A stretch of 64,000 nucleotides of DNA from contig PIVY01000005.1 in assembly GCA_003353795.1 (NCBI GenBank), forward strand, positions 1-64,000. Direction: 5' to 3'. Shown piece by piece: positions 1-64,000 of this stretch; the stretch's first letter is position 1; each line of letters opens with the position of its first letter. The position numbers and the translations under genes were made by a program. Source of the stretch: a bacterium. GTDB taxonomy: Bacteria; Krumholzibacteriota; Krumholzibacteriia; LZORAL124-64-63. The notes below the pieces were generated by a model that had not been told where the DNA came from, did not search any database, and saw only the letters and a program-made list of their open reading frames with translations.

Positions 1-2284
1 CCCGGATCCGGGCGTGGGGGACTACGCCGCACTCTACCGGGTGCTCCAGGACGTCGATCCCTGCCGCAGCAACTATACGTGGCAGGTGGCATTCGTCGAC
101 GATGGCCTGGTCGTGCCCCTCACCGGCGGTACGCCGTGCATTACCTGGTGTTACGGTCCCGGCGGTTTCATCGTCAACAACACGGGCGGGCTCATGGGGC
201 CCTTCTTCCACATCAACAACATCATCGGCAGCCCGGTCCTGGATTGGCCCGACGGCATGGACGCGGCAATCTTCTCCTTTGACGCCTACCGCCACGAGGA
301 ACTCGGGGCATTCAGCGTGTGGCCGGGCATCTTCTACCAGTGGGAGGTGCGCTCGACGAATTCCGGTGATCCGGACGACCTGACCAACCAGCCGTGGGGC
401 AACCGCAACTTCGTGCACTACGGCCCACCGGGATACATCCGCCACGACGAGATCATCACCGACCTGCTCCAGCCGGGCCGCACCCACGTCCAGGTGGGGT
501 TGCGGGTCGTCGAACTGGGATACGTCTGGGGCTGGAGCGGCACCGACGGCACGCCAGCGCCCTACTTCGACAACGTGTCCGTGCGGGCGTTTCCGTACGC
601 CGGGCCGGCCATGTCCGCGCGCAGCATCGACCTGTTCAACGACGGCTTCCCGGCCATCGGCGACCTCGACTACGGCAACCTGGCCAATAACGCCGTACGT
701 CTGGACGCGGCGCAGAACACCGCCCTGGTCGGAGACCTGTGCAACTGCCCAGGCGACTCCATCTGGTTCGATATCGTTCCGGTTCGGGCCGGCTCGGTGC
801 TGGACGACATGCCCAAGCTCCACGTGCGCATGCTGGCCAATCCCCTGTTCGACGGCGTGCGAGTGCTGCCGGGCAACTTCAGCCAGGACGGCGAGGTGGT
901 CACCGGCTGGGTCTACGGCGATTCCACCTATCACGATGGGGGCGGCGGACTCGTCGCCAACCGCTACCACTTCGACCTGCCCGATGACGATTTCTTCTTT
1001 CCTGGCGACGTGCTGCGCTACTACGTCGAGGCCCGGGACAATGTCGCTGGCGACGTTGGTGTATCGTTGATCCCGGCCGACACCACTGGTTTCGTCTGGC
1101 GCGGCGGCCCCATCTACAACGCGCTGCGCTATCACCGCGACTTCGAGGTGCGGGCGCTGCCGACGATGGTCGCCGACATTCCGGGCGACCAGCCGAGCAT
1201 CCTGTTCTGGCAGGATTCCATCGACCGCGGGGGCTACAACGAGTGGATCTACGCCCTCTCCAATCTGGGCCTCGTCCAGGGGGAAAGCTACGACCTCTAC
1301 GCCACCAACGGACCGTCGTCGGGAGTCGGAAACGGGCTGGGCGGCCGCGCCACCAGCGCACAGCTGTCGGGATACGATGTCCTGCTGTACACCTCGGCGT
1401 CCCTGAGCGTGAACCTGCTGTCCAACGGCGATTTCATGAACGATCCGTCCGACGATATCCAGGTCGTGACCAACTGGTTCGGCCAGGGTGGCAAGCACGC
1501 GTTCATGACCGGCGACAACCTGGTGACCGGCCTGCTCGACGCAGGGGCCCAGGGCTCCGCGTTCGTGAATTCGTACTTCAACGTGAACTACCTGGACAAG
1601 TCGGTCATGCATTTCATCGGCAACCAGACGGCGCCGAAAGTGAAGGCCATTCCGGGCAACGGTGTCATCGCGAGGGTCTCCGAGTGGATCGCTTACGGCG
1701 GTTGCCCGGCCATCAATACCTTCGATGCGCTCGAGGTCTCAGCCGGCACGACGCGCCTCGCGGATTTCACCGATCCGAACGGCAACAGCGGCGTCTATCC
1801 CTACGCGGCGGCGTCGTACTATTACAATACGAGCGATGGCGCCTCGGTCGTCATGATGCCGTACGATTTCATGTACCTGCACAACGCGTCGGGGTGGCAG
1901 CCGCCGGCAGGCTACGCCGCGATTCCGGCGCGCGCCATCATTCTCGAGGATATCCTCGACTTCTTCGGTATGTACTCCTACATGTTTCCCATCGGCGTGA
2001 CACCCGATGCTCCGCTCTCGGCGCGCAACTTCCCCAACCCGTTCAATCCGAGCACGACCATCCAGCTGACGCTGCCAAGAACCGGCGACGTCTCGCTCAA
2101 GGTCTTCAACGTCCGGGGCGAGCTGGTGCGCACCCTCGTCGACGGCCGGCTGGAGGCGGGCGTGCACGACATCGCGTGGGACGGCCGCAGCAATGGCGGC
2201 AATCAGGTGGCATCCGGCGTCTACTTCTACGAGACACGGTCCGGCGGTAAGACACTTGTCGACAAGATGACGCTCGTCAAATGA
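1..2284 (+). CDS. Large secreted protein with C-terminal FlgD-like/T9SS-like sorting domain; 5' end truncated by window start
   Basis: ORF open from the window edge; aligns internally with the paralogs at 58026-61043 and 61209-63977 (CITWCYGPGG..VNNTGGL); C-term NPFNPSTTIQLTLPRTG...GVYFYETRSGGKTLVDKMTLVK. Confidence 0.85.
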   Translation, partial: PDPGVGDYAALYRVLQDVDPCRSNYTWQVAFVDDGLVVPLTGGTPCITWCYGPGGFIVNNTGGLMGPFFHINNIIGSPVLDWPDGMDAAIFSFDAYRHEELGAFSVWPGIFYQWEVRSTNSGDPDDLTNQPWGNRNFVHYGPPGYIRHDEIITDLLQPGRTHVQVGLRVVELGYVWGWSGTDGTPAPYFDNVSVRAFPYAGPAMSARSIDLFNDGFPAIGDLDYGNLANNAVRLDAAQNTALVGDLCNCPGDSIWFDIVPVRAGSVLDDMPKLHVRMLANPLFDGVRVLPGNFSQDGEVVTGWVYGDSTYHDGGGGLVANRYHFDLPDDDFFFPGDVLRYYVEARDNVAGDVGVSLIPADTTGFVWRGGPIYNALRYHRDFEVRALPTMVADIPGDQPSILFWQDSIDRGGYNEWIYALSNLGLVQGESYDLYATNGPSSGVGNGLGGRATSAQLSGYDVLLYTSASLSVNLLSNGDFMNDPSDDIQVVTNWFGQGGKHAFMTGDNLVTGLLDAGAQGSAFVNSYFNVNYLDKSVMHFIGNQTAPKVKAIPGNGVIARVSEWIAYGGCPAINTFDALEVSAGTTRLADFTDPNGNSGVYPYAAASYYYNTSDGASVVMMPYDFMYLHNASGWQPPAGYAAIPARAIILEDILDFFGMYSYMFPIGVTPDAPLSARNFPNPFNPSTTIQLTLPRTGDVSLKVFNVRGELVRTLVDGRLEAGVHDIAWDGRSNGGNQVASGVYFYETRSGGKTLVDKMTLVK

Positions 2285-2386
2285 TCGTCGCGTTGGGAAG
2301 TCGTTCACATCACGGCGGGACATTGCGATAGAATCATGGTGCGGCGTGCAAGGCGCCGCACCATCGCCCAATCAGGGGAGCGCGTC

Positions 2387-2812
2387 ATGAACCATTCATT
2401 AAAAATCGTTCTCGTACTGGCCGCGACCGTTCTCGCCATGTCCGGCGCCGCTATAGCCCACGAACTCATCATGCCGGCCGCCGTGCAGGCCGATGGCTCC
2501 GGACACTTCGAGTTCGAGGCCATCGCGGTCATCACCGAGCCCATCGAATTCGCCTACAGCTACGCCAACGGCAACGACAACACGGACATCGGCGAGTGGT
2601 ACGCCGACGGATTCTGCACCACGATCCTGGAGCCGGGCGAGTATCCGTGGCCGTTCGAGGGCAATCTCCTCGATCCGGCGCAGAACGGTTCGGTCTACTA
2701 CGAGCATGTCATGTGCGACAACTGGATGGGCTCGGGAACCACCATCGTGTTGGCGCCGACGGTGGGCACCGAGGCCGTGAGTTGGAGCGCGGTCAAGGGC
2801 CTGTACCGCTGA
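2387..2812 (+). CDS. Hypothetical small secreted protein
   Basis: Signal peptide MNHSLKIVLVLAATVLAMSGAAIA; intergenic context; better start than ORF-track ATG at 2336. Confidence 0.65.
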   Translation: MNHSLKIVLVLAATVLAMSGAAIAHELIMPAAVQADGSGHFEFEAIAVITEPIEFAYSYANGNDNTDIGEWYADGFCTTILEPGEYPWPFEGNLLDPAQNGSVYYEHVMCDNWMGSGTTIVLAPTVGTEAVSWSAVKGLYR

Positions 2813-2825
2813 GTTCACCGGTCCG

Positions 2826-4058
2826 TCAAAGCACCTCGTCCAGCACCGCAATCAGACGGTCGATCTCCGCTGCCGTGTTGTAGTGCACGAAGCTGACCCG
2901 CACGACACCGTCGTCCAGGTCAAGGCCCAGCGCCTTGCAGAGGTGCCAGGCGTACATGTGGCCGTAGCGGATGGCGATCTCGCTGCGATCCACGGCGTCG
3001 GAGATCTCCCGCGAGCTCTTGCTCCGGTGCACGAAGCTGATGGTGCCGACCCGATCCGGGCCGCCCGCAGCGGGGCCGACCACGCGCACGTCGGATCGTC
3101 CATTCAGGTATTCGAGGAGGCGTTCGATCAGCGGCTCTTCGAGCGCCGCCATGCGGGCGAAGGCCCGCTCGACGGTGTCGCGGTCGCACGCCGATTCCGC
3201 GGGCGATCCCGCCAGGAACTTCAGGTACTCGCCCAGCGCCAGCAGTCCGGCGCAGCTCTCGTGGTTGGCGCCGCCGGGCTCGAACTTGTAGGGCACCTCA
3301 TCGTCCGGAATGAAGAAGTGGTTGGGGCCGGTGAGTTCGGCCACGGCGTCGGGCTTGCCGTAGAGCACGGCCATGTGGGGGCCGTAGACCTTGTAGGTGG
3401 AGTAGACGTACCAGTCGACGTCCCAGGCCTGCACGTCGATGGCCCGGTGGGGCGCGTAGGCCACGCCGTCGGCCACCACGCGCGCGCCCACGGCGTGGGC
3501 GGCGGCGACGACGGCCGGAAGATCCACGATCTCGCCCAGGAGGTTCGAGACGTGGGGCAGGGCCACGAGCGCGGTGCGGTCGTCGAGCAATGCTTCGAGA
3601 TCGGCCAGCGAGCAGGTTCCGGTCGCCGGGTCCACGCGCCACCACACGATCTCGTGGCCGCGGCTCTCCAGGCGTTTCCACGGTCCCAGGTTGGCCTCGT
3701 GGCCCGTCTCGGCGAGGACGATACGACGATCCGGTTCGAGGGCCGCCGCGTAGCTGTCGGACAGGATGTTGAGGAGCGCCGTGGAGGACGAGCCAAGGAT
3801 CGCCTGTCCGTCGCCGGCATTCACGAAGGTGCGCGCGAAGGCGTGGGCGGCGTCGACGGTGGCGGTGCACTGCTGGGAGAGCGGGTAGCCGGCGCCGAGT
3901 TGCACGTAGGTCCGGGTGAGGTAGCGATGGATGGCGTCGGCCACCACGGCCGGTACCTGGGAACCGCCGGCGTTCTCCAGGAAGACGACGTCGCCGGCGA
4001 GGGCAGGAAACTGCGCGCGGATGGTCGCGTGGTCGGGGCTGGCGGCGAAATCGGTCAT
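2826..4058 (-). CDS. Aminotransferase class V-fold protein (cysteine desulfurase-like)
   Basis: N-term FPALAGDVVFLENAGGSQVP, internal YKVYGPHMAVLYG (PLP-Lys region), GTISFVHRSKSS; start chosen at MTDFAASPD. Confidence 0.85.
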   Translation of the reverse strand: MTDFAASPDHATIRAQFPALAGDVVFLENAGGSQVPAVVADAIHRYLTRTYVQLGAGYPLSQQCTATVDAAHAFARTFVNAGDGQAILGSSSTALLNILSDSYAAALEPDRRIVLAETGHEANLGPWKRLESRGHEIVWWRVDPATGTCSLADLEALLDDRTALVALPHVSNLLGEIVDLPAVVAAAHAVGARVVADGVAYAPHRAIDVQAWDVDWYVYSTYKVYGPHMAVLYGKPDAVAELTGPNHFFIPDDEVPYKFEPGGANHESCAGLLALGEYLKFLAGSPAESACDRDTVERAFARMAALEEPLIERLLEYLNGRSDVRVVGPAAGGPDRVGTISFVHRSKSSREISDAVDRSEIAIRYGHMYAWHLCKALGLDLDDGVVRVSFVHYNTAAEIDRLIAVLDEVL

Positions 4059-4130
4059 GGCAGGTCCTTCCTGGGGTGGCCTGGAGCTGATCGCGGCCAT
4101 GGTATCGTGTGCCGCCATCCTTCACCAGGA

Positions 4131-4159
4131 TTCAAACAACGTCACGAATGTGGTAAAAT
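4131..4159 (+). promoter_or_regulatory. Putative sigma70 promoter TTCAAA-N17-TAAAAT with extended TG upstream of the lamin-tail gene
   Basis: ttcaaa at 4131-4136, 17-nt spacer, taaaat at 4154-4159 preceded by tgtgg. Confidence 0.45.
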
Positions 4160-4213
4160 AGAGGGGCGGTGCCGCCGGGGAGCGGTGCCGCGGTCCTGTT
4201 CATCGGAGATTCC

Positions 4214-5878
4214 ATGTCGAAGCCGTTGCTGATCGCACTCGTTGCGCTGCTGGCCATGGTGCCGGCGGCCGTTCACGCCGACGTGTTCGACCTGCGCCTC
4301 AACGAACTCCAGGCCGACAACGAGGGCACGCTGGCCGACGACCACGACGAGTACGACGACTGGTTCGAGCTGGTGAACACGGGCACAACGACGGTGTCTC
4401 TGGACGGCCTCTGGATCACCGACGATCCCGATCTCGTCGAGCTCTACCCTCTCGACGCGTCGCTCACCATCCCGCCCGGCGGCTACCTGGTGCTCTGGGC
4501 TGACGGACAGCCCACCCAGGGGCCCACGCACCTGTCTCTGCGGTTGTCGGCGACCGGCGAGTTCCTGGCCGTGGTGGCGTCCGGCCAGGTCACGGCCATC
4601 GACGAGGTGGCGTTCGGCCGCCAGTTCCCCGACCGCGTTTACCAGCGCTTTCCCGACAGCGCCGGCGGCTGGACCTGGGGTCGCGACCCGTCGCCCGGCA
4701 CGGTCAACACGGCGCCCAATCTGGCCGGCTTCATCGTGCTCAACGAACTGATGCCGCTGAACACGGAGACTGTGGCCGACCAGGCCGGCGATCACGATCC
4801 GTGGCTGGAACTGGCCAATCCGCTGCCGGTGCCCGTGTCCCTGGACGGAGTCACTTTGCGCAATCTCAACGGAGGCAACCATACCTTCGCGAGCCAGGTC
4901 CTGGCCGGCGGCGATCACGCGCTGTTCTGGTCCGACGGCGAGCCCGGCGAGGGCGCCGACCATCTGCCGGACCTGCTGACCGCCGCCGGCGGTGCCCTGG
5001 TGCTCGCCGCGCCCGACGGCGTGGACTCGGATCAGGTGATCTATCCCGTGCTCGCGGCCGACGTCGCGTTCGCCCGCGTCCCTGACGCCACGGGCGACTG
5101 GCGCGATACCGACCTGGCCACGCCCGGCGATGCGAACCCGGCCAGCCTCGAGCCGCTGCTGGTGCTCAACGAGCTTCTGGCCAGCAACCAGACCGGCATC
5201 ACCGATGAGACCGGTGCGGCCGAGGACTGGGTCGAGCTGCACAATCCGGGCACGGCGCCGGTCTACCTCACAGGCCTCTCGCTCACCGACGATCTCGCTG
5301 ACCCTGACAAGTTCGCCCTGCCCGACGTGATCATCGCACCCGGCGGATTCCTCATCGTGTGGTGCGACAACGATCCCGAGGACGGCCCCCTGCACGCCAC
5401 CTTCAAGCTGGCGGCCGCCGGCGAGGAAGTGGCCCTGTTCAACGGCGACGAACTGCTGGACCACGTGGTGTTCGGAGCCCAGATCACCGACGTGAGCTTC
5501 GGCCGCGAGGTCGACGCCGGTCTGCCCTGGATCCTCTTCACCGAGCCCACACCCGGCGAATCCAACGGCACGCCCATCGCCGTGGGCGACGCGCTGCCGG
5601 ATCTGCTGCGCATGCCGGCGCCGTATCCCAACCCGTTCAATCCGCGGACCACGGTGGCGTTCACCCTGGCGCGCGCGGAACGCGTCGAGATCGCCGTGTT
5701 CGATGCGCGGGGGCGGCGGGTGCGGCGACTGCTGCAAGCCAATCTTCCGGCTGGAAACCATCAACGGATCTGGAACGGGCGGGATGATCGCGGGCGCAGT
5801 CTGCCCAGCGGCGTCTACGGTGTACGGGTGACCGCGGGCGGCGAGGTCCGTACGCGGCGCGTCGTGCTGGTGCAGTAG
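4214..5878 (+). CDS. Secreted protein with three lamin-tail-domain (LTD) repeats and C-terminal FlgD-like/T9SS-like sorting domain
   Basis: Signal peptide MSKPLLIALVALLAMVPAAVHA; three LNELxA...DWFEL.N.G...V.L.GLWITDD repeats; C-term YPNPFNPRTTVAFTLARAE. Confidence 0.85.
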   Translation: MSKPLLIALVALLAMVPAAVHADVFDLRLNELQADNEGTLADDHDEYDDWFELVNTGTTTVSLDGLWITDDPDLVELYPLDASLTIPPGGYLVLWADGQPTQGPTHLSLRLSATGEFLAVVASGQVTAIDEVAFGRQFPDRVYQRFPDSAGGWTWGRDPSPGTVNTAPNLAGFIVLNELMPLNTETVADQAGDHDPWLELANPLPVPVSLDGVTLRNLNGGNHTFASQVLAGGDHALFWSDGEPGEGADHLPDLLTAAGGALVLAAPDGVDSDQVIYPVLAADVAFARVPDATGDWRDTDLATPGDANPASLEPLLVLNELLASNQTGITDETGAAEDWVELHNPGTAPVYLTGLSLTDDLADPDKFALPDVIIAPGGFLIVWCDNDPEDGPLHATFKLAAAGEEVALFNGDELLDHVVFGAQITDVSFGREVDAGLPWILFTEPTPGESNGTPIAVGDALPDLLRMPAPYPNPFNPRTTVAFTLARAERVEIAVFDARGRRVRRLLQANLPAGNHQRIWNGRDDRGRSLPSGVYGVRVTAGGEVRTRRVVLVQ

Positions 5879-5984
5879 CCGGCTCGGCGCGCGGATTGCC
5901 TCTTCTCAATTCCATGCCAGGATGCGAATGTTTTTCGGCGTCGCTTCGCGCCGGCACGGCCGGCCAACTCCAGCGGGAGAATCC

Positions 5985-8492
5985 ATGAGCCGCGTATCCG
6001 ACCGCCACCGTTCGGCGGCCATCCAGGTCCTGGTCTTCCTGGCGGGATTCACCTTCCTCGTTCACGAGGTGAGCTGGAATCGTCTGCTCGCCCTGGTCCT
6101 CGGCTCCACGGTCGTGGCCTCCACCCTGGTCCTGTCCGCGTTCATGGCCGGCTTCGGCGCCGGCGCCTGGTTCTGGGGCCGGTGGACCAACGACCGGCGC
6201 CGGGTGGGCCGCGTGCTGGGGCTGTTGCTCGTCGGCATCGGCGTGACCAGTCTGTCGAGTGATCTGCTCATCGCCCGTGTCGTGCCCGGGCTCTCCGGCG
6301 TGGTCGCCAACCTGGTGGCGCTGACGCTGATCTTCGGTCCGGCGTTCCTCATGGGCGGCGTGTTCCCGATCGCCGGCAAGATCGCCCTGGCCGCGGGCGC
6401 CGATGCGACCCGCACTCTGGGACGCCTCTATGCGGTGGAGACCCTGGGCAGCGCTCTGGGCGGCCTGGCGGCGGGATATCTGCTCCTCGGATTGCTCGGT
6501 CAGCAGGACACCATGCTCGCCGCGGCGGTGGCCAATCTGTTGCTGGCGGGCTGGCTGCTCGTCACGCGTGCCCACGACGACATCGCCCCCGTGACGGTCG
6601 AGCCGGCCGCACGTGAGGGCGGGCCGACCCGGGCGGAGAAACGCCGTGCAGGCACCGCGGCCACCGTCGATCCCGCGGCCGTCCGCAAGACCGCGCTCCT
6701 GGGCGCCTTCATCTGCGGATTCGCCATGCTGGCCCTGCAGGTGATCTGGCTGCGGGCGTTCCGCATCTATCTCATCAACACCTCCTACACCTTCGCCCTC
6801 GTGTCCTCGCTGGTGGTCCTGGGGTTGTTCGCCGGGAGCGCGATCTGTGGTCGGCGCGGCGGTGGTGCCGGCGATACGCAGCGGACCATGCTGCAAGTGC
6901 TCGGCCTCCTGGCCGTGACCGTCGGCGCGGGCGTGATCGTGCTGGTGAAGCTGCCCCAACTGGTCATGTTCCCGCTGCAGTCAGCCTTCGCCGATCCCGT
7001 GGTCCGCATCACGCTGCTGCCGCTGGTGGCCTCGCTGCTGGTCGTGGTGCCGCCGGCGGTGTGCTCGGGCTTCGCCTTTCCCCTGGCCTGCGGTATGGCG
7101 ACGGTCGGACGGGCCGGGGTGAGCCGCGACGTGGGGCAGGTGCTCATGTTCAACACGGCGGGTGCGGCGCTGGGGCCGCTGCTGGGTGCGTTCCTGCTGC
7201 TACCGCGACTGGGAGTGGTGGGCGCGGTGCTCGTGGTGCTGGCGTTGATCGTCGCGGTCGTGGGTTTCGTGCAGGTCCGCTGGCGCCCGGCCAGCGGCGC
7301 GGCCTGGCGACGCCATGCCCTCGCACCGGTCGCCCCGGGCCTGATCGTGCTGGCGGTCGCGGGGCCACAGATCAACATCCTGCCGCCGTCGTTCGGCAAT
7401 CACGATCGCGAGTTGCTGTTCTACCTGGAGTCGGTGGAAGGCACCCTCGTCGTGGGGCGCGACCGCGACTCTCGCGCCCAGGCGCTGCACACTTACGTCA
7501 ACAACGCGGCAGTCATCGGTTCCACCTACGACGCCATCAAGGTGGTGAAGATGGTGGGCCACTTCCCGTTCTTCCTCGGGCTCGAAGCGCGCGACGTGCT
7601 GGTGATCGGGTTCGGCATCGGGGTGACCACCTCGGCCATCGCGGCGCACCCCGAGGTCGAGTCCATCGACTGCGTGGAACTGGTGCCTGGACTGCGCGAC
7701 GCGGCGGTCTTCTACCGCGACGTGAATCGCGAGGTGGCCGCCGATCCGCGCCTACGCATCATCGGCGGCGACGGTCGCCACCACCTGCAGACCACCGACA
7801 AGACCTACGACCTCATCTCCTGCGATCCCACCCATCCCATCCTCGGTTCGGGCAGCCTCTATACCCGCGACTATTTCGAGCATTGCCGCGAGCGTCTCAA
7901 CCCCGGCGGCATGGTGTCGCAGTACCTGCCGCTGCACAAGCTGGGGAGCGACGAGTTCCTCGGACTGCTGCGCACGTTCCAGTCCGTGTTCCCGGAATGC
8001 ACGGTCTGGCTGGGGCACTATCACGCCGTCCTTCTGGGGGCGCTGGACCCGATCGACGTCAACTTCCTCGATTGGGAAACGCAAGTTGCGGCACAGGCTT
8101 ACGATCCGCACTTCCTGCTGGACGCGAACCATCTGGCGGCCACCCTGGTGCTCGATGGCGCGGCCATCGGCGAGCTGGGGGCCACGAGCCGGATCAACAC
8201 CGACGACCGTTCCTACACCGAGTTCTTTACTCCGTCCTGCCTCGACGAGACCAACCTCGCGCGGAATCTCCGCTTCTTGCAGGACAACCGCGTCGACGTG
8301 GGGGCGGTGTTCACCGGTGTCGCGGACGCGCCGAAGCTGACGCAGTATGTGCGGGGCAACGAGTTGCTCACCGAAAGTCTGCTGCATCAGTTCGCGGGGG
8401 ACAGCCGTATGAGCCTGGACGCGTTGCGCCGGGCCTGCGCGGCGGCGCCCGAGGATCAGGAGTTTCCGTTCCTGATCAAGCTGTACTTCTGA
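5985..8492 (+). CDS. Fused membrane/spermidine synthase-like protein (MFS-like TM domain plus SpeE-like methyltransferase-fold domain)
   Basis: Multiple TM helices (VHEVSWNRLLALVLGSTVVASTLVLSAFMAGFGAG) followed by VLVIGFGIGVTTSAIAAHPEVESIDCVELVPGL..GDGRHHLQTTDKTYDLISCDPTHP. Confidence 0.85.
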   Translation: MSRVSDRHRSAAIQVLVFLAGFTFLVHEVSWNRLLALVLGSTVVASTLVLSAFMAGFGAGAWFWGRWTNDRRRVGRVLGLLLVGIGVTSLSSDLLIARVVPGLSGVVANLVALTLIFGPAFLMGGVFPIAGKIALAAGADATRTLGRLYAVETLGSALGGLAAGYLLLGLLGQQDTMLAAAVANLLLAGWLLVTRAHDDIAPVTVEPAAREGGPTRAEKRRAGTAATVDPAAVRKTALLGAFICGFAMLALQVIWLRAFRIYLINTSYTFALVSSLVVLGLFAGSAICGRRGGGAGDTQRTMLQVLGLLAVTVGAGVIVLVKLPQLVMFPLQSAFADPVVRITLLPLVASLLVVVPPAVCSGFAFPLACGMATVGRAGVSRDVGQVLMFNTAGAALGPLLGAFLLLPRLGVVGAVLVVLALIVAVVGFVQVRWRPASGAAWRRHALAPVAPGLIVLAVAGPQINILPPSFGNHDRELLFYLESVEGTLVVGRDRDSRAQALHTYVNNAAVIGSTYDAIKVVKMVGHFPFFLGLEARDVLVIGFGIGVTTSAIAAHPEVESIDCVELVPGLRDAAVFYRDVNREVAADPRLRIIGGDGRHHLQTTDKTYDLISCDPTHPILGSGSLYTRDYFEHCRERLNPGGMVSQYLPLHKLGSDEFLGLLRTFQSVFPECTVWLGHYHAVLLGALDPIDVNFLDWETQVAAQAYDPHFLLDANHLAATLVLDGAAIGELGATSRINTDDRSYTEFFTPSCLDETNLARNLRFLQDNRVDVGAVFTGVADAPKLTQYVRGNELLTESLLHQFAGDSRMSLDALRRACAAAPEDQEFPFLIKLYF

Positions 8493-8531
8493 GCCGGCAA
8501 CAGGACACCGTCGGCGGCGAGGCGAGAGACC

Positions 8532-9356
8532 ATGAATCCGACCGGCAAGAAATGGCTCCTGGGTTGCGGCATCGGTTGCGGCGCCGTCATCCTCCTGGGA
8601 ATCCTGATCACCGTGGGAGGGTCGCTGTTCATGATGGGGCCGTTCCGCGACGCCATCGCCACGCGCGAGGCCCTCGACGAGCTGTACGGGGATCAGGCCA
8701 GCTTCACGCCGCCAGCCGATGGGGCCGTGACCGCCGATCGCGTGGAGGCGTTCCTCACCGTGCGTGACGCAATCATGGAACTCTGTGCCGACTTCCAGCA
8801 GACGGCGGCCCAGTTCCAGGCCATGGACGATCTGGACGAGGACGCGAACGATCGGGAGGCCATGGCGGAGGGCTTCAAGCTCACCAGGGAAGTCATCGGC
8901 ATGGTGCCGCGCATGGGCAAGCTCTACGAGGCGCGCAACGTCACCCTCGGTGAGGTGGAGATGGGCTTGGGCGAGTACACGTACATCTACGTGATGGCGT
9001 ACGGTCGGGAGATCAACCCCGAGGATGCGGACGACGAGACGGTCTTCGGCGACAAGATGGCCAGCCGCCGGGTCCGGGAGATCCTGAGAGACATGCTTCG
9101 CCGACAGCTGAACGCCGCTCTGGACGCCGACGCGCAGGGGCAGGACCTGGACGATCTGCGCGACCGGCTCGTGGCGGAGATCGAGATCTTGGAGGCTGAA
9201 CCGGAGCGCTTGCCGTGGCAGGACGGTCTGCCGCCCGCGGTGGCGGCCTCGCTGGCACCGTTCCGGGACCGGCTGGACGCTGGATTCTGCCGTGAAACAT
9301 CGGGGCTCGAGCTCAACCAGAACCAGCAGCGGGGGTTGAGTATCCAGGGCAGTTGA
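8532..9356 (+). CDS. Hypothetical protein with N-terminal membrane anchor
   Basis: MNPTGKKWLLGCGIGCGAVILLGILITVGGSLFMM then acidic soluble region; no family recognised. Confidence 0.7.
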   Translation: MNPTGKKWLLGCGIGCGAVILLGILITVGGSLFMMGPFRDAIATREALDELYGDQASFTPPADGAVTADRVEAFLTVRDAIMELCADFQQTAAQFQAMDDLDEDANDREAMAEGFKLTREVIGMVPRMGKLYEARNVTLGEVEMGLGEYTYIYVMAYGREINPEDADDETVFGDKMASRRVREILRDMLRRQLNAALDADAQGQDLDDLRDRLVAEIEILEAEPERLPWQDGLPPAVAASLAPFRDRLDAGFCRETSGLELNQNQQRGLSIQGS

Positions 9357-9429
9357 CCCATATTGGAGCCGGTCTCGCCCTGACCCTTGCCGGGTGCCGT
9401 GTCGGCATCGGATCTGGTAAACTGGCCCT

Positions 9430-9795
9430 ATGAACCACGCTGCGACTCGGTCTGTACGTCCATTCTTGCTGCTGCCGCTGCTGGGCCTGCGGCTGTCTGT
9501 GGCGTCGGACCTGCCGGGGCCGCCGCGCCTGCTGCCATGCTACCCCAATCCGTTCAATGCCCACGCCAACCTAAACTTCACCGTGCCGTCGACGATGTAC
9601 GTGACATTGGAGATCTTCGACCTCACCGGTCACCGCGTGCGCAGTCTGCACGACGGTCCGGCGGTGGCCGGTCTCCACGAATGGATCTGGAACGGCGAGG
9701 ACGATCACGGACGCGGGCTGCCGTCGGGCAGCTACATGTGCCGGCTGGAAGCGGACGGTCACCTGGAAACGCGCCGGATGGTCATGGTCAAGTAA
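9430..9795 (+). CDS. Mini-protein: signal peptide directly followed by FlgD-like/T9SS-like sorting domain
   Basis: 121 aa; CYPNPFNAHANLNFTVPSTMYVTLEIFDLTGHRVRSL...WNGEDDHGRGLPSGSYMCRLEADGHLETRRMVMVK. Confidence 0.75.
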   Translation: MNHAATRSVRPFLLLPLLGLRLSVASDLPGPPRLLPCYPNPFNAHANLNFTVPSTMYVTLEIFDLTGHRVRSLHDGPAVAGLHEWIWNGEDDHGRGLPSGSYMCRLEADGHLETRRMVMVK

Positions 9796-9829
9796 CCCTC
9801 GAAATCGATCAACTCCCTGGAGAGTCCGC

Positions 9830-12800
9830 ATGAACGAAGGCCGCAGCTACCGCTATCTGGTGTACTCCCTGTTCCTCCTCTCGGGTGTGTCGGGGTTGAT
9901 CTACCAGATCGTCTGGACCCGGATGCTGGTGCTGGTGTTCGGCAACACCATGCTGGCCATGAGCACCGTGCTGAGCGCGTTCATGGGCGGTCTGGCGGCC
10001 GGCAGCTTCGTGCTGGGGCGGTACATCGACAGGAAGCCAAGACCTCTCATCCGGGTCTACGCGGTACTCGAGGCCGGCATCGGCGTCTTCGCGTTGTTGT
10101 TCCCCCTGCTCATCGTGGTAGCGACTCCCGTTTACGCGGCGATCTATCCGGCGGTCGAGGGGAACATCGTGCTGTTGAACCTGGCGCGATTCGCCGTCTG
10201 TTTCGCGCTCATCTTCGTGCCCACGTTCCTCATGGGGGGGACGTTGCCGGTGCTGATCAAGCGCTTCGCCGGCGGCGGCACCAACCTCGGGCATCAGACC
10301 GGTTTCCTCTACGGATTGAACACGGTGGGCGCGGTGCTGGGCACGGTGGCTTGCGGATACATCCTGCTGCGGGCCCTCGGCATGCAGCAGACCACCTGGG
10401 TCGCCGTGGCCATCAACCTGGGCGTAGCGGCGGTGGCCTGGATGCTGGGACGGCGGGCCGTCGAGTCCGCGCGCGAGGTGGCTGCCGATGCGTCGATCGA
10501 ATCCGCGACCGAACCGGCTACTCCGGCGTATGGCCGGGCCACCGTACGCCTGGTGCTGGTGGGAATCGGTCTCTCGGGATTCTGTGCCCTGGCCTACGAG
10601 GTCTTCTGGACCCGTATGCTCAATCTCTTCCTCCACAACAACATCTACTCGTTCACCGCCATCCTGGCGACATTCCTGGTGGGCATCGCCACCGGTAGCC
10701 TGGTCTACGGGCGATTCCTTTCGCGGCGGACCTGGCAGGTGCCGCTGTTCGTATGGTTGCAGGTGGCCATCGGCGCCCTGGCGTTTGCCACGCCCTATCT
10801 CTTCCGCAGCCTGCACGGCAGTCTGTTCAACAATTTCAACGAGACCCTGACCCTGGCCAAGACTGCGGTGATCATGCTGCCGCCCACGATCATGATGGGT
10901 ATCGCCGTGCCCCTGGCCATCCAGATCTGCCAGCGCGGCACCACCCGTGAGGGCACCAGCGTGGGTTCGGTGTACGCGGTCAATACCGTGGGCGCCATCC
11001 TCGGCGCCTTCGCCGCCGGCTTCATCTTGTTGCCCACAGTGGGACTGCACCAGGGCGTGATCCTGGTGGCGGCGCTCAACCTGCTGGCGGGAATCCTGCC
11101 GTTGATGGGCGTGTCGCGACCGGGCCGCCGGCCTGTGTGGGGCGTGGTCTACGCCGCGGTCGTCGTGGCCATGTTCGTGACCGCTCCGTCGGATCTTTTC
11201 CGCAGCCTCTTCCAGCGCGCCCATCCCAATGCCGAGATCGTGCACTACAAGGAGGGCAAGGTCGCCAATGTGCTGGTGTACGACTTCTACAAGCTCGGCT
11301 ATCAGGACTTCCACCTCAACGCCGTGAACGAGGCCTCGTCCCGCATCTGGCACGTGCAACTGTTCAAGCTGCTGGGTTTGCTGCCCACACTGGTGCACGA
11401 CGATCCGACCGACGCGCTGATGGTGGCCTTCGGCGCCGGCATGTCGGCGGGGGCCACGGCCCGCAACGTGGATTCGCTGGACGTGGTCGATCTGAATCCC
11501 GACATCGCGGGAATCGCCAGGGCCTACACCCGTGAGAACCTGGATGTCTACAACCAGCCCAACTTCAATCAGGTGGTCAACGACGGACGCAATGCACTGC
11601 TGCTGGACGATCGCCTGTATTCGCTCATCATCTCCGACGCCACCAACCCCAAGATGTTCGACTCGTGGACCCTCTACTCCCGGGAGTTCTACGAACTGGT
11701 GAAGAGCCGCCTCAAGCCGGGCGGCGTGTTCTGTCAGTGGGCCGTCTTCCCGCTGCCGGACGATTCGATCAAGGTGGTTCTGAACACCTTCCGCAGCGTG
11801 TTTCCGCACATGAGTTTCTGGAGCATCCACGGATCGTCGCAGGTGCTCATGCTGGGGACGCCGGAGCGCCTGGCCATCGACTACGCCGACATGGAGCGCC
11901 GACTCGAACCGCTGCTAGATGACGCCATGCTGCGGGATTACGGGGTGCCCGACGTGGCGAAGTTCCTCAGCTTCTTCCTCATCGGCGAGGACGGTATCGA
12001 CCAGATGCTCGCCGGTTTCGACAAGGTCAGCACCGATGATCTGCCCCATGCCCAGTTCCACATCCGTCAGGATCGCGCCGGTATCGATCACTGCCTGGAT
12101 CTGGTGCGTTACCAGGAGTCGATCACCGCGTACATGACCAACCTGGAGGCCGCGCCGGCGGACTTCGCGTCCACCATGGAGGCCTACGAGGATATGGCGC
12201 GGCGACTCAACATCGCCTGGCTCGCCGGCTCGACGATCCGGCCGGCCGAGGCCGCCGTGGTCGCCGCCGACGCGGGTCTTGCCGACGCCAACGTCGCCCA
12301 CGCTCTGAATCATTGCCCGGAGAAGAAACGCTACTTCACCAAGCGGGCGGCGGCGCACCCCGACGACCTCAATGCCTTGAACTGGCTGGGCACCATCCAC
12401 TCCAAGGACGGCGAGTTCGAGGAGGCGGAACGCTATCTCGATGCGGCCATCACCCAGGCGCCGGATTTCGCGTTTGCCCGCATGAATCGCGCGCGGGTGT
12501 ATGCCGCCACCGGACGCTTCGACGAGGCCGAGGCCGAGTACCTGGCCGTCCAGGATCTGAGTTCCACCCGGAGCCTGATCCAGGCCATGCCATCGGAGAT
12601 GAACCTCTTGCGGATTCGACGCAAGCTGGCCCGAAATCCCGAATCCAACGAACTGCGGGCCGCGCTCGGCATGGCGCTCTATTCCGACGGACGCATTCTC
12701 GAAGCGGTCGTCGAGCTTCGGCGTGCTACCGCCGGCGACGATGCTGATCCGCGCGTCCTCTACAATCTGGCGCGCATCTACGAACGTCACGAACTGGTGG

Positions 12801-13543
12801 CGCAGGCTGCACGGGCCTACGCCAGGGTGGCGGCCATGCGGCCGCAAGACCCGATGGTCGAGACCGCAGCCGCCAACATGGCCCTGGTAGCCGCCGATCC
12901 GGCCCAGAGGCGGGCCTGGTTCAACGGCAATCTGGTGGTGCCAGCGGTATCCACCGCGAGTGGTGAGACGCATCCCGCGACCTGCGATCAAGCGCGCGAT
13001 CTCTGGGAAGACTACGACCGCGGCAGCGTGCCCGAGTCGGCACGGTTGCGTCATGCGGCCGAACTCTACGAGCAGTCGATCCGGACCCGGCCCGACGATC
13101 TGCATGCGTATACCGATGCAGCCCTCATTCGCGAGGCGCTGGGGGAGTACGCGGCTGCGGCGGTACTCTGGCAGCGGGCTGGACTCATCCGTGGCGACAT
13201 GTCCGTGCTACGACAGAACGCCCGGCGGTTGCAACTGCTGGCCGATCTCGAGACGGCGCCGGCGACGGGGATCGAACGCGCGGATCTGCTGCGGAACCTC
13301 GGACGGCAGTACCGGCTTCTGGGCCAGCCCGAACTCGCGCTCAGTTACCTGCAGGAAGCCGCCGCGATGTCCGGCAGTCAGGCGCTGGTCTGGCAGGAGG
13401 TGGCAGACGCCGCGCTGGAAGTCGGCCGGTACGAGGTCTCGATGGCTGCGGCCGAACAGGCCCTCTCCCGCGACGCCGAACTGGCCGGCGCCGCCGTGAT
13501 CCGGAACCGACTCCTGGAGATGGGAGTGCCGTCCAGCCAGTAG
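9830..13543 (+). CDS. Fused membrane/spermidine synthase-like protein with C-terminal TPR region
   Basis: N-term YRYLVYSLFLLSGVSGLIYQIVWTRMLVLVFGNTMLAMSTVLSAFMGGLAAGSF; SpeE-like NPDIAGIARAYTRENL..VVNDGRNALLLDDRLYSLIISDATNP; TPRs NALNWLGTIHSKDGEFEEAERYLDAAI. Confidence 0.88.
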   Translation: MNEGRSYRYLVYSLFLLSGVSGLIYQIVWTRMLVLVFGNTMLAMSTVLSAFMGGLAAGSFVLGRYIDRKPRPLIRVYAVLEAGIGVFALLFPLLIVVATPVYAAIYPAVEGNIVLLNLARFAVCFALIFVPTFLMGGTLPVLIKRFAGGGTNLGHQTGFLYGLNTVGAVLGTVACGYILLRALGMQQTTWVAVAINLGVAAVAWMLGRRAVESAREVAADASIESATEPATPAYGRATVRLVLVGIGLSGFCALAYEVFWTRMLNLFLHNNIYSFTAILATFLVGIATGSLVYGRFLSRRTWQVPLFVWLQVAIGALAFATPYLFRSLHGSLFNNFNETLTLAKTAVIMLPPTIMMGIAVPLAIQICQRGTTREGTSVGSVYAVNTVGAILGAFAAGFILLPTVGLHQGVILVAALNLLAGILPLMGVSRPGRRPVWGVVYAAVVVAMFVTAPSDLFRSLFQRAHPNAEIVHYKEGKVANVLVYDFYKLGYQDFHLNAVNEASSRIWHVQLFKLLGLLPTLVHDDPTDALMVAFGAGMSAGATARNVDSLDVVDLNPDIAGIARAYTRENLDVYNQPNFNQVVNDGRNALLLDDRLYSLIISDATNPKMFDSWTLYSREFYELVKSRLKPGGVFCQWAVFPLPDDSIKVVLNTFRSVFPHMSFWSIHGSSQVLMLGTPERLAIDYADMERRLEPLLDDAMLRDYGVPDVAKFLSFFLIGEDGIDQMLAGFDKVSTDDLPHAQFHIRQDRAGIDHCLDLVRYQESITAYMTNLEAAPADFASTMEAYEDMARRLNIAWLAGSTIRPAEAAVVAADAGLADANVAHALNHCPEKKRYFTKRAAAHPDDLNALNWLGTIHSKDGEFEEAERYLDAAITQAPDFAFARMNRARVYAATGRFDEAEAEYLAVQDLSSTRSLIQAMPSEMNLLRIRRKLARNPESNELRAALGMALYSDGRILEAVVELRRATAGDDADPRVLYNLARIYERHELVAQAARAYARVAAMRPQDPMVETAAANMALVAADPAQRRAWFNGNLVVPAVSTASGETHPATCDQARDLWEDYDRGSVPESARLRHAAELYEQSIRTRPDDLHAYTDAALIREALGEYAAAAVLWQRAGLIRGDMSVLRQNARRLQLLADLETAPATGIERADLLRNLGRQYRLLGQPELALSYLQEAAAMSGSQALVWQEVADAALEVGRYEVSMAAAEQALSRDAELAGAAVIRNRLLEMGVPSSQ

Positions 13544-13616
13544 CCGCGAGCGTCCCTGGACCGGACCCGAGATCCATGCTACAGGTATCGGCGCCCCTCG
13601 AACCAGGAGACGGCCG

Positions 13617-14651
13617 TTGAGCAAGCACGACGACAAGCGCATGGGCTGGGAAGTGGCGCGCGATCTCGAGCGCGAGAAGGCCACCATCCTCGAGCGCATC
13701 GTGCCGGAGTGGCGGCAGATCAAGGCCGCCCTGACCGGGATCGTGGCCTTCTTCCTGGTCTTCCTGCTGGGTTGCTGGCTGGCGAGCAACTCCACCCGCA
13801 TCGCCGACAACGAGGTCATGATCACCCTCGGCTGGGCCGGCACCAGCGAGTGGGGCCTCATGTGGACGGTGATCCTGCTGGCCCTGGTCTTCGAGTTCAT
13901 GGACGCTGCAGCGGGCATGGGGTTCGGGACCGCTCTCACCCCGGTACTTCTGGTGATGGGTTTCGACCCGCTGCAGATCGTGCCCGTGGTGCTCATTCAA
14001 CAGACGGTGGCCGGCCTCGTCGGCGCCTTCCTCCACCGCGAGTTCCAGAACGTGGAGTGGCGATTCAAGCCGTTGAGCGAGACCGTTCGCCTGTGCCTCG
14101 TCATCGCCTCGTCGGGCACGGTGCTGGTGCTGCTGGCCACCATCGGAATCTACGCCGTGTTGGATCTCGACCCCATCTGGATCAAACTCTACGTGGCGCT
14201 CCTGCTGCTGGGCATGGGAGCCATCTCGCTGGTGCAGTCGCGGCGTGAACGACCCTACCGACCGAACATGCTCATCGCCTTCGGCGCCGTGGCCGGTTTC
14301 AACAAGGGCGTGGGCGGCGGCGGCTACGGTCCTGTGGTCACCATCGGCGGGCTCATTGCGGGCGTACCGGTCAAGAGCATGCTCGGTGTGACGGCGCTCT
14401 CGGAGGGCGTGGTCTGCTTCGTGGCGGTGGTCGCGTGGACCGCCATGGCCGCCAACGGCATCACCATCGACTACGTGCTGCTGCCGAGCGTGATGCTGGC
14501 GTCCATGGTGTCGGCGGTGCTGGCGCCCTACCTCACGCGCGTCTTCCCCGAACGCATCTGGACCGTGGTTGTGCCGGCCTACTGCCTGGTGGTGGTGGGC
14601 ATCACGATGTGGAAGTTGTGGCCGGATCTGGCCGCGCGGTTCGGCGGCTAG
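13617..14651 (+). CDS. TauE/SafE-family sulfite exporter-like membrane protein
   Basis: Multi-TM; GFGTALTPVLLVMGFDPLQIVPVVLIQQTVAG and VAGFNKGVGGGGYGPVVTIGGLIAG motifs; TTG start. Confidence 0.82.
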   Translation: MSKHDDKRMGWEVARDLEREKATILERIVPEWRQIKAALTGIVAFFLVFLLGCWLASNSTRIADNEVMITLGWAGTSEWGLMWTVILLALVFEFMDAAAGMGFGTALTPVLLVMGFDPLQIVPVVLIQQTVAGLVGAFLHREFQNVEWRFKPLSETVRLCLVIASSGTVLVLLATIGIYAVLDLDPIWIKLYVALLLLGMGAISLVQSRRERPYRPNMLIAFGAVAGFNKGVGGGGYGPVVTIGGLIAGVPVKSMLGVTALSEGVVCFVAVVAWTAMAANGITIDYVLLPSVMLASMVSAVLAPYLTRVFPERIWTVVVPAYCLVVVGITMWKLWPDLAARFGG

Positions 14652-14747
14652 CGGCCGTTCACGAGCCGATCGAATTTCATCACATCCCATCGCTCGGTGC
14701 CATGGCCATCGGCATCCACCGCTCGCGCCCGTCGCAGTGCGCGGCCA

Positions 14748-14774
14748 TTGACACCGTCACGACGAATTCATAAT
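14748..14774 (+). promoter_or_regulatory. Putative sigma70 promoter (TTGACA, CATAAT, 15-nt spacer)
   Basis: ttgaca 14748-14753; cataat 14769-14774. Confidence 0.4.
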
Positions 14775-14791
14775 GTCACAAAATGGGGATG

Positions 14792-14822
14792 AGTCGTTGT
14801 AACAGCAAACAATACAACGACT
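14792..14822. promoter_or_regulatory. 10-bp perfect inverted repeat agtcgttgta-N11-tacaacgact just downstream of the promoter
   Basis: Direct reading of sequence. Confidence 0.5.
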
Positions 14823-14956
14823 TCGGTGGAATCGCTTGGTGGCGCCCGTGCGCCCGGTTCCTCCCGTCAACGTCCCGTCCAGACGTCTCCGTCCTCAAGC
14901 AGAGGAGTTGCCCATGTCCCCATGATCACGGCCCCACGAATCGAAGGAGTCCCGAC

Positions 14957-15535
14957 ATGAAGACCATACTCAGCCATACCCTGTGCCTTGCCATGGCCGC
15001 CATGCTGGTCGGCCTCGCGATCTTGATGACCGGATGTGCTGACGACGCCGACCTGGTGATCCCCGACGCCGCCAAATCCAGCCTGCCTTTCGCCGCCACG
15101 CCGGATATCCTCATGGAGAACTTCCACCTGGCCTACGGATCCCAGGACCTCGCGTCCTATGCCGCAATGCTCCACCCCGACTACGAGTTCGAGCGTCACG
15201 GCGGCGGCACCTACGACCGCGAGGTGGAGTTGAAGATCGCCGCCCGCATGTTCAGTGGCGAGGACTACGTCAAGCCCGGCTGCACCATCGCGGGTGTTTC
15301 CAAGATCGAGATCGACGTCTTCGAGGGCCTGGGTGAGTGGGCCGAGGTCTCTGCCCGCGGTCGCGAGGTTCTCGGACGGACCTACCAGGTGAAGATCCGT
15401 TTCCTGCGTACCGACGGAGGCGTGCTCAGCGTCGACGGCCAGACCCGCTTCGAGGTCGTCCTGGACGAACTGGCGGGTCCGCGCGGTGAATCTCGGGACG
15501 GCTGGCGGATCCTGCGCCAGGTCGACGGGACCTGA
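14957..15535 (+). CDS. Hypothetical lipoprotein (SnoaL/nuclear-transport-factor-2-like region possible)
   Basis: MKTILSHTLCLAMAAMLVGLAILMTGCADD lipobox; NFHLAYGSQDLASYAAMLHPDYEFE. Confidence 0.65.
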   Translation: MKTILSHTLCLAMAAMLVGLAILMTGCADDADLVIPDAAKSSLPFAATPDILMENFHLAYGSQDLASYAAMLHPDYEFERHGGGTYDREVELKIAARMFSGEDYVKPGCTIAGVSKIEIDVFEGLGEWAEVSARGREVLGRTYQVKIRFLRTDGGVLSVDGQTRFEVVLDELAGPRGESRDGWRILRQVDGT

Positions 15536-15639
15536 TCCCGCAATCTCCGGCCTTGTTCAGCAAGGCGGACTTGGCGACGGCCCTTCGCGGCAGTAAGCTC
15601 CGGACCGGGATTCCGGATCTGCCGTGGAGGGCCGTCATC

Positions 15640-17847
15640 GTGTGCCGACGATCGCTGAAGATGCTCGTATTGCTCGCCGTTCTACCGGCGACCGTCGTTG
15701 CGGCGAGTCCCGACCGCCCCACCATCGGCGTCGCCCTCGGCGGCGGCGGAGCTCGCGGGCTCGCCCATATCGGCGTCCTCGAGCGCCTCGACGAATTGCG
15801 AATACCGGTCGATCGCGTCGCCGGCACCAGCATGGGCGCCGTCGTGGGATCGCTCTACTGCCTGGGCTTCCACCCGCAGGAGATCGACCAGAACGTCCGC
15901 CAGGTCGACTGGCGCCTGCTGATGACCGACCGCCCCGACCGCCGCCAGATATCCTTCCGCCGCAAGTCCGACGACATGAACCACCTCTGGCCCTTCGAGT
16001 TCGGCATCACGAGCAACGGCCTGGCGCTGCAACGGGGCCTGATCGCCGGGCAGAAGTTCGCGTCCATCTTCAGCGCGCCGGACCTCTACACCGCCGGCTA
16101 CCGGGGATTCGATGATCTGCCCATCCCGTTCCGCCCGGTGGCCACCGACCTGGTGACCGGCGAGATCGTGGTGCTGGAATCGGGCAACCTCATGCGCGCG
16201 GTGCGGGCGAGCATGGCGGCGCCGGGCGCGTTTCCGCCGGTCAGTATCGATGGCCGCACCCTGGTCGACGGATACCTGCGCACCATGGTGCCGGTGGATG
16301 TGGTGCGGGACATGGGAGCCGACGTGGTCATCGGCGTGCACGTGGGCTGGGCGCCGGGGGAGACTCCGCCCGGCAAGGAATGGGATCTGCCGTCCATCCT
16401 GCTGCAGGCGAACTACCTGCTCGCCTGGTCGAACACCGCACCCGAGCTCGCCGGCGCGGATGTGGCGGTCGTCGTGCGGCAGCCCGACATCCCGTTGTAC
16501 GATCTCACTCAGGTGGCCGCCGCCATCGAGGCCGGCCGGCGTGCCGTGGACGCCATGCGCGACGAATTGCTGCCCCTCGCGCTTTCCGAGGCGGACTACG
16601 AGCGCTGGCGAGCGGGAGTCGGCCGTCGCAGCGTTGAGCCACCGATCATCGAGAGCATCGATCTGGACAACCCAACCCGGGTGAGCAGTCGGACCATCTT
16701 GAAGCGCATCACCCAGGCGCCCGGCGATACCCTGGACGTGCCGCGCCTGGCGCACGATCTGGGCCGGGTCTACGCACTGGGGGTGTTTGAATCGGTGGAT
16801 TACAGCTTGCGGGGGGAGCTTCCCGGCGTCGACCTGGTGATCGAGCCCACGGAGAAACCGTACCTCCCGTGGATTCTCCGATTCGGGGCCGCGATCCGCA
16901 TCAACAACAACAACCGCGGCCAGATCCAGCTCGTTTCGCGGATCACGCGGCTCGAGCTCAACCAGCTCGGCGGCGAGATGCGGGCCGACGTGGTCGTGGG
17001 GTCGCGAATCGGCGCGGCGGTGGAATGGTATCAGCCCCTGGAGCATTCGCGAACCGTGTTCGTGGTGCCCAGTCTGTTCGCCGGATCTCATAGCGAGGAT
17101 GTCTTCGACGGATCCTACCGTGTTGGTAGCTTTCGCACCGATACCTGGGGCGGCCACCTCGGACTCGGTCTCAACGTCTCCAGGTTCGGCGAGATCCGGG
17201 GGACCTACTGGCGAGGCGGCGTCAGGACAAGGGTCGATTCGGGTCAGCTGGACAACCCGGGCGACGACAGCGATGCGGGGGCCGTGAATCTCCGTATCGG
17301 CTACGACCAGCTCGACAACCATGCCATTCCTACCGCGGGGATCGCCGGAAGTTTCCAGACCTGGCACTCCCGGACATCCCTCGGCGACACGTACGACTAC
17401 GATCGCTACTGGGGACACCTCATCGCGGCCACCACCGCCGGGCGCTGGACTCTGCAGACGCGCGTCCAGGCGGGGGGAAGCGAGGGCGATCTGCCATACT
17501 ACCGGGAATTCAGACTCGGTGGATTACGCGACGTCACCGGGATCCCCGACGGTTCGCTGCGTGGCGGCGCCTTCGGCATGGCGGGCGCAGGCGCTCTGTT
17601 CCACGTTTCGGGCCTCCAGTTGCCCTACGCGGCCCAGTGGCACCTGGGCGCTTGGTTCGACGTCGGCAATACCTGGGATCAGCCGAGCGACGCGTCCTTC
17701 CGGGATCTCATCCTCGGCGGCGCGCTGTCCGTGCTGCTGGAGACGCCCTTGGGACCGATCGAGGTGGGGTACGGCCGCAGTTCGAGCGGTCGCGGCACAG
17801 CCTACCTGCAGGCGGGAATCCACTTCGCGCAGCCGTTCAACATCTGA
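15640..17847 (+). CDS. Patatin-like phospholipase with POTRA and BamA/Omp85-type beta-barrel (PlpD/type Vd-like)
   Basis: GVALGGGGARGLAHIGVLERL, GTSMGA (GxSxG), DG dyad (LVDGYLRTMVP); POTRA-like region; C-term barrel ending LPLG..EVGYGRSSSGRGTAYLQAGIHFAQPFNI. Confidence 0.87.
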   Translation: MCRRSLKMLVLLAVLPATVVAASPDRPTIGVALGGGGARGLAHIGVLERLDELRIPVDRVAGTSMGAVVGSLYCLGFHPQEIDQNVRQVDWRLLMTDRPDRRQISFRRKSDDMNHLWPFEFGITSNGLALQRGLIAGQKFASIFSAPDLYTAGYRGFDDLPIPFRPVATDLVTGEIVVLESGNLMRAVRASMAAPGAFPPVSIDGRTLVDGYLRTMVPVDVVRDMGADVVIGVHVGWAPGETPPGKEWDLPSILLQANYLLAWSNTAPELAGADVAVVVRQPDIPLYDLTQVAAAIEAGRRAVDAMRDELLPLALSEADYERWRAGVGRRSVEPPIIESIDLDNPTRVSSRTILKRITQAPGDTLDVPRLAHDLGRVYALGVFESVDYSLRGELPGVDLVIEPTEKPYLPWILRFGAAIRINNNNRGQIQLVSRITRLELNQLGGEMRADVVVGSRIGAAVEWYQPLEHSRTVFVVPSLFAGSHSEDVFDGSYRVGSFRTDTWGGHLGLGLNVSRFGEIRGTYWRGGVRTRVDSGQLDNPGDDSDAGAVNLRIGYDQLDNHAIPTAGIAGSFQTWHSRTSLGDTYDYDRYWGHLIAATTAGRWTLQTRVQAGGSEGDLPYYREFRLGGLRDVTGIPDGSLRGGAFGMAGAGALFHVSGLQLPYAAQWHLGAWFDVGNTWDQPSDASFRDLILGGALSVLLETPLGPIEVGYGRSSSGRGTAYLQAGIHFAQPFNI

Positions 17848-18188
17848 CCGCGGACGGCGCGAAATCGGCCGGTCGAGGGTCTTCCGATCCACTATTTTCA
17901 TCGCATTCCACTCCCGGAAGACGCCAATCGAATCATGGTGTCTTTATATTCAATATACTGCGTTGCAACACGTTACCCGGCTACTCCAGGCACGCAGAAG
18001 TCCTTCTAAGTCATTGCTAAGGTAAACCTTGACATTATGCAGAATAACAAACCGCTCAGGTTCATGATTCGTCCGTCGATACCTAGTTCGAACATGGTCG
18101 GAACATTCCCGGAATTCGGGACATCGCTCTGATTCATGTTCGGGCCGGAACGAGCCCGGACCGGACCCAGGTTATAACGTGTGAAAGG

Positions 18189-18770
18189 ATGAGAACCATG
18201 AGCCGCAGGACCAACGTTTTCGCCCTCGCCGTCGTCCTCACCCTGGCCACCGTGGCCGGGGCCCTGGCCGCCGATGACCCCGCCGCGCTGGCCGAGGAAA
18301 GCGCCGCCTACTGCAACAGCACCGCCGGTGACGGCATGACCCAGCCGAGCGTCCTCGTCGACCAGGTCAAGAAGGCCTGCGCCCTGCTGGAGAAGGAAGG
18401 CACCGCTGCCTTCGCGAAGTTCCAGGGCGAGGGAAGCGAGTACCTCTTCGAGGGTACCTACATGTGGATTCACACCCTCGACGACGGCACCATGCTGATG
18501 CATCCCATGAAGTACAAGTTGAACGGCAAGAGCGTCATCGGCCTCAAGGACAAGAAGGGCAAACGCTTCTTCGCGACCATGAACAAGGTCGTCAAGGCCG
18601 ACGGCGAAGGCTGGGTGGAGTACTACTGGCCGAAGCCCGGATCCAACGAGATCGTGCGCAAGGTGTCCTACGTCCGCGGTTGCAAGTCCGCCGACGGCAA
18701 GGACCTCGTGGTGGGCTGTGGCCTCTACAAGTACGACGACAAGACCCTGGCCGGACTGACGATCAACTAG
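18189..18770 (+). CDS. Secreted single-Cache-domain protein
   Basis: Signal peptide; [79 protein letters not shown] is typical sCache. Confidence 0.8.
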
Positions 18771-18778
18771 ACCATCGT

Positions 18779-18808
18779 GCCCCGGGCCGCAATCGTGCGG
18801 TCCGGGGC
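18779..18808 (+). terminator. Hairpin gccccgggccgca-atcg-tgcggtccggggc
   Basis: 13-bp stem with one mismatch, 4-nt loop, between cache and MCP genes. Confidence 0.55.
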
Positions 18809-18870
18809 CACCGCTTGCAGACTCCTGGGCGCGCGCCCGTTCACGAAGCGATCAAATACAGGAGACAGCC

Positions 18871-20895
18871 ATGTTGCATAGATTCCAGTCCGCCACCATC
18901 AAGACCCGCTTGATGATGTTCTCCGGCATGGCGGTGGTGTTGATGCTGGTCCTGGTGGGATCTAACCGACTGGCCAGCCAGCGCATCGACCAGGCGTACC
19001 AGGAGATGGAAACGGCCAACGCCGAGATCGATACCGCCAACCAGGCTATCGACCAGGCCAACGAGCTCAAGGAACAGGTGAGCGAGGCCATGATGCACGT
19101 CATGGATCTGCGCCTCACCGAGAAGACTTTCCTGCAGTTCCACGACACCGAGGTGCGCATGCAGTTCGGTGCCGATGCCACCAGCGTGACCGGCGAACTG
19201 GAGGCCATCGGTCGCCAGGATATCCTCGGACATTTCGCCAGCTACCGAGGTGAGTTCGACCAGTATGGCGGCGTGCACGGTGCGCACGAGGAACTCAAGG
19301 GCGCCATGTCCCTGCCCATCGACATGAGCATGATGTCGATCAACTCCGTCATGGACGACCTCGAGGGAGAGCAGGCAGTACTGCAACTCGAGGGTGAAGA
19401 TCTTGGTCCCGTCGAGTTGGAACTGCTGAACGTGCTCCGGGATTGCAAGATCTTCTTCCTGGAGATTCAGTCGCTACAGCAGCAGTACCTCGCCACGGGC
19501 GACACCGATTATATCGACCAGTACCGCGAACTCGCCGAGGGCGATGGCCTGGTGGCCATCGACGCCCTGGTCGAGTTCTCGGCCGGTCTCGAGAACTCAG
19601 ACTATATGGCCAAGGCCGAGTCGGTCGAGAGTTCGCTGGGCCAGTTCATGGGCTACATCGACCAGTCGCTGGCCTACGGCGACCAGGAACTGGAGCTCCG
19701 CCGCCAGCTGAACCAGACCGGCCACGCGATCATCACGGCCGCCGAGTCCGCCCTGGCCGAGGCCGACGCCTCGGTGACCAGCGAGCACGCTGCGGCCGAA
19801 GCCGCCAAGACCATCGCCCTGGCCGCCAAGGATGCCGCCAACAGCGCTCGCGACGCGGCCAACCGAATGGCCCTGATCATCGTGGCTGTGGGCATCGCTA
19901 TATTCCTGGTGGTGTCGTGGTGGATCGTACGCTCGGTGAACAGTTCGCTGAACAACGTGATCGCCGGCCTGAGCCAGTGCTCGAGTGACGTCTCGGGTTC
20001 GGCGCGACAGGTCTCCGAGGCCAGCAACGGTCTGGCTCGCGAGGCGTCCCAGCAGGCCGCCACCGTGGAGGAGACGGCGTCTTCGCTGGAGGAGATGGCC
20101 TCGGTCACCAAGCAGAACGCGGACCTCGCCACTGAGGCCAACAAGCTGATGGAGGAGGCCAAGAGCATCGTCGACCAGGCCAATGGCTCCATGCACCAGC
20201 TCACCGAGTCCATCGCGGCCATCGACAAGGCCAGCAACGAGACCTCGCAGATCATCAAGACCATCGACGAGATCGCCTTCCAGACCAACCTCCTGGCGCT
20301 CAACGCCGCCGTCGAGGCCGCCCGGGCCGGCGATGCCGGCAAGGGCTTCGCGGTGGTGGCCGAAGAGGTGCGCAACCTGGCGACGCGGTCGAGCGACGAG
20401 GCCAGCAACACGGGTGTCCTGATCAGCCGTACGCTGGAGCGCGTCAAGGAAGGCGCGAGCCAGGTATCGCAGGCCAACGACGCCTTCACCCAGGTCACCG
20501 AGAATGCCGCACGCGTGTCCGAGATGATGGAGCAGATCGCCCGGGCCTCGCAGCAGCAGGCGCAGGGTGTGGATCAGCTCAACTCCGCGGTCGGCATGAT
20601 GGACCAGTCGATCCAGACCACGGCGGCCAACGCCGAGGAGTCGGCGGGCGCGTCGCACGAATTGACGAGCCAGGCCGACAACATGAACCACTACGTGGGC
20701 GATCTGGTGGCCCTGGCCGTGGGTGGCGCGGGACGCGTCGAGCCTCCGGCTTCGGCTCCGTCGGCAGCGGCCCAGGTCGCTGCGACGACGGCGAATGCCG
20801 AACCGGTTCCCCAGCCGGCCCCCGTTTCGGCCGCACCGAGTGCAGCGTACGAAGACGTCATTCCTCTCGAGGATGACGAGATGCTCGAGGTCTGA
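18871..20895 (+). CDS. Methyl-accepting chemotaxis protein
   Basis: Two TM segments, periplasmic helical domain, hairpin [47 protein letters not shown]. Confidence 0.93.
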
Positions 20896-20921
20896 TCCGC
20901 ACCGATCGGACCGTCGAGGCA

Positions 20922-20956
20922 ACGGCCCCGCCCCTGTCACCAGGGTGCGGGGCCGT
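20922..20956. terminator. Strong bidirectional hairpin acggccccgcccctg-tcac-cagggtgcggggccgt
   Basis: Inverted repeat between convergent genes. Confidence 0.65.
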
Positions 20957-20977
20957 CGTCGTCCTGAGCTGGTCGAA

Positions 20978-22600
20978 CTAGTAGTCCTCGGGTTCCTCGA
21001 GGGCGGCCTCGTCCTCGGGCAGGCGGAACTGCTGCGGCCGCTGGTCGATCACCATCTGCAGCCACGCCTCGGGATAGCCCACTTCTTGCGGCCGGCCTTC
21101 TTCGTTCTTGATGTAGCCGTCGTTGTATCTGGTGAGCAGGTGCTCGCCCAGCTTGCGCCACTGGTCGACCACGCCCTCGGCGTGCTGCAGGGAGTAGTCG
21201 GTGAGATAGCGGCGACAGAGCTCGGGGTCACTGGCGTGGAGCGCGGCAGCGGTCTGTTCCACGGCCGGCTGCAGGTCCAGCATGTAGCCCTCGAGTTCCG
21301 CCTGGGTGGCCCGCACGTCCTCGATCATGTCGTCGTAACGCAGCGCCGCGTAGTTACTCACGAAGTTGAAGACCCACCAGGCCGAGTCCCAGGAGAACTG
21401 GCGGATACCGCCGGTGCGGTAGCTGCGAGGGATGTCGGTGATGCCGCAGTAGAGCGGCACGTAGCATGTGAAATCCGTGTCGTCGAGACCGTACCAGGTG
21501 ACCCCGCCAACCGGATCGGGCAGCCCGGCGCGCGACTGGCAGACCATGGAGAATCCGGTCTGCTGGGTGGAGATGGGGCGCTCCCAGGTGTGGGCCTCGC
21601 CGTCGACCTCGAAGCCCATGGGGCGGGTGCGCAGGGGATAGCCGTGCGGGCCGGCGTCCACGCCCTGGGTCATGTCCCAGTCGGTTCCCTCGTAGTGGTC
21701 GCGCATGAGGGCGAAGACGTCCTCGACGCTGAGCTTCTCGTCGGGTTCGATGAACAGCGGGTAGGGCTCGGCGCCCGGCTCGCCGCGGTGGAAGGCAGGG
21801 TCGAGTTCCTGAGACGGCGCGGCGCGGCGGAAGATGCTCCAGACGCGAGTGGCCGTGTAGCGCAGCCGCTGTGGCGTGGTGGGGTGGAAGGTGGACCGCC
21901 AGGAGAACGGGCCGTCGGCGGGGTCGTACCAACCGTTGGCCTGGGCGAACTCCGCCATACCGTCGGAGTGGAGGCAGCGGTCGGGATCGTCGGTGGGGAA
22001 GGTGTCGATGCGGCCGAGATTGGCGAACGCCGAGATGTGACCGTCGGGCACTCGCAGCGCCACCCAGTGGGCGCCTTCGCCGCCCGGCCCCGGTCCCACC
22101 ATCTCCATGATCCAGGCCTCTTCGGGGTCGCCGATGCAGTACGACTCGCCGGTGCTCCGGTAGCCGTACTCGGCCACCAGCGAGCCCATGGCCTCCACGC
22201 ATTCCCTGGCGGTGGTCGACCGTTGCAACGCCAGGCGCATGAGCTGCCAGTAGTGTAGCATGCCGTCCGGGTTGACCAGTTCCTCGCGACCACCGGTGGT
22301 GGTTTCGGCGAGGGACACCTGATGTTCGTTCATGAGGTTCACCACGCCCCAGGTGTGCGCCGGGTAGGCGACCTCGCCGAGGACCTCGCCGTTCCAGTGC
22401 TTGATCTCCTGCATGGCGCCCGGCTCGTGGTCGGCGGCCTCGATGCGGCGCAGGATGGGGTGGAATTCGCCGTCGCAGGTGTAGGTGACGATGGTCGAGC
22501 CGTCGGCCGTGGCCTTGGGATCGCACACGAGATTGGTGCACGCGGCGGCGGTGCCGGCCAGCAGACCGGTCACGAGGAGGCAACAGGTGAGAATACGCAT
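20978..22600 (-). CDS. C69-family (U34) dipeptidase
   Basis: Signal peptide then N-terminal nucleophile motif CTNLVCDPKATADGSTIVTYTCDGEFHP; TFHPTTPQRLRYTATRVWSIFRRAAPS; start at 22600. Confidence 0.87.
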   Translation of the reverse strand: MRILTCCLLVTGLLAGTAAACTNLVCDPKATADGSTIVTYTCDGEFHPILRRIEAADHEPGAMQEIKHWNGEVLGEVAYPAHTWGVVNLMNEHQVSLAETTTGGREELVNPDGMLHYWQLMRLALQRSTTARECVEAMGSLVAEYGYRSTGESYCIGDPEEAWIMEMVGPGPGGEGAHWVALRVPDGHISAFANLGRIDTFPTDDPDRCLHSDGMAEFAQANGWYDPADGPFSWRSTFHPTTPQRLRYTATRVWSIFRRAAPSQELDPAFHRGEPGAEPYPLFIEPDEKLSVEDVFALMRDHYEGTDWDMTQGVDAGPHGYPLRTRPMGFEVDGEAHTWERPISTQQTGFSMVCQSRAGLPDPVGGVTWYGLDDTDFTCYVPLYCGITDIPRSYRTGGIRQFSWDSAWWVFNFVSNYAALRYDDMIEDVRATQAELEGYMLDLQPAVEQTAAALHASDPELCRRYLTDYSLQHAEGVVDQWRKLGEHLLTRYNDGYIKNEEGRPQEVGYPEAWLQMVIDQRPQQFRLPEDEAALEEPEDY

Positions 22601-22674
22601 GACTGTCCTTACCTCGGCCAGGGGTCGGAAGGTTGTCGAGGATGATCCGAATCTAGTACCTGGACCACCGGCAC

Positions 22675-23979
22675 TCAATCGTCGTGGACGACGTTCTCGG
22701 CCCCGAAGATCTCCGGCTCGAACTCGCCCTCGCTGCGCGCCACCACGACGGTACACATGAGGTCACCGGTGATGTTGACCGCGGTGCGGGTCATGTCCAG
22801 CAGCCGGTCCACACCCAGGATGATGCCGATGCCTTCGACGGGCAGCCCGATCTCCGTGAGTACCATGGACAGCATGATCAGGCCCACGCCTGGCACGCCG
22901 GCCGTTCCGATGGAGGCCAGGGTGGCCATGAGGATCACGCGCACCAGGTCGCCGGCGGTGAGGTCGATGCCGTAGACGTTGGCGATGAACACCGTGGCCA
23001 CGCCCTGCATGATGGCCGTGCCGTCCATGTTGATGGTGGCGCCCAGGGGAAGGGTGAAGGAGTGGATCGACTCGCGGGTGCCCAGGCGCGTTTCGGCCAC
23101 TTCCATGGTCACCGGCAGGGTGGCATTGGACGACGAGGTGGAGAAGCCCAGGATCTGGGCCGGGTAGATGTTGCGCAGGAATTGCAGCGGACTCAGCCGC
23201 GCCAGCAGTACCAGCAGCAGCGGGTAGACCACCAGCGCGTGGATGCCCAGGGCGCCCAGCACGGTGCCCATGTACTTCAGGAGCGGCACGAATACCGCCA
23301 GCCCCTCGCTCACGATCACCTTGGCGATGAGTGCGAAGACCCCCAGCGGCGCGATGAGCATGATCATACCGACCATGGCCTGGATGACCTTGTCGGCGGC
23401 TTCCAGCCAGCGCACCAGCGGTTCGGCCGCCCGGCCCACGCGCGCCACGGCCAGGCCGGCCAGCAACGCCACGAAGATCACCTGCAGCATCTTACCCTCG
23501 ACCATGGCCACGAACGGATTGGTCGGCACGATGTCCACCAGGATGTCGGTGACCGGAGGCGCCTTGGTACCGGCGAAATCGGCGTCGGTGGGTATGTCGA
23601 GACCGCTGCCCGGCTGCACCAGCGAGGCGAGCGCCAGGCCGATGGTGATGGCCACCGCGGTGGTGATCAGGTAGATGCCCATGGTCTTGCCGCCGATGCG
23701 GCCGAGCTTGCCCAGATCACCGATGGCGGCCGTCCCGAGGGTCAAGGACACGATGACCAGCGGCACCACGAGCAAGCGGATCCCGTTGAGGAAGAGGCGG
23801 CCCATGGGGTCGTGGAACCAGCGCACCGAGGCCTCGTTCACGGCGTCGGGCAACAACCAGTACTGCAAGAGACCGACCACGATGCCGGCCACCAGGCCGA
23901 CCAGGATCCAGCCAGTGAGATTGAGTTTGGGCAAGGGAAGCCTCCATGAGGGAGGCGGCGCAAGCCGCCTATCCGACAA
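22675..23979 (-). CDS. Dicarboxylate/amino acid:cation symporter (DAACS family)
   Basis: TSSSNATLPVTMEVAETRLG, LPLGATINMDGTAIMQGVATVFIANVYGIDLT, GIILGVDRLLDMTRTAVNITGD. Confidence 0.93.
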   Translation of the reverse strand: MSDRRLAPPPSWRLPLPKLNLTGWILVGLVAGIVVGLLQYWLLPDAVNEASVRWFHDPMGRLFLNGIRLLVVPLVIVSLTLGTAAIGDLGKLGRIGGKTMGIYLITTAVAITIGLALASLVQPGSGLDIPTDADFAGTKAPPVTDILVDIVPTNPFVAMVEGKMLQVIFVALLAGLAVARVGRAAEPLVRWLEAADKVIQAMVGMIMLIAPLGVFALIAKVIVSEGLAVFVPLLKYMGTVLGALGIHALVVYPLLLVLLARLSPLQFLRNIYPAQILGFSTSSSNATLPVTMEVAETRLGTRESIHSFTLPLGATINMDGTAIMQGVATVFIANVYGIDLTAGDLVRVILMATLASIGTAGVPGVGLIMLSMVLTEIGLPVEGIGIILGVDRLLDMTRTAVNITGDLMCTVVVARSEGEFEPEIFGAENVVHDD

Positions 23980-24033
23980 TCGATCACCGAAACCACCCTA
24001 CCAGCCGGGCACCACTTTTGCACGGAAAGCAAT

Positions 24034-24064
24034 GCGGCCGCGCCCTCTCAGGGAGCACGGCCGC
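24034..24064 (-). terminator. Hairpin downstream of the S8 peptidase gene (gcggccgcgccct..agggagcacggccgc)
   Basis: Imperfect inverted repeat. Confidence 0.45.
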
Positions 24065-24126
24065 ATGTCTGGAAACCGGCTGTTGAGCTGCGAGCGCCCC
24101 CGGCGCTCGTCAGCTCGAACAGACGC

Positions 24127-27024
24127 CTACTTCACCATGACCATCCGCTTGACCAGGGACGTGCCGTCCGCCGTCAGGCGGTAGAAGTAGGCACCCGACG
24201 CCACCCGGCGGCCGGTCGCGTCGCGGCCATCCCAGTTGACGGTGTGCTCGCCGGCCGGCACGACGCCGCCCACGAGCGTGGCCACGCGCCGGCCGTCCAG
24301 CGCGTACACGGCCAGGTCCACCTGCCCGTCGCGCGGCAGCGCGAAGGTGATTGTGGTGGCCGGGTTGAATGGGTTGGGGTGGTTCTGGCGCAGCTGCACG
24401 GTCTGCAGTCCGGGCACCACGTCTTCCACGGGCGTGGTGTCGCCCATGAATATGAGCAGCTCGAAGTCGTCGATGGCTGCCTCGACGAGACCGCCGCCGC
24501 CCAGATCGCAGGCCAGGAAGCGCAGCTGCACCTGGTCAGTCAGCGCGAAGGTGCCGCCGCCGAGAGCGCCCAGCTCCACGGCCACGTGCTCCCAGTAGTT
24601 GCGCTTGTCGTCGAAGGTCTCCACGACGAACCAGCTCACGCCGCCGTCGTTGCTGGCCTCCACGAGCCAGTCGTCGTCCTCGGTGAAGCCGTCCTGGGCC
24701 CACCAGCGCTGGTAGGTCACGAAGGCGCGCGAGGTGGTGGAGAGGTCGAACACCGGCGACATCAGGGTGGTGCAGCCGTCGTCCACGTCGGCCTCGCCCG
24801 GGTCGTTGGGGTCGGTGCCGTTCTGGGTGACGTAGCAGGCCACGCCCGGATCGGGGGAGGTGTCCTCGTCGGTCTGCATGGCCTCGCCATTGTAGATGGT
24901 GCCGGCGGGTGCATAGCGGGCCCACAGGCCGCTGGTGGCGCCATCGCCCGCCACGCCCATGGTCCACTCCGGGTCGCCCGGATCCTCGGCGTCGGTGGTG
25001 TAGACCGACTCGGTGACCACCAGTTCGTAGTGGGCCGACGGTGCGTTCTCCGGCGAGGTGCTGGTGAGCGCCACGCCGTCCATGGCCTGGATGTAGTAGT
25101 CCACGGCGGTGTGGATGGGTTGTCCGGGTATGTCGCCGGTATAGACGTCGCCGGCGCCGGCCATGGCGACCGATTGCCAGCTTCCGTCACCCACGCGCCA
25201 GTAGAGGTTGACCGACCCCACGGTGCTGTGGTCGGTGACCATGGCGCTGATGGAGTAGGGCCCTGCGGTGTCGGCAGTGGCCACCGGACCGTTGACGTCG
25301 CTGATCGCGGGACCGGCGTTGTCGATCAACGCGAAGTTCTGCACGGTGACCTGATCCTCGAACACCTGTACCGAGACCTGCTCGGGATCGAAGCCCGTCA
25401 GCGACGCCATGGCCAGGTAGGATCCTTCGGGCAGCATGCCGCTGTAGGAACCGTCGCCGGCAGCGGTCCAGGTGTAGCCCTCGGCCGGGATCTCGACCTT
25501 GGCGCCGCCCAAGGGAAGGCCGGCGTAGCTGCCGTTGGTCACGTCGCCCTGAAGAGTTCCGAACCCTTCCATGGCCGCTAGCACGGCCTCGTAGGCATCG
25601 ACGAAACCGTGGCCGTAGGTGTTGTCTTCGCCGGGCGTGCCCAGGTCTACGCAGGTGTCCATGAGGATCTGCTTGACCAGGTCCACGGGCATGTCGGGAG
25701 CCGCCGAGCGGATCAGGGCGACCACGCCGGCCACGTGGGGGCCGGACATGCTGGTGCCGCTCTTGTAGCCATAGCCGCCGCCGGGCACGGAGCTGTAGAT
25801 GTCGCTGCCGGGCGCGGAGACCTCGGGCTTGAGAGCAAGGTCCGGGTTGATGATGTCGGGGCAGGTGCTCGGGCCGCGGCTCGAGAAGCTGCTGATGGTG
25901 TAGGGGGGCGTGTGGATGGTCGAGCCCACCGAGAAGCAGTTGTAGAACGTGGTGGCGCGATCGGCCGGGGAGCGCAGGCCGCTCGAGCCCTCGTTGCCCG
26001 CGGACCAGGTCACCACGACGCCGGCGGCCTCGCAGTTGTCGATCACGGCCCACCAGGCGTCGAAGCAGTCGGGATAGCCGAGGCCTTCCATGACGCCCCA
26101 GGAGTTCTGGACCACGTCGGGCACGTCGTCGACGGTGCCGGGGTCGCCATCGGGATCGGCGAACCACTGGAAGCACTCGATGATGTCGTTGTCGAAGCCT
26201 TCGCTGACGCCCTGGTCGATGGCGTTGGCGGCGATCCAGCGCGCGCCGGGGGCCACGCCGATGGTGTCGTCGGGGGCGAGGCCGCACATGGTGCCCACGG
26301 TGTGGGTGCCATGGCTGTTGCCGTCGGAGGGGAAGGTGGCGCCGGCATTGATGACGTCGAGCCAGCACTCTGCGTAGGGCTCGGTGGTGCCGCGCCAGCG
26401 CGATCCGATGGCGGGGTGGTTGCCGTCGACGCCGGTGTCCAGCGATCCGATCAGCGCACCGGTGCCGTTGATGCCGAGCACTTCCCACACCTCACGGGCG
26501 CGGATGGCCTCGACGCCGGGAGTGGTGCCGATGCCGCGGGTGTCGGCCTCGCCGCCGCCCTCGGCCGTGTAGGCGTCCACGGGTTCGATAAGCTCGTAGC
26601 TGAAGTTGGGTTCGATCAACGAGACGTCGTTGCGGTCGGCCATGCGCACGATTGCGCTCGGCGTGGCCTGCACCACCATCAGGTTGGCGATCCAGTAGCG
26701 GGTGTACCCCAGGACGTCGCCGGCGGCCTTGCTGGCGTCGAGATCGGAGGCCAGGGCTTCCTGGCTTCGCGCGGCGTCCTTCAGGGCGACGACGATCTCC
26801 TCGTGGCGCTGCTTGCGGGAGGCCTTGCGGACGGTGAGGTCCTGATTGATGCCGGCGATGGGAGCCTGCTGCGAGAGGTGGACGATGACGCTGACGGGCT
26901 GGTCGGCCGGTGTTTCGGCCAGCAGTTCCTGCAGCGCGGGCGAGATTTCGCCGGCGGTGGTGACGGTCGCCAGGAGCGACAGTCCGACAGCCAGGGCGGT
27001 GACGAGAACCTTGCGCACGGGCAT
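24127..27024 (-). CDS. Secreted S8 (subtilisin-like) peptidase with C-terminal FlgD-like/T9SS-like sorting domain
   Basis: GSLDTGVDGNHPAIG, NSHGTHTVGTMCG, SGTSMSGPHVAGVVAL; C-term NHPNPFNPATTITFALPRDG; start MPVRKVLVTALAVG at 27024. Confidence 0.92.
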   Translation of the reverse strand: MPVRKVLVTALAVGLSLLATVTTAGEISPALQELLAETPADQPVSVIVHLSQQAPIAGINQDLTVRKASRKQRHEEIVVALKDAARSQEALASDLDASKAAGDVLGYTRYWIANLMVVQATPSAIVRMADRNDVSLIEPNFSYELIEPVDAYTAEGGGEADTRGIGTTPGVEAIRAREVWEVLGINGTGALIGSLDTGVDGNHPAIGSRWRGTTEPYAECWLDVINAGATFPSDGNSHGTHTVGTMCGLAPDDTIGVAPGARWIAANAIDQGVSEGFDNDIIECFQWFADPDGDPGTVDDVPDVVQNSWGVMEGLGYPDCFDAWWAVIDNCEAAGVVVTWSAGNEGSSGLRSPADRATTFYNCFSVGSTIHTPPYTISSFSSRGPSTCPDIINPDLALKPEVSAPGSDIYSSVPGGGYGYKSGTSMSGPHVAGVVALIRSAAPDMPVDLVKQILMDTCVDLGTPGEDNTYGHGFVDAYEAVLAAMEGFGTLQGDVTNGSYAGLPLGGAKVEIPAEGYTWTAAGDGSYSGMLPEGSYLAMASLTGFDPEQVSVQVFEDQVTVQNFALIDNAGPAISDVNGPVATADTAGPYSISAMVTDHSTVGSVNLYWRVGDGSWQSVAMAGAGDVYTGDIPGQPIHTAVDYYIQAMDGVALTSTSPENAPSAHYELVVTESVYTTDAEDPGDPEWTMGVAGDGATSGLWARYAPAGTIYNGEAMQTDEDTSPDPGVACYVTQNGTDPNDPGEADVDDGCTTLMSPVFDLSTTSRAFVTYQRWWAQDGFTEDDDWLVEASNDGGVSWFVVETFDDKRNYWEHVAVELGALGGGTFALTDQVQLRFLACDLGGGGLVEAAIDDFELLIFMGDTTPVEDVVPGLQTVQLRQNHPNPFNPATTITFALPRDGQVDLAVYALDGRRVATLVGGVVPAGEHTVNWDGRDATGRRVASGAYFYRLTADGTSLVKRMVMVK

Positions 27025-27125
27025 CTCCTTCCGGTAGGGCACAATGACGCCGCGGTCCAGAGCGACAGGTGTTGGAAGCGAGGTGCGAAGCGAGGCGCAC
27101 GGACCGCGATCGGGAATCTTCGAGG

Positions 27126-27147
27126 ATTATACGGCCTGATTATACCA
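27126..27147 (-). promoter_or_regulatory. Putative extended -10 promoter (TGGTATAAT, minus strand) plus second TATAAT upstream of the S8 peptidase gene
   Basis: attata at 27139-27144 (rc TATAAT, preceded by TGG) and 27126-27131. Confidence 0.4.
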
Positions 27148-27163
27148 CAAGAGGAACCATGAG

Positions 27164-27299
27164 ACGTGCCTTAGAGAATGTTGATGGTCCCTGTCCCCTA
27201 CCGGCCTGCCGGGCGCAATTGATGTTTTGTTGCGCAGGCGACAGATATCGTGAGCTTCTCTCCAGCCAGGATCGACCATCAACATTCTTCTAGGCACGT
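27164..27299. mobile_element. 136-bp MITE-like element with 26-nt imperfect terminal inverted repeats
   Basis: acgtgccttagagaatgttgatggtc (27164-27189) vs reverse complement of 27274-27299, acgtgcctagaagaatgttgatggtc; 23/26 identical. Confidence 0.55.
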
Positions 27300-27302
27300 T
27301 CC

Positions 27303-29882
27303 TCAGCGGGCCAGCACCAGCTTTGCCGTTCCCACCCCGTCGGCGGTCACCAGCCGGGCCAGGTAGACGCCGCTGGCGAGACCCCGCCCGCCGTCGTCCC
27401 GACCGTCCCAGCGTACCGCTTGCCGACCCGCCGCGAGCCGCCCCACGTGAGGTCGGGCCAGTCGGACGCCCCGCGCCGAGTAGATCTCGAGGGTCACGTC
27501 GCTGTCCCGGCTGAGCGTGAAGCTCAACTCGGTCTGCGGATTGAACGGGTTGGGCGCCGCCTGCAGCGATACCGCCACCGGCACGGGCACGTCGTCCACA
27601 GGGGTCACGATGTCCGCCACCGAGGCGGTGAAGATGCTGCGACCGTGCGTACCGGCGGCCAGCATGCGCGTGGGCTGGTGGAGCTTCAGGTCGAACACCG
27701 GCGTCCGTGGCAGATTCTCGCCCAGCACTTGCCAGGTGGCGCCGGTGTCTTGCGAGTAGTAGATGCCCACGTCGGTGCCCACGTAGAGCACCTCCGGGAA
27801 ATCAGGATCCACGAGGATGGCGTTGACCGGGGCTTCGGGCAGGTCGACGGAGATGTCGGTCCAGTCGCCGCCGCCGTTGGCGCTGCGGTAGACATGACTG
27901 ATGGGCTCGTTCCAGCGCAGGCCGCTGAAGGTGACGTAGACGATCAGGTGGTTGGTGGGGTCGACGGCCACGCGAGTGATCCAGCGCTCGGGCAGCCCGG
28001 CCGAGATGCTGGCCCAATTGCCGTTGAAGGGACGGTAGACCCAGAGGTTGCCGTCGTCGGTGCCGGCGTAGACCACCGACGGCGACGACGGCGCCACGGC
28101 GAGGCTGGTGATGGTGCCCAGGTTGGCGCCCTGGTCACCGTTGGTCAGGTCGTTCGAGATGGGCGACCAGGTTCCCGCGCCGTCGTCGCTGCGGTAGACG
28201 CGGTACGATCCGTAGTAGAGCACCTGCGGATTGGTGGGGTCCATGACGTAGGGCGTATTCCAGTTGCTGCGGTCGCCGGGGTCGATGCCTTCCATGGACC
28301 AGTCGAAATTTCCGCCGCCGTTGGTCGACTTGTAGAGGTTGCCGTACTGGTACTCGCAGTAGATGACGTCGCTGTCGGTGTAGTCGACCACGGTGACGAA
28401 GCCGTCGCCGCCGAAGATGCGCTCCCAGTCGTCGGTGCTGCCGGTGGTGGTGCGCAGGGTGCCGTTGTCCTGGGTGCCGCCGTAGAGGCGGTGCGGCAGC
28501 AGGTAGTCGATCTCGATGGCGTAGAACTGGTTGGTGGGCTGGTCGTAGAGCTTGGTCCAGGTGCTGCCCGAATTGTCGGAGCGGTAGAGGCCGCCGTCGT
28601 TGCCCTGGTAGGCGCGGCTGGGCTGGTTCGGGCAGAACTCGAGCGCGTGGTGGTCGACGTGCATGTTGCCGCCGACCTCGGACCACGAGGAGCCGCCGTT
28701 GGTGGTGCGGTACATGGGCACGCCCATGACGTACACGTTGTCGGCGTTGGCGGGGTCGACGCGGATCTGGCCGAAGTACCAGCCGAACGAACTGTAGATT
28801 CCATTGAGAGCGCCGTCGTTGGTGTGGGTCCAGGTGTCGCCGCCGTCGGTGGACTTGTAGACGCCCTCGAAGGTGGCGCCGGCGTTGTCGTAGATGGCGT
28901 AGAGCACGTTCGGTTGGCTGGTGCAGATGCTCACGCCGATGCGGCCTACGTCGGCGCCGGAAGGCAGGCCGCTGGTGAGTTCGTGCCAGGTGTCGCCGCC
29001 GTCCTGCGAGCGCCAGAGACCGCTCGAGGGGCCGCCGCTGCGCCGGTAGGTGCGACCGCGCACGCGCTCCCACATGGCGGCGTAGAGGATGTCGGGATCG
29101 GTGGGATGCATGGCGAGGTCGGTGCAGGCGGTGGAGTCGGTCAGGGCGAAGACCTTGTCCCAGGACGTGCCGCCGTTCTGGGAACGGTAGACGCCGCGGT
29201 TCTGGTCGCTGCCATAGAGTTGACCGGTGGCGGCGACGAAGAGCTTCTGGCTATCGGTGGGGTCGACCAGCACGCGGGCGATGTAGCGGGTGTCCTCGAG
29301 GCCGAGGTGTTCCCAGGTCTGACCGGCGTCGGGCGAGCGGTAGAGGCCGTTGCCGAAGAACGAGAGACTGGTGGCGTTGGCCTCGCCGGTACCCACGTAG
29401 ATCACATTCGGGTCCTGGGGGTCGAGCACGATGTCGCCCACGGTGATCACGTCGCCCTGATCGAAGATGGGGGACCAGGTCTGGCCGGCGTCGGCGGTGA
29501 CGAAGACGCCGCCGGTGGCCATGCCGGCATAGCAGATATCGGCGTCGGTGGGGTGGGGGGCGAGATCGGTGACGCGGGCGCCGACGTTGGTGGGGCCCGC
29601 CTGCTCCCAGACCACCGCGTCGAGGGCGCTCTTGTCGCCCGACAGGCGGCGCAGCACCGCCTCCTCGCGCTTGACCGCGGCCTGCTCGCGCGCCAGCCGG
29701 TAACCGTCGGGATTGATGGCGCCGTGGGGGAACGCTCGCTGCTGCCACATCCACTCTGTGGGCTTGGCATTGGGGCCCTCGTCGGCCGGAGCCAGTTCCG
29801 GGGACCGTGACGGGAGCAGGGCGACCGCCAGCATCAGGATCACGGATACGGCGGTCAGGATGATCAGGAGTCTGCGTAGCAT
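27303..29882 (-). CDS. VPS10/BNR-repeat (sialidase/xyloglucanase-like propeller) secreted protein with C-terminal sorting domain
   Basis: Repeated S.DGG.TW / DPTNP..LYAGT motifs; C-term APNPFNPQTELSFTLSRDSDVTLEIY. Confidence 0.85.
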   Translation of the reverse strand: MLRRLLIILTAVSVILMLAVALLPSRSPELAPADEGPNAKPTEWMWQQRAFPHGAINPDGYRLAREQAAVKREEAVLRRLSGDKSALDAVVWEQAGPTNVGARVTDLAPHPTDADICYAGMATGGVFVTADAGQTWSPIFDQGDVITVGDIVLDPQDPNVIYVGTGEANATSLSFFGNGLYRSPDAGQTWEHLGLEDTRYIARVLVDPTDSQKLFVAATGQLYGSDQNRGVYRSQNGGTSWDKVFALTDSTACTDLAMHPTDPDILYAAMWERVRGRTYRRSGGPSSGLWRSQDGGDTWHELTSGLPSGADVGRIGVSICTSQPNVLYAIYDNAGATFEGVYKSTDGGDTWTHTNDGALNGIYSSFGWYFGQIRVDPANADNVYVMGVPMYRTTNGGSSWSEVGGNMHVDHHALEFCPNQPSRAYQGNDGGLYRSDNSGSTWTKLYDQPTNQFYAIEIDYLLPHRLYGGTQDNGTLRTTTGSTDDWERIFGGDGFVTVVDYTDSDVIYCEYQYGNLYKSTNGGGNFDWSMEGIDPGDRSNWNTPYVMDPTNPQVLYYGSYRVYRSDDGAGTWSPISNDLTNGDQGANLGTITSLAVAPSSPSVVYAGTDDGNLWVYRPFNGNWASISAGLPERWITRVAVDPTNHLIVYVTFSGLRWNEPISHVYRSANGGGDWTDISVDLPEAPVNAILVDPDFPEVLYVGTDVGIYYSQDTGATWQVLGENLPRTPVFDLKLHQPTRMLAAGTHGRSIFTASVADIVTPVDDVPVPVAVSLQAAPNPFNPQTELSFTLSRDSDVTLEIYSARGVRLARPHVGRLAAGRQAVRWDGRDDGGRGLASGVYLARLVTADGVGTAKLVLAR

Positions 29883-29933
29883 CGTTTTCTCGCTTGTCGG
29901 CAGGGCGTGTTTCCAGATCACGGGGTGCATCGA

Positions 29934-29958
29934 GACGCACCGCCAGTGGCGGTGCGTC
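29934..29958. terminator. 11-bp perfect hairpin gacgcaccgcc-agt-ggcggtgcgtc
   Basis: Direct reading; lies between the putative promoter at 29979-29987 and the gene start at 29882. Confidence 0.5.
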
Positions 29959-29978
29959 CGATTTGTCTTCAGGTGATG

Positions 29979-29987
29979 ATTATACCA
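29979..29987 (-). promoter_or_regulatory. Putative extended -10 promoter TTTGGTATAAT (minus strand)
   Basis: attataccaaa on + strand at 29979-29989. Confidence 0.4.
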
Positions 29988-30008
29988 AATCTAGAAGGTC
30001 GGCGGGGG

Positions 30009-30779
30009 TCATTCCTGGATTCGTTCGATGACGATCTTGTCCTCGGTCTCGCCCTGGCTGCCGTCCTCCTCCTCGACCACGTCGGTAAGTTCGACGTTGA
30101 CCGTCTGCACGCCATTCTCCTCGTGCACTTCCACGACCGCGTCGCCCGAGAAGCCCTGCTCGTAGATTTGCTGCAGGATACCCTCGCGAATCTCCTCGGC
30201 CGTTTCGCCGGTGACTTCGAGATCGAAGACGGCATGGCCGACCGCGTCGCCGAGGTTGCCCTCGACGGTGCCGGCAAGGGGCTCGATGTTGACCTGGGCA
30301 TCGGCCAGCGCGGGAAATTCGTCGGTGATGGCCGTGGCGAGCGCGTCGCCATCGAGGGCCTGGCCCCAGACCATGAGGTCGGTGGTCACCGGTCCACCTT
30401 CCAGCTCGTTGACGCAGACGGACACGCCCTCCACGTCGGGCCACTGCTCGACGAAGGTCACCATCTGGTCGAGCTGCGGCATCAGGTCGCCGTTCTTGGC
30501 CGCGTCGGGCACCGTCAAGGTCAGATGTTGTCCCATCTGCACCTCGTACTCGGTGGGCGCGTTGCACGCCGCCACGCCGAGCATGAGTACGCCCAGGCAG
30601 GCGAGGAGCGGTCGGAACCAGGGAGTCTGCTTCATCATGGTCCACCTCTTACGGGTATGGAGTCGTTGGTGATCGGCCGTCAGCTCGGTGACCAGTTCGC
30701 GGCGGTGCCGCGCACGGTCGTCGCTGCGCCGGGGCGTGTGGAGCCGGCGTAGCAGCCGGTCGAGTTCGCTGGAACCCAT
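30009..30779 (-). CDS. Single-TM protein, candidate anti-sigma factor partner of the ECF sigma immediately upstream
   Basis: Cytoplasmic-like N-term MGSSELDRLLRRLHTPRRSDDRARHRRELVTEL, TM PLLACLGVLMLGVAAC, then external domain; ATG lies 1 bp after the sigma stop codon. Confidence 0.6.
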   Translation of the reverse strand: MGSSELDRLLRRLHTPRRSDDRARHRRELVTELTADHQRLHTRKRWTMMKQTPWFRPLLACLGVLMLGVAACNAPTEYEVQMGQHLTLTVPDAAKNGDLMPQLDQMVTFVEQWPDVEGVSVCVNELEGGPVTTDLMVWGQALDGDALATAITDEFPALADAQVNIEPLAGTVEGNLGDAVGHAVFDLEVTGETAEEIREGILQQIYEQGFSGDAVVEVHEENGVQTVNVELTDVVEEEDGSQGETEDKIVIERIQE

Positions 30780-30780
30780 G

Positions 30781-31413
30781 TCACACCTCGCCTTCGCTGG
30801 TCCGGATGCATCCCGCGAGGGGGCGCGCCCGGTGGCCTGTTTCGGTTCGTCGCAGCTGGTCTCGCAGCTCGCGCCGGATGCGCGAGAAACGTTGTTTCAC
30901 CGCCGCTTCACTCAGTCCAATCAGATCGCCGATCTCACGCAGCTTGAGGCCCTGCCCATAGTGCAGGTCGAACATCTCGCGGACCTCGGCCGGCTGGCAG
31001 GCCAGGGCATTCCGGACACGATCCGCCTGTTCGGTACGGATCAACCCCTCCAGGGGGTCCGGGCCCGAGCCGGCCAGCACTTCGACCAGGTCCTCGACCG
31101 CGACCTGCGGCCGCGTGGCGCGCAGGTGGTCGATGAGAGCGTGGCGAGCCATGGTCAAGAGCCAGGCCAGCACGCAGCCGCGATTGGAATCGTATCTCGC
31201 GAGGTTCCTCAAAAAGCGGTGGAAGACCGTCGCGACGAGATCCTCGGCATCGTGGGAGGTGGGTGCCCGGGGCGCCAGGTAGTCGGCCACGGGATCGTAG
31301 AGCTCGCCGTACAGCTGTACGAATGCATTCGTATCGCCGCCCAGCGCCTGCTTCACCCAGTGGGCGTGGCGGCGATCGCGACGGTGCTGATGCCAGCGGG
31401 TCTGGAGATCCAC
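30781..31413 (-). CDS. ECF-type sigma-70 family RNA polymerase sigma factor
   Basis: DAEDLVATVFHRFLRNLARYDSNRGCVLAWLLTMARHALIDHLRA; VREMFDLHYGQGLKLREIGDLIGLSEAAVKQRFSRIRRELRD. Confidence 0.9.
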   Translation of the reverse strand: MDLQTRWHQHRRDRRHAHWVKQALGGDTNAFVQLYGELYDPVADYLAPRAPTSHDAEDLVATVFHRFLRNLARYDSNRGCVLAWLLTMARHALIDHLRATRPQVAVEDLVEVLAGSGPDPLEGLIRTEQADRVRNALACQPAEVREMFDLHYGQGLKLREIGDLIGLSEAAVKQRFSRIRRELRDQLRRTETGHRARPLAGCIRTSEGEV

Positions 31414-31602
31414 GGTGACGTTGCTCCGGGTCGGGGTCGGTTGGTGACCAGTGCATTGGTCTCGAATAGCTCTACGGCCGATCCCGGCAATGGTGACAGA
31501 AAAACCCGCGCCCTGTCGAGCAACCCTTGGCGGCAGACCTCGTGCGTCCTATCATGGTCGGGTCCGGAGCCGGACGCGACCCCGCCTGCCAAGGAGAGAT
31601 CC

Positions 31603-33525
31603 ATGCCCAAGCTTCGCTTTCTAGCCCCCGTATTCCTGCTGGCCGTTCTGCTGGGTGGCTGTGGTAGTTCGCAGCCCGAACTCACGCCCATCCCGAGCGA
31701 CCCGCCCCCTGCGGTGGTCGCCACCAAGATCCCCATCACCTCCCTCGACCAGCTGCCGCAGCACACGTATCCCATCGACACCAGCGCCAGCGAATTGCTG
31801 CAGGACGAGGAGCGCTTCGCCGCCTTCGCCGCCGCGGTGCGCGCCGACCTGGAGAACGACCTCGATCGCTACCAGCTCGACGACACGGCGACCCTCCAGA
31901 GCTGGTACGGGACCCTGGCGAACCTGGCCGTGCTCGAGGGCGACTGGGATCGCGCGGTGATCTACCTGGACAAGGTGAGCAATCTGGAGTCGAAGGAAGC
32001 GGCGCGCCTCACCGGTGGCCAGACCGTGCGCGCGCTGGCGGACGCCCATTCGGCGCTCGGGCCGGACCCCGGTCCCGAGGCGCTGCGGGCGGAGTTCCGC
32101 ACCCAGTTCGCCGGCCGCATCGAGCCGTTGCCCTGGGACGTGGTCCAGGACACCATCGAGCAGAACAAGGGACGGGCCGAGTACCTGAACGAGAATCTGC
32201 TGCTGGGCATCGTGCAGGCAAACATGGATCCCGTGGTGGCCAAGTCGGGCGAGATCGGCAGCGACCTGGCGCGTGGGTTGGTGGGCATGAAGGTGGCCAT
32301 GACCACGATCATTCCCATCAGGGAAGAACTGGTCGCCGTCTACGGTAACTACATCGATGCCAACCGGGTCGAGAAGGTCAACATCTGGCCGGCCCGCGAG
32401 ATCGAACTGGCCGCCGACGGTGACTACTCGCCGGTGATGCTGGGCGTCTGGGATTCCGGAGTGGACACCGAGATCTTCGGTGATCAGGTCTTCACCAATC
32501 CGAACGAACGCCGCGACGGCACCGACACCGACAACAACAGCTTCGTGGACGACATTCACGGCATCGCCTTCGACAAGAAGGGTGTCTCCTCCGTCGATCT
32601 CCTGCACCCCCTGGGCGATCAGGAAGGCAAGACCGAAACGGCCCGCAGCTTCACGCAGGGATTCCAGGATCTGCAGGCCAGTGTCGACAGTGACGCCGCA
32701 ACGGCCGCACGTGACAAGCTCACGAGCATGCCGCCGGAAGAGGTGGAGGCCTTCATGACCAGCATGAGCTTCTACGGTCTGCTGGCGCACGGCACCCACG
32801 TTGCGGGCATTACTCTGGCCGGGAATCCGCATGCCAAGGTACTCACCGCGCGCATCTCCTTCGATTACCACAACCCGCCGCAGGCCATGACCCGCGAGAT
32901 CGCCCAGAACCATGCCACGAGCTACATGCGCGCCGTCACCTACATGGCCCGCAACGGCGTGCGCGCCGTGAACATGAGCTGGGGCTGGACCTTCAAGGAG
33001 ATCGAGTCGTCTCTCGAGGCCAACGCCGTGGGGGCGAATGCCGAGGAACGAGCCGCCATGGCGCGCGAGATGCTCGAGATCCTCAGCGATGGCCTCCGCG
33101 ACGCCATGGCTTCGGCTCCGCAGATCCTCTTCTGCGTCGCTGCCGGCAACAGCGACAGCGACGTGGAGTTCGACGTGTCGATTCCCGCCAATTTCGACCT
33201 GCCGAACATGATCATCGTGGGCGCCGTGGACCAGGCGGGCGATCCCACCAGCTTCACCAGCAGTGGTCGCAACGTGGTGGTCTACGCCAATGGTTTCGAG
33301 GTGGAGAGCTACGTGCCCGGCGGTCATCGCATGCGCATGTCCGGCACCTCCATGGCTTCGCCCCAGGTCTGCAATCTGGCCGGCAAGCTGCTGGCGGTGG
33401 ACCTGGAGTTCCTGCCTGCCGACCTCATCGAGCTCATCAAGACGGGTGCGGATTCCCATCCCAAGCATCCGGAGATCTTGCTGATGAACGCGAAGAAGTC
33501 GGTGGAGTTGGCCGAGGCTCGTTGA
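31603..33525 (+). CDS. S8 (subtilisin-like) peptidase, predicted lipoprotein
   Basis: Lipobox LGGC; LGVWDSGVDTEIF, LAHGTHVAGITLAGN, MSGTSMASPQVCNLAGK. Confidence 0.88.
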   Translation: MPKLRFLAPVFLLAVLLGGCGSSQPELTPIPSDPPPAVVATKIPITSLDQLPQHTYPIDTSASELLQDEERFAAFAAAVRADLENDLDRYQLDDTATLQSWYGTLANLAVLEGDWDRAVIYLDKVSNLESKEAARLTGGQTVRALADAHSALGPDPGPEALRAEFRTQFAGRIEPLPWDVVQDTIEQNKGRAEYLNENLLLGIVQANMDPVVAKSGEIGSDLARGLVGMKVAMTTIIPIREELVAVYGNYIDANRVEKVNIWPAREIELAADGDYSPVMLGVWDSGVDTEIFGDQVFTNPNERRDGTDTDNNSFVDDIHGIAFDKKGVSSVDLLHPLGDQEGKTETARSFTQGFQDLQASVDSDAATAARDKLTSMPPEEVEAFMTSMSFYGLLAHGTHVAGITLAGNPHAKVLTARISFDYHNPPQAMTREIAQNHATSYMRAVTYMARNGVRAVNMSWGWTFKEIESSLEANAVGANAEERAAMAREMLEILSDGLRDAMASAPQILFCVAAGNSDSDVEFDVSIPANFDLPNMIIVGAVDQAGDPTSFTSSGRNVVVYANGFEVESYVPGGHRMRMSGTSMASPQVCNLAGKLLAVDLEFLPADLIELIKTGADSHPKHPEILLMNAKKSVELAEAR

Positions 33526-33551
33526 ATCGGAATCGAGTCGTGAAACAAGAG

Positions 33552-33582
33552 GCCGGCGCCGTGATTGGCGCCGGCTTCTTCT
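33552..33582 (+). terminator. Rho-independent terminator gccggcgcc-gtgatt-ggcgccggc-ttcttctt
   Basis: 9-bp perfect stem followed by a T-rich tract. Confidence 0.7.
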
Positions 33583-33604
33583 TGCCGTGCTGCCGTGACC
33601 GGGC

Positions 33605-33633
33605 TTACCAACAGCACCACCAGATGCTATGCT
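33605..33633 (+). promoter_or_regulatory. Putative sigma70 promoter TTACCA-N17-TATGCT upstream of the nfeD-like gene
   Basis: Sequence reading just upstream of the start codon at 33674. Confidence 0.35.
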
Positions 33634-33673
33634 GTGCGGGCCCCTGCCCCTCCGGTCTTCGGAAGGAGCGGCC

Positions 33674-34978
33674 ATGCCGATCCGTATCGCGATTCTCGCG
33701 CTCGTCCTGACGATGATCGCGGCCAACGCCGCGAGCGCCGATCCCCCGCCATTGGTCGATCTCGTTCCCTACGAAGGTGCCATCACTCCGGTGACTGCCG
33801 AGTATCTGGCCGACCGCCTGGCCCAGGCCGAACTCCGCGGCGCCGACGCGGTGGTCATCCAGCTCGACACGCCGGGTGGCCTGGACACGGCCATGCGCAC
33901 CATCATCAAGGACATCCTGGCGGCGTCCATGCCGGTGATCGTGTACGTGGGCCCGTCGGGCGGGCGGGCGGCCTCGGCCGGCGCCTACATCACGCTGGCC
34001 GCCCACGCGGCAGGCATGGCGCCGGGCACCAACATCGGCTCGGCGAGCCCCGTACAGATGGGCGGCGCGGGCATGGACAGCACCATGGCCCGCAAGGTCA
34101 CCAACGACGCGGCTGCCTACATCGCCTCGCTCGCCCGCCAGCGCGGTCGCGACGAGGACCTGGCTCGCAGCATGGTGACCGAGGCGGTGAACCTCACCGC
34201 GCGCGAGGCTCTCGATGCGGGTCTGGTCGACGCCGTTGCTTCGAGCCTGCCGGCGTTGCTGGACAGTCTGCAGGGGATGGTGGTGGCCGTTGGCGAGGAC
34301 TCCCTGGTCCTGAATCTGTCCGGTGCCGTGATCGAAGAGCGACCCATGGGAGCGCGGCAACGCCTGCTCAAGACCCTGGTCGATCCCAACGTGGCTTACA
34401 TCCTCATGCTCCTGGGAATCTACGGCCTGTTCTTCGAGCTCAGCAATCCCGGCTCCCTGGTGCCGGGAATCCTGGGCGGCATCTGCTTGTTGATGGCGCT
34501 GTTCGCCTTCCAGGCCCTGCCGGTCAACTACGCGGGGGTCGGGCTGATCCTGCTGGGCGTTGTGCTTCTGGTACTCGAGGTCAAGGTGACCAGCTTCGGA
34601 GGACTGACCATCGGCGGCGTCGCCGCGCTGGTGCTGGGGTCGCTCCTCCTGTTCGACTCGCCCGATCCGTGGGCCCGGGTCAGTCTGCGGGTCATGATTC
34701 CCGCCGTGACCTTGTTCGCGGGATTCTTCGTGATGTGCGTGTGGTTGGTGGTGCGCGGTTACCGGCGACCGGCCTTCTCCGGTCCGCCGTCGCTGGTCGG
34801 AGAACAGGGGAGAGTGGTGGAGGCCCTGGGTGGCGGCGAGGTGGCCGGCAAGGTCGTGTTCCACGGTGAGATCTGGGACGCCGTGGCCGAGGTTCCCATT
34901 CCCGCGGATGCCCTGGTGTTGGTGACCGACGTGGCGGGCCGCCTGGCGCACGTCCGGCCGCTCACTGTCCGAGATTGA
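33674..34978 (+). CDS. NfeD-family protein (ClpP-like serine protease plus TM plus NfeD OB-fold)
   Basis: [70 protein letters not shown]-term OB-like domain. Confidence 0.92.
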
Positions 34979-35000
34979 GCCCGAGACCAAGGAGAAAGTC

Positions 35001-35759
35001 ATGCAATTCGTGATGCCGGGAACCCTGCTGGTCCTGCTCGTCATCCTGTTCAGCAACGCGTTGCGGGTCCTGCGGGAGTACGAACGCGGCGTGGTCTTCC
35101 GACTCGGGCGCTACGTCTCCACGCGGGGGCCGGGACTCATCATCCTGGTGCCGTTCATCGAGCGCATGGTGCGGGTCAGCCTGCGGACCATCGCCATGGA
35201 CGTCGAGCCCCAGGACGTGATCACCAAGGACAACGTGTCGGTGCGGGTGAACGCCGTGCTCTACTTCCGGGTCATGGAACCCGAGAGGTCGATCATCGAC
35301 GTGGAAAATTTCCTGTTCGCCACCAGTCAACTGGCCCAGACCACCCTGCGTAGCGTCGTTGGCCAGGCCGAACTGGACGAACTGCTGGCCGAGCGCGACC
35401 GCCTCAACGTGCGCATGCAGACCATTCTCGACGAGGCCACCGATCCCTGGGGCATCAAGGTCTCCACCGTGGAGATCAAGGATGTCGATCTGCCCGTGGA
35501 GATGAAGCGGGCCATGGCCAAGCAGGCCGAGGCCGAGCGGGAGCGGCGGGCCAAGGTGATCCACGCCGCGGGCGAGTTCCAGGCTGCACAGAAGCTCAGC
35601 GAGGCCGCGGCCATCATCGAGGAACACCCCACGGCGTTGCAGCTCCGCTACCTGCAGGCGCTCACCGAGATCGCGGCCGAGAACAACAGCACCACCATCT
35701 TCCCGTTGCCGGTGGATCTGTTGACACCGTTCCTGCAGCCGAAAAAGGCGAGCGACTAG
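35001..35759 (+). CDS. Slipin/stomatin-family SPFH protein
   Basis: [65 protein letters not shown]. Confidence 0.94.
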
Positions 35760-36232
35760 TAGTCGGTGCGGTCGTCCTGGGCGGTCCAGGCATCGAGGGG
35801 GCGTTTCCGGTCGGGATGTGCCACGTGCGTGGTGGGCAATGAGCGGTCGGCCGCCGGCAGGGGAATCTGGTCGTAGATGAGCGAATCGTCGAAGCCCGCG
35901 GCCGCGGCATCCTCACGGGTTGCGGCGAAGAAGAGACGGTCCGGTCGCGCCCAGTAGATGGCCGCCAGGCACATGGGGCACGGCTCGCAGCTGGCGTAGA
36001 CGTCGCACCCTTCGAGCTGGAACGAACCGAGGGCGCGGCAGGCCTCGCGAATGGCGACCACCTCGGCGTGGGCGGTGGGATCGTTGGTGGATGTCACCAG
36101 GTTGGTGCCCCGGGCGATGACCGTACCGTCCTTGACCACCACGGCCCCGAAGGGTCCGCCGTTTCCCTTGCCCACATTCTCCTCGGCGAGACGGATGGCC
36201 TCGGCCAGGAACTGCTCGTGATCTGCCGACAT
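35756..36232 (-). CDS. Nucleoside/guanine deaminase (CDA fold)
   Basis: [44 protein letters not shown]; start MSADHEQ at 36232. Confidence 0.92.
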
Positions 36233-36653
36233 GGCGCTGCTCCGTTCAGTGAATCCCAAGGTGACCGCCCGCCATGGTAATGCCGCCCGGGCCCCCGGGA
36301 CAAGGCCGGTTTGGCCGCGCGATCCCTCCGCCTTCCGGGAGAGCTTTCGGCGGCCGGATTCCCGCCGCGGACGAACATTTGGAGGTGACCAAAACTCGCT
36401 ACCGACGGCCCGGCGACCGCCGTGGCCGACGATCGCCGGACCGGCCGAAACGATGAAGAATCTTCCAATCCCGTGAATTCTTTAACTCGTCCCACCGGCG
36501 CCTGTGGTCATTCCGTGGTGAAAACTGATATCGATTTCATCAACAACATGTAAGTCGTTCGGATCAAACCGTTTGTCTTTCTGTTTATTCTGCCTGGGTG
36601 TTACCGTGTTATCCGGTGCGTTCGACCACCTGTCGACATCCTGGGAGACATTC

Positions 36654-39251
36654 ATGAGTCTGATCAGCGACGACCGGAACCGGCCCACGACCCTCATGGC
36701 CCTGTTCCTCGTGTGCGCCCTGGCAATCCTCACCGTTCCTGCCATGGCCCAGACCGACAACGACTCCTGCCTCGGTTGCCACGATGACGGCGACCTCGAG
36801 GCGGAGGACGGGCGCAATGTCGGCGTCCGCGCGGCCCATTACTCGGGAAGTGTCCACGCGGACGTGGCCTGCATAGACTGTCACAGCCAGGACGGCGACT
36901 ACGACGACATCCCGCACTTCGACCGGTACCAGCGCGTCGCCTGTGCCGACTGCCATGAAGACGCCGTCGATTCGTCCCAGGAGAACTTCCATTTTCAGGC
37001 CCGGCATGCCGGCAATCAGCAGGCCCCCGACTGCGTCGCCTGCCACGCCACAGCTGGCGATCCTCACCGCCTTCACGGCCTCGACAAGTCGGTCGCCGAA
37101 GAATCTTGCCGGAACTGCCACAGCGCCGAGACCGATCTGTACGACAAGGGTGTCCACGCCACCGAGCCGGGCGACGTTGACGGCCAGCCGGGATGCATCA
37201 CCTGCCACCAGTCCCACGGCCCCGGTCTGCCGCCGTCGGCCGGCGCGGTGAACCATCTCTGCGAGTCCTGCCACGGCGGTACCATGGGCGACGTGCAGCG
37301 CGGCGGTCACGTGAACCTGGGCGGCCAGGGCGACGGCGCGCTCAACTGCGCGTCCTGCCACGACGTTCACGAGACCCACAAACCACACATGTCCGACCGC
37401 GTGATCCAGACCTGCAACGAGTGCCACGCGGAGGAGCAGGCGCAGTTCGCGGGCTCGGTCCATGCCGAGTTGCTCGCCGACGGGGACATGACCTGCCTCT
37501 CCTGTCACAGCACCCACAAGGACGAGGAAGCCGTCGGCCGCTTCGACGGCGGCTGCGGAAGCTGCCACGAGGACGTGGAGGAGACGTATCGCAGCAGCGT
37601 GCATCGCTTCGGCCGACTGCACGGCAACGAGGGCGCCGCCACTTGCGCCGACTGCCACGAGGGACACCACGTCCTGGCTGCCGACGATCCCGCAGCATCC
37701 ATCCACCCGGTGAACATTCCCCATACCTGCGGTAACTGCCATGGCGAGGAGACCCTGGTCGCCGGCAACTACGTGCGGCTACCCATTACCCTGGCGAGCT
37801 ACGAGGAGTCGGTGCACGGCAAGGCCGACAAGATGACCGTCCACGCCGCCACCTGCACCGATTGCCATGGCGTCCACGACCTGCAGCACGCCCAGAACGC
37901 CGAGTCGACCATCAATCACTTCAACCTCTCGCAGACCTGCGGCGAGTGCCACGCGGAGGTCGCCGAGGAGTACCACCATTCGATTCACGGCCAGGCCCTG
38001 GCCCTCGGTATCGCCGACGCGCCCACCTGCAACGACTGCCACGATGAGCACCTGATCCGCGGCGCCCACGATCCCGACGCCGCCACCGAGCCGAGTCATA
38101 TTGCCCGGCAGCTCTGTGGCAACTGTCATACCGATCCCGACATGGCGTCGAAGTACGGCATCACCCAGGGCGTGGTGGAGAGCTATCTCGACAGCTATCA
38201 CGGCTGGGCCGTCGGCCGCGGCGGAAACCTGGTGGCCACGTGTACGGACTGCCACACCACGCACGATATCCGGAGTCCGCTGGATCCTGCCTCGTCGATC
38301 CATCCGGAAAACGTCACCAGTACCTGCGGCAACTGTCACCAGCGGTCCAACGAGACCTTCGCCCGCAGCTACACGCACGCCAGCGCCCTGATGGCGCGGG
38401 GCCCGCAGGACTACGCCAAGATCATCTACGTCGCGCTGATCGCCTTCGTGCTGGGGGGCATGGCGATCCACAATCTCATCGTGTGGCGCTTCGAGATCCG
38501 CCAGCACCGCGAACGTCGTCGTCGCGAGAACTACACCATGCGCTGGGAGAAGGTCGAGCGGGTGCAGCACCTGTTCCTCCTGACCACGTTCATCGGTCTG
38601 TCCATCACCGGGTTCGCGCTGCGCAATCCCGACGTCTGGTGGGCCACGCTCATCGGTCTGGGCGGCCACGAGGTCATTCGCGCCACCCTGCATCGTGCCC
38701 TGGCCGTGATCCTCACCGTTGCCAGTTTCTACCACATGTTCTGGCTGATGTTCGCCCGTCGCGGTCGCATGAACCTGCGGACCATCGTGCCCATGGGCAG
38801 CGATTTCGTGGAGTTCATCCAGAACATGGGATTCCACCTCGGGCTGCGGAAGGAACGTCCGAACTTCCACCGCTTCGACTACACCCAGAAGGCCGAATAC
38901 TGGGCCGTGATCTGGGGCACCATCGTCATGGCGCTCACGGGTCTGGTCCTCTGGTTCCCCGACGTGATCACCAGCTGGCTGCCGGCCTGGACCGTGCGGG
39001 TGGCCTCGGTGGTGCACTACTACGAAGCCATCCTTGCGGTGAGCGCCATCGTGATCTGGCACTTCTTCTACGTGATCTTCATGCCGTCGGAATACCCCAT
39101 GAGCACCATCTGGCTGGATGGGCGTATGCCGTCGCACGAGTGGAAAACCATGCATCCGGCGGAGTACGCCGAGAAGGGTGACGCGCACATCGCCAGCCCG
39201 CGCCGGGCGGTGCCCCATGGCCATTCGAACCCCGAAATCGAGTCTGACTAA
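36654..39251 (+). CDS. Multiheme cytochrome c (19 CxxCH) fused to C-terminal b-type cytochrome membrane domain (CbcL-like architecture)
   Basis: 19 CxxCH motifs counted in the translation; C-terminal multi-TM domain with TM histidines (RATLHRALAVILTVASFYHMFW, VVHYYEAILAVSAIVIWHFFYV). Confidence 0.9.
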   Translation: MSLISDDRNRPTTLMALFLVCALAILTVPAMAQTDNDSCLGCHDDGDLEAEDGRNVGVRAAHYSGSVHADVACIDCHSQDGDYDDIPHFDRYQRVACADCHEDAVDSSQENFHFQARHAGNQQAPDCVACHATAGDPHRLHGLDKSVAEESCRNCHSAETDLYDKGVHATEPGDVDGQPGCITCHQSHGPGLPPSAGAVNHLCESCHGGTMGDVQRGGHVNLGGQGDGALNCASCHDVHETHKPHMSDRVIQTCNECHAEEQAQFAGSVHAELLADGDMTCLSCHSTHKDEEAVGRFDGGCGSCHEDVEETYRSSVHRFGRLHGNEGAATCADCHEGHHVLAADDPAASIHPVNIPHTCGNCHGEETLVAGNYVRLPITLASYEESVHGKADKMTVHAATCTDCHGVHDLQHAQNAESTINHFNLSQTCGECHAEVAEEYHHSIHGQALALGIADAPTCNDCHDEHLIRGAHDPDAATEPSHIARQLCGNCHTDPDMASKYGITQGVVESYLDSYHGWAVGRGGNLVATCTDCHTTHDIRSPLDPASSIHPENVTSTCGNCHQRSNETFARSYTHASALMARGPQDYAKIIYVALIAFVLGGMAIHNLIVWRFEIRQHRERRRRENYTMRWEKVERVQHLFLLTTFIGLSITGFALRNPDVWWATLIGLGGHEVIRATLHRALAVILTVASFYHMFWLMFARRGRMNLRTIVPMGSDFVEFIQNMGFHLGLRKERPNFHRFDYTQKAEYWAVIWGTIVMALTGLVLWFPDVITSWLPAWTVRVASVVHYYEAILAVSAIVIWHFFYVIFMPSEYPMSTIWLDGRMPSHEWKTMHPAEYAEKGDAHIASPRRAVPHGHSNPEIESD

Positions 39252-39333
39252 TGTCCCGTGACATGGTGAGCTGGATAAGATAGGATCCGCAACGACCTGA
39301 GCCCGTTCAGACGAGCCAACGATGGGAGAACCC

Positions 39334-39897
39334 ATGATGACCAAGAAGCTGATTCTCGTGTTTGCCGCCCTGATCCTGGTGATGGCGACCGCTGCCGTGG
39401 CCGCCGACGTCGCTTTCACGGGCGCCGCCAAGTGCAAGATGTGCCACAACAAGGCCAAGTCGGGCGAGCAGTACGCCAAGTGGTCCGAAAGTCCGCATGC
39501 CGGTGCCTTCGCCACCCTCGCCAGCGACGCAGCGAAGGCCGTGGCGACGGAGAAGGGGCTGGGCGATCCCCAGCAGGCCGCCGAATGCCTCAAGTGCCAT
39601 GTCACGGCTTATGGTGTGGACGCCGCCCTGCTGGGCAAGAAGTACAGCGTGGAAGAGGGCGTGGGCTGCGAGTCCTGCCACGGCGCTGGTGACGATTACG
39701 ATAGCAACAAGATCATGAAGGCCATCACGGCGGGCACGACCGACGGCACCACAGTGGGCCTGACCGCGATTGACGAGGCCACCTGCACGGGTTGCCACAA
39801 CGACGAGAGCCCCACCTTCAAGGGCTTCGACTTCGCCGAGTATTCGGCCAAGATCGCGCACCCGATTCCCGAAGAGCACAAGGCGACCTACAAGTAG
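39334..39897 (+). CDS. Tetraheme cytochrome c (cytochrome c554-like)
   Basis: Signal peptide; CKMCH, CLKCH, CESCH, CTGCH; WSESPHAGAFATL..AAECLKCHVTAYG..EGVGCESCHGAG. Confidence 0.88.
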   Translation: MMTKKLILVFAALILVMATAAVAADVAFTGAAKCKMCHNKAKSGEQYAKWSESPHAGAFATLASDAAKAVATEKGLGDPQQAAECLKCHVTAYGVDAALLGKKYSVEEGVGCESCHGAGDDYDSNKIMKAITAGTTDGTTVGLTAIDEATCTGCHNDESPTFKGFDFAEYSAKIAHPIPEEHKATYK

Positions 39898-39920
39898 CCC
39901 CACGCTCGGACCGGCAAAGA

Positions 39921-39953
39921 AACGGCGCGCCACCATTGCGGTGGCGCGCCGTT
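39921..39953. terminator. 14-bp perfect hairpin aacggcgcgccacc-attgc-ggtggcgcgccgtt
   Basis: Between convergent genes; followed by cgtttcgg. Confidence 0.75.
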
Positions 39954-39970
39954 CGTTTCGGCTGACGGCG

Positions 39971-40738
39971 TCAGTCCAGGAGGATCGACTCGAACAGGTC
40001 GACCACCGCCGGATCGTCATGCTGGGCCAACCAGAACAGGGCGCTCTGGCGAACCTGGGGGTGGGGATTCTCGGTGGCGATGCGGCCCAGGGTTTCGAGC
40101 GCGTGGCCGGTGTCGCTCTCCAGGGCCTGGTGCAGCGCGAAGACCGCGTGTTCCCGGACCTCGATCTCCTCGCTGTCATCGGCGGCGATGGCCTCCAACT
40201 CGTGTTCGACCTTGTCGCCTGCCGCCATGCCGAGCCAGAAGATAGCCGCCTGGCGCACGTCAGTGGAGCGGTTGCGATCGCGCGCGAACTCCAGCAGGTC
40301 GGGCCAGACCTCGGTGTCGGCCAGGGCGGCCGCCACGATGGCGTCTTCGGCCAGTTCGCTGCGGTCGGTGCGGCGGGCGAGATCGAGGAAGTACGTGGCC
40401 GCCGTGGCGACGTCGACCTCGCCCAGGTCCCGAGCTTCGCGCTCCCGCCTGGTCGGCCGCCGATTGGCGCGAACCTCCATGCGATCCGGCTCGCCGTCGC
40501 GCACCCGCACGGTCACGTGGACCAGCCCGTCCGAGTACTCGCGGTCGCTGACGGTGACCTCGTTGCCGTCGATGATGGTCACATGGCAATCGCCGACGTG
40601 GACGTCCTCGCCCGCCGCATAGGCCAGGTGGACCCAGCCGTCCTCGGCAGTGATCGATCGGTCCAGGTCGCCGAACTCGGCGGCCGGCAGCGGGGCGGCG
40701 GCCGCCAGCAGGGTCAGAATCGTTACCAGGCGAATCAT
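39971..40738 (-). CDS. Secreted HEAT-repeat protein
   Basis: Signal peptide MIRLVTILTLLAAAAPLPA; DVRQAAIFWLGMAAGDKVEHELEAIAADDSEEIEVREHAVFALHQ repeats. Confidence 0.8.
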   Translation of the reverse strand: MIRLVTILTLLAAAAPLPAAEFGDLDRSITAEDGWVHLAYAAGEDVHVGDCHVTIIDGNEVTVSDREYSDGLVHVTVRVRDGEPDRMEVRANRRPTRREREARDLGEVDVATAATYFLDLARRTDRSELAEDAIVAAALADTEVWPDLLEFARDRNRSTDVRQAAIFWLGMAAGDKVEHELEAIAADDSEEIEVREHAVFALHQALESDTGHALETLGRIATENPHPQVRQSALFWLAQHDDPAVVDLFESILLD

Positions 40739-40749
40739 GGCCGTCTCCC

Positions 40750-42078
40750 TCACTGGTTGATGATCTCGAGCAGGAACTCCTCGGCGCCGTCGGCGCCCGA
40801 CTGGCCGATCCAGAAGATGGCGTTCTTGCGCAGTTCGGGATCCTGTTCCTCGCGGGCGATGGACATCAGACGTTGCATCGCTGCGTCGCTGCCGTCCTGG
40901 GAGAGCACGAAGATGATCTGCTCCCGCATCTCGCGATCCTCGATGTCGGTGTAGACCTGATCGAGGCGCGAGATGGGCAGCAACCCCTGCTGGCCGGCCC
41001 AGAAGAGCGCCATCTTGCGCGACTCGATGTCCTCGTCGGGATCCATGGCGATCTCGACCAGCCAGTCGGCCGTGCCGGGTTCCTCGTGCTGGGCCACGGC
41101 GTGAAGCACGTGCTCCTTGAGCTCCGGCTCCTCGAGCGACCCGTAGAGGTCGCGCAGGAAGGCGCGGTCCTCGCGGCTGCCGTTTTGGCCCAGTCCGAAC
41201 ATGGCCATCTCGCGCACCTCGATGGACTGGGTACTGTCCATGGCCAGGTCGCGCATGACGGCGCCAGCCTCGTCGCTGTCCATCTGGGAAAGGGCGAAGA
41301 CCGCCTGTTCGAGGATCTCCGGATCCTTCTCCGTGGTGATCAACTGGCGGAAGAAGGCGAGGGCCTCGTCCGAACCGGTCTGGCCCAGCCAGAAGACCGC
41401 CTGTGCCCGGACTTCACGATCGGGATCGTTCTGGGCCAGGTCGATCATGAGGGCTTCCGAGCCCTCGGCGCCGCCGTGGCTCAGGAGGAAGACTGCCTGA
41501 CGTCGCAGCTCCTCGGTGCCGGGCTCACGGTTGGCGAGCACCTTTTCCAGGATGGGCAGGGCCCGCTCGGGATTCATGTTCATGAGCGCCTGCAGGGCGA
41601 TGAGCTTCTCCTCGGTGGCCTCGTCCTCGGTCTCCATGGATTCGATCATTTCGGCCAGTTCCCGGGCGGCCTGCGCATCGCCCATCTGGGCCAGGTCGCT
41701 CTTGACCCGCGCGGCGAGCGCGCGCGTCTCGGACTGGAGTTCCTGCTCGAGGAACTGCGCCTGCAACTGGAGCAGGGTCTCGGCCGCGCTCTGCAACTCG
41801 TACTTGCCGCCGATGCGTTGCAGGGCGAACGCCTGCCAGTACATGGCCTCGGCCTGCTGGTGCTTCATCTCCGCGACGGACGACAGTTCCGCTGCGCGCC
41901 GGAATCGCTCCACGGCGGTGCGATAGTTGCTGCGGTCGAGGGCCTCATGGGCATCCATCATCGCGTCCTCGGCATCGCTCTGGGCCCAGACCGGCGAGGG
42001 GACGAACATGGCCGCCGCCAGCGCCACCAGGGCCACGAAGAAGAGGGTGCGGAGGTGTTGGGCTTGCTGGGTGTTCAT
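40750..42078 (-). CDS. Secreted HEAT-repeat protein
   Basis: Signal peptide to VWAQSDAED; repeated REVRAQAVFWLGQTGSDEALAFFRQLI units. Confidence 0.85.
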   Translation of the reverse strand: MNTQQAQHLRTLFFVALVALAAAMFVPSPVWAQSDAEDAMMDAHEALDRSNYRTAVERFRRAAELSSVAEMKHQQAEAMYWQAFALQRIGGKYELQSAAETLLQLQAQFLEQELQSETRALAARVKSDLAQMGDAQAARELAEMIESMETEDEATEEKLIALQALMNMNPERALPILEKVLANREPGTEELRRQAVFLLSHGGAEGSEALMIDLAQNDPDREVRAQAVFWLGQTGSDEALAFFRQLITTEKDPEILEQAVFALSQMDSDEAGAVMRDLAMDSTQSIEVREMAMFGLGQNGSREDRAFLRDLYGSLEEPELKEHVLHAVAQHEEPGTADWLVEIAMDPDEDIESRKMALFWAGQQGLLPISRLDQVYTDIEDREMREQIIFVLSQDGSDAAMQRLMSIAREEQDPELRKNAIFWIGQSGADGAEEFLLEIINQ

Positions 42079-42113
42079 GGATTTCTCCTTCGGTGTGGAC
42101 GCGGTCCGGGCGG

Positions 42114-42797
42114 TCATGATTCCACCACCACGATGTCGGCGGCCAGCAGGTCACGAAGCCGGGGCAGGACAGATTTGCGTTCGAGTCCGTCCTCGAATGC
42201 CTTCTGGTCGGGTGCGATGTCGCTGGCGGCCGTACCGGCGGCTAGCCGGACGATCCGGACCAGCGCCAGTTCGAGATCGCGCAGAAGAGGAGCCAGTTCG
42301 GGGTCGTCGGCGGCCGGCGACGCGAGCAGCAACCGGGTCTGGGCCAGCAGGGACGTGGCGCGGCTGGTATACGGCTCGCTCGACCCGGCCGGGTTCCGCC
42401 CGGTGCCGGTCCGCACTTGCAGGAGCAGCGCCTCGGTGCGCTCGAGGACGGGGACGGCGGCCAGGCGGTACGCGGCGCTGGGCGTGCCCGAATCGGCAGG
42501 CACCGTCGCGTCGGTGGCCACCGTGACGGCCGACTCGCCGACGAGACCTCCACCGGGACGACTCGTGACGCGACCGATGGTCAGGCCGATGACGAGGGCG
42601 GCCACCACGGCAGCCGGCCACACGATCCGGCGCCGAATCCACCACGACTGGGTAGGTTCGATGACCACGTCGTCGTGGCGGGCCTCGGCGCGGGCGGCGT
42701 CGATGCGATTCCACATGCGATCGCGTGGCGTTTCCGGCGGTTCGTTGTAACCGCGGGCAGCGTCGGCGAGATCGCGGACCCATCGTTCGCGGTTCAT
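42114..42797 (-). CDS. Single-TM protein, candidate anti-sigma factor
   Basis: TM RIVWPAAVVAALVIGLTIGR after cytoplasmic N-term; 4-bp ATGA overlap with upstream ECF sigma gene. Confidence 0.65.
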   Translation of the reverse strand: MNRERWVRDLADAARGYNEPPETPRDRMWNRIDAARAEARHDDVVIEPTQSWWIRRRIVWPAAVVAALVIGLTIGRVTSRPGGGLVGESAVTVATDATVPADSGTPSAAYRLAAVPVLERTEALLLQVRTGTGRNPAGSSEPYTSRATSLLAQTRLLLASPAADDPELAPLLRDLELALVRIVRLAAGTAASDIAPDQKAFEDGLERKSVLPRLRDLLAADIVVVES

Positions 42798-43348
42798 GAC
42801 ACGTCCTCCTCGGCGAGGTGAAAGCCCACCCGGGCCAGATAATCGCGCAACCAGGCGCGGGCCCGGTGCAGGCGGGACTTGGATGTTCCGGCGGAGATTC
42901 CCAGGCCGCCGGCGATCTCCCGGTGCTTGAAGCCCTCGACGTCGTGCATGAGGAACACCAGCCGCATGTCCTCGGGCAGCGCCTCGATGGCCTCGTCCAG
43001 CAGGAGCCTGAGTTCGGCATCCCGGCGCGGCGCGGCGGGCGGCTGGGGAACCATGTCGAGGTCGGTCGCCTCGTGACCACGGATCCGCCGGACCTTGCGC
43101 AACCCCGACAGCACCACGCGGGTAGCCACGGTATGCAGCCACGTGGACAGCAGCGAGTCGCCGCGGAACTCGCCGAGCCGGTCGAACGCCCGGACGAAGG
43201 TCTCCTGGGTGAGGTCCTCGGCAAGCGCCTCATCGCCGGTCAAGCGATAAGCAAGCCGGAAGACCCGGTCGACGTGCGCGTCGTAGATGGCGCGCTCGGC
43301 GGCGGGGTCGCCCTGGCAGGCTCGCTGGATGAGGCGGGGTTCGTTCAC
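42794..43348 (-). CDS. ECF-type RNA polymerase sigma factor
   Basis: [83 protein letters not shown] start at 43348 (ATG at 43393 possible). Confidence 0.9.
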
Positions 43349-43422
43349 CGGGGGTCCTTGGTTGAAGATGCCGTTCAGGAATGTGAGACACACCTACGCC
43401 GCGAAAGGTTCACTTGTGCCTT

Positions 43423-43540
43423 CGAAAATGTGTCCGGGTCAGGAATCGATGGATCCTACTCACGATATATGCTTGCAAGGTGGCAATAGATCAACGAACT
43501 GGGGAGATTTGCCCACACTTGCCCCTCGGACACATTTTCG
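43423..43540. repeat. 118-bp segment bounded by 14-bp perfect inverted repeats cgaaaatgtgtccg/cggacacattttcg (MITE-like or regulatory)
   Basis: Left arm 43423-43436, right arm 43527-43540. Confidence 0.5.
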
Positions 43541-43631
43541 GTGGCACAACCCTCAGGTCCACGGGGGAGTTGTCGATGGAATGAGTCATACAACTGTCGC
43601 ACTCACACTCCGTTCGCCCCTGGAGGAACCG

Positions 43632-44837
43632 ATGATCTTCCGCCGCCGCCGGTCCAGCGATTCCGACACGAACACATCCCACCGCGACCTCTACCAGCAA
43701 GTCCGCGGCGCGTCGCAACGACTCGACAAGACCACTGTCGACGTTTTCAATCAGATCAAGGATCTCGGTGACGGCAACGTGCGGCTGGCGAAATCGTTCG
43801 AGCAGTTGAACGCGAACATGCGCGACATCGGCGAGCGGGTGCGGCAGATGGATTCGCAAGCGGCGACGGCGCGGGAGAGCGCCAGTCGCGGGCACGAGGC
43901 GCTTGATGCCACGTCTGCGGGAATGGACGCCATCGAGGCCAGCTTCAGCGAGATGTCGCGAGCGCTCGGAGTGATCGCCGAGATCGCCACGCGGACCAAC
44001 CTGCTGGCGCTCAACGCCACGGTGGAGGCCGCGCGGGCCGGTGACGCCGGACGCGGGTTCGCCGTGGTGGCGGCCGAGGTCAAGGAACTGGCCAATCGCA
44101 GTGGCGAGGCGGCTACCGAGATCGTGCGGCTCATGGACGAGTGCACCCGGCAGATCGCTGCGGGGCGCGAGGGCACGGGGCGGGCCGAATCGACGTTCTG
44201 CGATCTCGAGACGGCCATCACCGCCACGGCCGAGAGTACCCGCAATGTCCACGGCGCGGTGGACGGTGCGGTGAAGGACGTGGAGCACGATGCCGGCATC
44301 ACTCGCGAGCAGATGCGGTCGACGCTGCGGCTGGAGGACAACGCGCTCGATCTCAACAGCATGGCCCGGGTCCTGGCCATGCTCACCGACGATTCCCTCA
44401 CGTTCCTGCGCTGGGACGGCGACCTCGCTCTCGGTGTCGCGAGCATGGACAAGCAACATCATGGACTGGTGGAACTGGTCAATCGCCTCTACGACGCGTA
44501 TCGGCAGGACAACGGCCGGGAGGCGGCCGGGCCGGTGCTGGCGGGTCTCGTCGACTACACCGTGAGGCACTTCCGCGCCGAGGAAGAGTACATGGTGCGA
44601 CAGGGATTCCCGGGACTGCGCGATCACCAGCAACTCCACGCGGATCTGCTCGCCCGGGTCGACGGTTTCCGGCGCCGGCACGCTGCGGGTCAGCCCGAGG
44701 TGGTACTCGATCTCTTGCTCTTCCTCCGGACATGGCTCGTGCGCCACATCCAGGGGGCCGATGCCGAGTACGCGGCCTACAGGTCCGGCGTCGCGTCGGT
44801 CGCTTCAGGCGAAACACTCGGTGTGACCTCTCCGTAG
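43632..44837 (+). CDS. Soluble MCP-signalling-domain protein fused to C-terminal bacteriohemerythrin
   Basis: [50 protein letters not shown]; hemerythrin [46 protein letters not shown]; no TM. Confidence 0.9.
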
Positions 44838-44877
44838 ATGCGAGGTTCGGAGCCTGACGAACCAGGAGGTCCCCCGC

Positions 44878-47800
44878 ATGATCCAGATCACCGCACGACG
44901 AGCGAGCATGCTCGTCGTTCTCGTGTTCCTGTCTCTCTCCGGCACGGCCCTGGCGACGGCGCCGTACGTGGGCCAGGCCGACGTCCATGGCGACCGCATC
45001 GTGTTCACCGCCGAGGACGACCTATGGTCCTGCGATCTGGCCGGGCAGGACGTGCGTCGGTTGACCTCGTTCATCGGGACGGAGTACTTCCCGCACATCT
45101 CGCCGGACGGCCGCTGGATCGCGTTCACCGGCGAGTATGACGGGAATCGCGACGTCTACTTGATCCCCGTCGGTGGCGGTGAACCGCAGCGGCTCACCTG
45201 GCACCCCGGCGGCGACGAGGTGATCGGCTGGCACCCCGACGGCGAGACCGTGATCCTGCGCAGTCGCCGCCACGATCCTCACGGCGACTGGCACCTCTTC
45301 ACCATCGATCACCAGGGCGGCGATCTTGCGGAATTGCCATTGGGCTTCGCCGCGCGCCTCGACGTCGATCCCGCCAGTGGTCGCTGGGCGTTCAACCGAA
45401 CCGAACGCGAGCGTCGGCCGTGGAAGCGCTACCGCGGCGGCTGGGCCACACAGATCTGGGTCGGCGATCCCGGGCAGAACGACTTTGTCCAGATCACCGA
45501 ATTCGCTGGCATGGACGCGTTTCCCATGTGGCACGACGGGCAACTCGTGTTTCTCAGCGATCAGGGCGGCACCGCCAATCTCTGGAGCATGGCCGCCGAT
45601 GGTTCGGCTCGCACTCAGCTGACCGACTTCGACGAGTGGGACGTGCGCTGGCCGGCCATGGGACCGGGCGGCCTGGTCGTCTTCACCGCCGGCGCCGATC
45701 TGCAACTGCTCGATCTGGCCGACGGCCACACCACCCGCGTGGAGGTGGACCTGCCCAGCGACCATGTGCTCACTCGCACGCGCTACCGGGCCTCCGGCCG
45801 CGACCTCCAGGACTTCGATCTCTCGCCCGACGGCGAACGCCTGATGGTGAGCGTGCGTGGCGAACTGTTCTCCGTGCCCGTCAAGGAGGGCGTGACCCTG
45901 CCGATCACCCGCGGCACCGGCGCCCGCGAGCGCGGCGCGGCCTATGGCCACGAGGGCAAGCAGGTCTTCTACTGGACCGACGCCGAGCGCGAGGACGCGT
46001 TGCATCGCAAGGACGCCTGGGGTCGCGACGATGCCGAGACCGTGCGCGGCGCGAAGAAGGACGACTGGTTCGGCAGCCTGATTCCGTCGCCCGACGGCAA
46101 GTGGCTGGCCTGGACCGACAGCGAGTACGGCCTGCGGATCATGAAGACCGAGGGCGGCGGCGAACGCGAGGTGGATCGCGGAACCATGGGCCCATTGCGC
46201 AGCCTGACCTGGAGCCCCGACGGCCGCTGGCTGGCCTATGTCAAGAACCTGTCCAACGACTATGGCTCCATCTTCATCTACGATACCCAGGAACAGGTGA
46301 CCCACGAGGTCACCGGCCGCTGGGCCCGCGATCACAGCCCGGCCTGGGATCCCGACGGACGCTTCCTCTACTTCGTGTCCGCACGCGCGCAGAATCCGGT
46401 GCTCGGGCAGACGGACATGCAAAACGTGGAGGTCCGCAACGAGAAGCTATACGCCATGCTGCTGCGGCCCGACGTGGACCATCCGCTGCGCCACGAGGCG
46501 GGGTTGCCGCCCGCGGTGGATGAGGAGAAGGACGACGACGCCGAGAAGAATGACGAGGAGAAGTCCGACGACGAGGAAGAGGATGACGCGCTCGACCCCG
46601 TGGAGATCGAGTTCGCGGGCCTGGCCGACCGCGTGGTCGAGCTCAAGACCAAGCGCGGCAACTACGGCGCCCTCGCCGCCACCAAATCCCACGTGTTCTA
46701 CGTGAAGGTGCCCATCATGGGCATGGCCGAGGGGCCCGATTTCTTCCAGGAAGGCGAGCCCATCGCCGTGCTCATGGCCTACAGCCTGGAAGACCGGGAA
46801 TCCGAGACCTTCGCCGCCGGAATCACCGCCTACGACCTCGAACCCGAGGCCGGCAAGGTGGCTGTGATGAAGCAGCGTGGGCAGATCTTCGTGGTGGATG
46901 CCGGCTCGCCCCCCGGCGAGGCGCTGGCCAAGGGCAAGGTCGATCTCTCGGACGCCGTGGTGGAGCTGGATCCGCGTGCGGAGTGGGAGCAGGTCTACTG
47001 GGAGGCCTGGCGGCAGATGCGCGCCTTCTACTGGGACCCCGACATGGGCGGTCTCGACTGGAAGAAGATCGGCGATCGGTACGCGGACCTGCTGCCCCGC
47101 CTGACCAGCCGCGGTGACCTTGCCGACCTCATCGGCCAGCTCTACGGCGAGGTTTCCACCAGCCACAGCTACGTGTTCGGCGGCGACCCGGGCAAGAGCG
47201 TGCCCCGCGTGGCCACCGGCCAGCTGGGAGCGGATCTGGTGCGCGACGGCGATGCCTACCGCATCGAGCGGATCATCCGCGGCGACGCGGCTGATCGTGT
47301 GCGCTCGCCCCTCGACGAACCCGGTGTGGACGCCGACGAGGGCGACTTCATCCTCGCCGTCAACGGCCGCGCAGTGAAGGCCGCGCCCAATCTGCACGCC
47401 CTGCTCGCCGGCTTCGCGGGCAAGCAGGTGCTGATGACCGTGGCCGACGATCGCGGCGGCGAGAACAGTCGCGAGATCCTGGTGACGCCCATGCGCAGCG
47501 AGCGCAGCCTGCGTTACGCCGACTGGGTCCGCGGCAATCGCGAGTACGTGCTCGAGAAGACCGGCGGCAAGATCGGCTACATCCACGTGCCGGACATGGG
47601 CACCACCGGCATGGTGGCATTCAACAAGTGGTTCTACCCGCAGCTCGATCTCGAGGGCATGGTGGTCGATACGCGCTGGAACGGCGGCGGCTTCGTGAGC
47701 CAGATGCTCGTGGAACGGTTGCGCCGACCCGTGCTGGCCTACGATCGCGTGCGTGGTGGGTCGGTTTCTACGTATCCCTACAGGGTGCTCAATGGACCAT

Positions 47801-48195
47801 TCGTGGTGCTGACCAACGAGATGGCTGGCAGCGACGGCGACATCTTCCCGCAGGCCATTCAGCTCGAGGGTCTAGCCCCGGTGATCGGCATGCGGAGCTG
47901 GGGCGGCGTGGTGGGGATCAACGCCATCCGCCCGCTGCAGGACGGCGGTCTGGTGACCCAGCCGGTGGCCGCGTGGTGGGACGAGCAGAAGGGCTGGGGC
48001 GTGGAGAACCACGGTGTCGACCCCGACATCGAGGTGCAGAACCTGCCCCAGGATCTCGCCACGGGCACGGACGCGCAGCTGGATCGCGGCATCGCCGAGG
48101 TGCTGAAGCTGCACGCGGCCGAGCCGCCCAGCGAGCCCGACTTCGGGCCGGTGCCGCCGCGGACCCGCAAGTCGTATCGGGATGAATTGAAGTAG
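44878..48195 (+). CDS. Tricorn-type protease (beta-propellers, PDZ, S41 catalytic domain)
   Basis: TSFIGTEYFPHISPDGRWIAFTGEYDGNRDVYLIPVGGGEPQRLTWHPG; PDZ DEGDFILAVNGRAVKAAPNLHALLAG; S41 GGKIGYIHVPDMGTTGMVAFNKWFYPQLDLEGMVVDTRWNGGGFVSQMLVERL..NEMAGSDGDIFPQAI. Confidence 0.94.
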   Translation: MIQITARRASMLVVLVFLSLSGTALATAPYVGQADVHGDRIVFTAEDDLWSCDLAGQDVRRLTSFIGTEYFPHISPDGRWIAFTGEYDGNRDVYLIPVGGGEPQRLTWHPGGDEVIGWHPDGETVILRSRRHDPHGDWHLFTIDHQGGDLAELPLGFAARLDVDPASGRWAFNRTERERRPWKRYRGGWATQIWVGDPGQNDFVQITEFAGMDAFPMWHDGQLVFLSDQGGTANLWSMAADGSARTQLTDFDEWDVRWPAMGPGGLVVFTAGADLQLLDLADGHTTRVEVDLPSDHVLTRTRYRASGRDLQDFDLSPDGERLMVSVRGELFSVPVKEGVTLPITRGTGARERGAAYGHEGKQVFYWTDAEREDALHRKDAWGRDDAETVRGAKKDDWFGSLIPSPDGKWLAWTDSEYGLRIMKTEGGGEREVDRGTMGPLRSLTWSPDGRWLAYVKNLSNDYGSIFIYDTQEQVTHEVTGRWARDHSPAWDPDGRFLYFVSARAQNPVLGQTDMQNVEVRNEKLYAMLLRPDVDHPLRHEAGLPPAVDEEKDDDAEKNDEEKSDDEEEDDALDPVEIEFAGLADRVVELKTKRGNYGALAATKSHVFYVKVPIMGMAEGPDFFQEGEPIAVLMAYSLEDRESETFAAGITAYDLEPEAGKVAVMKQRGQIFVVDAGSPPGEALAKGKVDLSDAVVELDPRAEWEQVYWEAWRQMRAFYWDPDMGGLDWKKIGDRYADLLPRLTSRGDLADLIGQLYGEVSTSHSYVFGGDPGKSVPRVATGQLGADLVRDGDAYRIERIIRGDAADRVRSPLDEPGVDADEGDFILAVNGRAVKAAPNLHALLAGFAGKQVLMTVADDRGGENSREILVTPMRSERSLRYADWVRGNREYVLEKTGGKIGYIHVPDMGTTGMVAFNKWFYPQLDLEGMVVDTRWNGGGFVSQMLVERLRRPVLAYDRVRGGSVSTYPYRVLNGPFVVLTNEMAGSDGDIFPQAIQLEGLAPVIGMRSWGGVVGINAIRPLQDGGLVTQPVAAWWDEQKGWGVENHGVDPDIEVQNLPQDLATGTDAQLDRGIAEVLKLHAAEPPSEPDFGPVPPRTRKSYRDELK

Positions 48196-48224
48196 TGGCA
48201 CCCCACCCCTGAGGTGCTGCGCGA

Positions 48225-48256
48225 GAGGGCGGTCCCACGTTCGTAGGGCCGCCCTC
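48225..48256. terminator. Hairpin gagggcggtccc..gggccgccctc between convergent genes
   Basis: Inverted repeat with one bulge. Confidence 0.55.
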
Positions 48257-48262
48257 GCTACG

Positions 48263-48835
48263 TCAGCCGACCATCGCCGCCCAGCGCTCCAGCAACGACT
48301 GCGCCAGCAACTGCGCCGCCGGCGTCGCGAACTGCCGCCCCTTGTAGGCCTCGCGCACCTCGTCGAGTCGGCGGTTGCCGCCGGACTCGCGGTAGACCCA
48401 CGCCTGGATCAGGAACTCGAGCCGGTCGGCATCGCGGACGAGCTTCGCCTCGGGGCCGCGCTCGTGCTTGTAGTCGTCCATGAGGGCGGTCCAGTTCGGC
48501 GCCATCGGCAGGCCGTGGAGGATGGCGGACAGGGCCTTGGTCTCGGCCTCCTCCTTGGCGCCCTCGGGGAGGTAGGTGTTGGCCATGCGGGGGATGTCGG
48601 AGACCTCGCTCTCGGCCAGGTCGTGCAGGACGGCCATGGAGAGGAGGCGACCGCGGTCGAGATCCACGTCGGACATCTCGGCGAGTACGAGGGCGACTAC
48701 GGCCGTGCCCCAGCTGTGGGCCGCCACGTTCTCGGGCAGGTCGACCTGGCGCAGGTACCAGCCGGTGCGGGGGGTGGTCTTCAGGACGTTGGCCTGCAGG
48801 AGCAGGTCGAGCCAGCGGGTCGGGTCGGCGGGCAT
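48263..48835 (-). CDS. HD-domain phosphohydrolase (YfbR-like)
   Basis: VDLPENVAAHSWGTAVVALVLAEM..LLSMAVLHDLAESEVSDIPRM (H...HD)..RDADRLEFLIQAW. Confidence 0.85.
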   Translation of the reverse strand: MPADPTRWLDLLLQANVLKTTPRTGWYLRQVDLPENVAAHSWGTAVVALVLAEMSDVDLDRGRLLSMAVLHDLAESEVSDIPRMANTYLPEGAKEEAETKALSAILHGLPMAPNWTALMDDYKHERGPEAKLVRDADRLEFLIQAWVYRESGGNRRLDEVREAYKGRQFATPAAQLLAQSLLERWAAMVG

Positions 48836-48913
48836 GAAGCGGCCTCCGGTTGGGGTGGCGAGCGTGAGCGTAGGATAGCCGCTCACGCCCGCCGTGACCA
48901 CCCGAGCCGCGAG

Positions 48914-50458
48914 TCAGGGTACGACCACCGATTGCCGGCGGAAATGGTACACGTCGCCTCGATAGGCCGGGCAAGCCGTGGGCTCGCTGGCGCCGCGCGC
49001 CCGCGCGCTCGCCGCAAACTCGAGGTACAGGTACTCGCGACCGCCGGCGTGGGTCGGGAACCAGGCCGCGGGTTTCAGGCGATCCTGGGTGTACTGGGTG
49101 CCGTCCTCCAGGGGACACTGGCCGTGGGCATGGCAACCGGTGACATTGACGAACGCCAGATCCACGGATTCGGTCAGCCCCGCGAGGTGGTCGATCTCGG
49201 CGGTGAATCCCGTTCGTTCATCGTCGCGCCAGCCGGCATGGTCGCCTGCGTGGTAGACGGTGACGCCGTCCACGGTCACCAGGAATCCGACGCCGGCATC
49301 GTTGGAGGCGATGGTGGCGACGGATAGGTCGCCGAAATCCCGCTCCGTTCGTGGCGGCATGTGGGAATAGGCGGGACCGGCGTACGACCGACCGCCATCA
49401 GCGTCAGGCGCGAACCCGTAGACGTAATTCACGGTGGGCAGACGGTCGGCCAGGGCGTAGATCGCCGGGTCGAAATGGTCCCGATGGGCGTGGGTCACGA
49501 AGATCCAGACATTCTGGTTTCGCAGTTCGTCGGCCGTGAGCCGCCCGTTGGCGAGCCCGGGATGTGCGGGATCGTAGCTGTCCGGAACGTAGTCGAAGAT
49601 GAGCACGTGCTGCTGCGTCTTGATGGCCCAGCCGCAGTGGCCAAGGTGCCAGAGTACGGCTTCGCCGGGGTCCAGCTGGCGGTCCAGCCACTGTCGCGTC
49701 GTAGTGGGATCGACACCATCGGCACCGGTCCCGCCGGCTGCGCTCAATGCCGCCGCCGTGTCGGAGTGCCCGTATCGTCGCGCCAGGTCCAGGGGGCTGC
49801 GCCCCGTGGGATCCATGGCCATGAGGTCGGCGCCGGCGTCGATCAGCAGGGCGACCATGTCCGCGCGCCCGTTGGCGGCGGCCCAGCAGATCACCGGAGC
49901 GCCGCCGATCAATCGGGTCTGGGGATCGGCGCCGTGACGCAGCAGGAACTCGGCCATGTCGGCACGGTCGCGGGCGACGGCCATGGCCAGCGGAGGCAGG
50001 CCGCCGGGGCCGTCCGCGTCGATGGGGGCGCCCTGCACCACGAGCCGCTCGACGATCGGCAGGCTGCCAGAGCGTACCGCCATGCCCACCGCCCGGGATC
50101 CCAGGTGGCGGTGGCTGGCGCCGGCGTCGAGCAGGTCGCAGGCAGACCTGTTGCGACCGCGGTCCATGGCGATGAACAGCGGCGTCTGGCCGGCCCGATT
50201 CGTTGGGTCGGGCGCCGCGCCGGTATCGATCAGGAAGCGGACCGTCGCACCACGATTCGCGATGACGGCGTGGTGGAGTGGAGTCTGCCCTTGCCCGTCG
50301 GCGAGATCGACCGACGAGGGATCCTCGACTATGAGCACGCGTATCGCCTCGAGATCGCCTTGCCGCGCCGCGTCGTGAATCGGCGCCGCCTGGACCGTTG
50401 CGCCCGCGAGGATCACGATGGTGACCAGGGCGCCGGAAATGGAACTTCTTCTGAACAT
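48914..50458 (-). CDS. Secreted ankyrin-repeat / metallo-beta-lactamase-fold fusion protein
   Basis: Signal peptide; ANK repeats QGQTPLHHAVIANRGATVRFLIDTGAAPDP etc.; MBL motif VTHAHRDHFDPAIYAL, VYHAGDHAGW. Confidence 0.87.
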   Translation of the reverse strand: MFRRSSISGALVTIVILAGATVQAAPIHDAARQGDLEAIRVLIVEDPSSVDLADGQGQTPLHHAVIANRGATVRFLIDTGAAPDPTNRAGQTPLFIAMDRGRNRSACDLLDAGASHRHLGSRAVGMAVRSGSLPIVERLVVQGAPIDADGPGGLPPLAMAVARDRADMAEFLLRHGADPQTRLIGGAPVICWAAANGRADMVALLIDAGADLMAMDPTGRSPLDLARRYGHSDTAAALSAAGGTGADGVDPTTTRQWLDRQLDPGEAVLWHLGHCGWAIKTQQHVLIFDYVPDSYDPAHPGLANGRLTADELRNQNVWIFVTHAHRDHFDPAIYALADRLPTVNYVYGFAPDADGGRSYAGPAYSHMPPRTERDFGDLSVATIASNDAGVGFLVTVDGVTVYHAGDHAGWRDDERTGFTAEIDHLAGLTESVDLAFVNVTGCHAHGQCPLEDGTQYTQDRLKPAAWFPTHAGGREYLYLEFAASARARGASEPTACPAYRGDVYHFRRQSVVVP

Positions 50459-50472
50459 GATTCGATCTCCTC

Positions 50473-51732
50473 TCAGCGGTTGATCCGGTAGCAGACGATT
50501 TCCGGGGGATCCGGTTCACCGAACTCGTCGTCCAGTCCGCCCTGGCCGCCGCCGACGGTTGTGCGCATGGCGTCCACGAAGCCGTGCACCACCACGAGCA
50601 GGTCCTGCCCCACGCGGAAGACGCCGTCGTAGAGGGCGTTGCCGGCCACGGGCACGACGACCTGGCGCTGGAAGTGTCCACTCGGGTCGAAGACGTCGAA
50701 GGCCAGGAGCCCGTGGTGATCCCGGCCGATCTCGGCGCTGCGACCATGCCGGACCCAGAGTTCACCGTCGCCAGTGACCTGCAGGCCGCGGTGATACCAG
50801 GCGATCACGGCCTCGTTGGCGCACATCTCGTAGCGGATGGAGAAGGGGAACGTGCGGAACCGGCGGTCGATCAGGGCCTGGATACGGTCAGCCTCGGCCG
50901 GCGTCCGGACCCGGGGCGTGAACTCGCGCTCGATCACCCTGGCGACCGAGCCGTCGGGTTCGAAGACCGTGATCTCGTACTCGTCGCGGTCGGCCAGCGC
51001 GTAGACCCGTCCGTCGGGGCCGACGTCGAAGCTGTAGAGGAAGTCGATCAGGGCCGCCTTCTCGGAGAAGACGTAGTCGTTGTGATAGTCGACATGGCGG
51101 TTGCTCTCGAGGTAACGGACGATCTCGTCGCCGTTCGGGTCGATAGCCGCGAGTGTGGAGCTTGCCGTGTGAGTGCCGGTGTCCTCGTCCTGGACGTTGA
51201 GGACGCCGGCCATGACCAGCCGTTCGCCGCGGCAGGCTGCAGTGGCGAGCATGCGGCCGGGCTCGCGAGGAACCAGAGTGGTTCCGGGATTCCCCGTTCG
51301 GTCGATGGTGATCAGGGCCGCAGGGAACCGGTTGACGACGCCCAGCGATCCGTCCGCCAACTGCACGAGATCACTGGCCCGGCGCACTTCGCCGGGGCCG
51401 TCGCCCTCACCGAATACGGTGCGCTCCAGGTTCCCGTCCGGCGAGTAGACGTGGACCTGCTGGAGCTGCGAATCGAGCACGTAGAGACGGCCGCTGTCGT
51501 CGGCGAGTACGCGGGTGATCAGTCCGAAGAATGCGTCCTCGTCGTCGGCGCCGCCGGCACGCCAGATCTCCTCGATGTCGAGCACCTGCACGCCACCGGG
51601 CGGAACGGCGGGATTGCAGACGTGGGGGACGCCGTCGATGGGGACGATCTGTCCCGCGATCGCGATGTTGCAAATGACGATGGGAATGACGAGACACAGG
51701 TGGCGAACGGGTCGCCCGGATGATCGGAGCAT
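50473..51732 (-). CDS. 6-bladed beta-propeller (NHL-like) protein
   Basis: ITRVLADDSGRLYVLDSQLQQVHVYSPDGNLERTVFGEGDGPGEVRRASDLVQLADGSLGVVNRFPA. Confidence 0.8.
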   Translation of the reverse strand: MLRSSGRPVRHLCLVIPIVICNIAIAGQIVPIDGVPHVCNPAVPPGGVQVLDIEEIWRAGGADDEDAFFGLITRVLADDSGRLYVLDSQLQQVHVYSPDGNLERTVFGEGDGPGEVRRASDLVQLADGSLGVVNRFPAALITIDRTGNPGTTLVPREPGRMLATAACRGERLVMAGVLNVQDEDTGTHTASSTLAAIDPNGDEIVRYLESNRHVDYHNDYVFSEKAALIDFLYSFDVGPDGRVYALADRDEYEITVFEPDGSVARVIEREFTPRVRTPAEADRIQALIDRRFRTFPFSIRYEMCANEAVIAWYHRGLQVTGDGELWVRHGRSAEIGRDHHGLLAFDVFDPSGHFQRQVVVPVAGNALYDGVFRVGQDLLVVVHGFVDAMRTTVGGGQGGLDDEFGEPDPPEIVCYRINR

Positions 51733-51805
51733 GGGACACCTCGTGGCGGGGAAGGACGCGACCGGCGCTGCCGACGCACCACGGGGATCTGGCGGCGGCA
51801 GGATC

Positions 51806-51851
51806 AGTATCGGTAAAAAATTACCGTACTGTCAATAAGTTTTTACCGGTA
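51806..51851 (-). promoter_or_regulatory. Promoter TTGACA-N18-GATACT with candidate BlaI-type operators CGGTAATTTTTTACCG (spacer) and TACCGGTAAAA (upstream)
   Basis: tgtcaa 51830-51835; agtatc 51806-51811; dyad 51811-51826; ttttaccggta 51841-51851. Confidence 0.6.
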
Positions 51852-53497
51852 GGCCCGGGTCGGGGTCGCAGCTCGGCTTCGGCGCCGGCAGCTATGAGGG
51901 CGGCGATGGTGGAGTCGTGATGTCCCCAGCGCGCGAAGTGGAGGGGGGTGTCTCCGTCGGTGCTGCGGGCGTCGGGGTCGAGCCCTGCGGCGAGAAATCG
52001 GTGGACGAGTTCCGTGTCGCCGATGCGCGCGGCGGCGTGCAGCATGGTCCAGCCGTGGTATCCGCGGACCTGGATGTCGGCGCCGCCGTCCAGGAGGGCC
52101 CTGGCGACGGATCGCTTCCCGCGGTCGAGGGCGCTGAAGAGCGGCGTCAGGCCGTTGGCGTTGCGGACGTCGGGGTCGGCTCCCCGGGCCAGGAGGTCGG
52201 CGACCAGGGCGGCGTGCCCGCCCCAGGAGGCCTGGGCGAGGGGAGTCATGCCCTTGAAGTCGCGGTGTTCCAGCTGGGAGGGCATCGTATCGAGCAGGGC
52301 TGTGATCCCGGCGTGATCGCCTCGCAGGGCCATGACGTGGATGTCACCAGAGACCGGCGCGGGCTCGGACGATTCGGCGACCGGTGTCTGGGGCTGGGGC
52401 CCGACCGCGGTCCCGGACACGATGACCTCCGGCTGTGATAGCCGAACGGCACTGGCGGGAATGACGGCCACGGCCAGCAGGGCCAGCAGGCCCGCCGTGA
52501 CGAACCGGTACCGGCGGACCGTCAGCGTAGCCGGGTGCCCGAGCAGATGGCGAAGCCGAACCTCGATGTCGGCGGCACGGGCCAGTCCCGGTGTCGGGGC
52601 GGGCTCGCGCGCAAGGGCGATGCGCTCGGCCATGGACAGCAGGAGGTGCGCATAGCCGCGGCGGTCGCCACTGCTCCGCCAGGCGGCCTCGTCGCAGGCC
52701 ATCTCCAGCGTCAAGGCCGCCCTCCGTGCGGCATGCCAGGCCAGCGGTTGGTACCAGAACACGGCGCAGACCAGTTCGGCCAGGACCAGTCGGAGGTAGT
52801 CGTTGCGTCGGACGTGCGCCAGCTCGTGTTGCACGACGGGGCGCAAGGCTTCGGCGGGCCAGTGGACCGCATCGGCGGGCAGGACGAGGCGGGGTCGCAT
52901 GACGCCGGCCACGAACGGGATCACGATACGATGGGACAGGTGCAAGTCCGGAGCCCGGCCGCGATCGGCGCCGAGGCCGAGAGCGGCGACGAATTCGGGT
53001 GGTGCGGGGGACGCCCTCAGGGCCAGCCACATGCCGCCGGCGAGCCGACTGGCGCTGCGGATCAGCAGGGCGACGACACCGCCCATCCAGATCATGGTCA
53101 GAGCCTGCCACCACGGCCATGCCGGCCCGACTGCACGGGTCGATTCCAATTCCGCCTCGATTCCGGCGGGACTGTTCTGGTGACCGAAGGGCTGAGTGAC
53201 CCGGGAGATCTCGGAAGTGGGCTCTGCGGTCATGGTCTGCACGGACAGGGGCGTCACCTCGACCAGCGGTGCTACCAGGCGCGGCGTTACCAGGCCCATA
53301 GCGGGCAGGATCAGCAGGCAACAGAAGGTCACCGTCCAGATGCGACTGCGCAGTTCGGGGCGAGCGTGCCGCGCGATCCAGGTCAACGCGTGGGCGGCCA
53401 TGAGGAGCACGGTTCCCTTGAGCGCGAGGTCCAGGCCGAAGCGAAGCCAGGTCGCGGCTTCGGGTCCTGCTAACTGTCCGCTCAAGATCTGGTCCAT
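51821..53497 (-). CDS. BlaR1-like M56 family metallopeptidase with C-terminal ankyrin repeats
   Basis: TM region; AVHWPAEALRPVVQHELAHVRRNDYLRLVLAELVCAVFWYQPLAW (HExxH); ANK DFKGMTPLAQASWGGHAALVADLLARGADPDVRNANGLTPLFSALDRGKRSVARALLDGGADIQ; start MDQILSGQLAG 2 bp from the BlaI stop. Confidence 0.88.
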   Translation of the reverse strand: MDQILSGQLAGPEAATWLRFGLDLALKGTVLLMAAHALTWIARHARPELRSRIWTVTFCCLLILPAMGLVTPRLVAPLVEVTPLSVQTMTAEPTSEISRVTQPFGHQNSPAGIEAELESTRAVGPAWPWWQALTMIWMGGVVALLIRSASRLAGGMWLALRASPAPPEFVAALGLGADRGRAPDLHLSHRIVIPFVAGVMRPRLVLPADAVHWPAEALRPVVQHELAHVRRNDYLRLVLAELVCAVFWYQPLAWHAARRAALTLEMACDEAAWRSSGDRRGYAHLLLSMAERIALAREPAPTPGLARAADIEVRLRHLLGHPATLTVRRYRFVTAGLLALLAVAVIPASAVRLSQPEVIVSGTAVGPQPQTPVAESSEPAPVSGDIHVMALRGDHAGITALLDTMPSQLEHRDFKGMTPLAQASWGGHAALVADLLARGADPDVRNANGLTPLFSALDRGKRSVARALLDGGADIQVRGYHGWTMLHAAARIGDTELVHRFLAAGLDPDARSTDGDTPLHFARWGHHDSTIAALIAAGAEAELRPRPGPTGKNLLTVR

Positions 53498-53499
53498 GG

Positions 53500-53916
53500 C
53501 TAATCCGCCTCGTTCGGCTCGTCGTCTTCGGCGGTGTCGATGAGGCCTCGTAGCCGGGCCACGTCCTCGGGCGAAAGCCGGTCCTTGTGCGTGTCGAGCA
53601 GGGCGGCCACGAGCATCCGGGGCGACCCGTCGAAGAAGTTGTCGACAACGTCGGTGAGGGCGCTGCGGGCGGCGCGGCCCTGGGTCACGGTCGGTCGATA
53701 GACGCGGCTGTTGCCCACGGTCTTCGCGGTGAGGAAGCCCTTGTCCTCGAGGATGTGACACATGCGCCGGATGGAGTCGGCCGTGGGCGGGTCGGGAATC
53801 ACCGTGAGAATGTCGGCCACGGTGGCTTGCCCGGTGCGGTAGATCGCCTGCATGATCTGGCGTTCGCGGCGGCTGAGCTCGTGCTCGCGGTAAACGCGTT
53901 TCCTGCTCGGGGTCAC
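53500..53916 (-). CDS. BlaI/MecI/CopY family transcriptional repressor
   Basis: LSRRERQIMQAIYRTGQATVADILTVIPDPPTADSIRRMCHILEDKGFLTAKTVGNSRVYRPTVTQGRAARSALTDVVDNFFDGSPRMLVAALLD. Confidence 0.93.
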   Translation of the reverse strand: MTPSRKRVYREHELSRRERQIMQAIYRTGQATVADILTVIPDPPTADSIRRMCHILEDKGFLTAKTVGNSRVYRPTVTQGRAARSALTDVVDNFFDGSPRMLVAALLDTHKDRLSPEDVARLRGLIDTAEDDEPNEAD

Positions 53917-53941
53917 GGGGCGCCTCCGGGGTGAGGGACGG

Positions 53942-53983
53942 TTCTACCGGTAAAATATTCCCGCATCGCGGGCCGAATGTCAA
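53942..53983 (-). promoter_or_regulatory. Promoter of BlaI-like gene: TTGACA (-35) and AT-rich -10 overlapping operator-like TTTTACCGGTAGAA
   Basis: tgtcaa 53978-53983; taccggta palindrome 53945-53952. Confidence 0.55.
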
Positions 53984-53984
53984 A

Positions 53985-54017
53985 CCGCCGTCCTGATCGC
54001 GATGATCAGGACGGCGG
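53985..54017. terminator. 14-bp perfect hairpin ccgccgtcctgatc-gcgat-gatcaggacggcgg
   Basis: Directly downstream of the minus-strand GH38 gene. Confidence 0.75.
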
Positions 54018-54037
54018 CGAGGTGGCGCGGGTCGCGT

Positions 54038-57000
54038 CTAGTGGCGGAATGCCGCTGCCGGAACCTCCTGGCGCGTGAAGCCGGGGCCGCTCCATTCGAG
54101 CTTCAGATCCCGTCCGCCGAGGTGCTGGAAGAATTCGACGGTGATGGGGTGGAGGCCGGCCTCCAGGGGCGCGTCGCCCCACAGCGCGCTCGAGCCGTGG
54201 AGGCCGTCGTGGTCGGCCACGAGTTGGTCGCCGATCCAGAGGCGGCTGCCGTCGTCGCTGCTGAGCCAGAAGCGATAGACGCCGCGGGCCGGGGCCTCGA
54301 CGTAGCCGATCATGACGACGCCGATGTCTTCCTCGGGGAGGTCGGCGGGGATGGCGATGGTGGCGCTGACCGACTCCAGTGCCGGCGCGAGTTCGGCCCA
54401 GTCGGGGAGGGCTTGCCAGGCGCCGAGGTAGCTGCGGGTGGCGAGGCCGCCGGTGGTGGTCTGCGCCGTCGTGGCGGGCCAGGGGTCGAGGCGGGTGAAG
54501 GTGGCGGTGCGCGCGGTGGCCTCGGGGAAGGGGCCGCGGGCGATCACGCGGAGCTCGGTGGTCTCGGTGAATGTCAGCGGCGCGCCGTCGTAAGGCGCGG
54601 GGGTGCCGCCGTCGCGAGCGAGTTCGATGCGGGTTCCGCGGTTGGGGCTCGTGACCTGCACGGTCAACGAGTCGACGAAGGCCCGGCGCTCGGCGGCGAT
54701 CGTCACGCTCGGGTAGCGCGGCAGGTCGACCAGTTCGGTGGTGGGCTCCAGCAACGCGGCAGGCTCGACGAGACTGGCGGCCAGGATCACGAGGGCGGGA
54801 TCGTCGGGCAGGGTGATGGCGCGGGAGCGGGCGCCGTCGGATCGCGCCACCACGATGTCCACCACGTAGAAATGGGTGAACACGTAGGGCAGCTTGTTAC
54901 CCGCCGGGCCGTGCCGGTGGGTGACGACCCAGCCGATGTCGTTGCGCGCCGTGTAGGCCGGCACCAGATCGCCGGCCTCGTGGACCGTGTCGTCGCCCAG
55001 GAGGCGGCTGTCCCACTGGCCCAGGTAGTCGAGACCGTCGGGGATCCAGCGCTCGTTCGGAATGCCGAGATCATCGGGAAATGCGGCCTCGCGGCCGCCG
55101 GCCGTCGAGCACATCAGCAGGCGGAGGTGGGAGAGGTCGCTGGCCGGCAACGCGATGGTCTGGCCTTCGCAGCGCACCAGGTTGGCAGCTCCCGATTCGC
55201 GGGGACCCGTGGCGTAGTCCACGCGGTCGCGCCGGATCACCGCCGGCACCAGTTCGCCCGGCAGGCTCATGCCGGTGCCGTCGAGGTCGCCGTCGGTCGG
55301 TTCAGCATGGGTGCTCAGGCCGTCGAGGTTCCAGGGGAGCGCCAGCGTCTGCTGGCGGACGGGCTCGCCCCGACGCGGGGCGGGCGGTGCCGCCAGCTTC
55401 AGCGCGAAGGTCCGGGGCTGGTAGGGGCCGAGATCGCAGACCAGGGCGCCACCGCGCAACTCCACCTCGTCGCTGGCGACGATCTGGACCTCGTCGGCCC
55501 GCAGCTCGCGGAACTCGGTGGCCGGGGCAACGGGTGCGACGATGACTCCCGCGGCGCCTACGCCGGAGGTCTCCTGCAGCCGTATCACCAGCCAGTCGCC
55601 CTCCTCGCTCTTCTTGATGGCGCGCACTGCGGCCCGCGGCTGGTCGGGACCGCTCTCGTCGCCCAGGTTCAGCAGCGAGAGGGTGCGTCCCCAGGCGCCC
55701 TCGTGGCGGCCCACCGAGCGGAAAGCCAGCAGGGGCTGGTTGAGGCGATCGGCCTCGCGCACGGCCGCCGTCCGCCACTCGGGGCCGTGGCCCATCATGC
55801 CGATGGTGACACGATGGCGACCGAGGTCCTGGCTCTTCTGGTCGTCGATCCAGCTCCAGTTGCTGTTGACCGCCGGCGTGTGGATCAATGACAGCCGCAT
55901 GGTACCGGGCGCGGGGAAGTCCCAGCCGTGGCGGCCGTCGTTCATGAGGCTGAGGCCGAACTCGCCCGAGGCATCGCTCAGGTCGACCCAGCGCTGGGCC
56001 GGGACCTCGTAGAGCTTCTCCCGGTTGAGGCCGCGGCGAATGGCGCCCAGTCCGAGATCGTAGGTGGCCTGGGTGTCGTGGGCCGTGGTGAAGAAGGCGG
56101 CCTTGAGGAGCGTGGCCTTGGTGGCCCAGTCGATGTCGAGTTGCCAGTCGAGGCGGTCGCCGGCGACCAGCAGGGTCTGGCGGAAGATCGATCCGGCGGC
56201 CTCGTGCTCGAAGGTGAGACGGGCGGCGTCGGCCCCGGTGACCACCGATGTGGGGATGCCACCGAGCGGGACCTCGGCGTAGGGCGCGGCCATGAGGTCG
56301 TCGTAGTCGATCTCCCAGGCGGCCCAGTTGCGCGGCTCATCGTGGAGCAGTTGCAGACGCGGCGGCGCGGACACGAGTTCATGGCCGGTCTGCTTGTCGA
56401 TCAGGGACTGGGGACCGCCTGCATCCAGGCGCAGACGGTAGCGGTCGGTCTCGAGGATGCCGGTCTCCGGGTTCCAGCCCTGATTCGCCGGGGGTTCGTA
56501 AGGCGCCAGGATCTTGCGGACCTCGTAGACGGCGACGCCGTTGGCCGGGACGGTCGCGACGAAGGCCCAGCGATCGAGGGGGTGGACCTTGCGGTCGGGA
56601 TCCGAGGCCCAGCGGACCAGGGGCATTTCACGGCCCTGCGGATCGAGGACCTGGAAACCGATGTCGACACCCGAGCTGAACGGCGAGGGCTCGCTCCCGT
56701 GAACGGTCACCAGTTCGGTGCGCGGAAAGCCCAGCGGGTTGAAGATCACCAGCGGAGTGCCGTCGAAATCCGTGTCCATCTCCGCGAGCACGCCCTCCAG
56801 CGAACTCTCCAGGACCTGCGCAAACTCCTTCTGACTCAATAACATATCATTCCAGCTGAACATGTACGCTTCGGGAATACTGGTCCCCGTCAGGTCATCG
56901 TGGAACCCGTGCCACAGAAACCGCGTCCAGGCCCGCTCCAGCTCCTCGTGCGGGTAATCTCGCGCGCCCATCCACCAGGCGAGCGTCGCCGCCCGCTCGG

Positions 57001-57964
57001 CCGCGTCGGCCAGCACTTCGCAGCGGCGGTTCCAGCGCTTCATGGCGGCTTGCGACGTGTAGCAGCCGGCGCCGTGGCTGGTCATGACCAGCTCCCCGTC
57101 GTACACCGGCAGCGACGCCACCTGTTCCGGGGTGAGCTCGCGATAGATCTGGTCGGCGCCGGCGGAGACCACCTTCACCGGGCCGTCCGACGCGATGCTC
57201 TTCTCGAGCCACTGCACCGAGCCCTCGGTGGGTGCGCCGCCGGTGTCGCCGGTGCCGTAGTACTTGAAGGCGTACGGCGGGCCGCCGGCCGCGACCGTGC
57301 GCTCGATGGCGGCGATGACCGTGGTGTCGCGGGAGACGTCGGCCTCGAGGTCGCTCACGTAGGCGCCGGGATTCACCGCGGCGATGACCTCGCTGCCGTC
57401 CACGCCGCGCCACCGACCGAGGTCGAAGGGTGTGCCGTAGGCCGAGCCCCAGGACAGCTTCTGGGTGGAGAAGCCGGTGAGCCCCGAGTGCGCCATGATC
57501 GACGGCAGCGCGTATCCGAAGCCGAAGCAGTCGGGCAGAAAGACGTCGACACTGCGCTTGCCGAACTCGCGATCGAACCAGCCGTTGCCGTAGAGCGCGT
57601 GGCGGAAGAGCGCCTCGGGCGAGGGCATGTTCACGTCGACGGCGTCGAGCCACGAACCACACACACGCCAGCGGTCCTGGGCGATGTATTCCTTCATGCG
57701 CTCGTAGCGCTCGGGGTAGTACTCCTTGATGAGCTGGTAGCGGAAGGCGCCCTCGAAGTTGAAGACGTAGTCGGGGTACTGGTCGAGGAGCGCGAAGTTG
57801 TCGTCGAGAGTCTTCAGGAGGTACTCGTCGATGGTGTCCTGGATGGTCCAGCGCCACTGGGTGTCGAGGTGGCTGGTGGCGACGGTGTGGACCGTAGGGG
57901 TGGGGTCGGCGGCGAGGGCCGAGAACGCAATCAACATGGCGAGCACGATCAGGATCGGGCGCAC
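54038..57964 (-). CDS. Secreted GH38 alpha-mannosidase-like protein with C-terminal PA14-type domain
   Basis: VHTVATSHLDTQWRWTIQDTIDEYLLKTL, VDVFLPDCFGFGYALPSIMAHSGLTGFSTQKLSWG; C-term GVYRFWLSSDDGSRLWIGDQLVADHDGLHG..LEAGLHPITVEFFQHLGGRDLKLEWSGPG. Confidence 0.9.
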   Translation of the reverse strand: MRPILIVLAMLIAFSALAADPTPTVHTVATSHLDTQWRWTIQDTIDEYLLKTLDDNFALLDQYPDYVFNFEGAFRYQLIKEYYPERYERMKEYIAQDRWRVCGSWLDAVDVNMPSPEALFRHALYGNGWFDREFGKRSVDVFLPDCFGFGYALPSIMAHSGLTGFSTQKLSWGSAYGTPFDLGRWRGVDGSEVIAAVNPGAYVSDLEADVSRDTTVIAAIERTVAAGGPPYAFKYYGTGDTGGAPTEGSVQWLEKSIASDGPVKVVSAGADQIYRELTPEQVASLPVYDGELVMTSHGAGCYTSQAAMKRWNRRCEVLADAAERAATLAWWMGARDYPHEELERAWTRFLWHGFHDDLTGTSIPEAYMFSWNDMLLSQKEFAQVLESSLEGVLAEMDTDFDGTPLVIFNPLGFPRTELVTVHGSEPSPFSSGVDIGFQVLDPQGREMPLVRWASDPDRKVHPLDRWAFVATVPANGVAVYEVRKILAPYEPPANQGWNPETGILETDRYRLRLDAGGPQSLIDKQTGHELVSAPPRLQLLHDEPRNWAAWEIDYDDLMAAPYAEVPLGGIPTSVVTGADAARLTFEHEAAGSIFRQTLLVAGDRLDWQLDIDWATKATLLKAAFFTTAHDTQATYDLGLGAIRRGLNREKLYEVPAQRWVDLSDASGEFGLSLMNDGRHGWDFPAPGTMRLSLIHTPAVNSNWSWIDDQKSQDLGRHRVTIGMMGHGPEWRTAAVREADRLNQPLLAFRSVGRHEGAWGRTLSLLNLGDESGPDQPRAAVRAIKKSEEGDWLVIRLQETSGVGAAGVIVAPVAPATEFRELRADEVQIVASDEVELRGGALVCDLGPYQPRTFALKLAAPPAPRRGEPVRQQTLALPWNLDGLSTHAEPTDGDLDGTGMSLPGELVPAVIRRDRVDYATGPRESGAANLVRCEGQTIALPASDLSHLRLLMCSTAGGREAAFPDDLGIPNERWIPDGLDYLGQWDSRLLGDDTVHEAGDLVPAYTARNDIGWVVTHRHGPAGNKLPYVFTHFYVVDIVVARSDGARSRAITLPDDPALVILAASLVEPAALLEPTTELVDLPRYPSVTIAAERRAFVDSLTVQVTSPNRGTRIELARDGGTPAPYDGAPLTFTETTELRVIARGPFPEATARTATFTRLDPWPATTAQTTTGGLATRSYLGAWQALPDWAELAPALESVSATIAIPADLPEEDIGVVMIGYVEAPARGVYRFWLSSDDGSRLWIGDQLVADHDGLHGSSALWGDAPLEAGLHPITVEFFQHLGGRDLKLEWSGPGFTRQEVPAAAFRH

Positions 57965-58025
57965 GGGGAGACCTCCGGGACATCGACGACGGCGTCCGGG
58001 GGGATCCCGGACGAGCCCGGAGAGT

Positions 58026-61000
58026 CTACTTCACGAGGGCCAGCTTGTGGACCATGACTTCGCCGGCAGCGCGAGTCTCGGAAAAGTACACACCCGAGGC
58101 CACGGCAGCGCCGCGGTTGTCGGTGCCGTTCCACTCGATCTCGTGATGGCCGGCGGCCAGGCGCTCGTCGACCAGGGTGCGGACGAGGGCGCCGCGGAGG
58201 TCGTAGATCTTGAGGGTGGCGACGCCCGCTCGCGGCAGATCGAGGGCGATGGTGGTGACGGGATTGAAGGGGTTGGGGTAGTGGGTGACGCGGAGGGGGG
58301 CGTCGGGGGTTGCGGCCACCGGGGATGGCAGGTTGATGTCAAAGAACCGCAGGACATCGCCGAGGACGGCGGCGCGGGCGGGTAGGGGATTGCCATGGGG
58401 TGGAGTCCAGCCTGGCGCGGCGTGGACGGACATCAAGTCATAGGGGAGCATCACGACGTCGGCGTTCTGGTCATGACGGTGATGGTAGATCGCCGCGGCA
58501 TAGGGATACGCATCCGGGTTGCCCCCGGGATCGCTGAACGTGGCGAGGCGGAAAGAGGAAAGGCCCGCGACGATCGCGTCGACACGCGTGTAGAGGGGGC
58601 AGCGGATGACGGCGTTCCATGCGTCGATGGTCTCGAAGATTCCGTTTCCGGCCACGGTGACCACGCGCGGGGCGGTTTGATTGCTGATCAATGGCGCCAG
58701 GGTGGGGTCGATGAGTTGCACGTCGAAGTAGTCGCTGACGAATGCCGCCTTGAGCTGGCTGTCATCAAGGTTGGAGCTCACGAGATTGGCGCCGACCATG
58801 AGTGCGCTCTTGCCCCCGCTGGCGAACCACGCGCTCAGTAGCTGGATGTCCTCCGACATGCCGTGAGAAGCGGTGCCATCTCCCAGCACGTCGTAGGTCC
58901 TGATCCCCGAGGAGTAAAGCAGGACGTCGTATTCGTCGATGACAGCGGCCGTGGCGCGGCCGCCCAGGCCCTGGCCAACAGAGGCGGTGGCTGCGGTGCT
59001 CATGTACATGTCATAGCCCGTCCCCGCTTCGAGTCCGCAGTGGCGCAGGGCATGGTGCCATGCGCTCTTCCCATCGCCGGCGCCGAAATCGTTCCAGAAG
59101 AGGATCCGTGGCTGGTCTCCCGGGGTCGCCGAGAACATCGTGGGCAAGGCTCGCACGACGAAGTTGCTGTCGTAGCGGAGGTCGGGTACGAAGCTGGCGA
59201 AGCCGGCGGTGTCAGGAGGAAGGATGGTCACGCCGACGTTGCCGTTCCGGTCGTCCCGGACCTCGATGAAGTAATGGATCACGTCGCCGGGGTAGAAGAA
59301 ACCCTCGTCGGGAAGATCGACCTCGAAGCGCGTCCAGCCGATGGGATTGCCCAACCAGTAGGTGGTGTCGGCGTCGACCACACCATCGATGATGTTGCCG
59401 CCCTGGGTAAACCCCGGTGGCAGCGTGCGCACGGCGTCAAAGAGCGGATTGGCCGACATTCGTACGAACACGCGGGGCGGGTCCACGATCTGCGAACCGC
59501 TTCGCGCGGTGGCCACATCGAAGACGATGGAGTCGCCCGGGTTGTTGAACATGTCGTCCTGCTGGCTGATGTTCCTGGCCATGTCGAAGCGCACCGAGTT
59601 GTTGGCGAGGTCCGTGTAGTCGAGGACGCCGGCTGCCGGGAAGTTGTCGTTGGCCAGATGGAACTCCAGGATCTCCACGTGAGGACCGGCGTAGGGCCAC
59701 GCCGTCACGGCAAAATTGTCGAGATACGGAGCGGGCGTTCCGTCCTCGCCGACCCAGCCCCAGTACCAACCGTATTCGACGACCCAGAGCGCGACCTGGA
59801 CCTGGACGGGATCTGGCTCGAGGTATCGGGCCAGGTCTACCTCTGCTCGCCAGTAGTCGGGCCCGCCGTAGCGCACTAAGCGGTCGGACTTCCACGGTTG
59901 GATTTCGATGGGTTGGCCGACAGGATCTGCAGTGCTTCGCACTTGCATTTGAAAAAAGACACCTGGCCACGTGTCCATGTCGCCGAGTTCTTCGTGCCGA
60001 TAGATATCGCATGTGGACCGTCCGGCATCGCAGCCCTCGGGCCAGTCGAGTACGGGGCTCATGACCAGGTTCGACAGGTAACGATCCGGTCCGGCGAGCC
60101 CACCGGTGTTGTTGACGATGTAGCCGCCGGGGCCGTAGCACCAGGTGATGCAGGGGGTGCCGCCGGTGCCAGGCACCACAATGCCATCGTCGATGAAGGC
60201 CACCTGGGTGGAGTAATTGCTGCGGCACGGATCGAGATCCTGAAGGTTGGTGTAGAGCGCTGCGAAGTCGCCGACGCTCGGCTCGAAAACGTGGTGCCAG
60301 TGGTTGCTGATCTGGTCCTCGAAATCCTCGAAGTCGATGAGTTCGCCGTCGACGCTGACCGAGACATCGTCGTACTGGCAGGCGCCATCCGTGTCCCAAA
60401 GCCCATCCTGGTCGGACCAGGCATCGTCGGACTCGAATCGGACGCGTAGTTGGATCTCGTTGCCGTCGATGCCGACGTAGTCGCCAGGCTGATGTGTCAT
60501 GGTCTCATTGAGCGTGTGTACTCCAGTTCCATCGAACACCTGCAAGTCTTGCCATGTGCCGCCGCGATTGACCTGCACGTAGGTGGCGTCGTATCCGGGC
60601 TCCGAGTCGATGCGGAGAGTGCCGGTCCAGGTCACCGTGGAGGAGGATGCGGGTTCGGTCACGATCTGGGTGAACACCAGATTCTGAATCCAGTTGTTTC
60701 CGTACCCCGGATCGCCATCGGCGAAGTACGTGCCACACCACATGGCGTACTGGCCGCTGGGGGCCATGAATTCGCTCACATTCCAGTAAACGTTGGGGTC
60801 GTCCGTCAAGTCCACGTGGGTCCAGCCATTCCACGATGGGATTCCCGCGGCGTCTTCAAAGCGACCGTCGTGCCGGCCGGGGCCGCCGAGTACGTAGACG
60901 GTGTCGACCTCGGTCCGGGTACCGACAACCGCGCCGTAGATCACGTGCTCGTAGGGGCGGGGCCGCGGAGGACGCCGATCGGCGGCGAAGACGGTGGCGG

Positions 61001-61043
61001 CGAGCAACAGGACGAGCGCAGGCGCGACGAGCAGCCGGGGCAT
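58026..61043 (-). CDS. Large secreted protein with FlgD-like/T9SS-like sorting domain (paralog of flanking genes)
   Basis: Signal peptide MPRLLVAPALVLLLAATVFA; GTGGTPCITWCYGPGGYIVNNTGGLAGP; C-term YPNPFNPVTTIALDLPRAGVATLKIYDLRGALVRTLVDERL. Confidence 0.88.
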   Translation of the reverse strand: MPRLLVAPALVLLLAATVFAADRRPPRPRPYEHVIYGAVVGTRTEVDTVYVLGGPGRHDGRFEDAAGIPSWNGWTHVDLTDDPNVYWNVSEFMAPSGQYAMWCGTYFADGDPGYGNNWIQNLVFTQIVTEPASSSTVTWTGTLRIDSEPGYDATYVQVNRGGTWQDLQVFDGTGVHTLNETMTHQPGDYVGIDGNEIQLRVRFESDDAWSDQDGLWDTDGACQYDDVSVSVDGELIDFEDFEDQISNHWHHVFEPSVGDFAALYTNLQDLDPCRSNYSTQVAFIDDGIVVPGTGGTPCITWCYGPGGYIVNNTGGLAGPDRYLSNLVMSPVLDWPEGCDAGRSTCDIYRHEELGDMDTWPGVFFQMQVRSTADPVGQPIEIQPWKSDRLVRYGGPDYWRAEVDLARYLEPDPVQVQVALWVVEYGWYWGWVGEDGTPAPYLDNFAVTAWPYAGPHVEILEFHLANDNFPAAGVLDYTDLANNSVRFDMARNISQQDDMFNNPGDSIVFDVATARSGSQIVDPPRVFVRMSANPLFDAVRTLPPGFTQGGNIIDGVVDADTTYWLGNPIGWTRFEVDLPDEGFFYPGDVIHYFIEVRDDRNGNVGVTILPPDTAGFASFVPDLRYDSNFVVRALPTMFSATPGDQPRILFWNDFGAGDGKSAWHHALRHCGLEAGTGYDMYMSTAATASVGQGLGGRATAAVIDEYDVLLYSSGIRTYDVLGDGTASHGMSEDIQLLSAWFASGGKSALMVGANLVSSNLDDSQLKAAFVSDYFDVQLIDPTLAPLISNQTAPRVVTVAGNGIFETIDAWNAVIRCPLYTRVDAIVAGLSSFRLATFSDPGGNPDAYPYAAAIYHHRHDQNADVVMLPYDLMSVHAAPGWTPPHGNPLPARAAVLGDVLRFFDINLPSPVAATPDAPLRVTHYPNPFNPVTTIALDLPRAGVATLKIYDLRGALVRTLVDERLAAGHHEIEWNGTDNRGAAVASGVYFSETRAAGEVMVHKLALVK

Positions 61044-61149
61044 GGCGACCTCCCCATGGGGTGAGCCGGTACCGCGGATCCCGGCCGCGGCGTTATCCTG
61101 GAAATACCCAGGACTCCGGCCAAGGTTGGTCTATCGGAACGAGAGCACA

Positions 61150-61184
61150 CCGGTTGCCGTGCCCTCCGAGGACACGGCAACCGG
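61150..61184. terminator. 12-bp perfect hairpin ccggttgccgtg-N11-cacggcaaccgg
   Basis: Downstream of the minus-strand gene ending at 61209. Confidence 0.65.
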
Positions 61185-61208
61185 ATCATTCATGGCATAT
61201 CAATCGAA

Positions 61209-64000
61209 CTATCTGACCAGGGCCATCTTCTGAACGCGCACCTCGTTGCCGGCGTGCGTCTCGGAAAAGTACACCCCCGAGGCCACGGCGGCGCCGCGGT
61301 CGTCGGTGCCGTTCCACGGGATCTCGTGGCGGCCGGTGGCGAGCCGTTCGTCGAGCAGGGTACGCACGAGGGCGCCGCGCAGATCGTAGATCCGCAGCCT
61401 GACGTCGGCTGCGTGCGGGAGATCGAGCGCGATAGTGGTCGTCGGGTTGAAGGGGTTGGGATACTGGCTCACCTGCAGCATCGCGTCGGGCGTTACGCCT
61501 GGGGGCGGAGGCGGCTCGACACCGAAGAACGCGAGGTAATCGTGCAGCAACACTGCGCGCGCCGACACGTTGCCGTAGCCGTGGGGTGGAAACCAGCCCT
61601 GGTCTGCGTAGACGAACGTGAGATCGTAGGGCAATAGCGCCACGGTGCCATTGGTCGTGGCTTCGTTGTGAAGACTGGCCGCGGCGTACTCGTAGACGTC
61701 GCCGTTGCCCGCTGGGTCGGTGAACTCCGCAAGCCACCACGTATCGCCATGGGCCGTCACCGCATCGAACTGATTGACTCCCGGGCAGCCGCCGTAGGGG
61801 ACCCAGCGATCGATCGTGGCGATGACGCCGTTGCTCGGGAAGGCACGCACCAGTGGCGTCGTCTGGAAGCCGATGTAATGCAGGATCTCGCGACTGACGA
61901 CGTCGACACCCACGCGATCGGCCAGGAACTGCGTCCCGGCGGCACTCCAGTACGAGAGCTCGCTCGCCACGTTGTCGCCGGTGAGCAGTAGGCTCTTGCC
62001 GCCGAGGTCCAGCCAGTCCGCGAGCAGGCCGATGTCATCGGAGGGGTCGATCTGGAAGTCGCCGTCGCCCAGGAGGAACCGGGTCTGAACGCCCGACGTG
62101 TAGATGACGGCGTCGTAGTGCGCGAGTTGCTCGGGCGTGGCACGGCCTCCGAGTCCGTTGCCGGCGGCCGACGAGGGAGAGCGGGTCGTGAAGATGTCGT
62201 AGTTCCCGGCCTCCTTGTAGCGGAGGCTGTTGAACATGTGGCGCCACTCGTCGTGCGCCGCGGGGTCGCCCTGGTCGTCCCAGACCAGGACATCGGGCTG
62301 ATCGCCGTTGTTGTTGGATTCCACGGTGGGCAGCGCGCGGACGATGAACAGATTGTCGTACAGGTCGAGATCAGGATAGCGGTCGAAGCTCGCGTAGCCC
62401 GTGGTGTCGGCGGGGAGCAGGCTCACGCCGATGTTCCCGAGCGCGTTGTCTTTGGCCTCGACGTAGTAGTGGATCACGTCGCCGGGGTAGAAGAACCCCT
62501 CGTCCGGCAAGTCGCACGACCAGCGGTTTTCGACAAAGCCGCCCGTGCCGTTGAACACCGAGTCGGCGTCGACCCAGCCCGTCACCATGTCGTGGTAGGT
62601 GTCCTGCTGCAGCGTGAAGTTCGCCGGCAGGACGCGGACGTCACGGAACACCCGGTTGGCCCGCATGCGCACGTGCACCCTGGGCGGACCTTCGAGGACG
62701 GCGCCGCTGCGGATGGTGCTCGCGTCGAAGACCAGCGAATCGCCGGGGTCGTTGCGCAGGTGCTCGGGCGGACTGACGTTGGCGGCCATATCCAGGCGCA
62801 CCGAGTTGCCGGCGAGATTGGTCAGGTCCAACTGGCCTCTGGCGGGGAAGCCGTCGTTGTAGAGGTCGACCTCGCGGGCGCTGATGCTCGGACCCGCCAC
62901 GGAGTAGGCGACGACCCGCACGTTGTCGAAGTAGGGGGCGGGGGTGCCGTCGGCGCCGTTCCAGGCGTCGTAGGCGAGTTCCGCCACGCGCAGCGCCACC
63001 TGAACGTGGGTGACACCGGGTTCGAGCAGGTTGGTTAGGGTTTCGCGCCGGACGCGGTAGCCCGGGCCGCCGTAGTACACGTAGTCGCGGCTCTTCCACA
63101 TCGCGGCGTCGAGATCGGCCGGATCACCGGTGTCCACGGAGCGGACGTACCACATGTAGAAGATGCCCGGCGAGTTGGGTGCGAGTGTTTCGTGCTCGTA
63201 GACCTCGAACTCCAGGTAGGCCGCGTCGGCGAGGGCCGGCCAGTCCAGGGCCGGACTGATGACGTAGTTGTCGAGCTCGCGGTCGGAGCCGGCCAGGCCG
63301 CCCGAGTGGTTCACGATGTAGCCGCCGGGGCCGTAGCACCACGTGATGCACCAGGTGCCGCCGGTGCCGGGCACCACGAAGCCGTCGTCCACGAAGGCCA
63401 CCTGCTGGGTGTAATTGTCGTGGCAGTAGTCCACGTCTGACAAGTACGACCAGATGTGCGCGTAATCGCCCACGCCGACCTCGGCGATGGGCAGCCAGCG
63501 GTCGCTCGTCTGATCCTCGAAGTCCTCGAAGTCGACCACCACGCCGTCCACGGTCACCTCGACGTCGTCGTACTGGCAGGCGCCGTCGGTGTCCCAGAGT
63601 TGATCTTCGTCGGACCAGACGTAGTCACTCTCCAGGCGGACCCGGAGCTGGATCCGGTCCTGACCGGCGCCCGTGTAGTGCGCGGGCTCGAAGACGATGG
63701 TCTCGTCGACGTCGACGACATGCACGCCGTCGTAGGAGTGGAGCGTTTCCCAGACGCCGCCGCGATTGACCTGGAGGAAGACGAAGTCGTAGATGGGCTC
63801 GACGTCGACTCGCAAGCGCGCCTGCCAGCGGACCGTGGCCGCAACGGCGTTGTCGGCAACGGTGTGCTCGAACAGTAGGCTCTTGTACCAGTCGTTACCG
63901 TAGCCGTGGTCGCCGTTCGGGAAGACCGTTCCGCACCACATGGAGTACGAACCGTTCTGGGCCTGGAAGTCACTCACCTGCCAGCGCGGATCGGGATCGG
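61209..64000 (-). CDS. Large secreted protein with FlgD-like/T9SS-like sorting domain; 5' end beyond window
   Basis: GTGGTWCITWCYGPGGYIVNHSGGLAGS; C-term YPNPFNPTTTIALDLPHAADVRLRIYDLRGALVRTLLDERL; ORF runs to the window edge. Confidence 0.87.
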   Translation of the reverse strand, partial: DPDPRWQVSDFQAQNGSYSMWCGTVFPNGDHGYGNDWYKSLLFEHTVADNAVAATVRWQARLRVDVEPIYDFVFLQVNRGGVWETLHSYDGVHVVDVDETIVFEPAHYTGAGQDRIQLRVRLESDYVWSDEDQLWDTDGACQYDDVEVTVDGVVVDFEDFEDQTSDRWLPIAEVGVGDYAHIWSYLSDVDYCHDNYTQQVAFVDDGFVVPGTGGTWCITWCYGPGGYIVNHSGGLAGSDRELDNYVISPALDWPALADAAYLEFEVYEHETLAPNSPGIFYMWYVRSVDTGDPADLDAAMWKSRDYVYYGGPGYRVRRETLTNLLEPGVTHVQVALRVAELAYDAWNGADGTPAPYFDNVRVVAYSVAGPSISAREVDLYNDGFPARGQLDLTNLAGNSVRLDMAANVSPPEHLRNDPGDSLVFDASTIRSGAVLEGPPRVHVRMRANRVFRDVRVLPANFTLQQDTYHDMVTGWVDADSVFNGTGGFVENRWSCDLPDEGFFYPGDVIHYYVEAKDNALGNIGVSLLPADTTGYASFDRYPDLDLYDNLFIVRALPTVESNNNGDQPDVLVWDDQGDPAAHDEWRHMFNSLRYKEAGNYDIFTTRSPSSAAGNGLGGRATPEQLAHYDAVIYTSGVQTRFLLGDGDFQIDPSDDIGLLADWLDLGGKSLLLTGDNVASELSYWSAAGTQFLADRVGVDVVSREILHYIGFQTTPLVRAFPSNGVIATIDRWVPYGGCPGVNQFDAVTAHGDTWWLAEFTDPAGNGDVYEYAAASLHNEATTNGTVALLPYDLTFVYADQGWFPPHGYGNVSARAVLLHDYLAFFGVEPPPPPGVTPDAMLQVSQYPNPFNPTTTIALDLPHAADVRLRIYDLRGALVRTLLDERLATGRHEIPWNGTDDRGAAVASGVYFSETHAGNEVRVQKMALVR

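Follow-up and report, generated by a model that had tools for sequence, protein, structure and literature searches.

A predicted BlaR1/BlaI-type envelope-sensing module with an ankyrin-repeat sensor in an uncultured Krumholzibacteriota lineage

A four-gene module of a bacterium of an uncultured lineage is interpreted here as an envelope-sensing switch of the BlaR1/BlaI type whose sensor has been swapped (rough probability 0.75). It lies on the minus strand of the window, i.e. the complete 64,000-nucleotide stretch that was analysed, and comprises blaI, m56-ank, propeller and ank-mbl in this order (48914–53916, Table 1). The interpretation builds on the gene identities, the catalytic residues of the M56 protease, a shared and nearly module-specific candidate operator and the recurrence of the arrangement in relatives, all as read from sequence comparisons.

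Table 1. Genes, promoters and candidate operator elements of the module.
Feature	Position	Strand	Remarks
BlaI/MecI-family repressor	53500..53916	-	138 aa, GTG start at 53916
BlaR1-type M56 membrane metallopeptidase with C-terminal ankyrin repeats	51821..53497	-	558 aa, ATG start at 53497
Ankyrin sensor domain of the M56 protein, residues 386-540	51878..52342	-	Pfam Ank and AlphaFold; after TM4; predicted periplasmic
Six-bladed beta-propeller, PF17170/DUF5128 type, predicted exported	50473..51732	-	419 aa
Ankyrin and metallo-beta-lactamase-fold protein (ANK-MBL), predicted exported	48914..50458	-	514 aa
blaI-m56 promoter, TTGACA-N18-AATATT (53983-53954)	53945..53983	-	One of two promoter-like sites
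Candidate operator CGGGAATATTTTACCG	53963-53948	-	In the blaI-m56 promoter; one mismatch to CGGTAA-N4-TTACCG
TTTACCGGTA	53954-53945	-	Overlaps the candidate operator CGGGAATATTTTACCG at the blaI-m56 promoter
propeller/ank-mbl promoter, TTGACA-N18-GATACT	51806..51835	-	Overlaps the m56 stop codon; second promoter-like site
Candidate operator CGGTAATTTTTTACCG	51826-51811	-	Between the -35 and -10 hexamers of the propeller/ank-mbl promoter
Additional operator-like element TACCGGTAAA	51842..51851	-	Upstream of the propeller/ank-mbl -35 box

The encoded proteins

Pfam matches and coordinates confirm the four same-strand genes and the order in which the original prediction had placed them, and the HELAH motif is present. 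The predicted span of 48914–53983 holds for the genes but not for its end. At position 53983 the M56 reading frame has its mechanical TTG start, which coincides with the blaI -35 box. The gene immediately upstream of the module (54038–57964, minus strand) encodes a GH38 alpha-mannosidase that has a signal-like N-terminus and carries a PA14 domain at its C-terminus. An HD_3/YfbR-like HD-domain hydrolase (48263–48901, minus strand) starts 12 bp past ank-mbl and may be co-transcribed. A Tricorn-like S41 protease with a WD40-type propeller, PDZ and Tricorn_C1 (44878–48195, plus strand) reads towards the module.

The repressor matches Penicillinase_R (2.3e-23) over Pfam positions 1–114 of 115, which include the winged helix and the C-terminal dimerisation part. 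A PDB search with the single sequence gave no match, whereas a profile of 17 BlaI relatives matches MecI (1okr, 4e-15) and also BlaI (1sd4). The closest BlaI elsewhere is 53% identical (genome G003). Staphylococcal BlaI and MecI are cleaved at an Asn-Phe site. This dipeptide is not conserved in the window BlaI, which has Ala-Leu at the aligned position; cleavage may occur elsewhere.

The M56 protein matches Peptidase_M56 (2.2e-26) and Ank (1.1e-19) in Pfam, and a profile of the M56 domain matches the BlaR1 cryo-EM chains 8exs and 8exp (7.5e-23). The key residues of BlaR1 are HEXXH, Asp210, EXXXD, Tyr261 and Arg294, and its topology is N-out, C-out (PMC9834060). By alignment, all tested BlaR1 catalytic residues are retained in the window protein: H224, E225 and H228 (HELAH, 224–228), D233, E265-xxx-D269, Y282 and R314 are invariant in 18 M56 proteins of the phylum. 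Hydropathy and charge prediction gives four transmembrane segments with loop charges of 0+/2-, 4+/1-, 3+/6- and 22+/16-. Accordingly, the protease is predicted to lie inside and the ankyrin tail outside (N-out/C-out), i.e. periplasmic and not cytoplasmic, in line with the original prediction. In the AlphaFold model the helices comprise residues 12–41, 47–70, 129–160 and 328–350. The fourth helix is followed by a low-confidence linker and then by an ankyrin solenoid that is modelled with confidence (pLDDT about 93–98 over the repeats). Neither Pfam nor the model places a penicillin-binding sensor domain at the C-terminus, where ankyrin repeats are found instead. The proposal that the BlaR1/BlaI logic is kept while the sensor is replaced is supported by this architecture.

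The propeller exceeds the PF17170 cut-off (26.1 bits against 22.9; 6e-6). Both it and ANK-MBL have hydrophobic N-terminal segments resembling export signals. ANK-MBL matches Ank_2 (5.5e-29) and, as a whole protein, Lactamase_B_3 (1e-4); its MBL domain alone reaches 25.1 bits with Lactamase_B_3 (cut-off 24). Searches of PDB structures were dominated by the ankyrin repeats and returned mostly ankyrin proteins; sequence profiles served to assign the MBL and M56 folds. In the profile comparison, the MBL domain is closest, among proteins of solved structure, to UPF0173/Lactamase_B_3 metal-dependent hydrolases such as TM_1162 (6e-5). Unlike these, the window's domain is predicted to be exported and is fused to ankyrins. 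H25, HxHxDH (74–79), H154, D157 and H221 of the MBL part are invariant in 20 relatives, and the AlphaFold model of ANK-MBL has a pLDDT of 87. The metallo-beta-lactamase fold assigned at first stands as a Lactamase_B_3/UPF0173-like fold, but not as a class-B beta-lactamase.

Ankyrin repeats in both sensor and output had been taken to suggest a shared binding partner. A special kinship of the two ankyrin segments was rejected, as each resembles most ankyrin proteins at least as closely as it resembles the other segment (rank 73 of 101 in one direction, 66 of 102 in the other). Furthermore, M56 proteins adjoining ANK-MBL genes mostly carry other tails (TPR, HEAT or unassigned). A shared partner is therefore not indicated. 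Anti-phage defence was likewise rejected; the PADLOC matches are to generic ankyrin only.

Promoters and the candidate operator

Exactly two sigma-70-like promoters were found in a scan over 6.2 kb (shuffled sequences give 0.5), one before blaI and one before the propeller gene. The dyad CGGTAA-N4-TTACCG is common to both, and its copy at the propeller promoter, CGGTAATTTTTTACCG, is the only exact match in the genome. With one mismatch allowed, the 16-bp dyad occurs at one further place in the window's genome; this site lies inside reading frames and is chance-like. The 10-mer TTTACCGGTA is present on either strand exactly twice in the 5.7-Mb assembly, at 53945–53954 and 51842–51851, compared with six occurrences of a reversed-pattern control.

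In a genome of another genus (G067), ACGGTAATTTTTTACCGAT is identical over 19 bp to the sequence at the corresponding place in the window and is located between an M56-ANK fragment and a propeller, despite divergence of the proteins to 47–55%. Two other matches examined in that genome fall inside reading frames and are chance-like. The promoter of the closest blaI, that of G003, contains CGGTAATATATTACCT, and this blaI, too, drives an M56-ANK gene. A different dyad, GCGCTA-N6-TAGCGG, follows TTGACA in both the mbl and the blaI promoter of G014.

The dyad overlaps the repressor's own promoter and the target promoter, as expected of BlaI/MecI repressors. Since it is shared, nearly module-specific and conserved in G067 and G003, BlaI very probably controls both its own operon and the propeller/ank-mbl operon. 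The earlier assignment of propeller and ANK-MBL as BlaI-controlled output gains support from this nearly unique candidate operator. Classical bla/mec operators differ in sequence from CGGTAA-N4-TTACCG, and the likely operator of the module is new here.

Recurrence in relatives and alternative readings

ANK-MBL proteins are found in 20 of the 80 genomes sampled from the phylum. As anticipated by the original prediction, the genes co-occur in related genomes: BlaI-M56 adjoins ANK-MBL or MBL in six others (G079, G074, G044, G003, G014 and G015), and propellers stand beside blaI or blaI-m56 at five further loci (after M56 twice in G044 and once each in G003 and G005, and flanking blaI in G003). 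The window's genome encodes 18 propellers of the PF17170/DUF5128 type, and any single propeller adjacency is weak evidence given this abundance. Each of the three closest relatives of the window propeller is encoded in the neighbourhood of M56 or BlaI. The shared dyad, together with the adjacency of MBL/ANK-MBL and propeller genes at other loci, supports co-regulation well.

The same composition was found only once more, in G067, with the same gene order and a propeller 55% identical to that of the window. There, BlaI and most of M56 are not assembled and ANK-MBL is truncated: after the propeller it stops at ~70 codons, before an AAA_14/DUF4143 gene (locus L087, 1855–2070). Another contig (L086) ends in an MBL fragment. 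The three genomes of the window's own genus lack the module, and most ANK-MBL genes occur without blaI-m56. A search outside the phylum returned 79 loci (some of them same-phylum records) with many ANK-MBL genes and no adjoining blaI or m56 except at the G079 and G074 loci themselves. Some of the ANK-MBL genes adjoin propellers (Aminicenantes, Delongbacteria and Acidobacteriota). On the M56 tree, the linkage to ANK-MBL corresponds to three changes by parsimony, only one of which is forced, and the tree leaves the number of origins undecided.

G003 and G067 (a fragment) also have M56-ANK fusions, as does G007 on a distant branch. Elsewhere the M56 tails are TPR, HEAT, SnoaL-like, FG-GAP, LamG or possibly TonB_C (0.0015, below the cut-off). 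BlaI-M56 pairs with FG-GAP, LamG, DUF4440/SnoaL or HEAT tails are found at L001 (G000:C126, in the window's own genome), L189, L191 and L063. This variation makes sensor swapping a general theme, with ankyrins as one variant. The propeller, ANK-MBL or both may instead take part in sensing by binding the periplasmic part of M56 and setting its activity, as feedback or co-sensor. This alternative is compatible with the swapped-sensor switch and is considered rather unlikely. Where propellers directly follow M56 proteins with almost no periplasmic tail (L178, L180), a separate sensor would be needed, and two linked ANK-MBL proteins that lack the metal motif could act by binding; the M56 proteins of the window and of L182, however, have tails of their own. 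The two ANK-MBL proteins are encoded beside BlaI-M56 (L064, 7408–8913; L065, 6121–7698) and, having lost HxHxDH, are apparent pseudoenzymes.

These genomes encode many propellers and many ankyrin proteins, and an ordinary BlaI-M56 pair could lie by chance beside an unrelated propeller/ank-mbl operon. This is very improbable, as both promoters carry the same operator, practically nowhere else in the genome, and as operator and gene order are conserved in another genus. Furthermore, the linkage of ANK-MBL to M56 recurs with a rough binomial P of at most 5e-5, assuming 20 M56 genes per 4 Mb.

The MBL part differs between loci. In G015 it belongs to another subfamily (PF00753), which suggests an independent ANK-MBL fusion. 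At L095 (4065–7739), an ankyrin-MBL fusion whose MBL domain is of the PF00753 subfamily comes after BlaI-M56(TPR). The G014 cluster has an ankyrin-free MBL gene ahead of blaI and, in addition, encodes a PF00144 beta-lactamase-family protein. That protein, the BlaI/M56 kinship and the MBL fold would fit a resistance system with a beta-lactam-induced beta-lactamase, a reading that is scarcely credible because the M56 protein has no penicillin-binding sensor, the MBL domain resembles UPF0173/Lactamase_B_3 hydrolases rather than class-B beta-lactamases and the metal motif is lost in two linked homologues, which makes beta-lactam hydrolysis unlikely.

Proposed mechanism and relation to known systems

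In the swapped-sensor switch, BlaI would repress the blaI-m56ank and propeller-ankMBL promoters by binding the CGGTAA-N4-TTACCG dyads, which overlap the -10 box or sit between the -35 and -10 boxes. M56 would be a membrane protease with four TM segments, its gluzincin site facing the cytoplasm and its ankyrin domain the periplasm. The protease would be activated when a periplasmic ligand binds or when such a ligand is lost. By analogy with BlaR1, derepression would proceed via cleavage of BlaI, and the exported propeller and ANK-MBL would then be made and act in the periplasm. Ankyrins are protein-binding scaffolds, so the ligand is most likely a protein or peptide; the best guess is a periplasmic one. 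The first interpretation of the module as a whole is partly supported.

As in BlaR1/BlaI and MecR1/MecI of Staphylococcus aureus and Bacillus licheniformis, a BlaI-family repressor is encoded beside a four-TM M56 gluzincin with the same catalytic residues and an extracytoplasmic (here predicted) C-terminal domain, and promoter dyads precede the repressor operon and the target genes. In contrast to these systems, ankyrin repeats replace the class-D-like penicillin-binding sensor, and the predicted targets are an exported propeller and ANK-MBL instead of a beta-lactamase or PBP2a. The M56 protein of the BlaI/BlaR system of Mycobacterium tuberculosis also lacks a beta-lactam sensor domain (PMC9834060). 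It has no sensor domain at all, whereas the window protein has a fused ankyrin domain. For periplasmic ankyrin proteins such as Pseudomonas aeruginosa AnkB, and for the Leptospira ank-katE operon, an exported ankyrin-repeat protein in an inducible operon is described (PMC7567364, in excerpt); the excerpt reports no MBL fold or BlaI/M56 control, and no catalase neighbour is seen in the window. A literature search of partial coverage on BlaR1, ankyrin and M56 found no joint paper, and an earlier report is possible. A search on BlaI/M56 architectures or alternative sensors returned nothing beyond papers on classical bla/mec or on unrelated subjects.

What is known of BlaR1/BlaI comes almost entirely from its role in antibiotic resistance. 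The module is a concrete, testable case of signalling by this family outside drug resistance and of the readiness with which its sensor is exchanged. It suggests a re-pluggable, more general envelope-sensing role of the circuit. More tentatively, BlaI-M56 of this phylum may be a general one-step protease switch of the envelope, with exchangeable periplasmic sensors (ankyrin, TPR, HEAT, SnoaL-like, FG-GAP and LamG) and exported partners (propeller, ANK-MBL) that recognise proteins and not drugs. If so, the sensing of beta-lactams would be a specialised branch within a wider system for sensing proteins.
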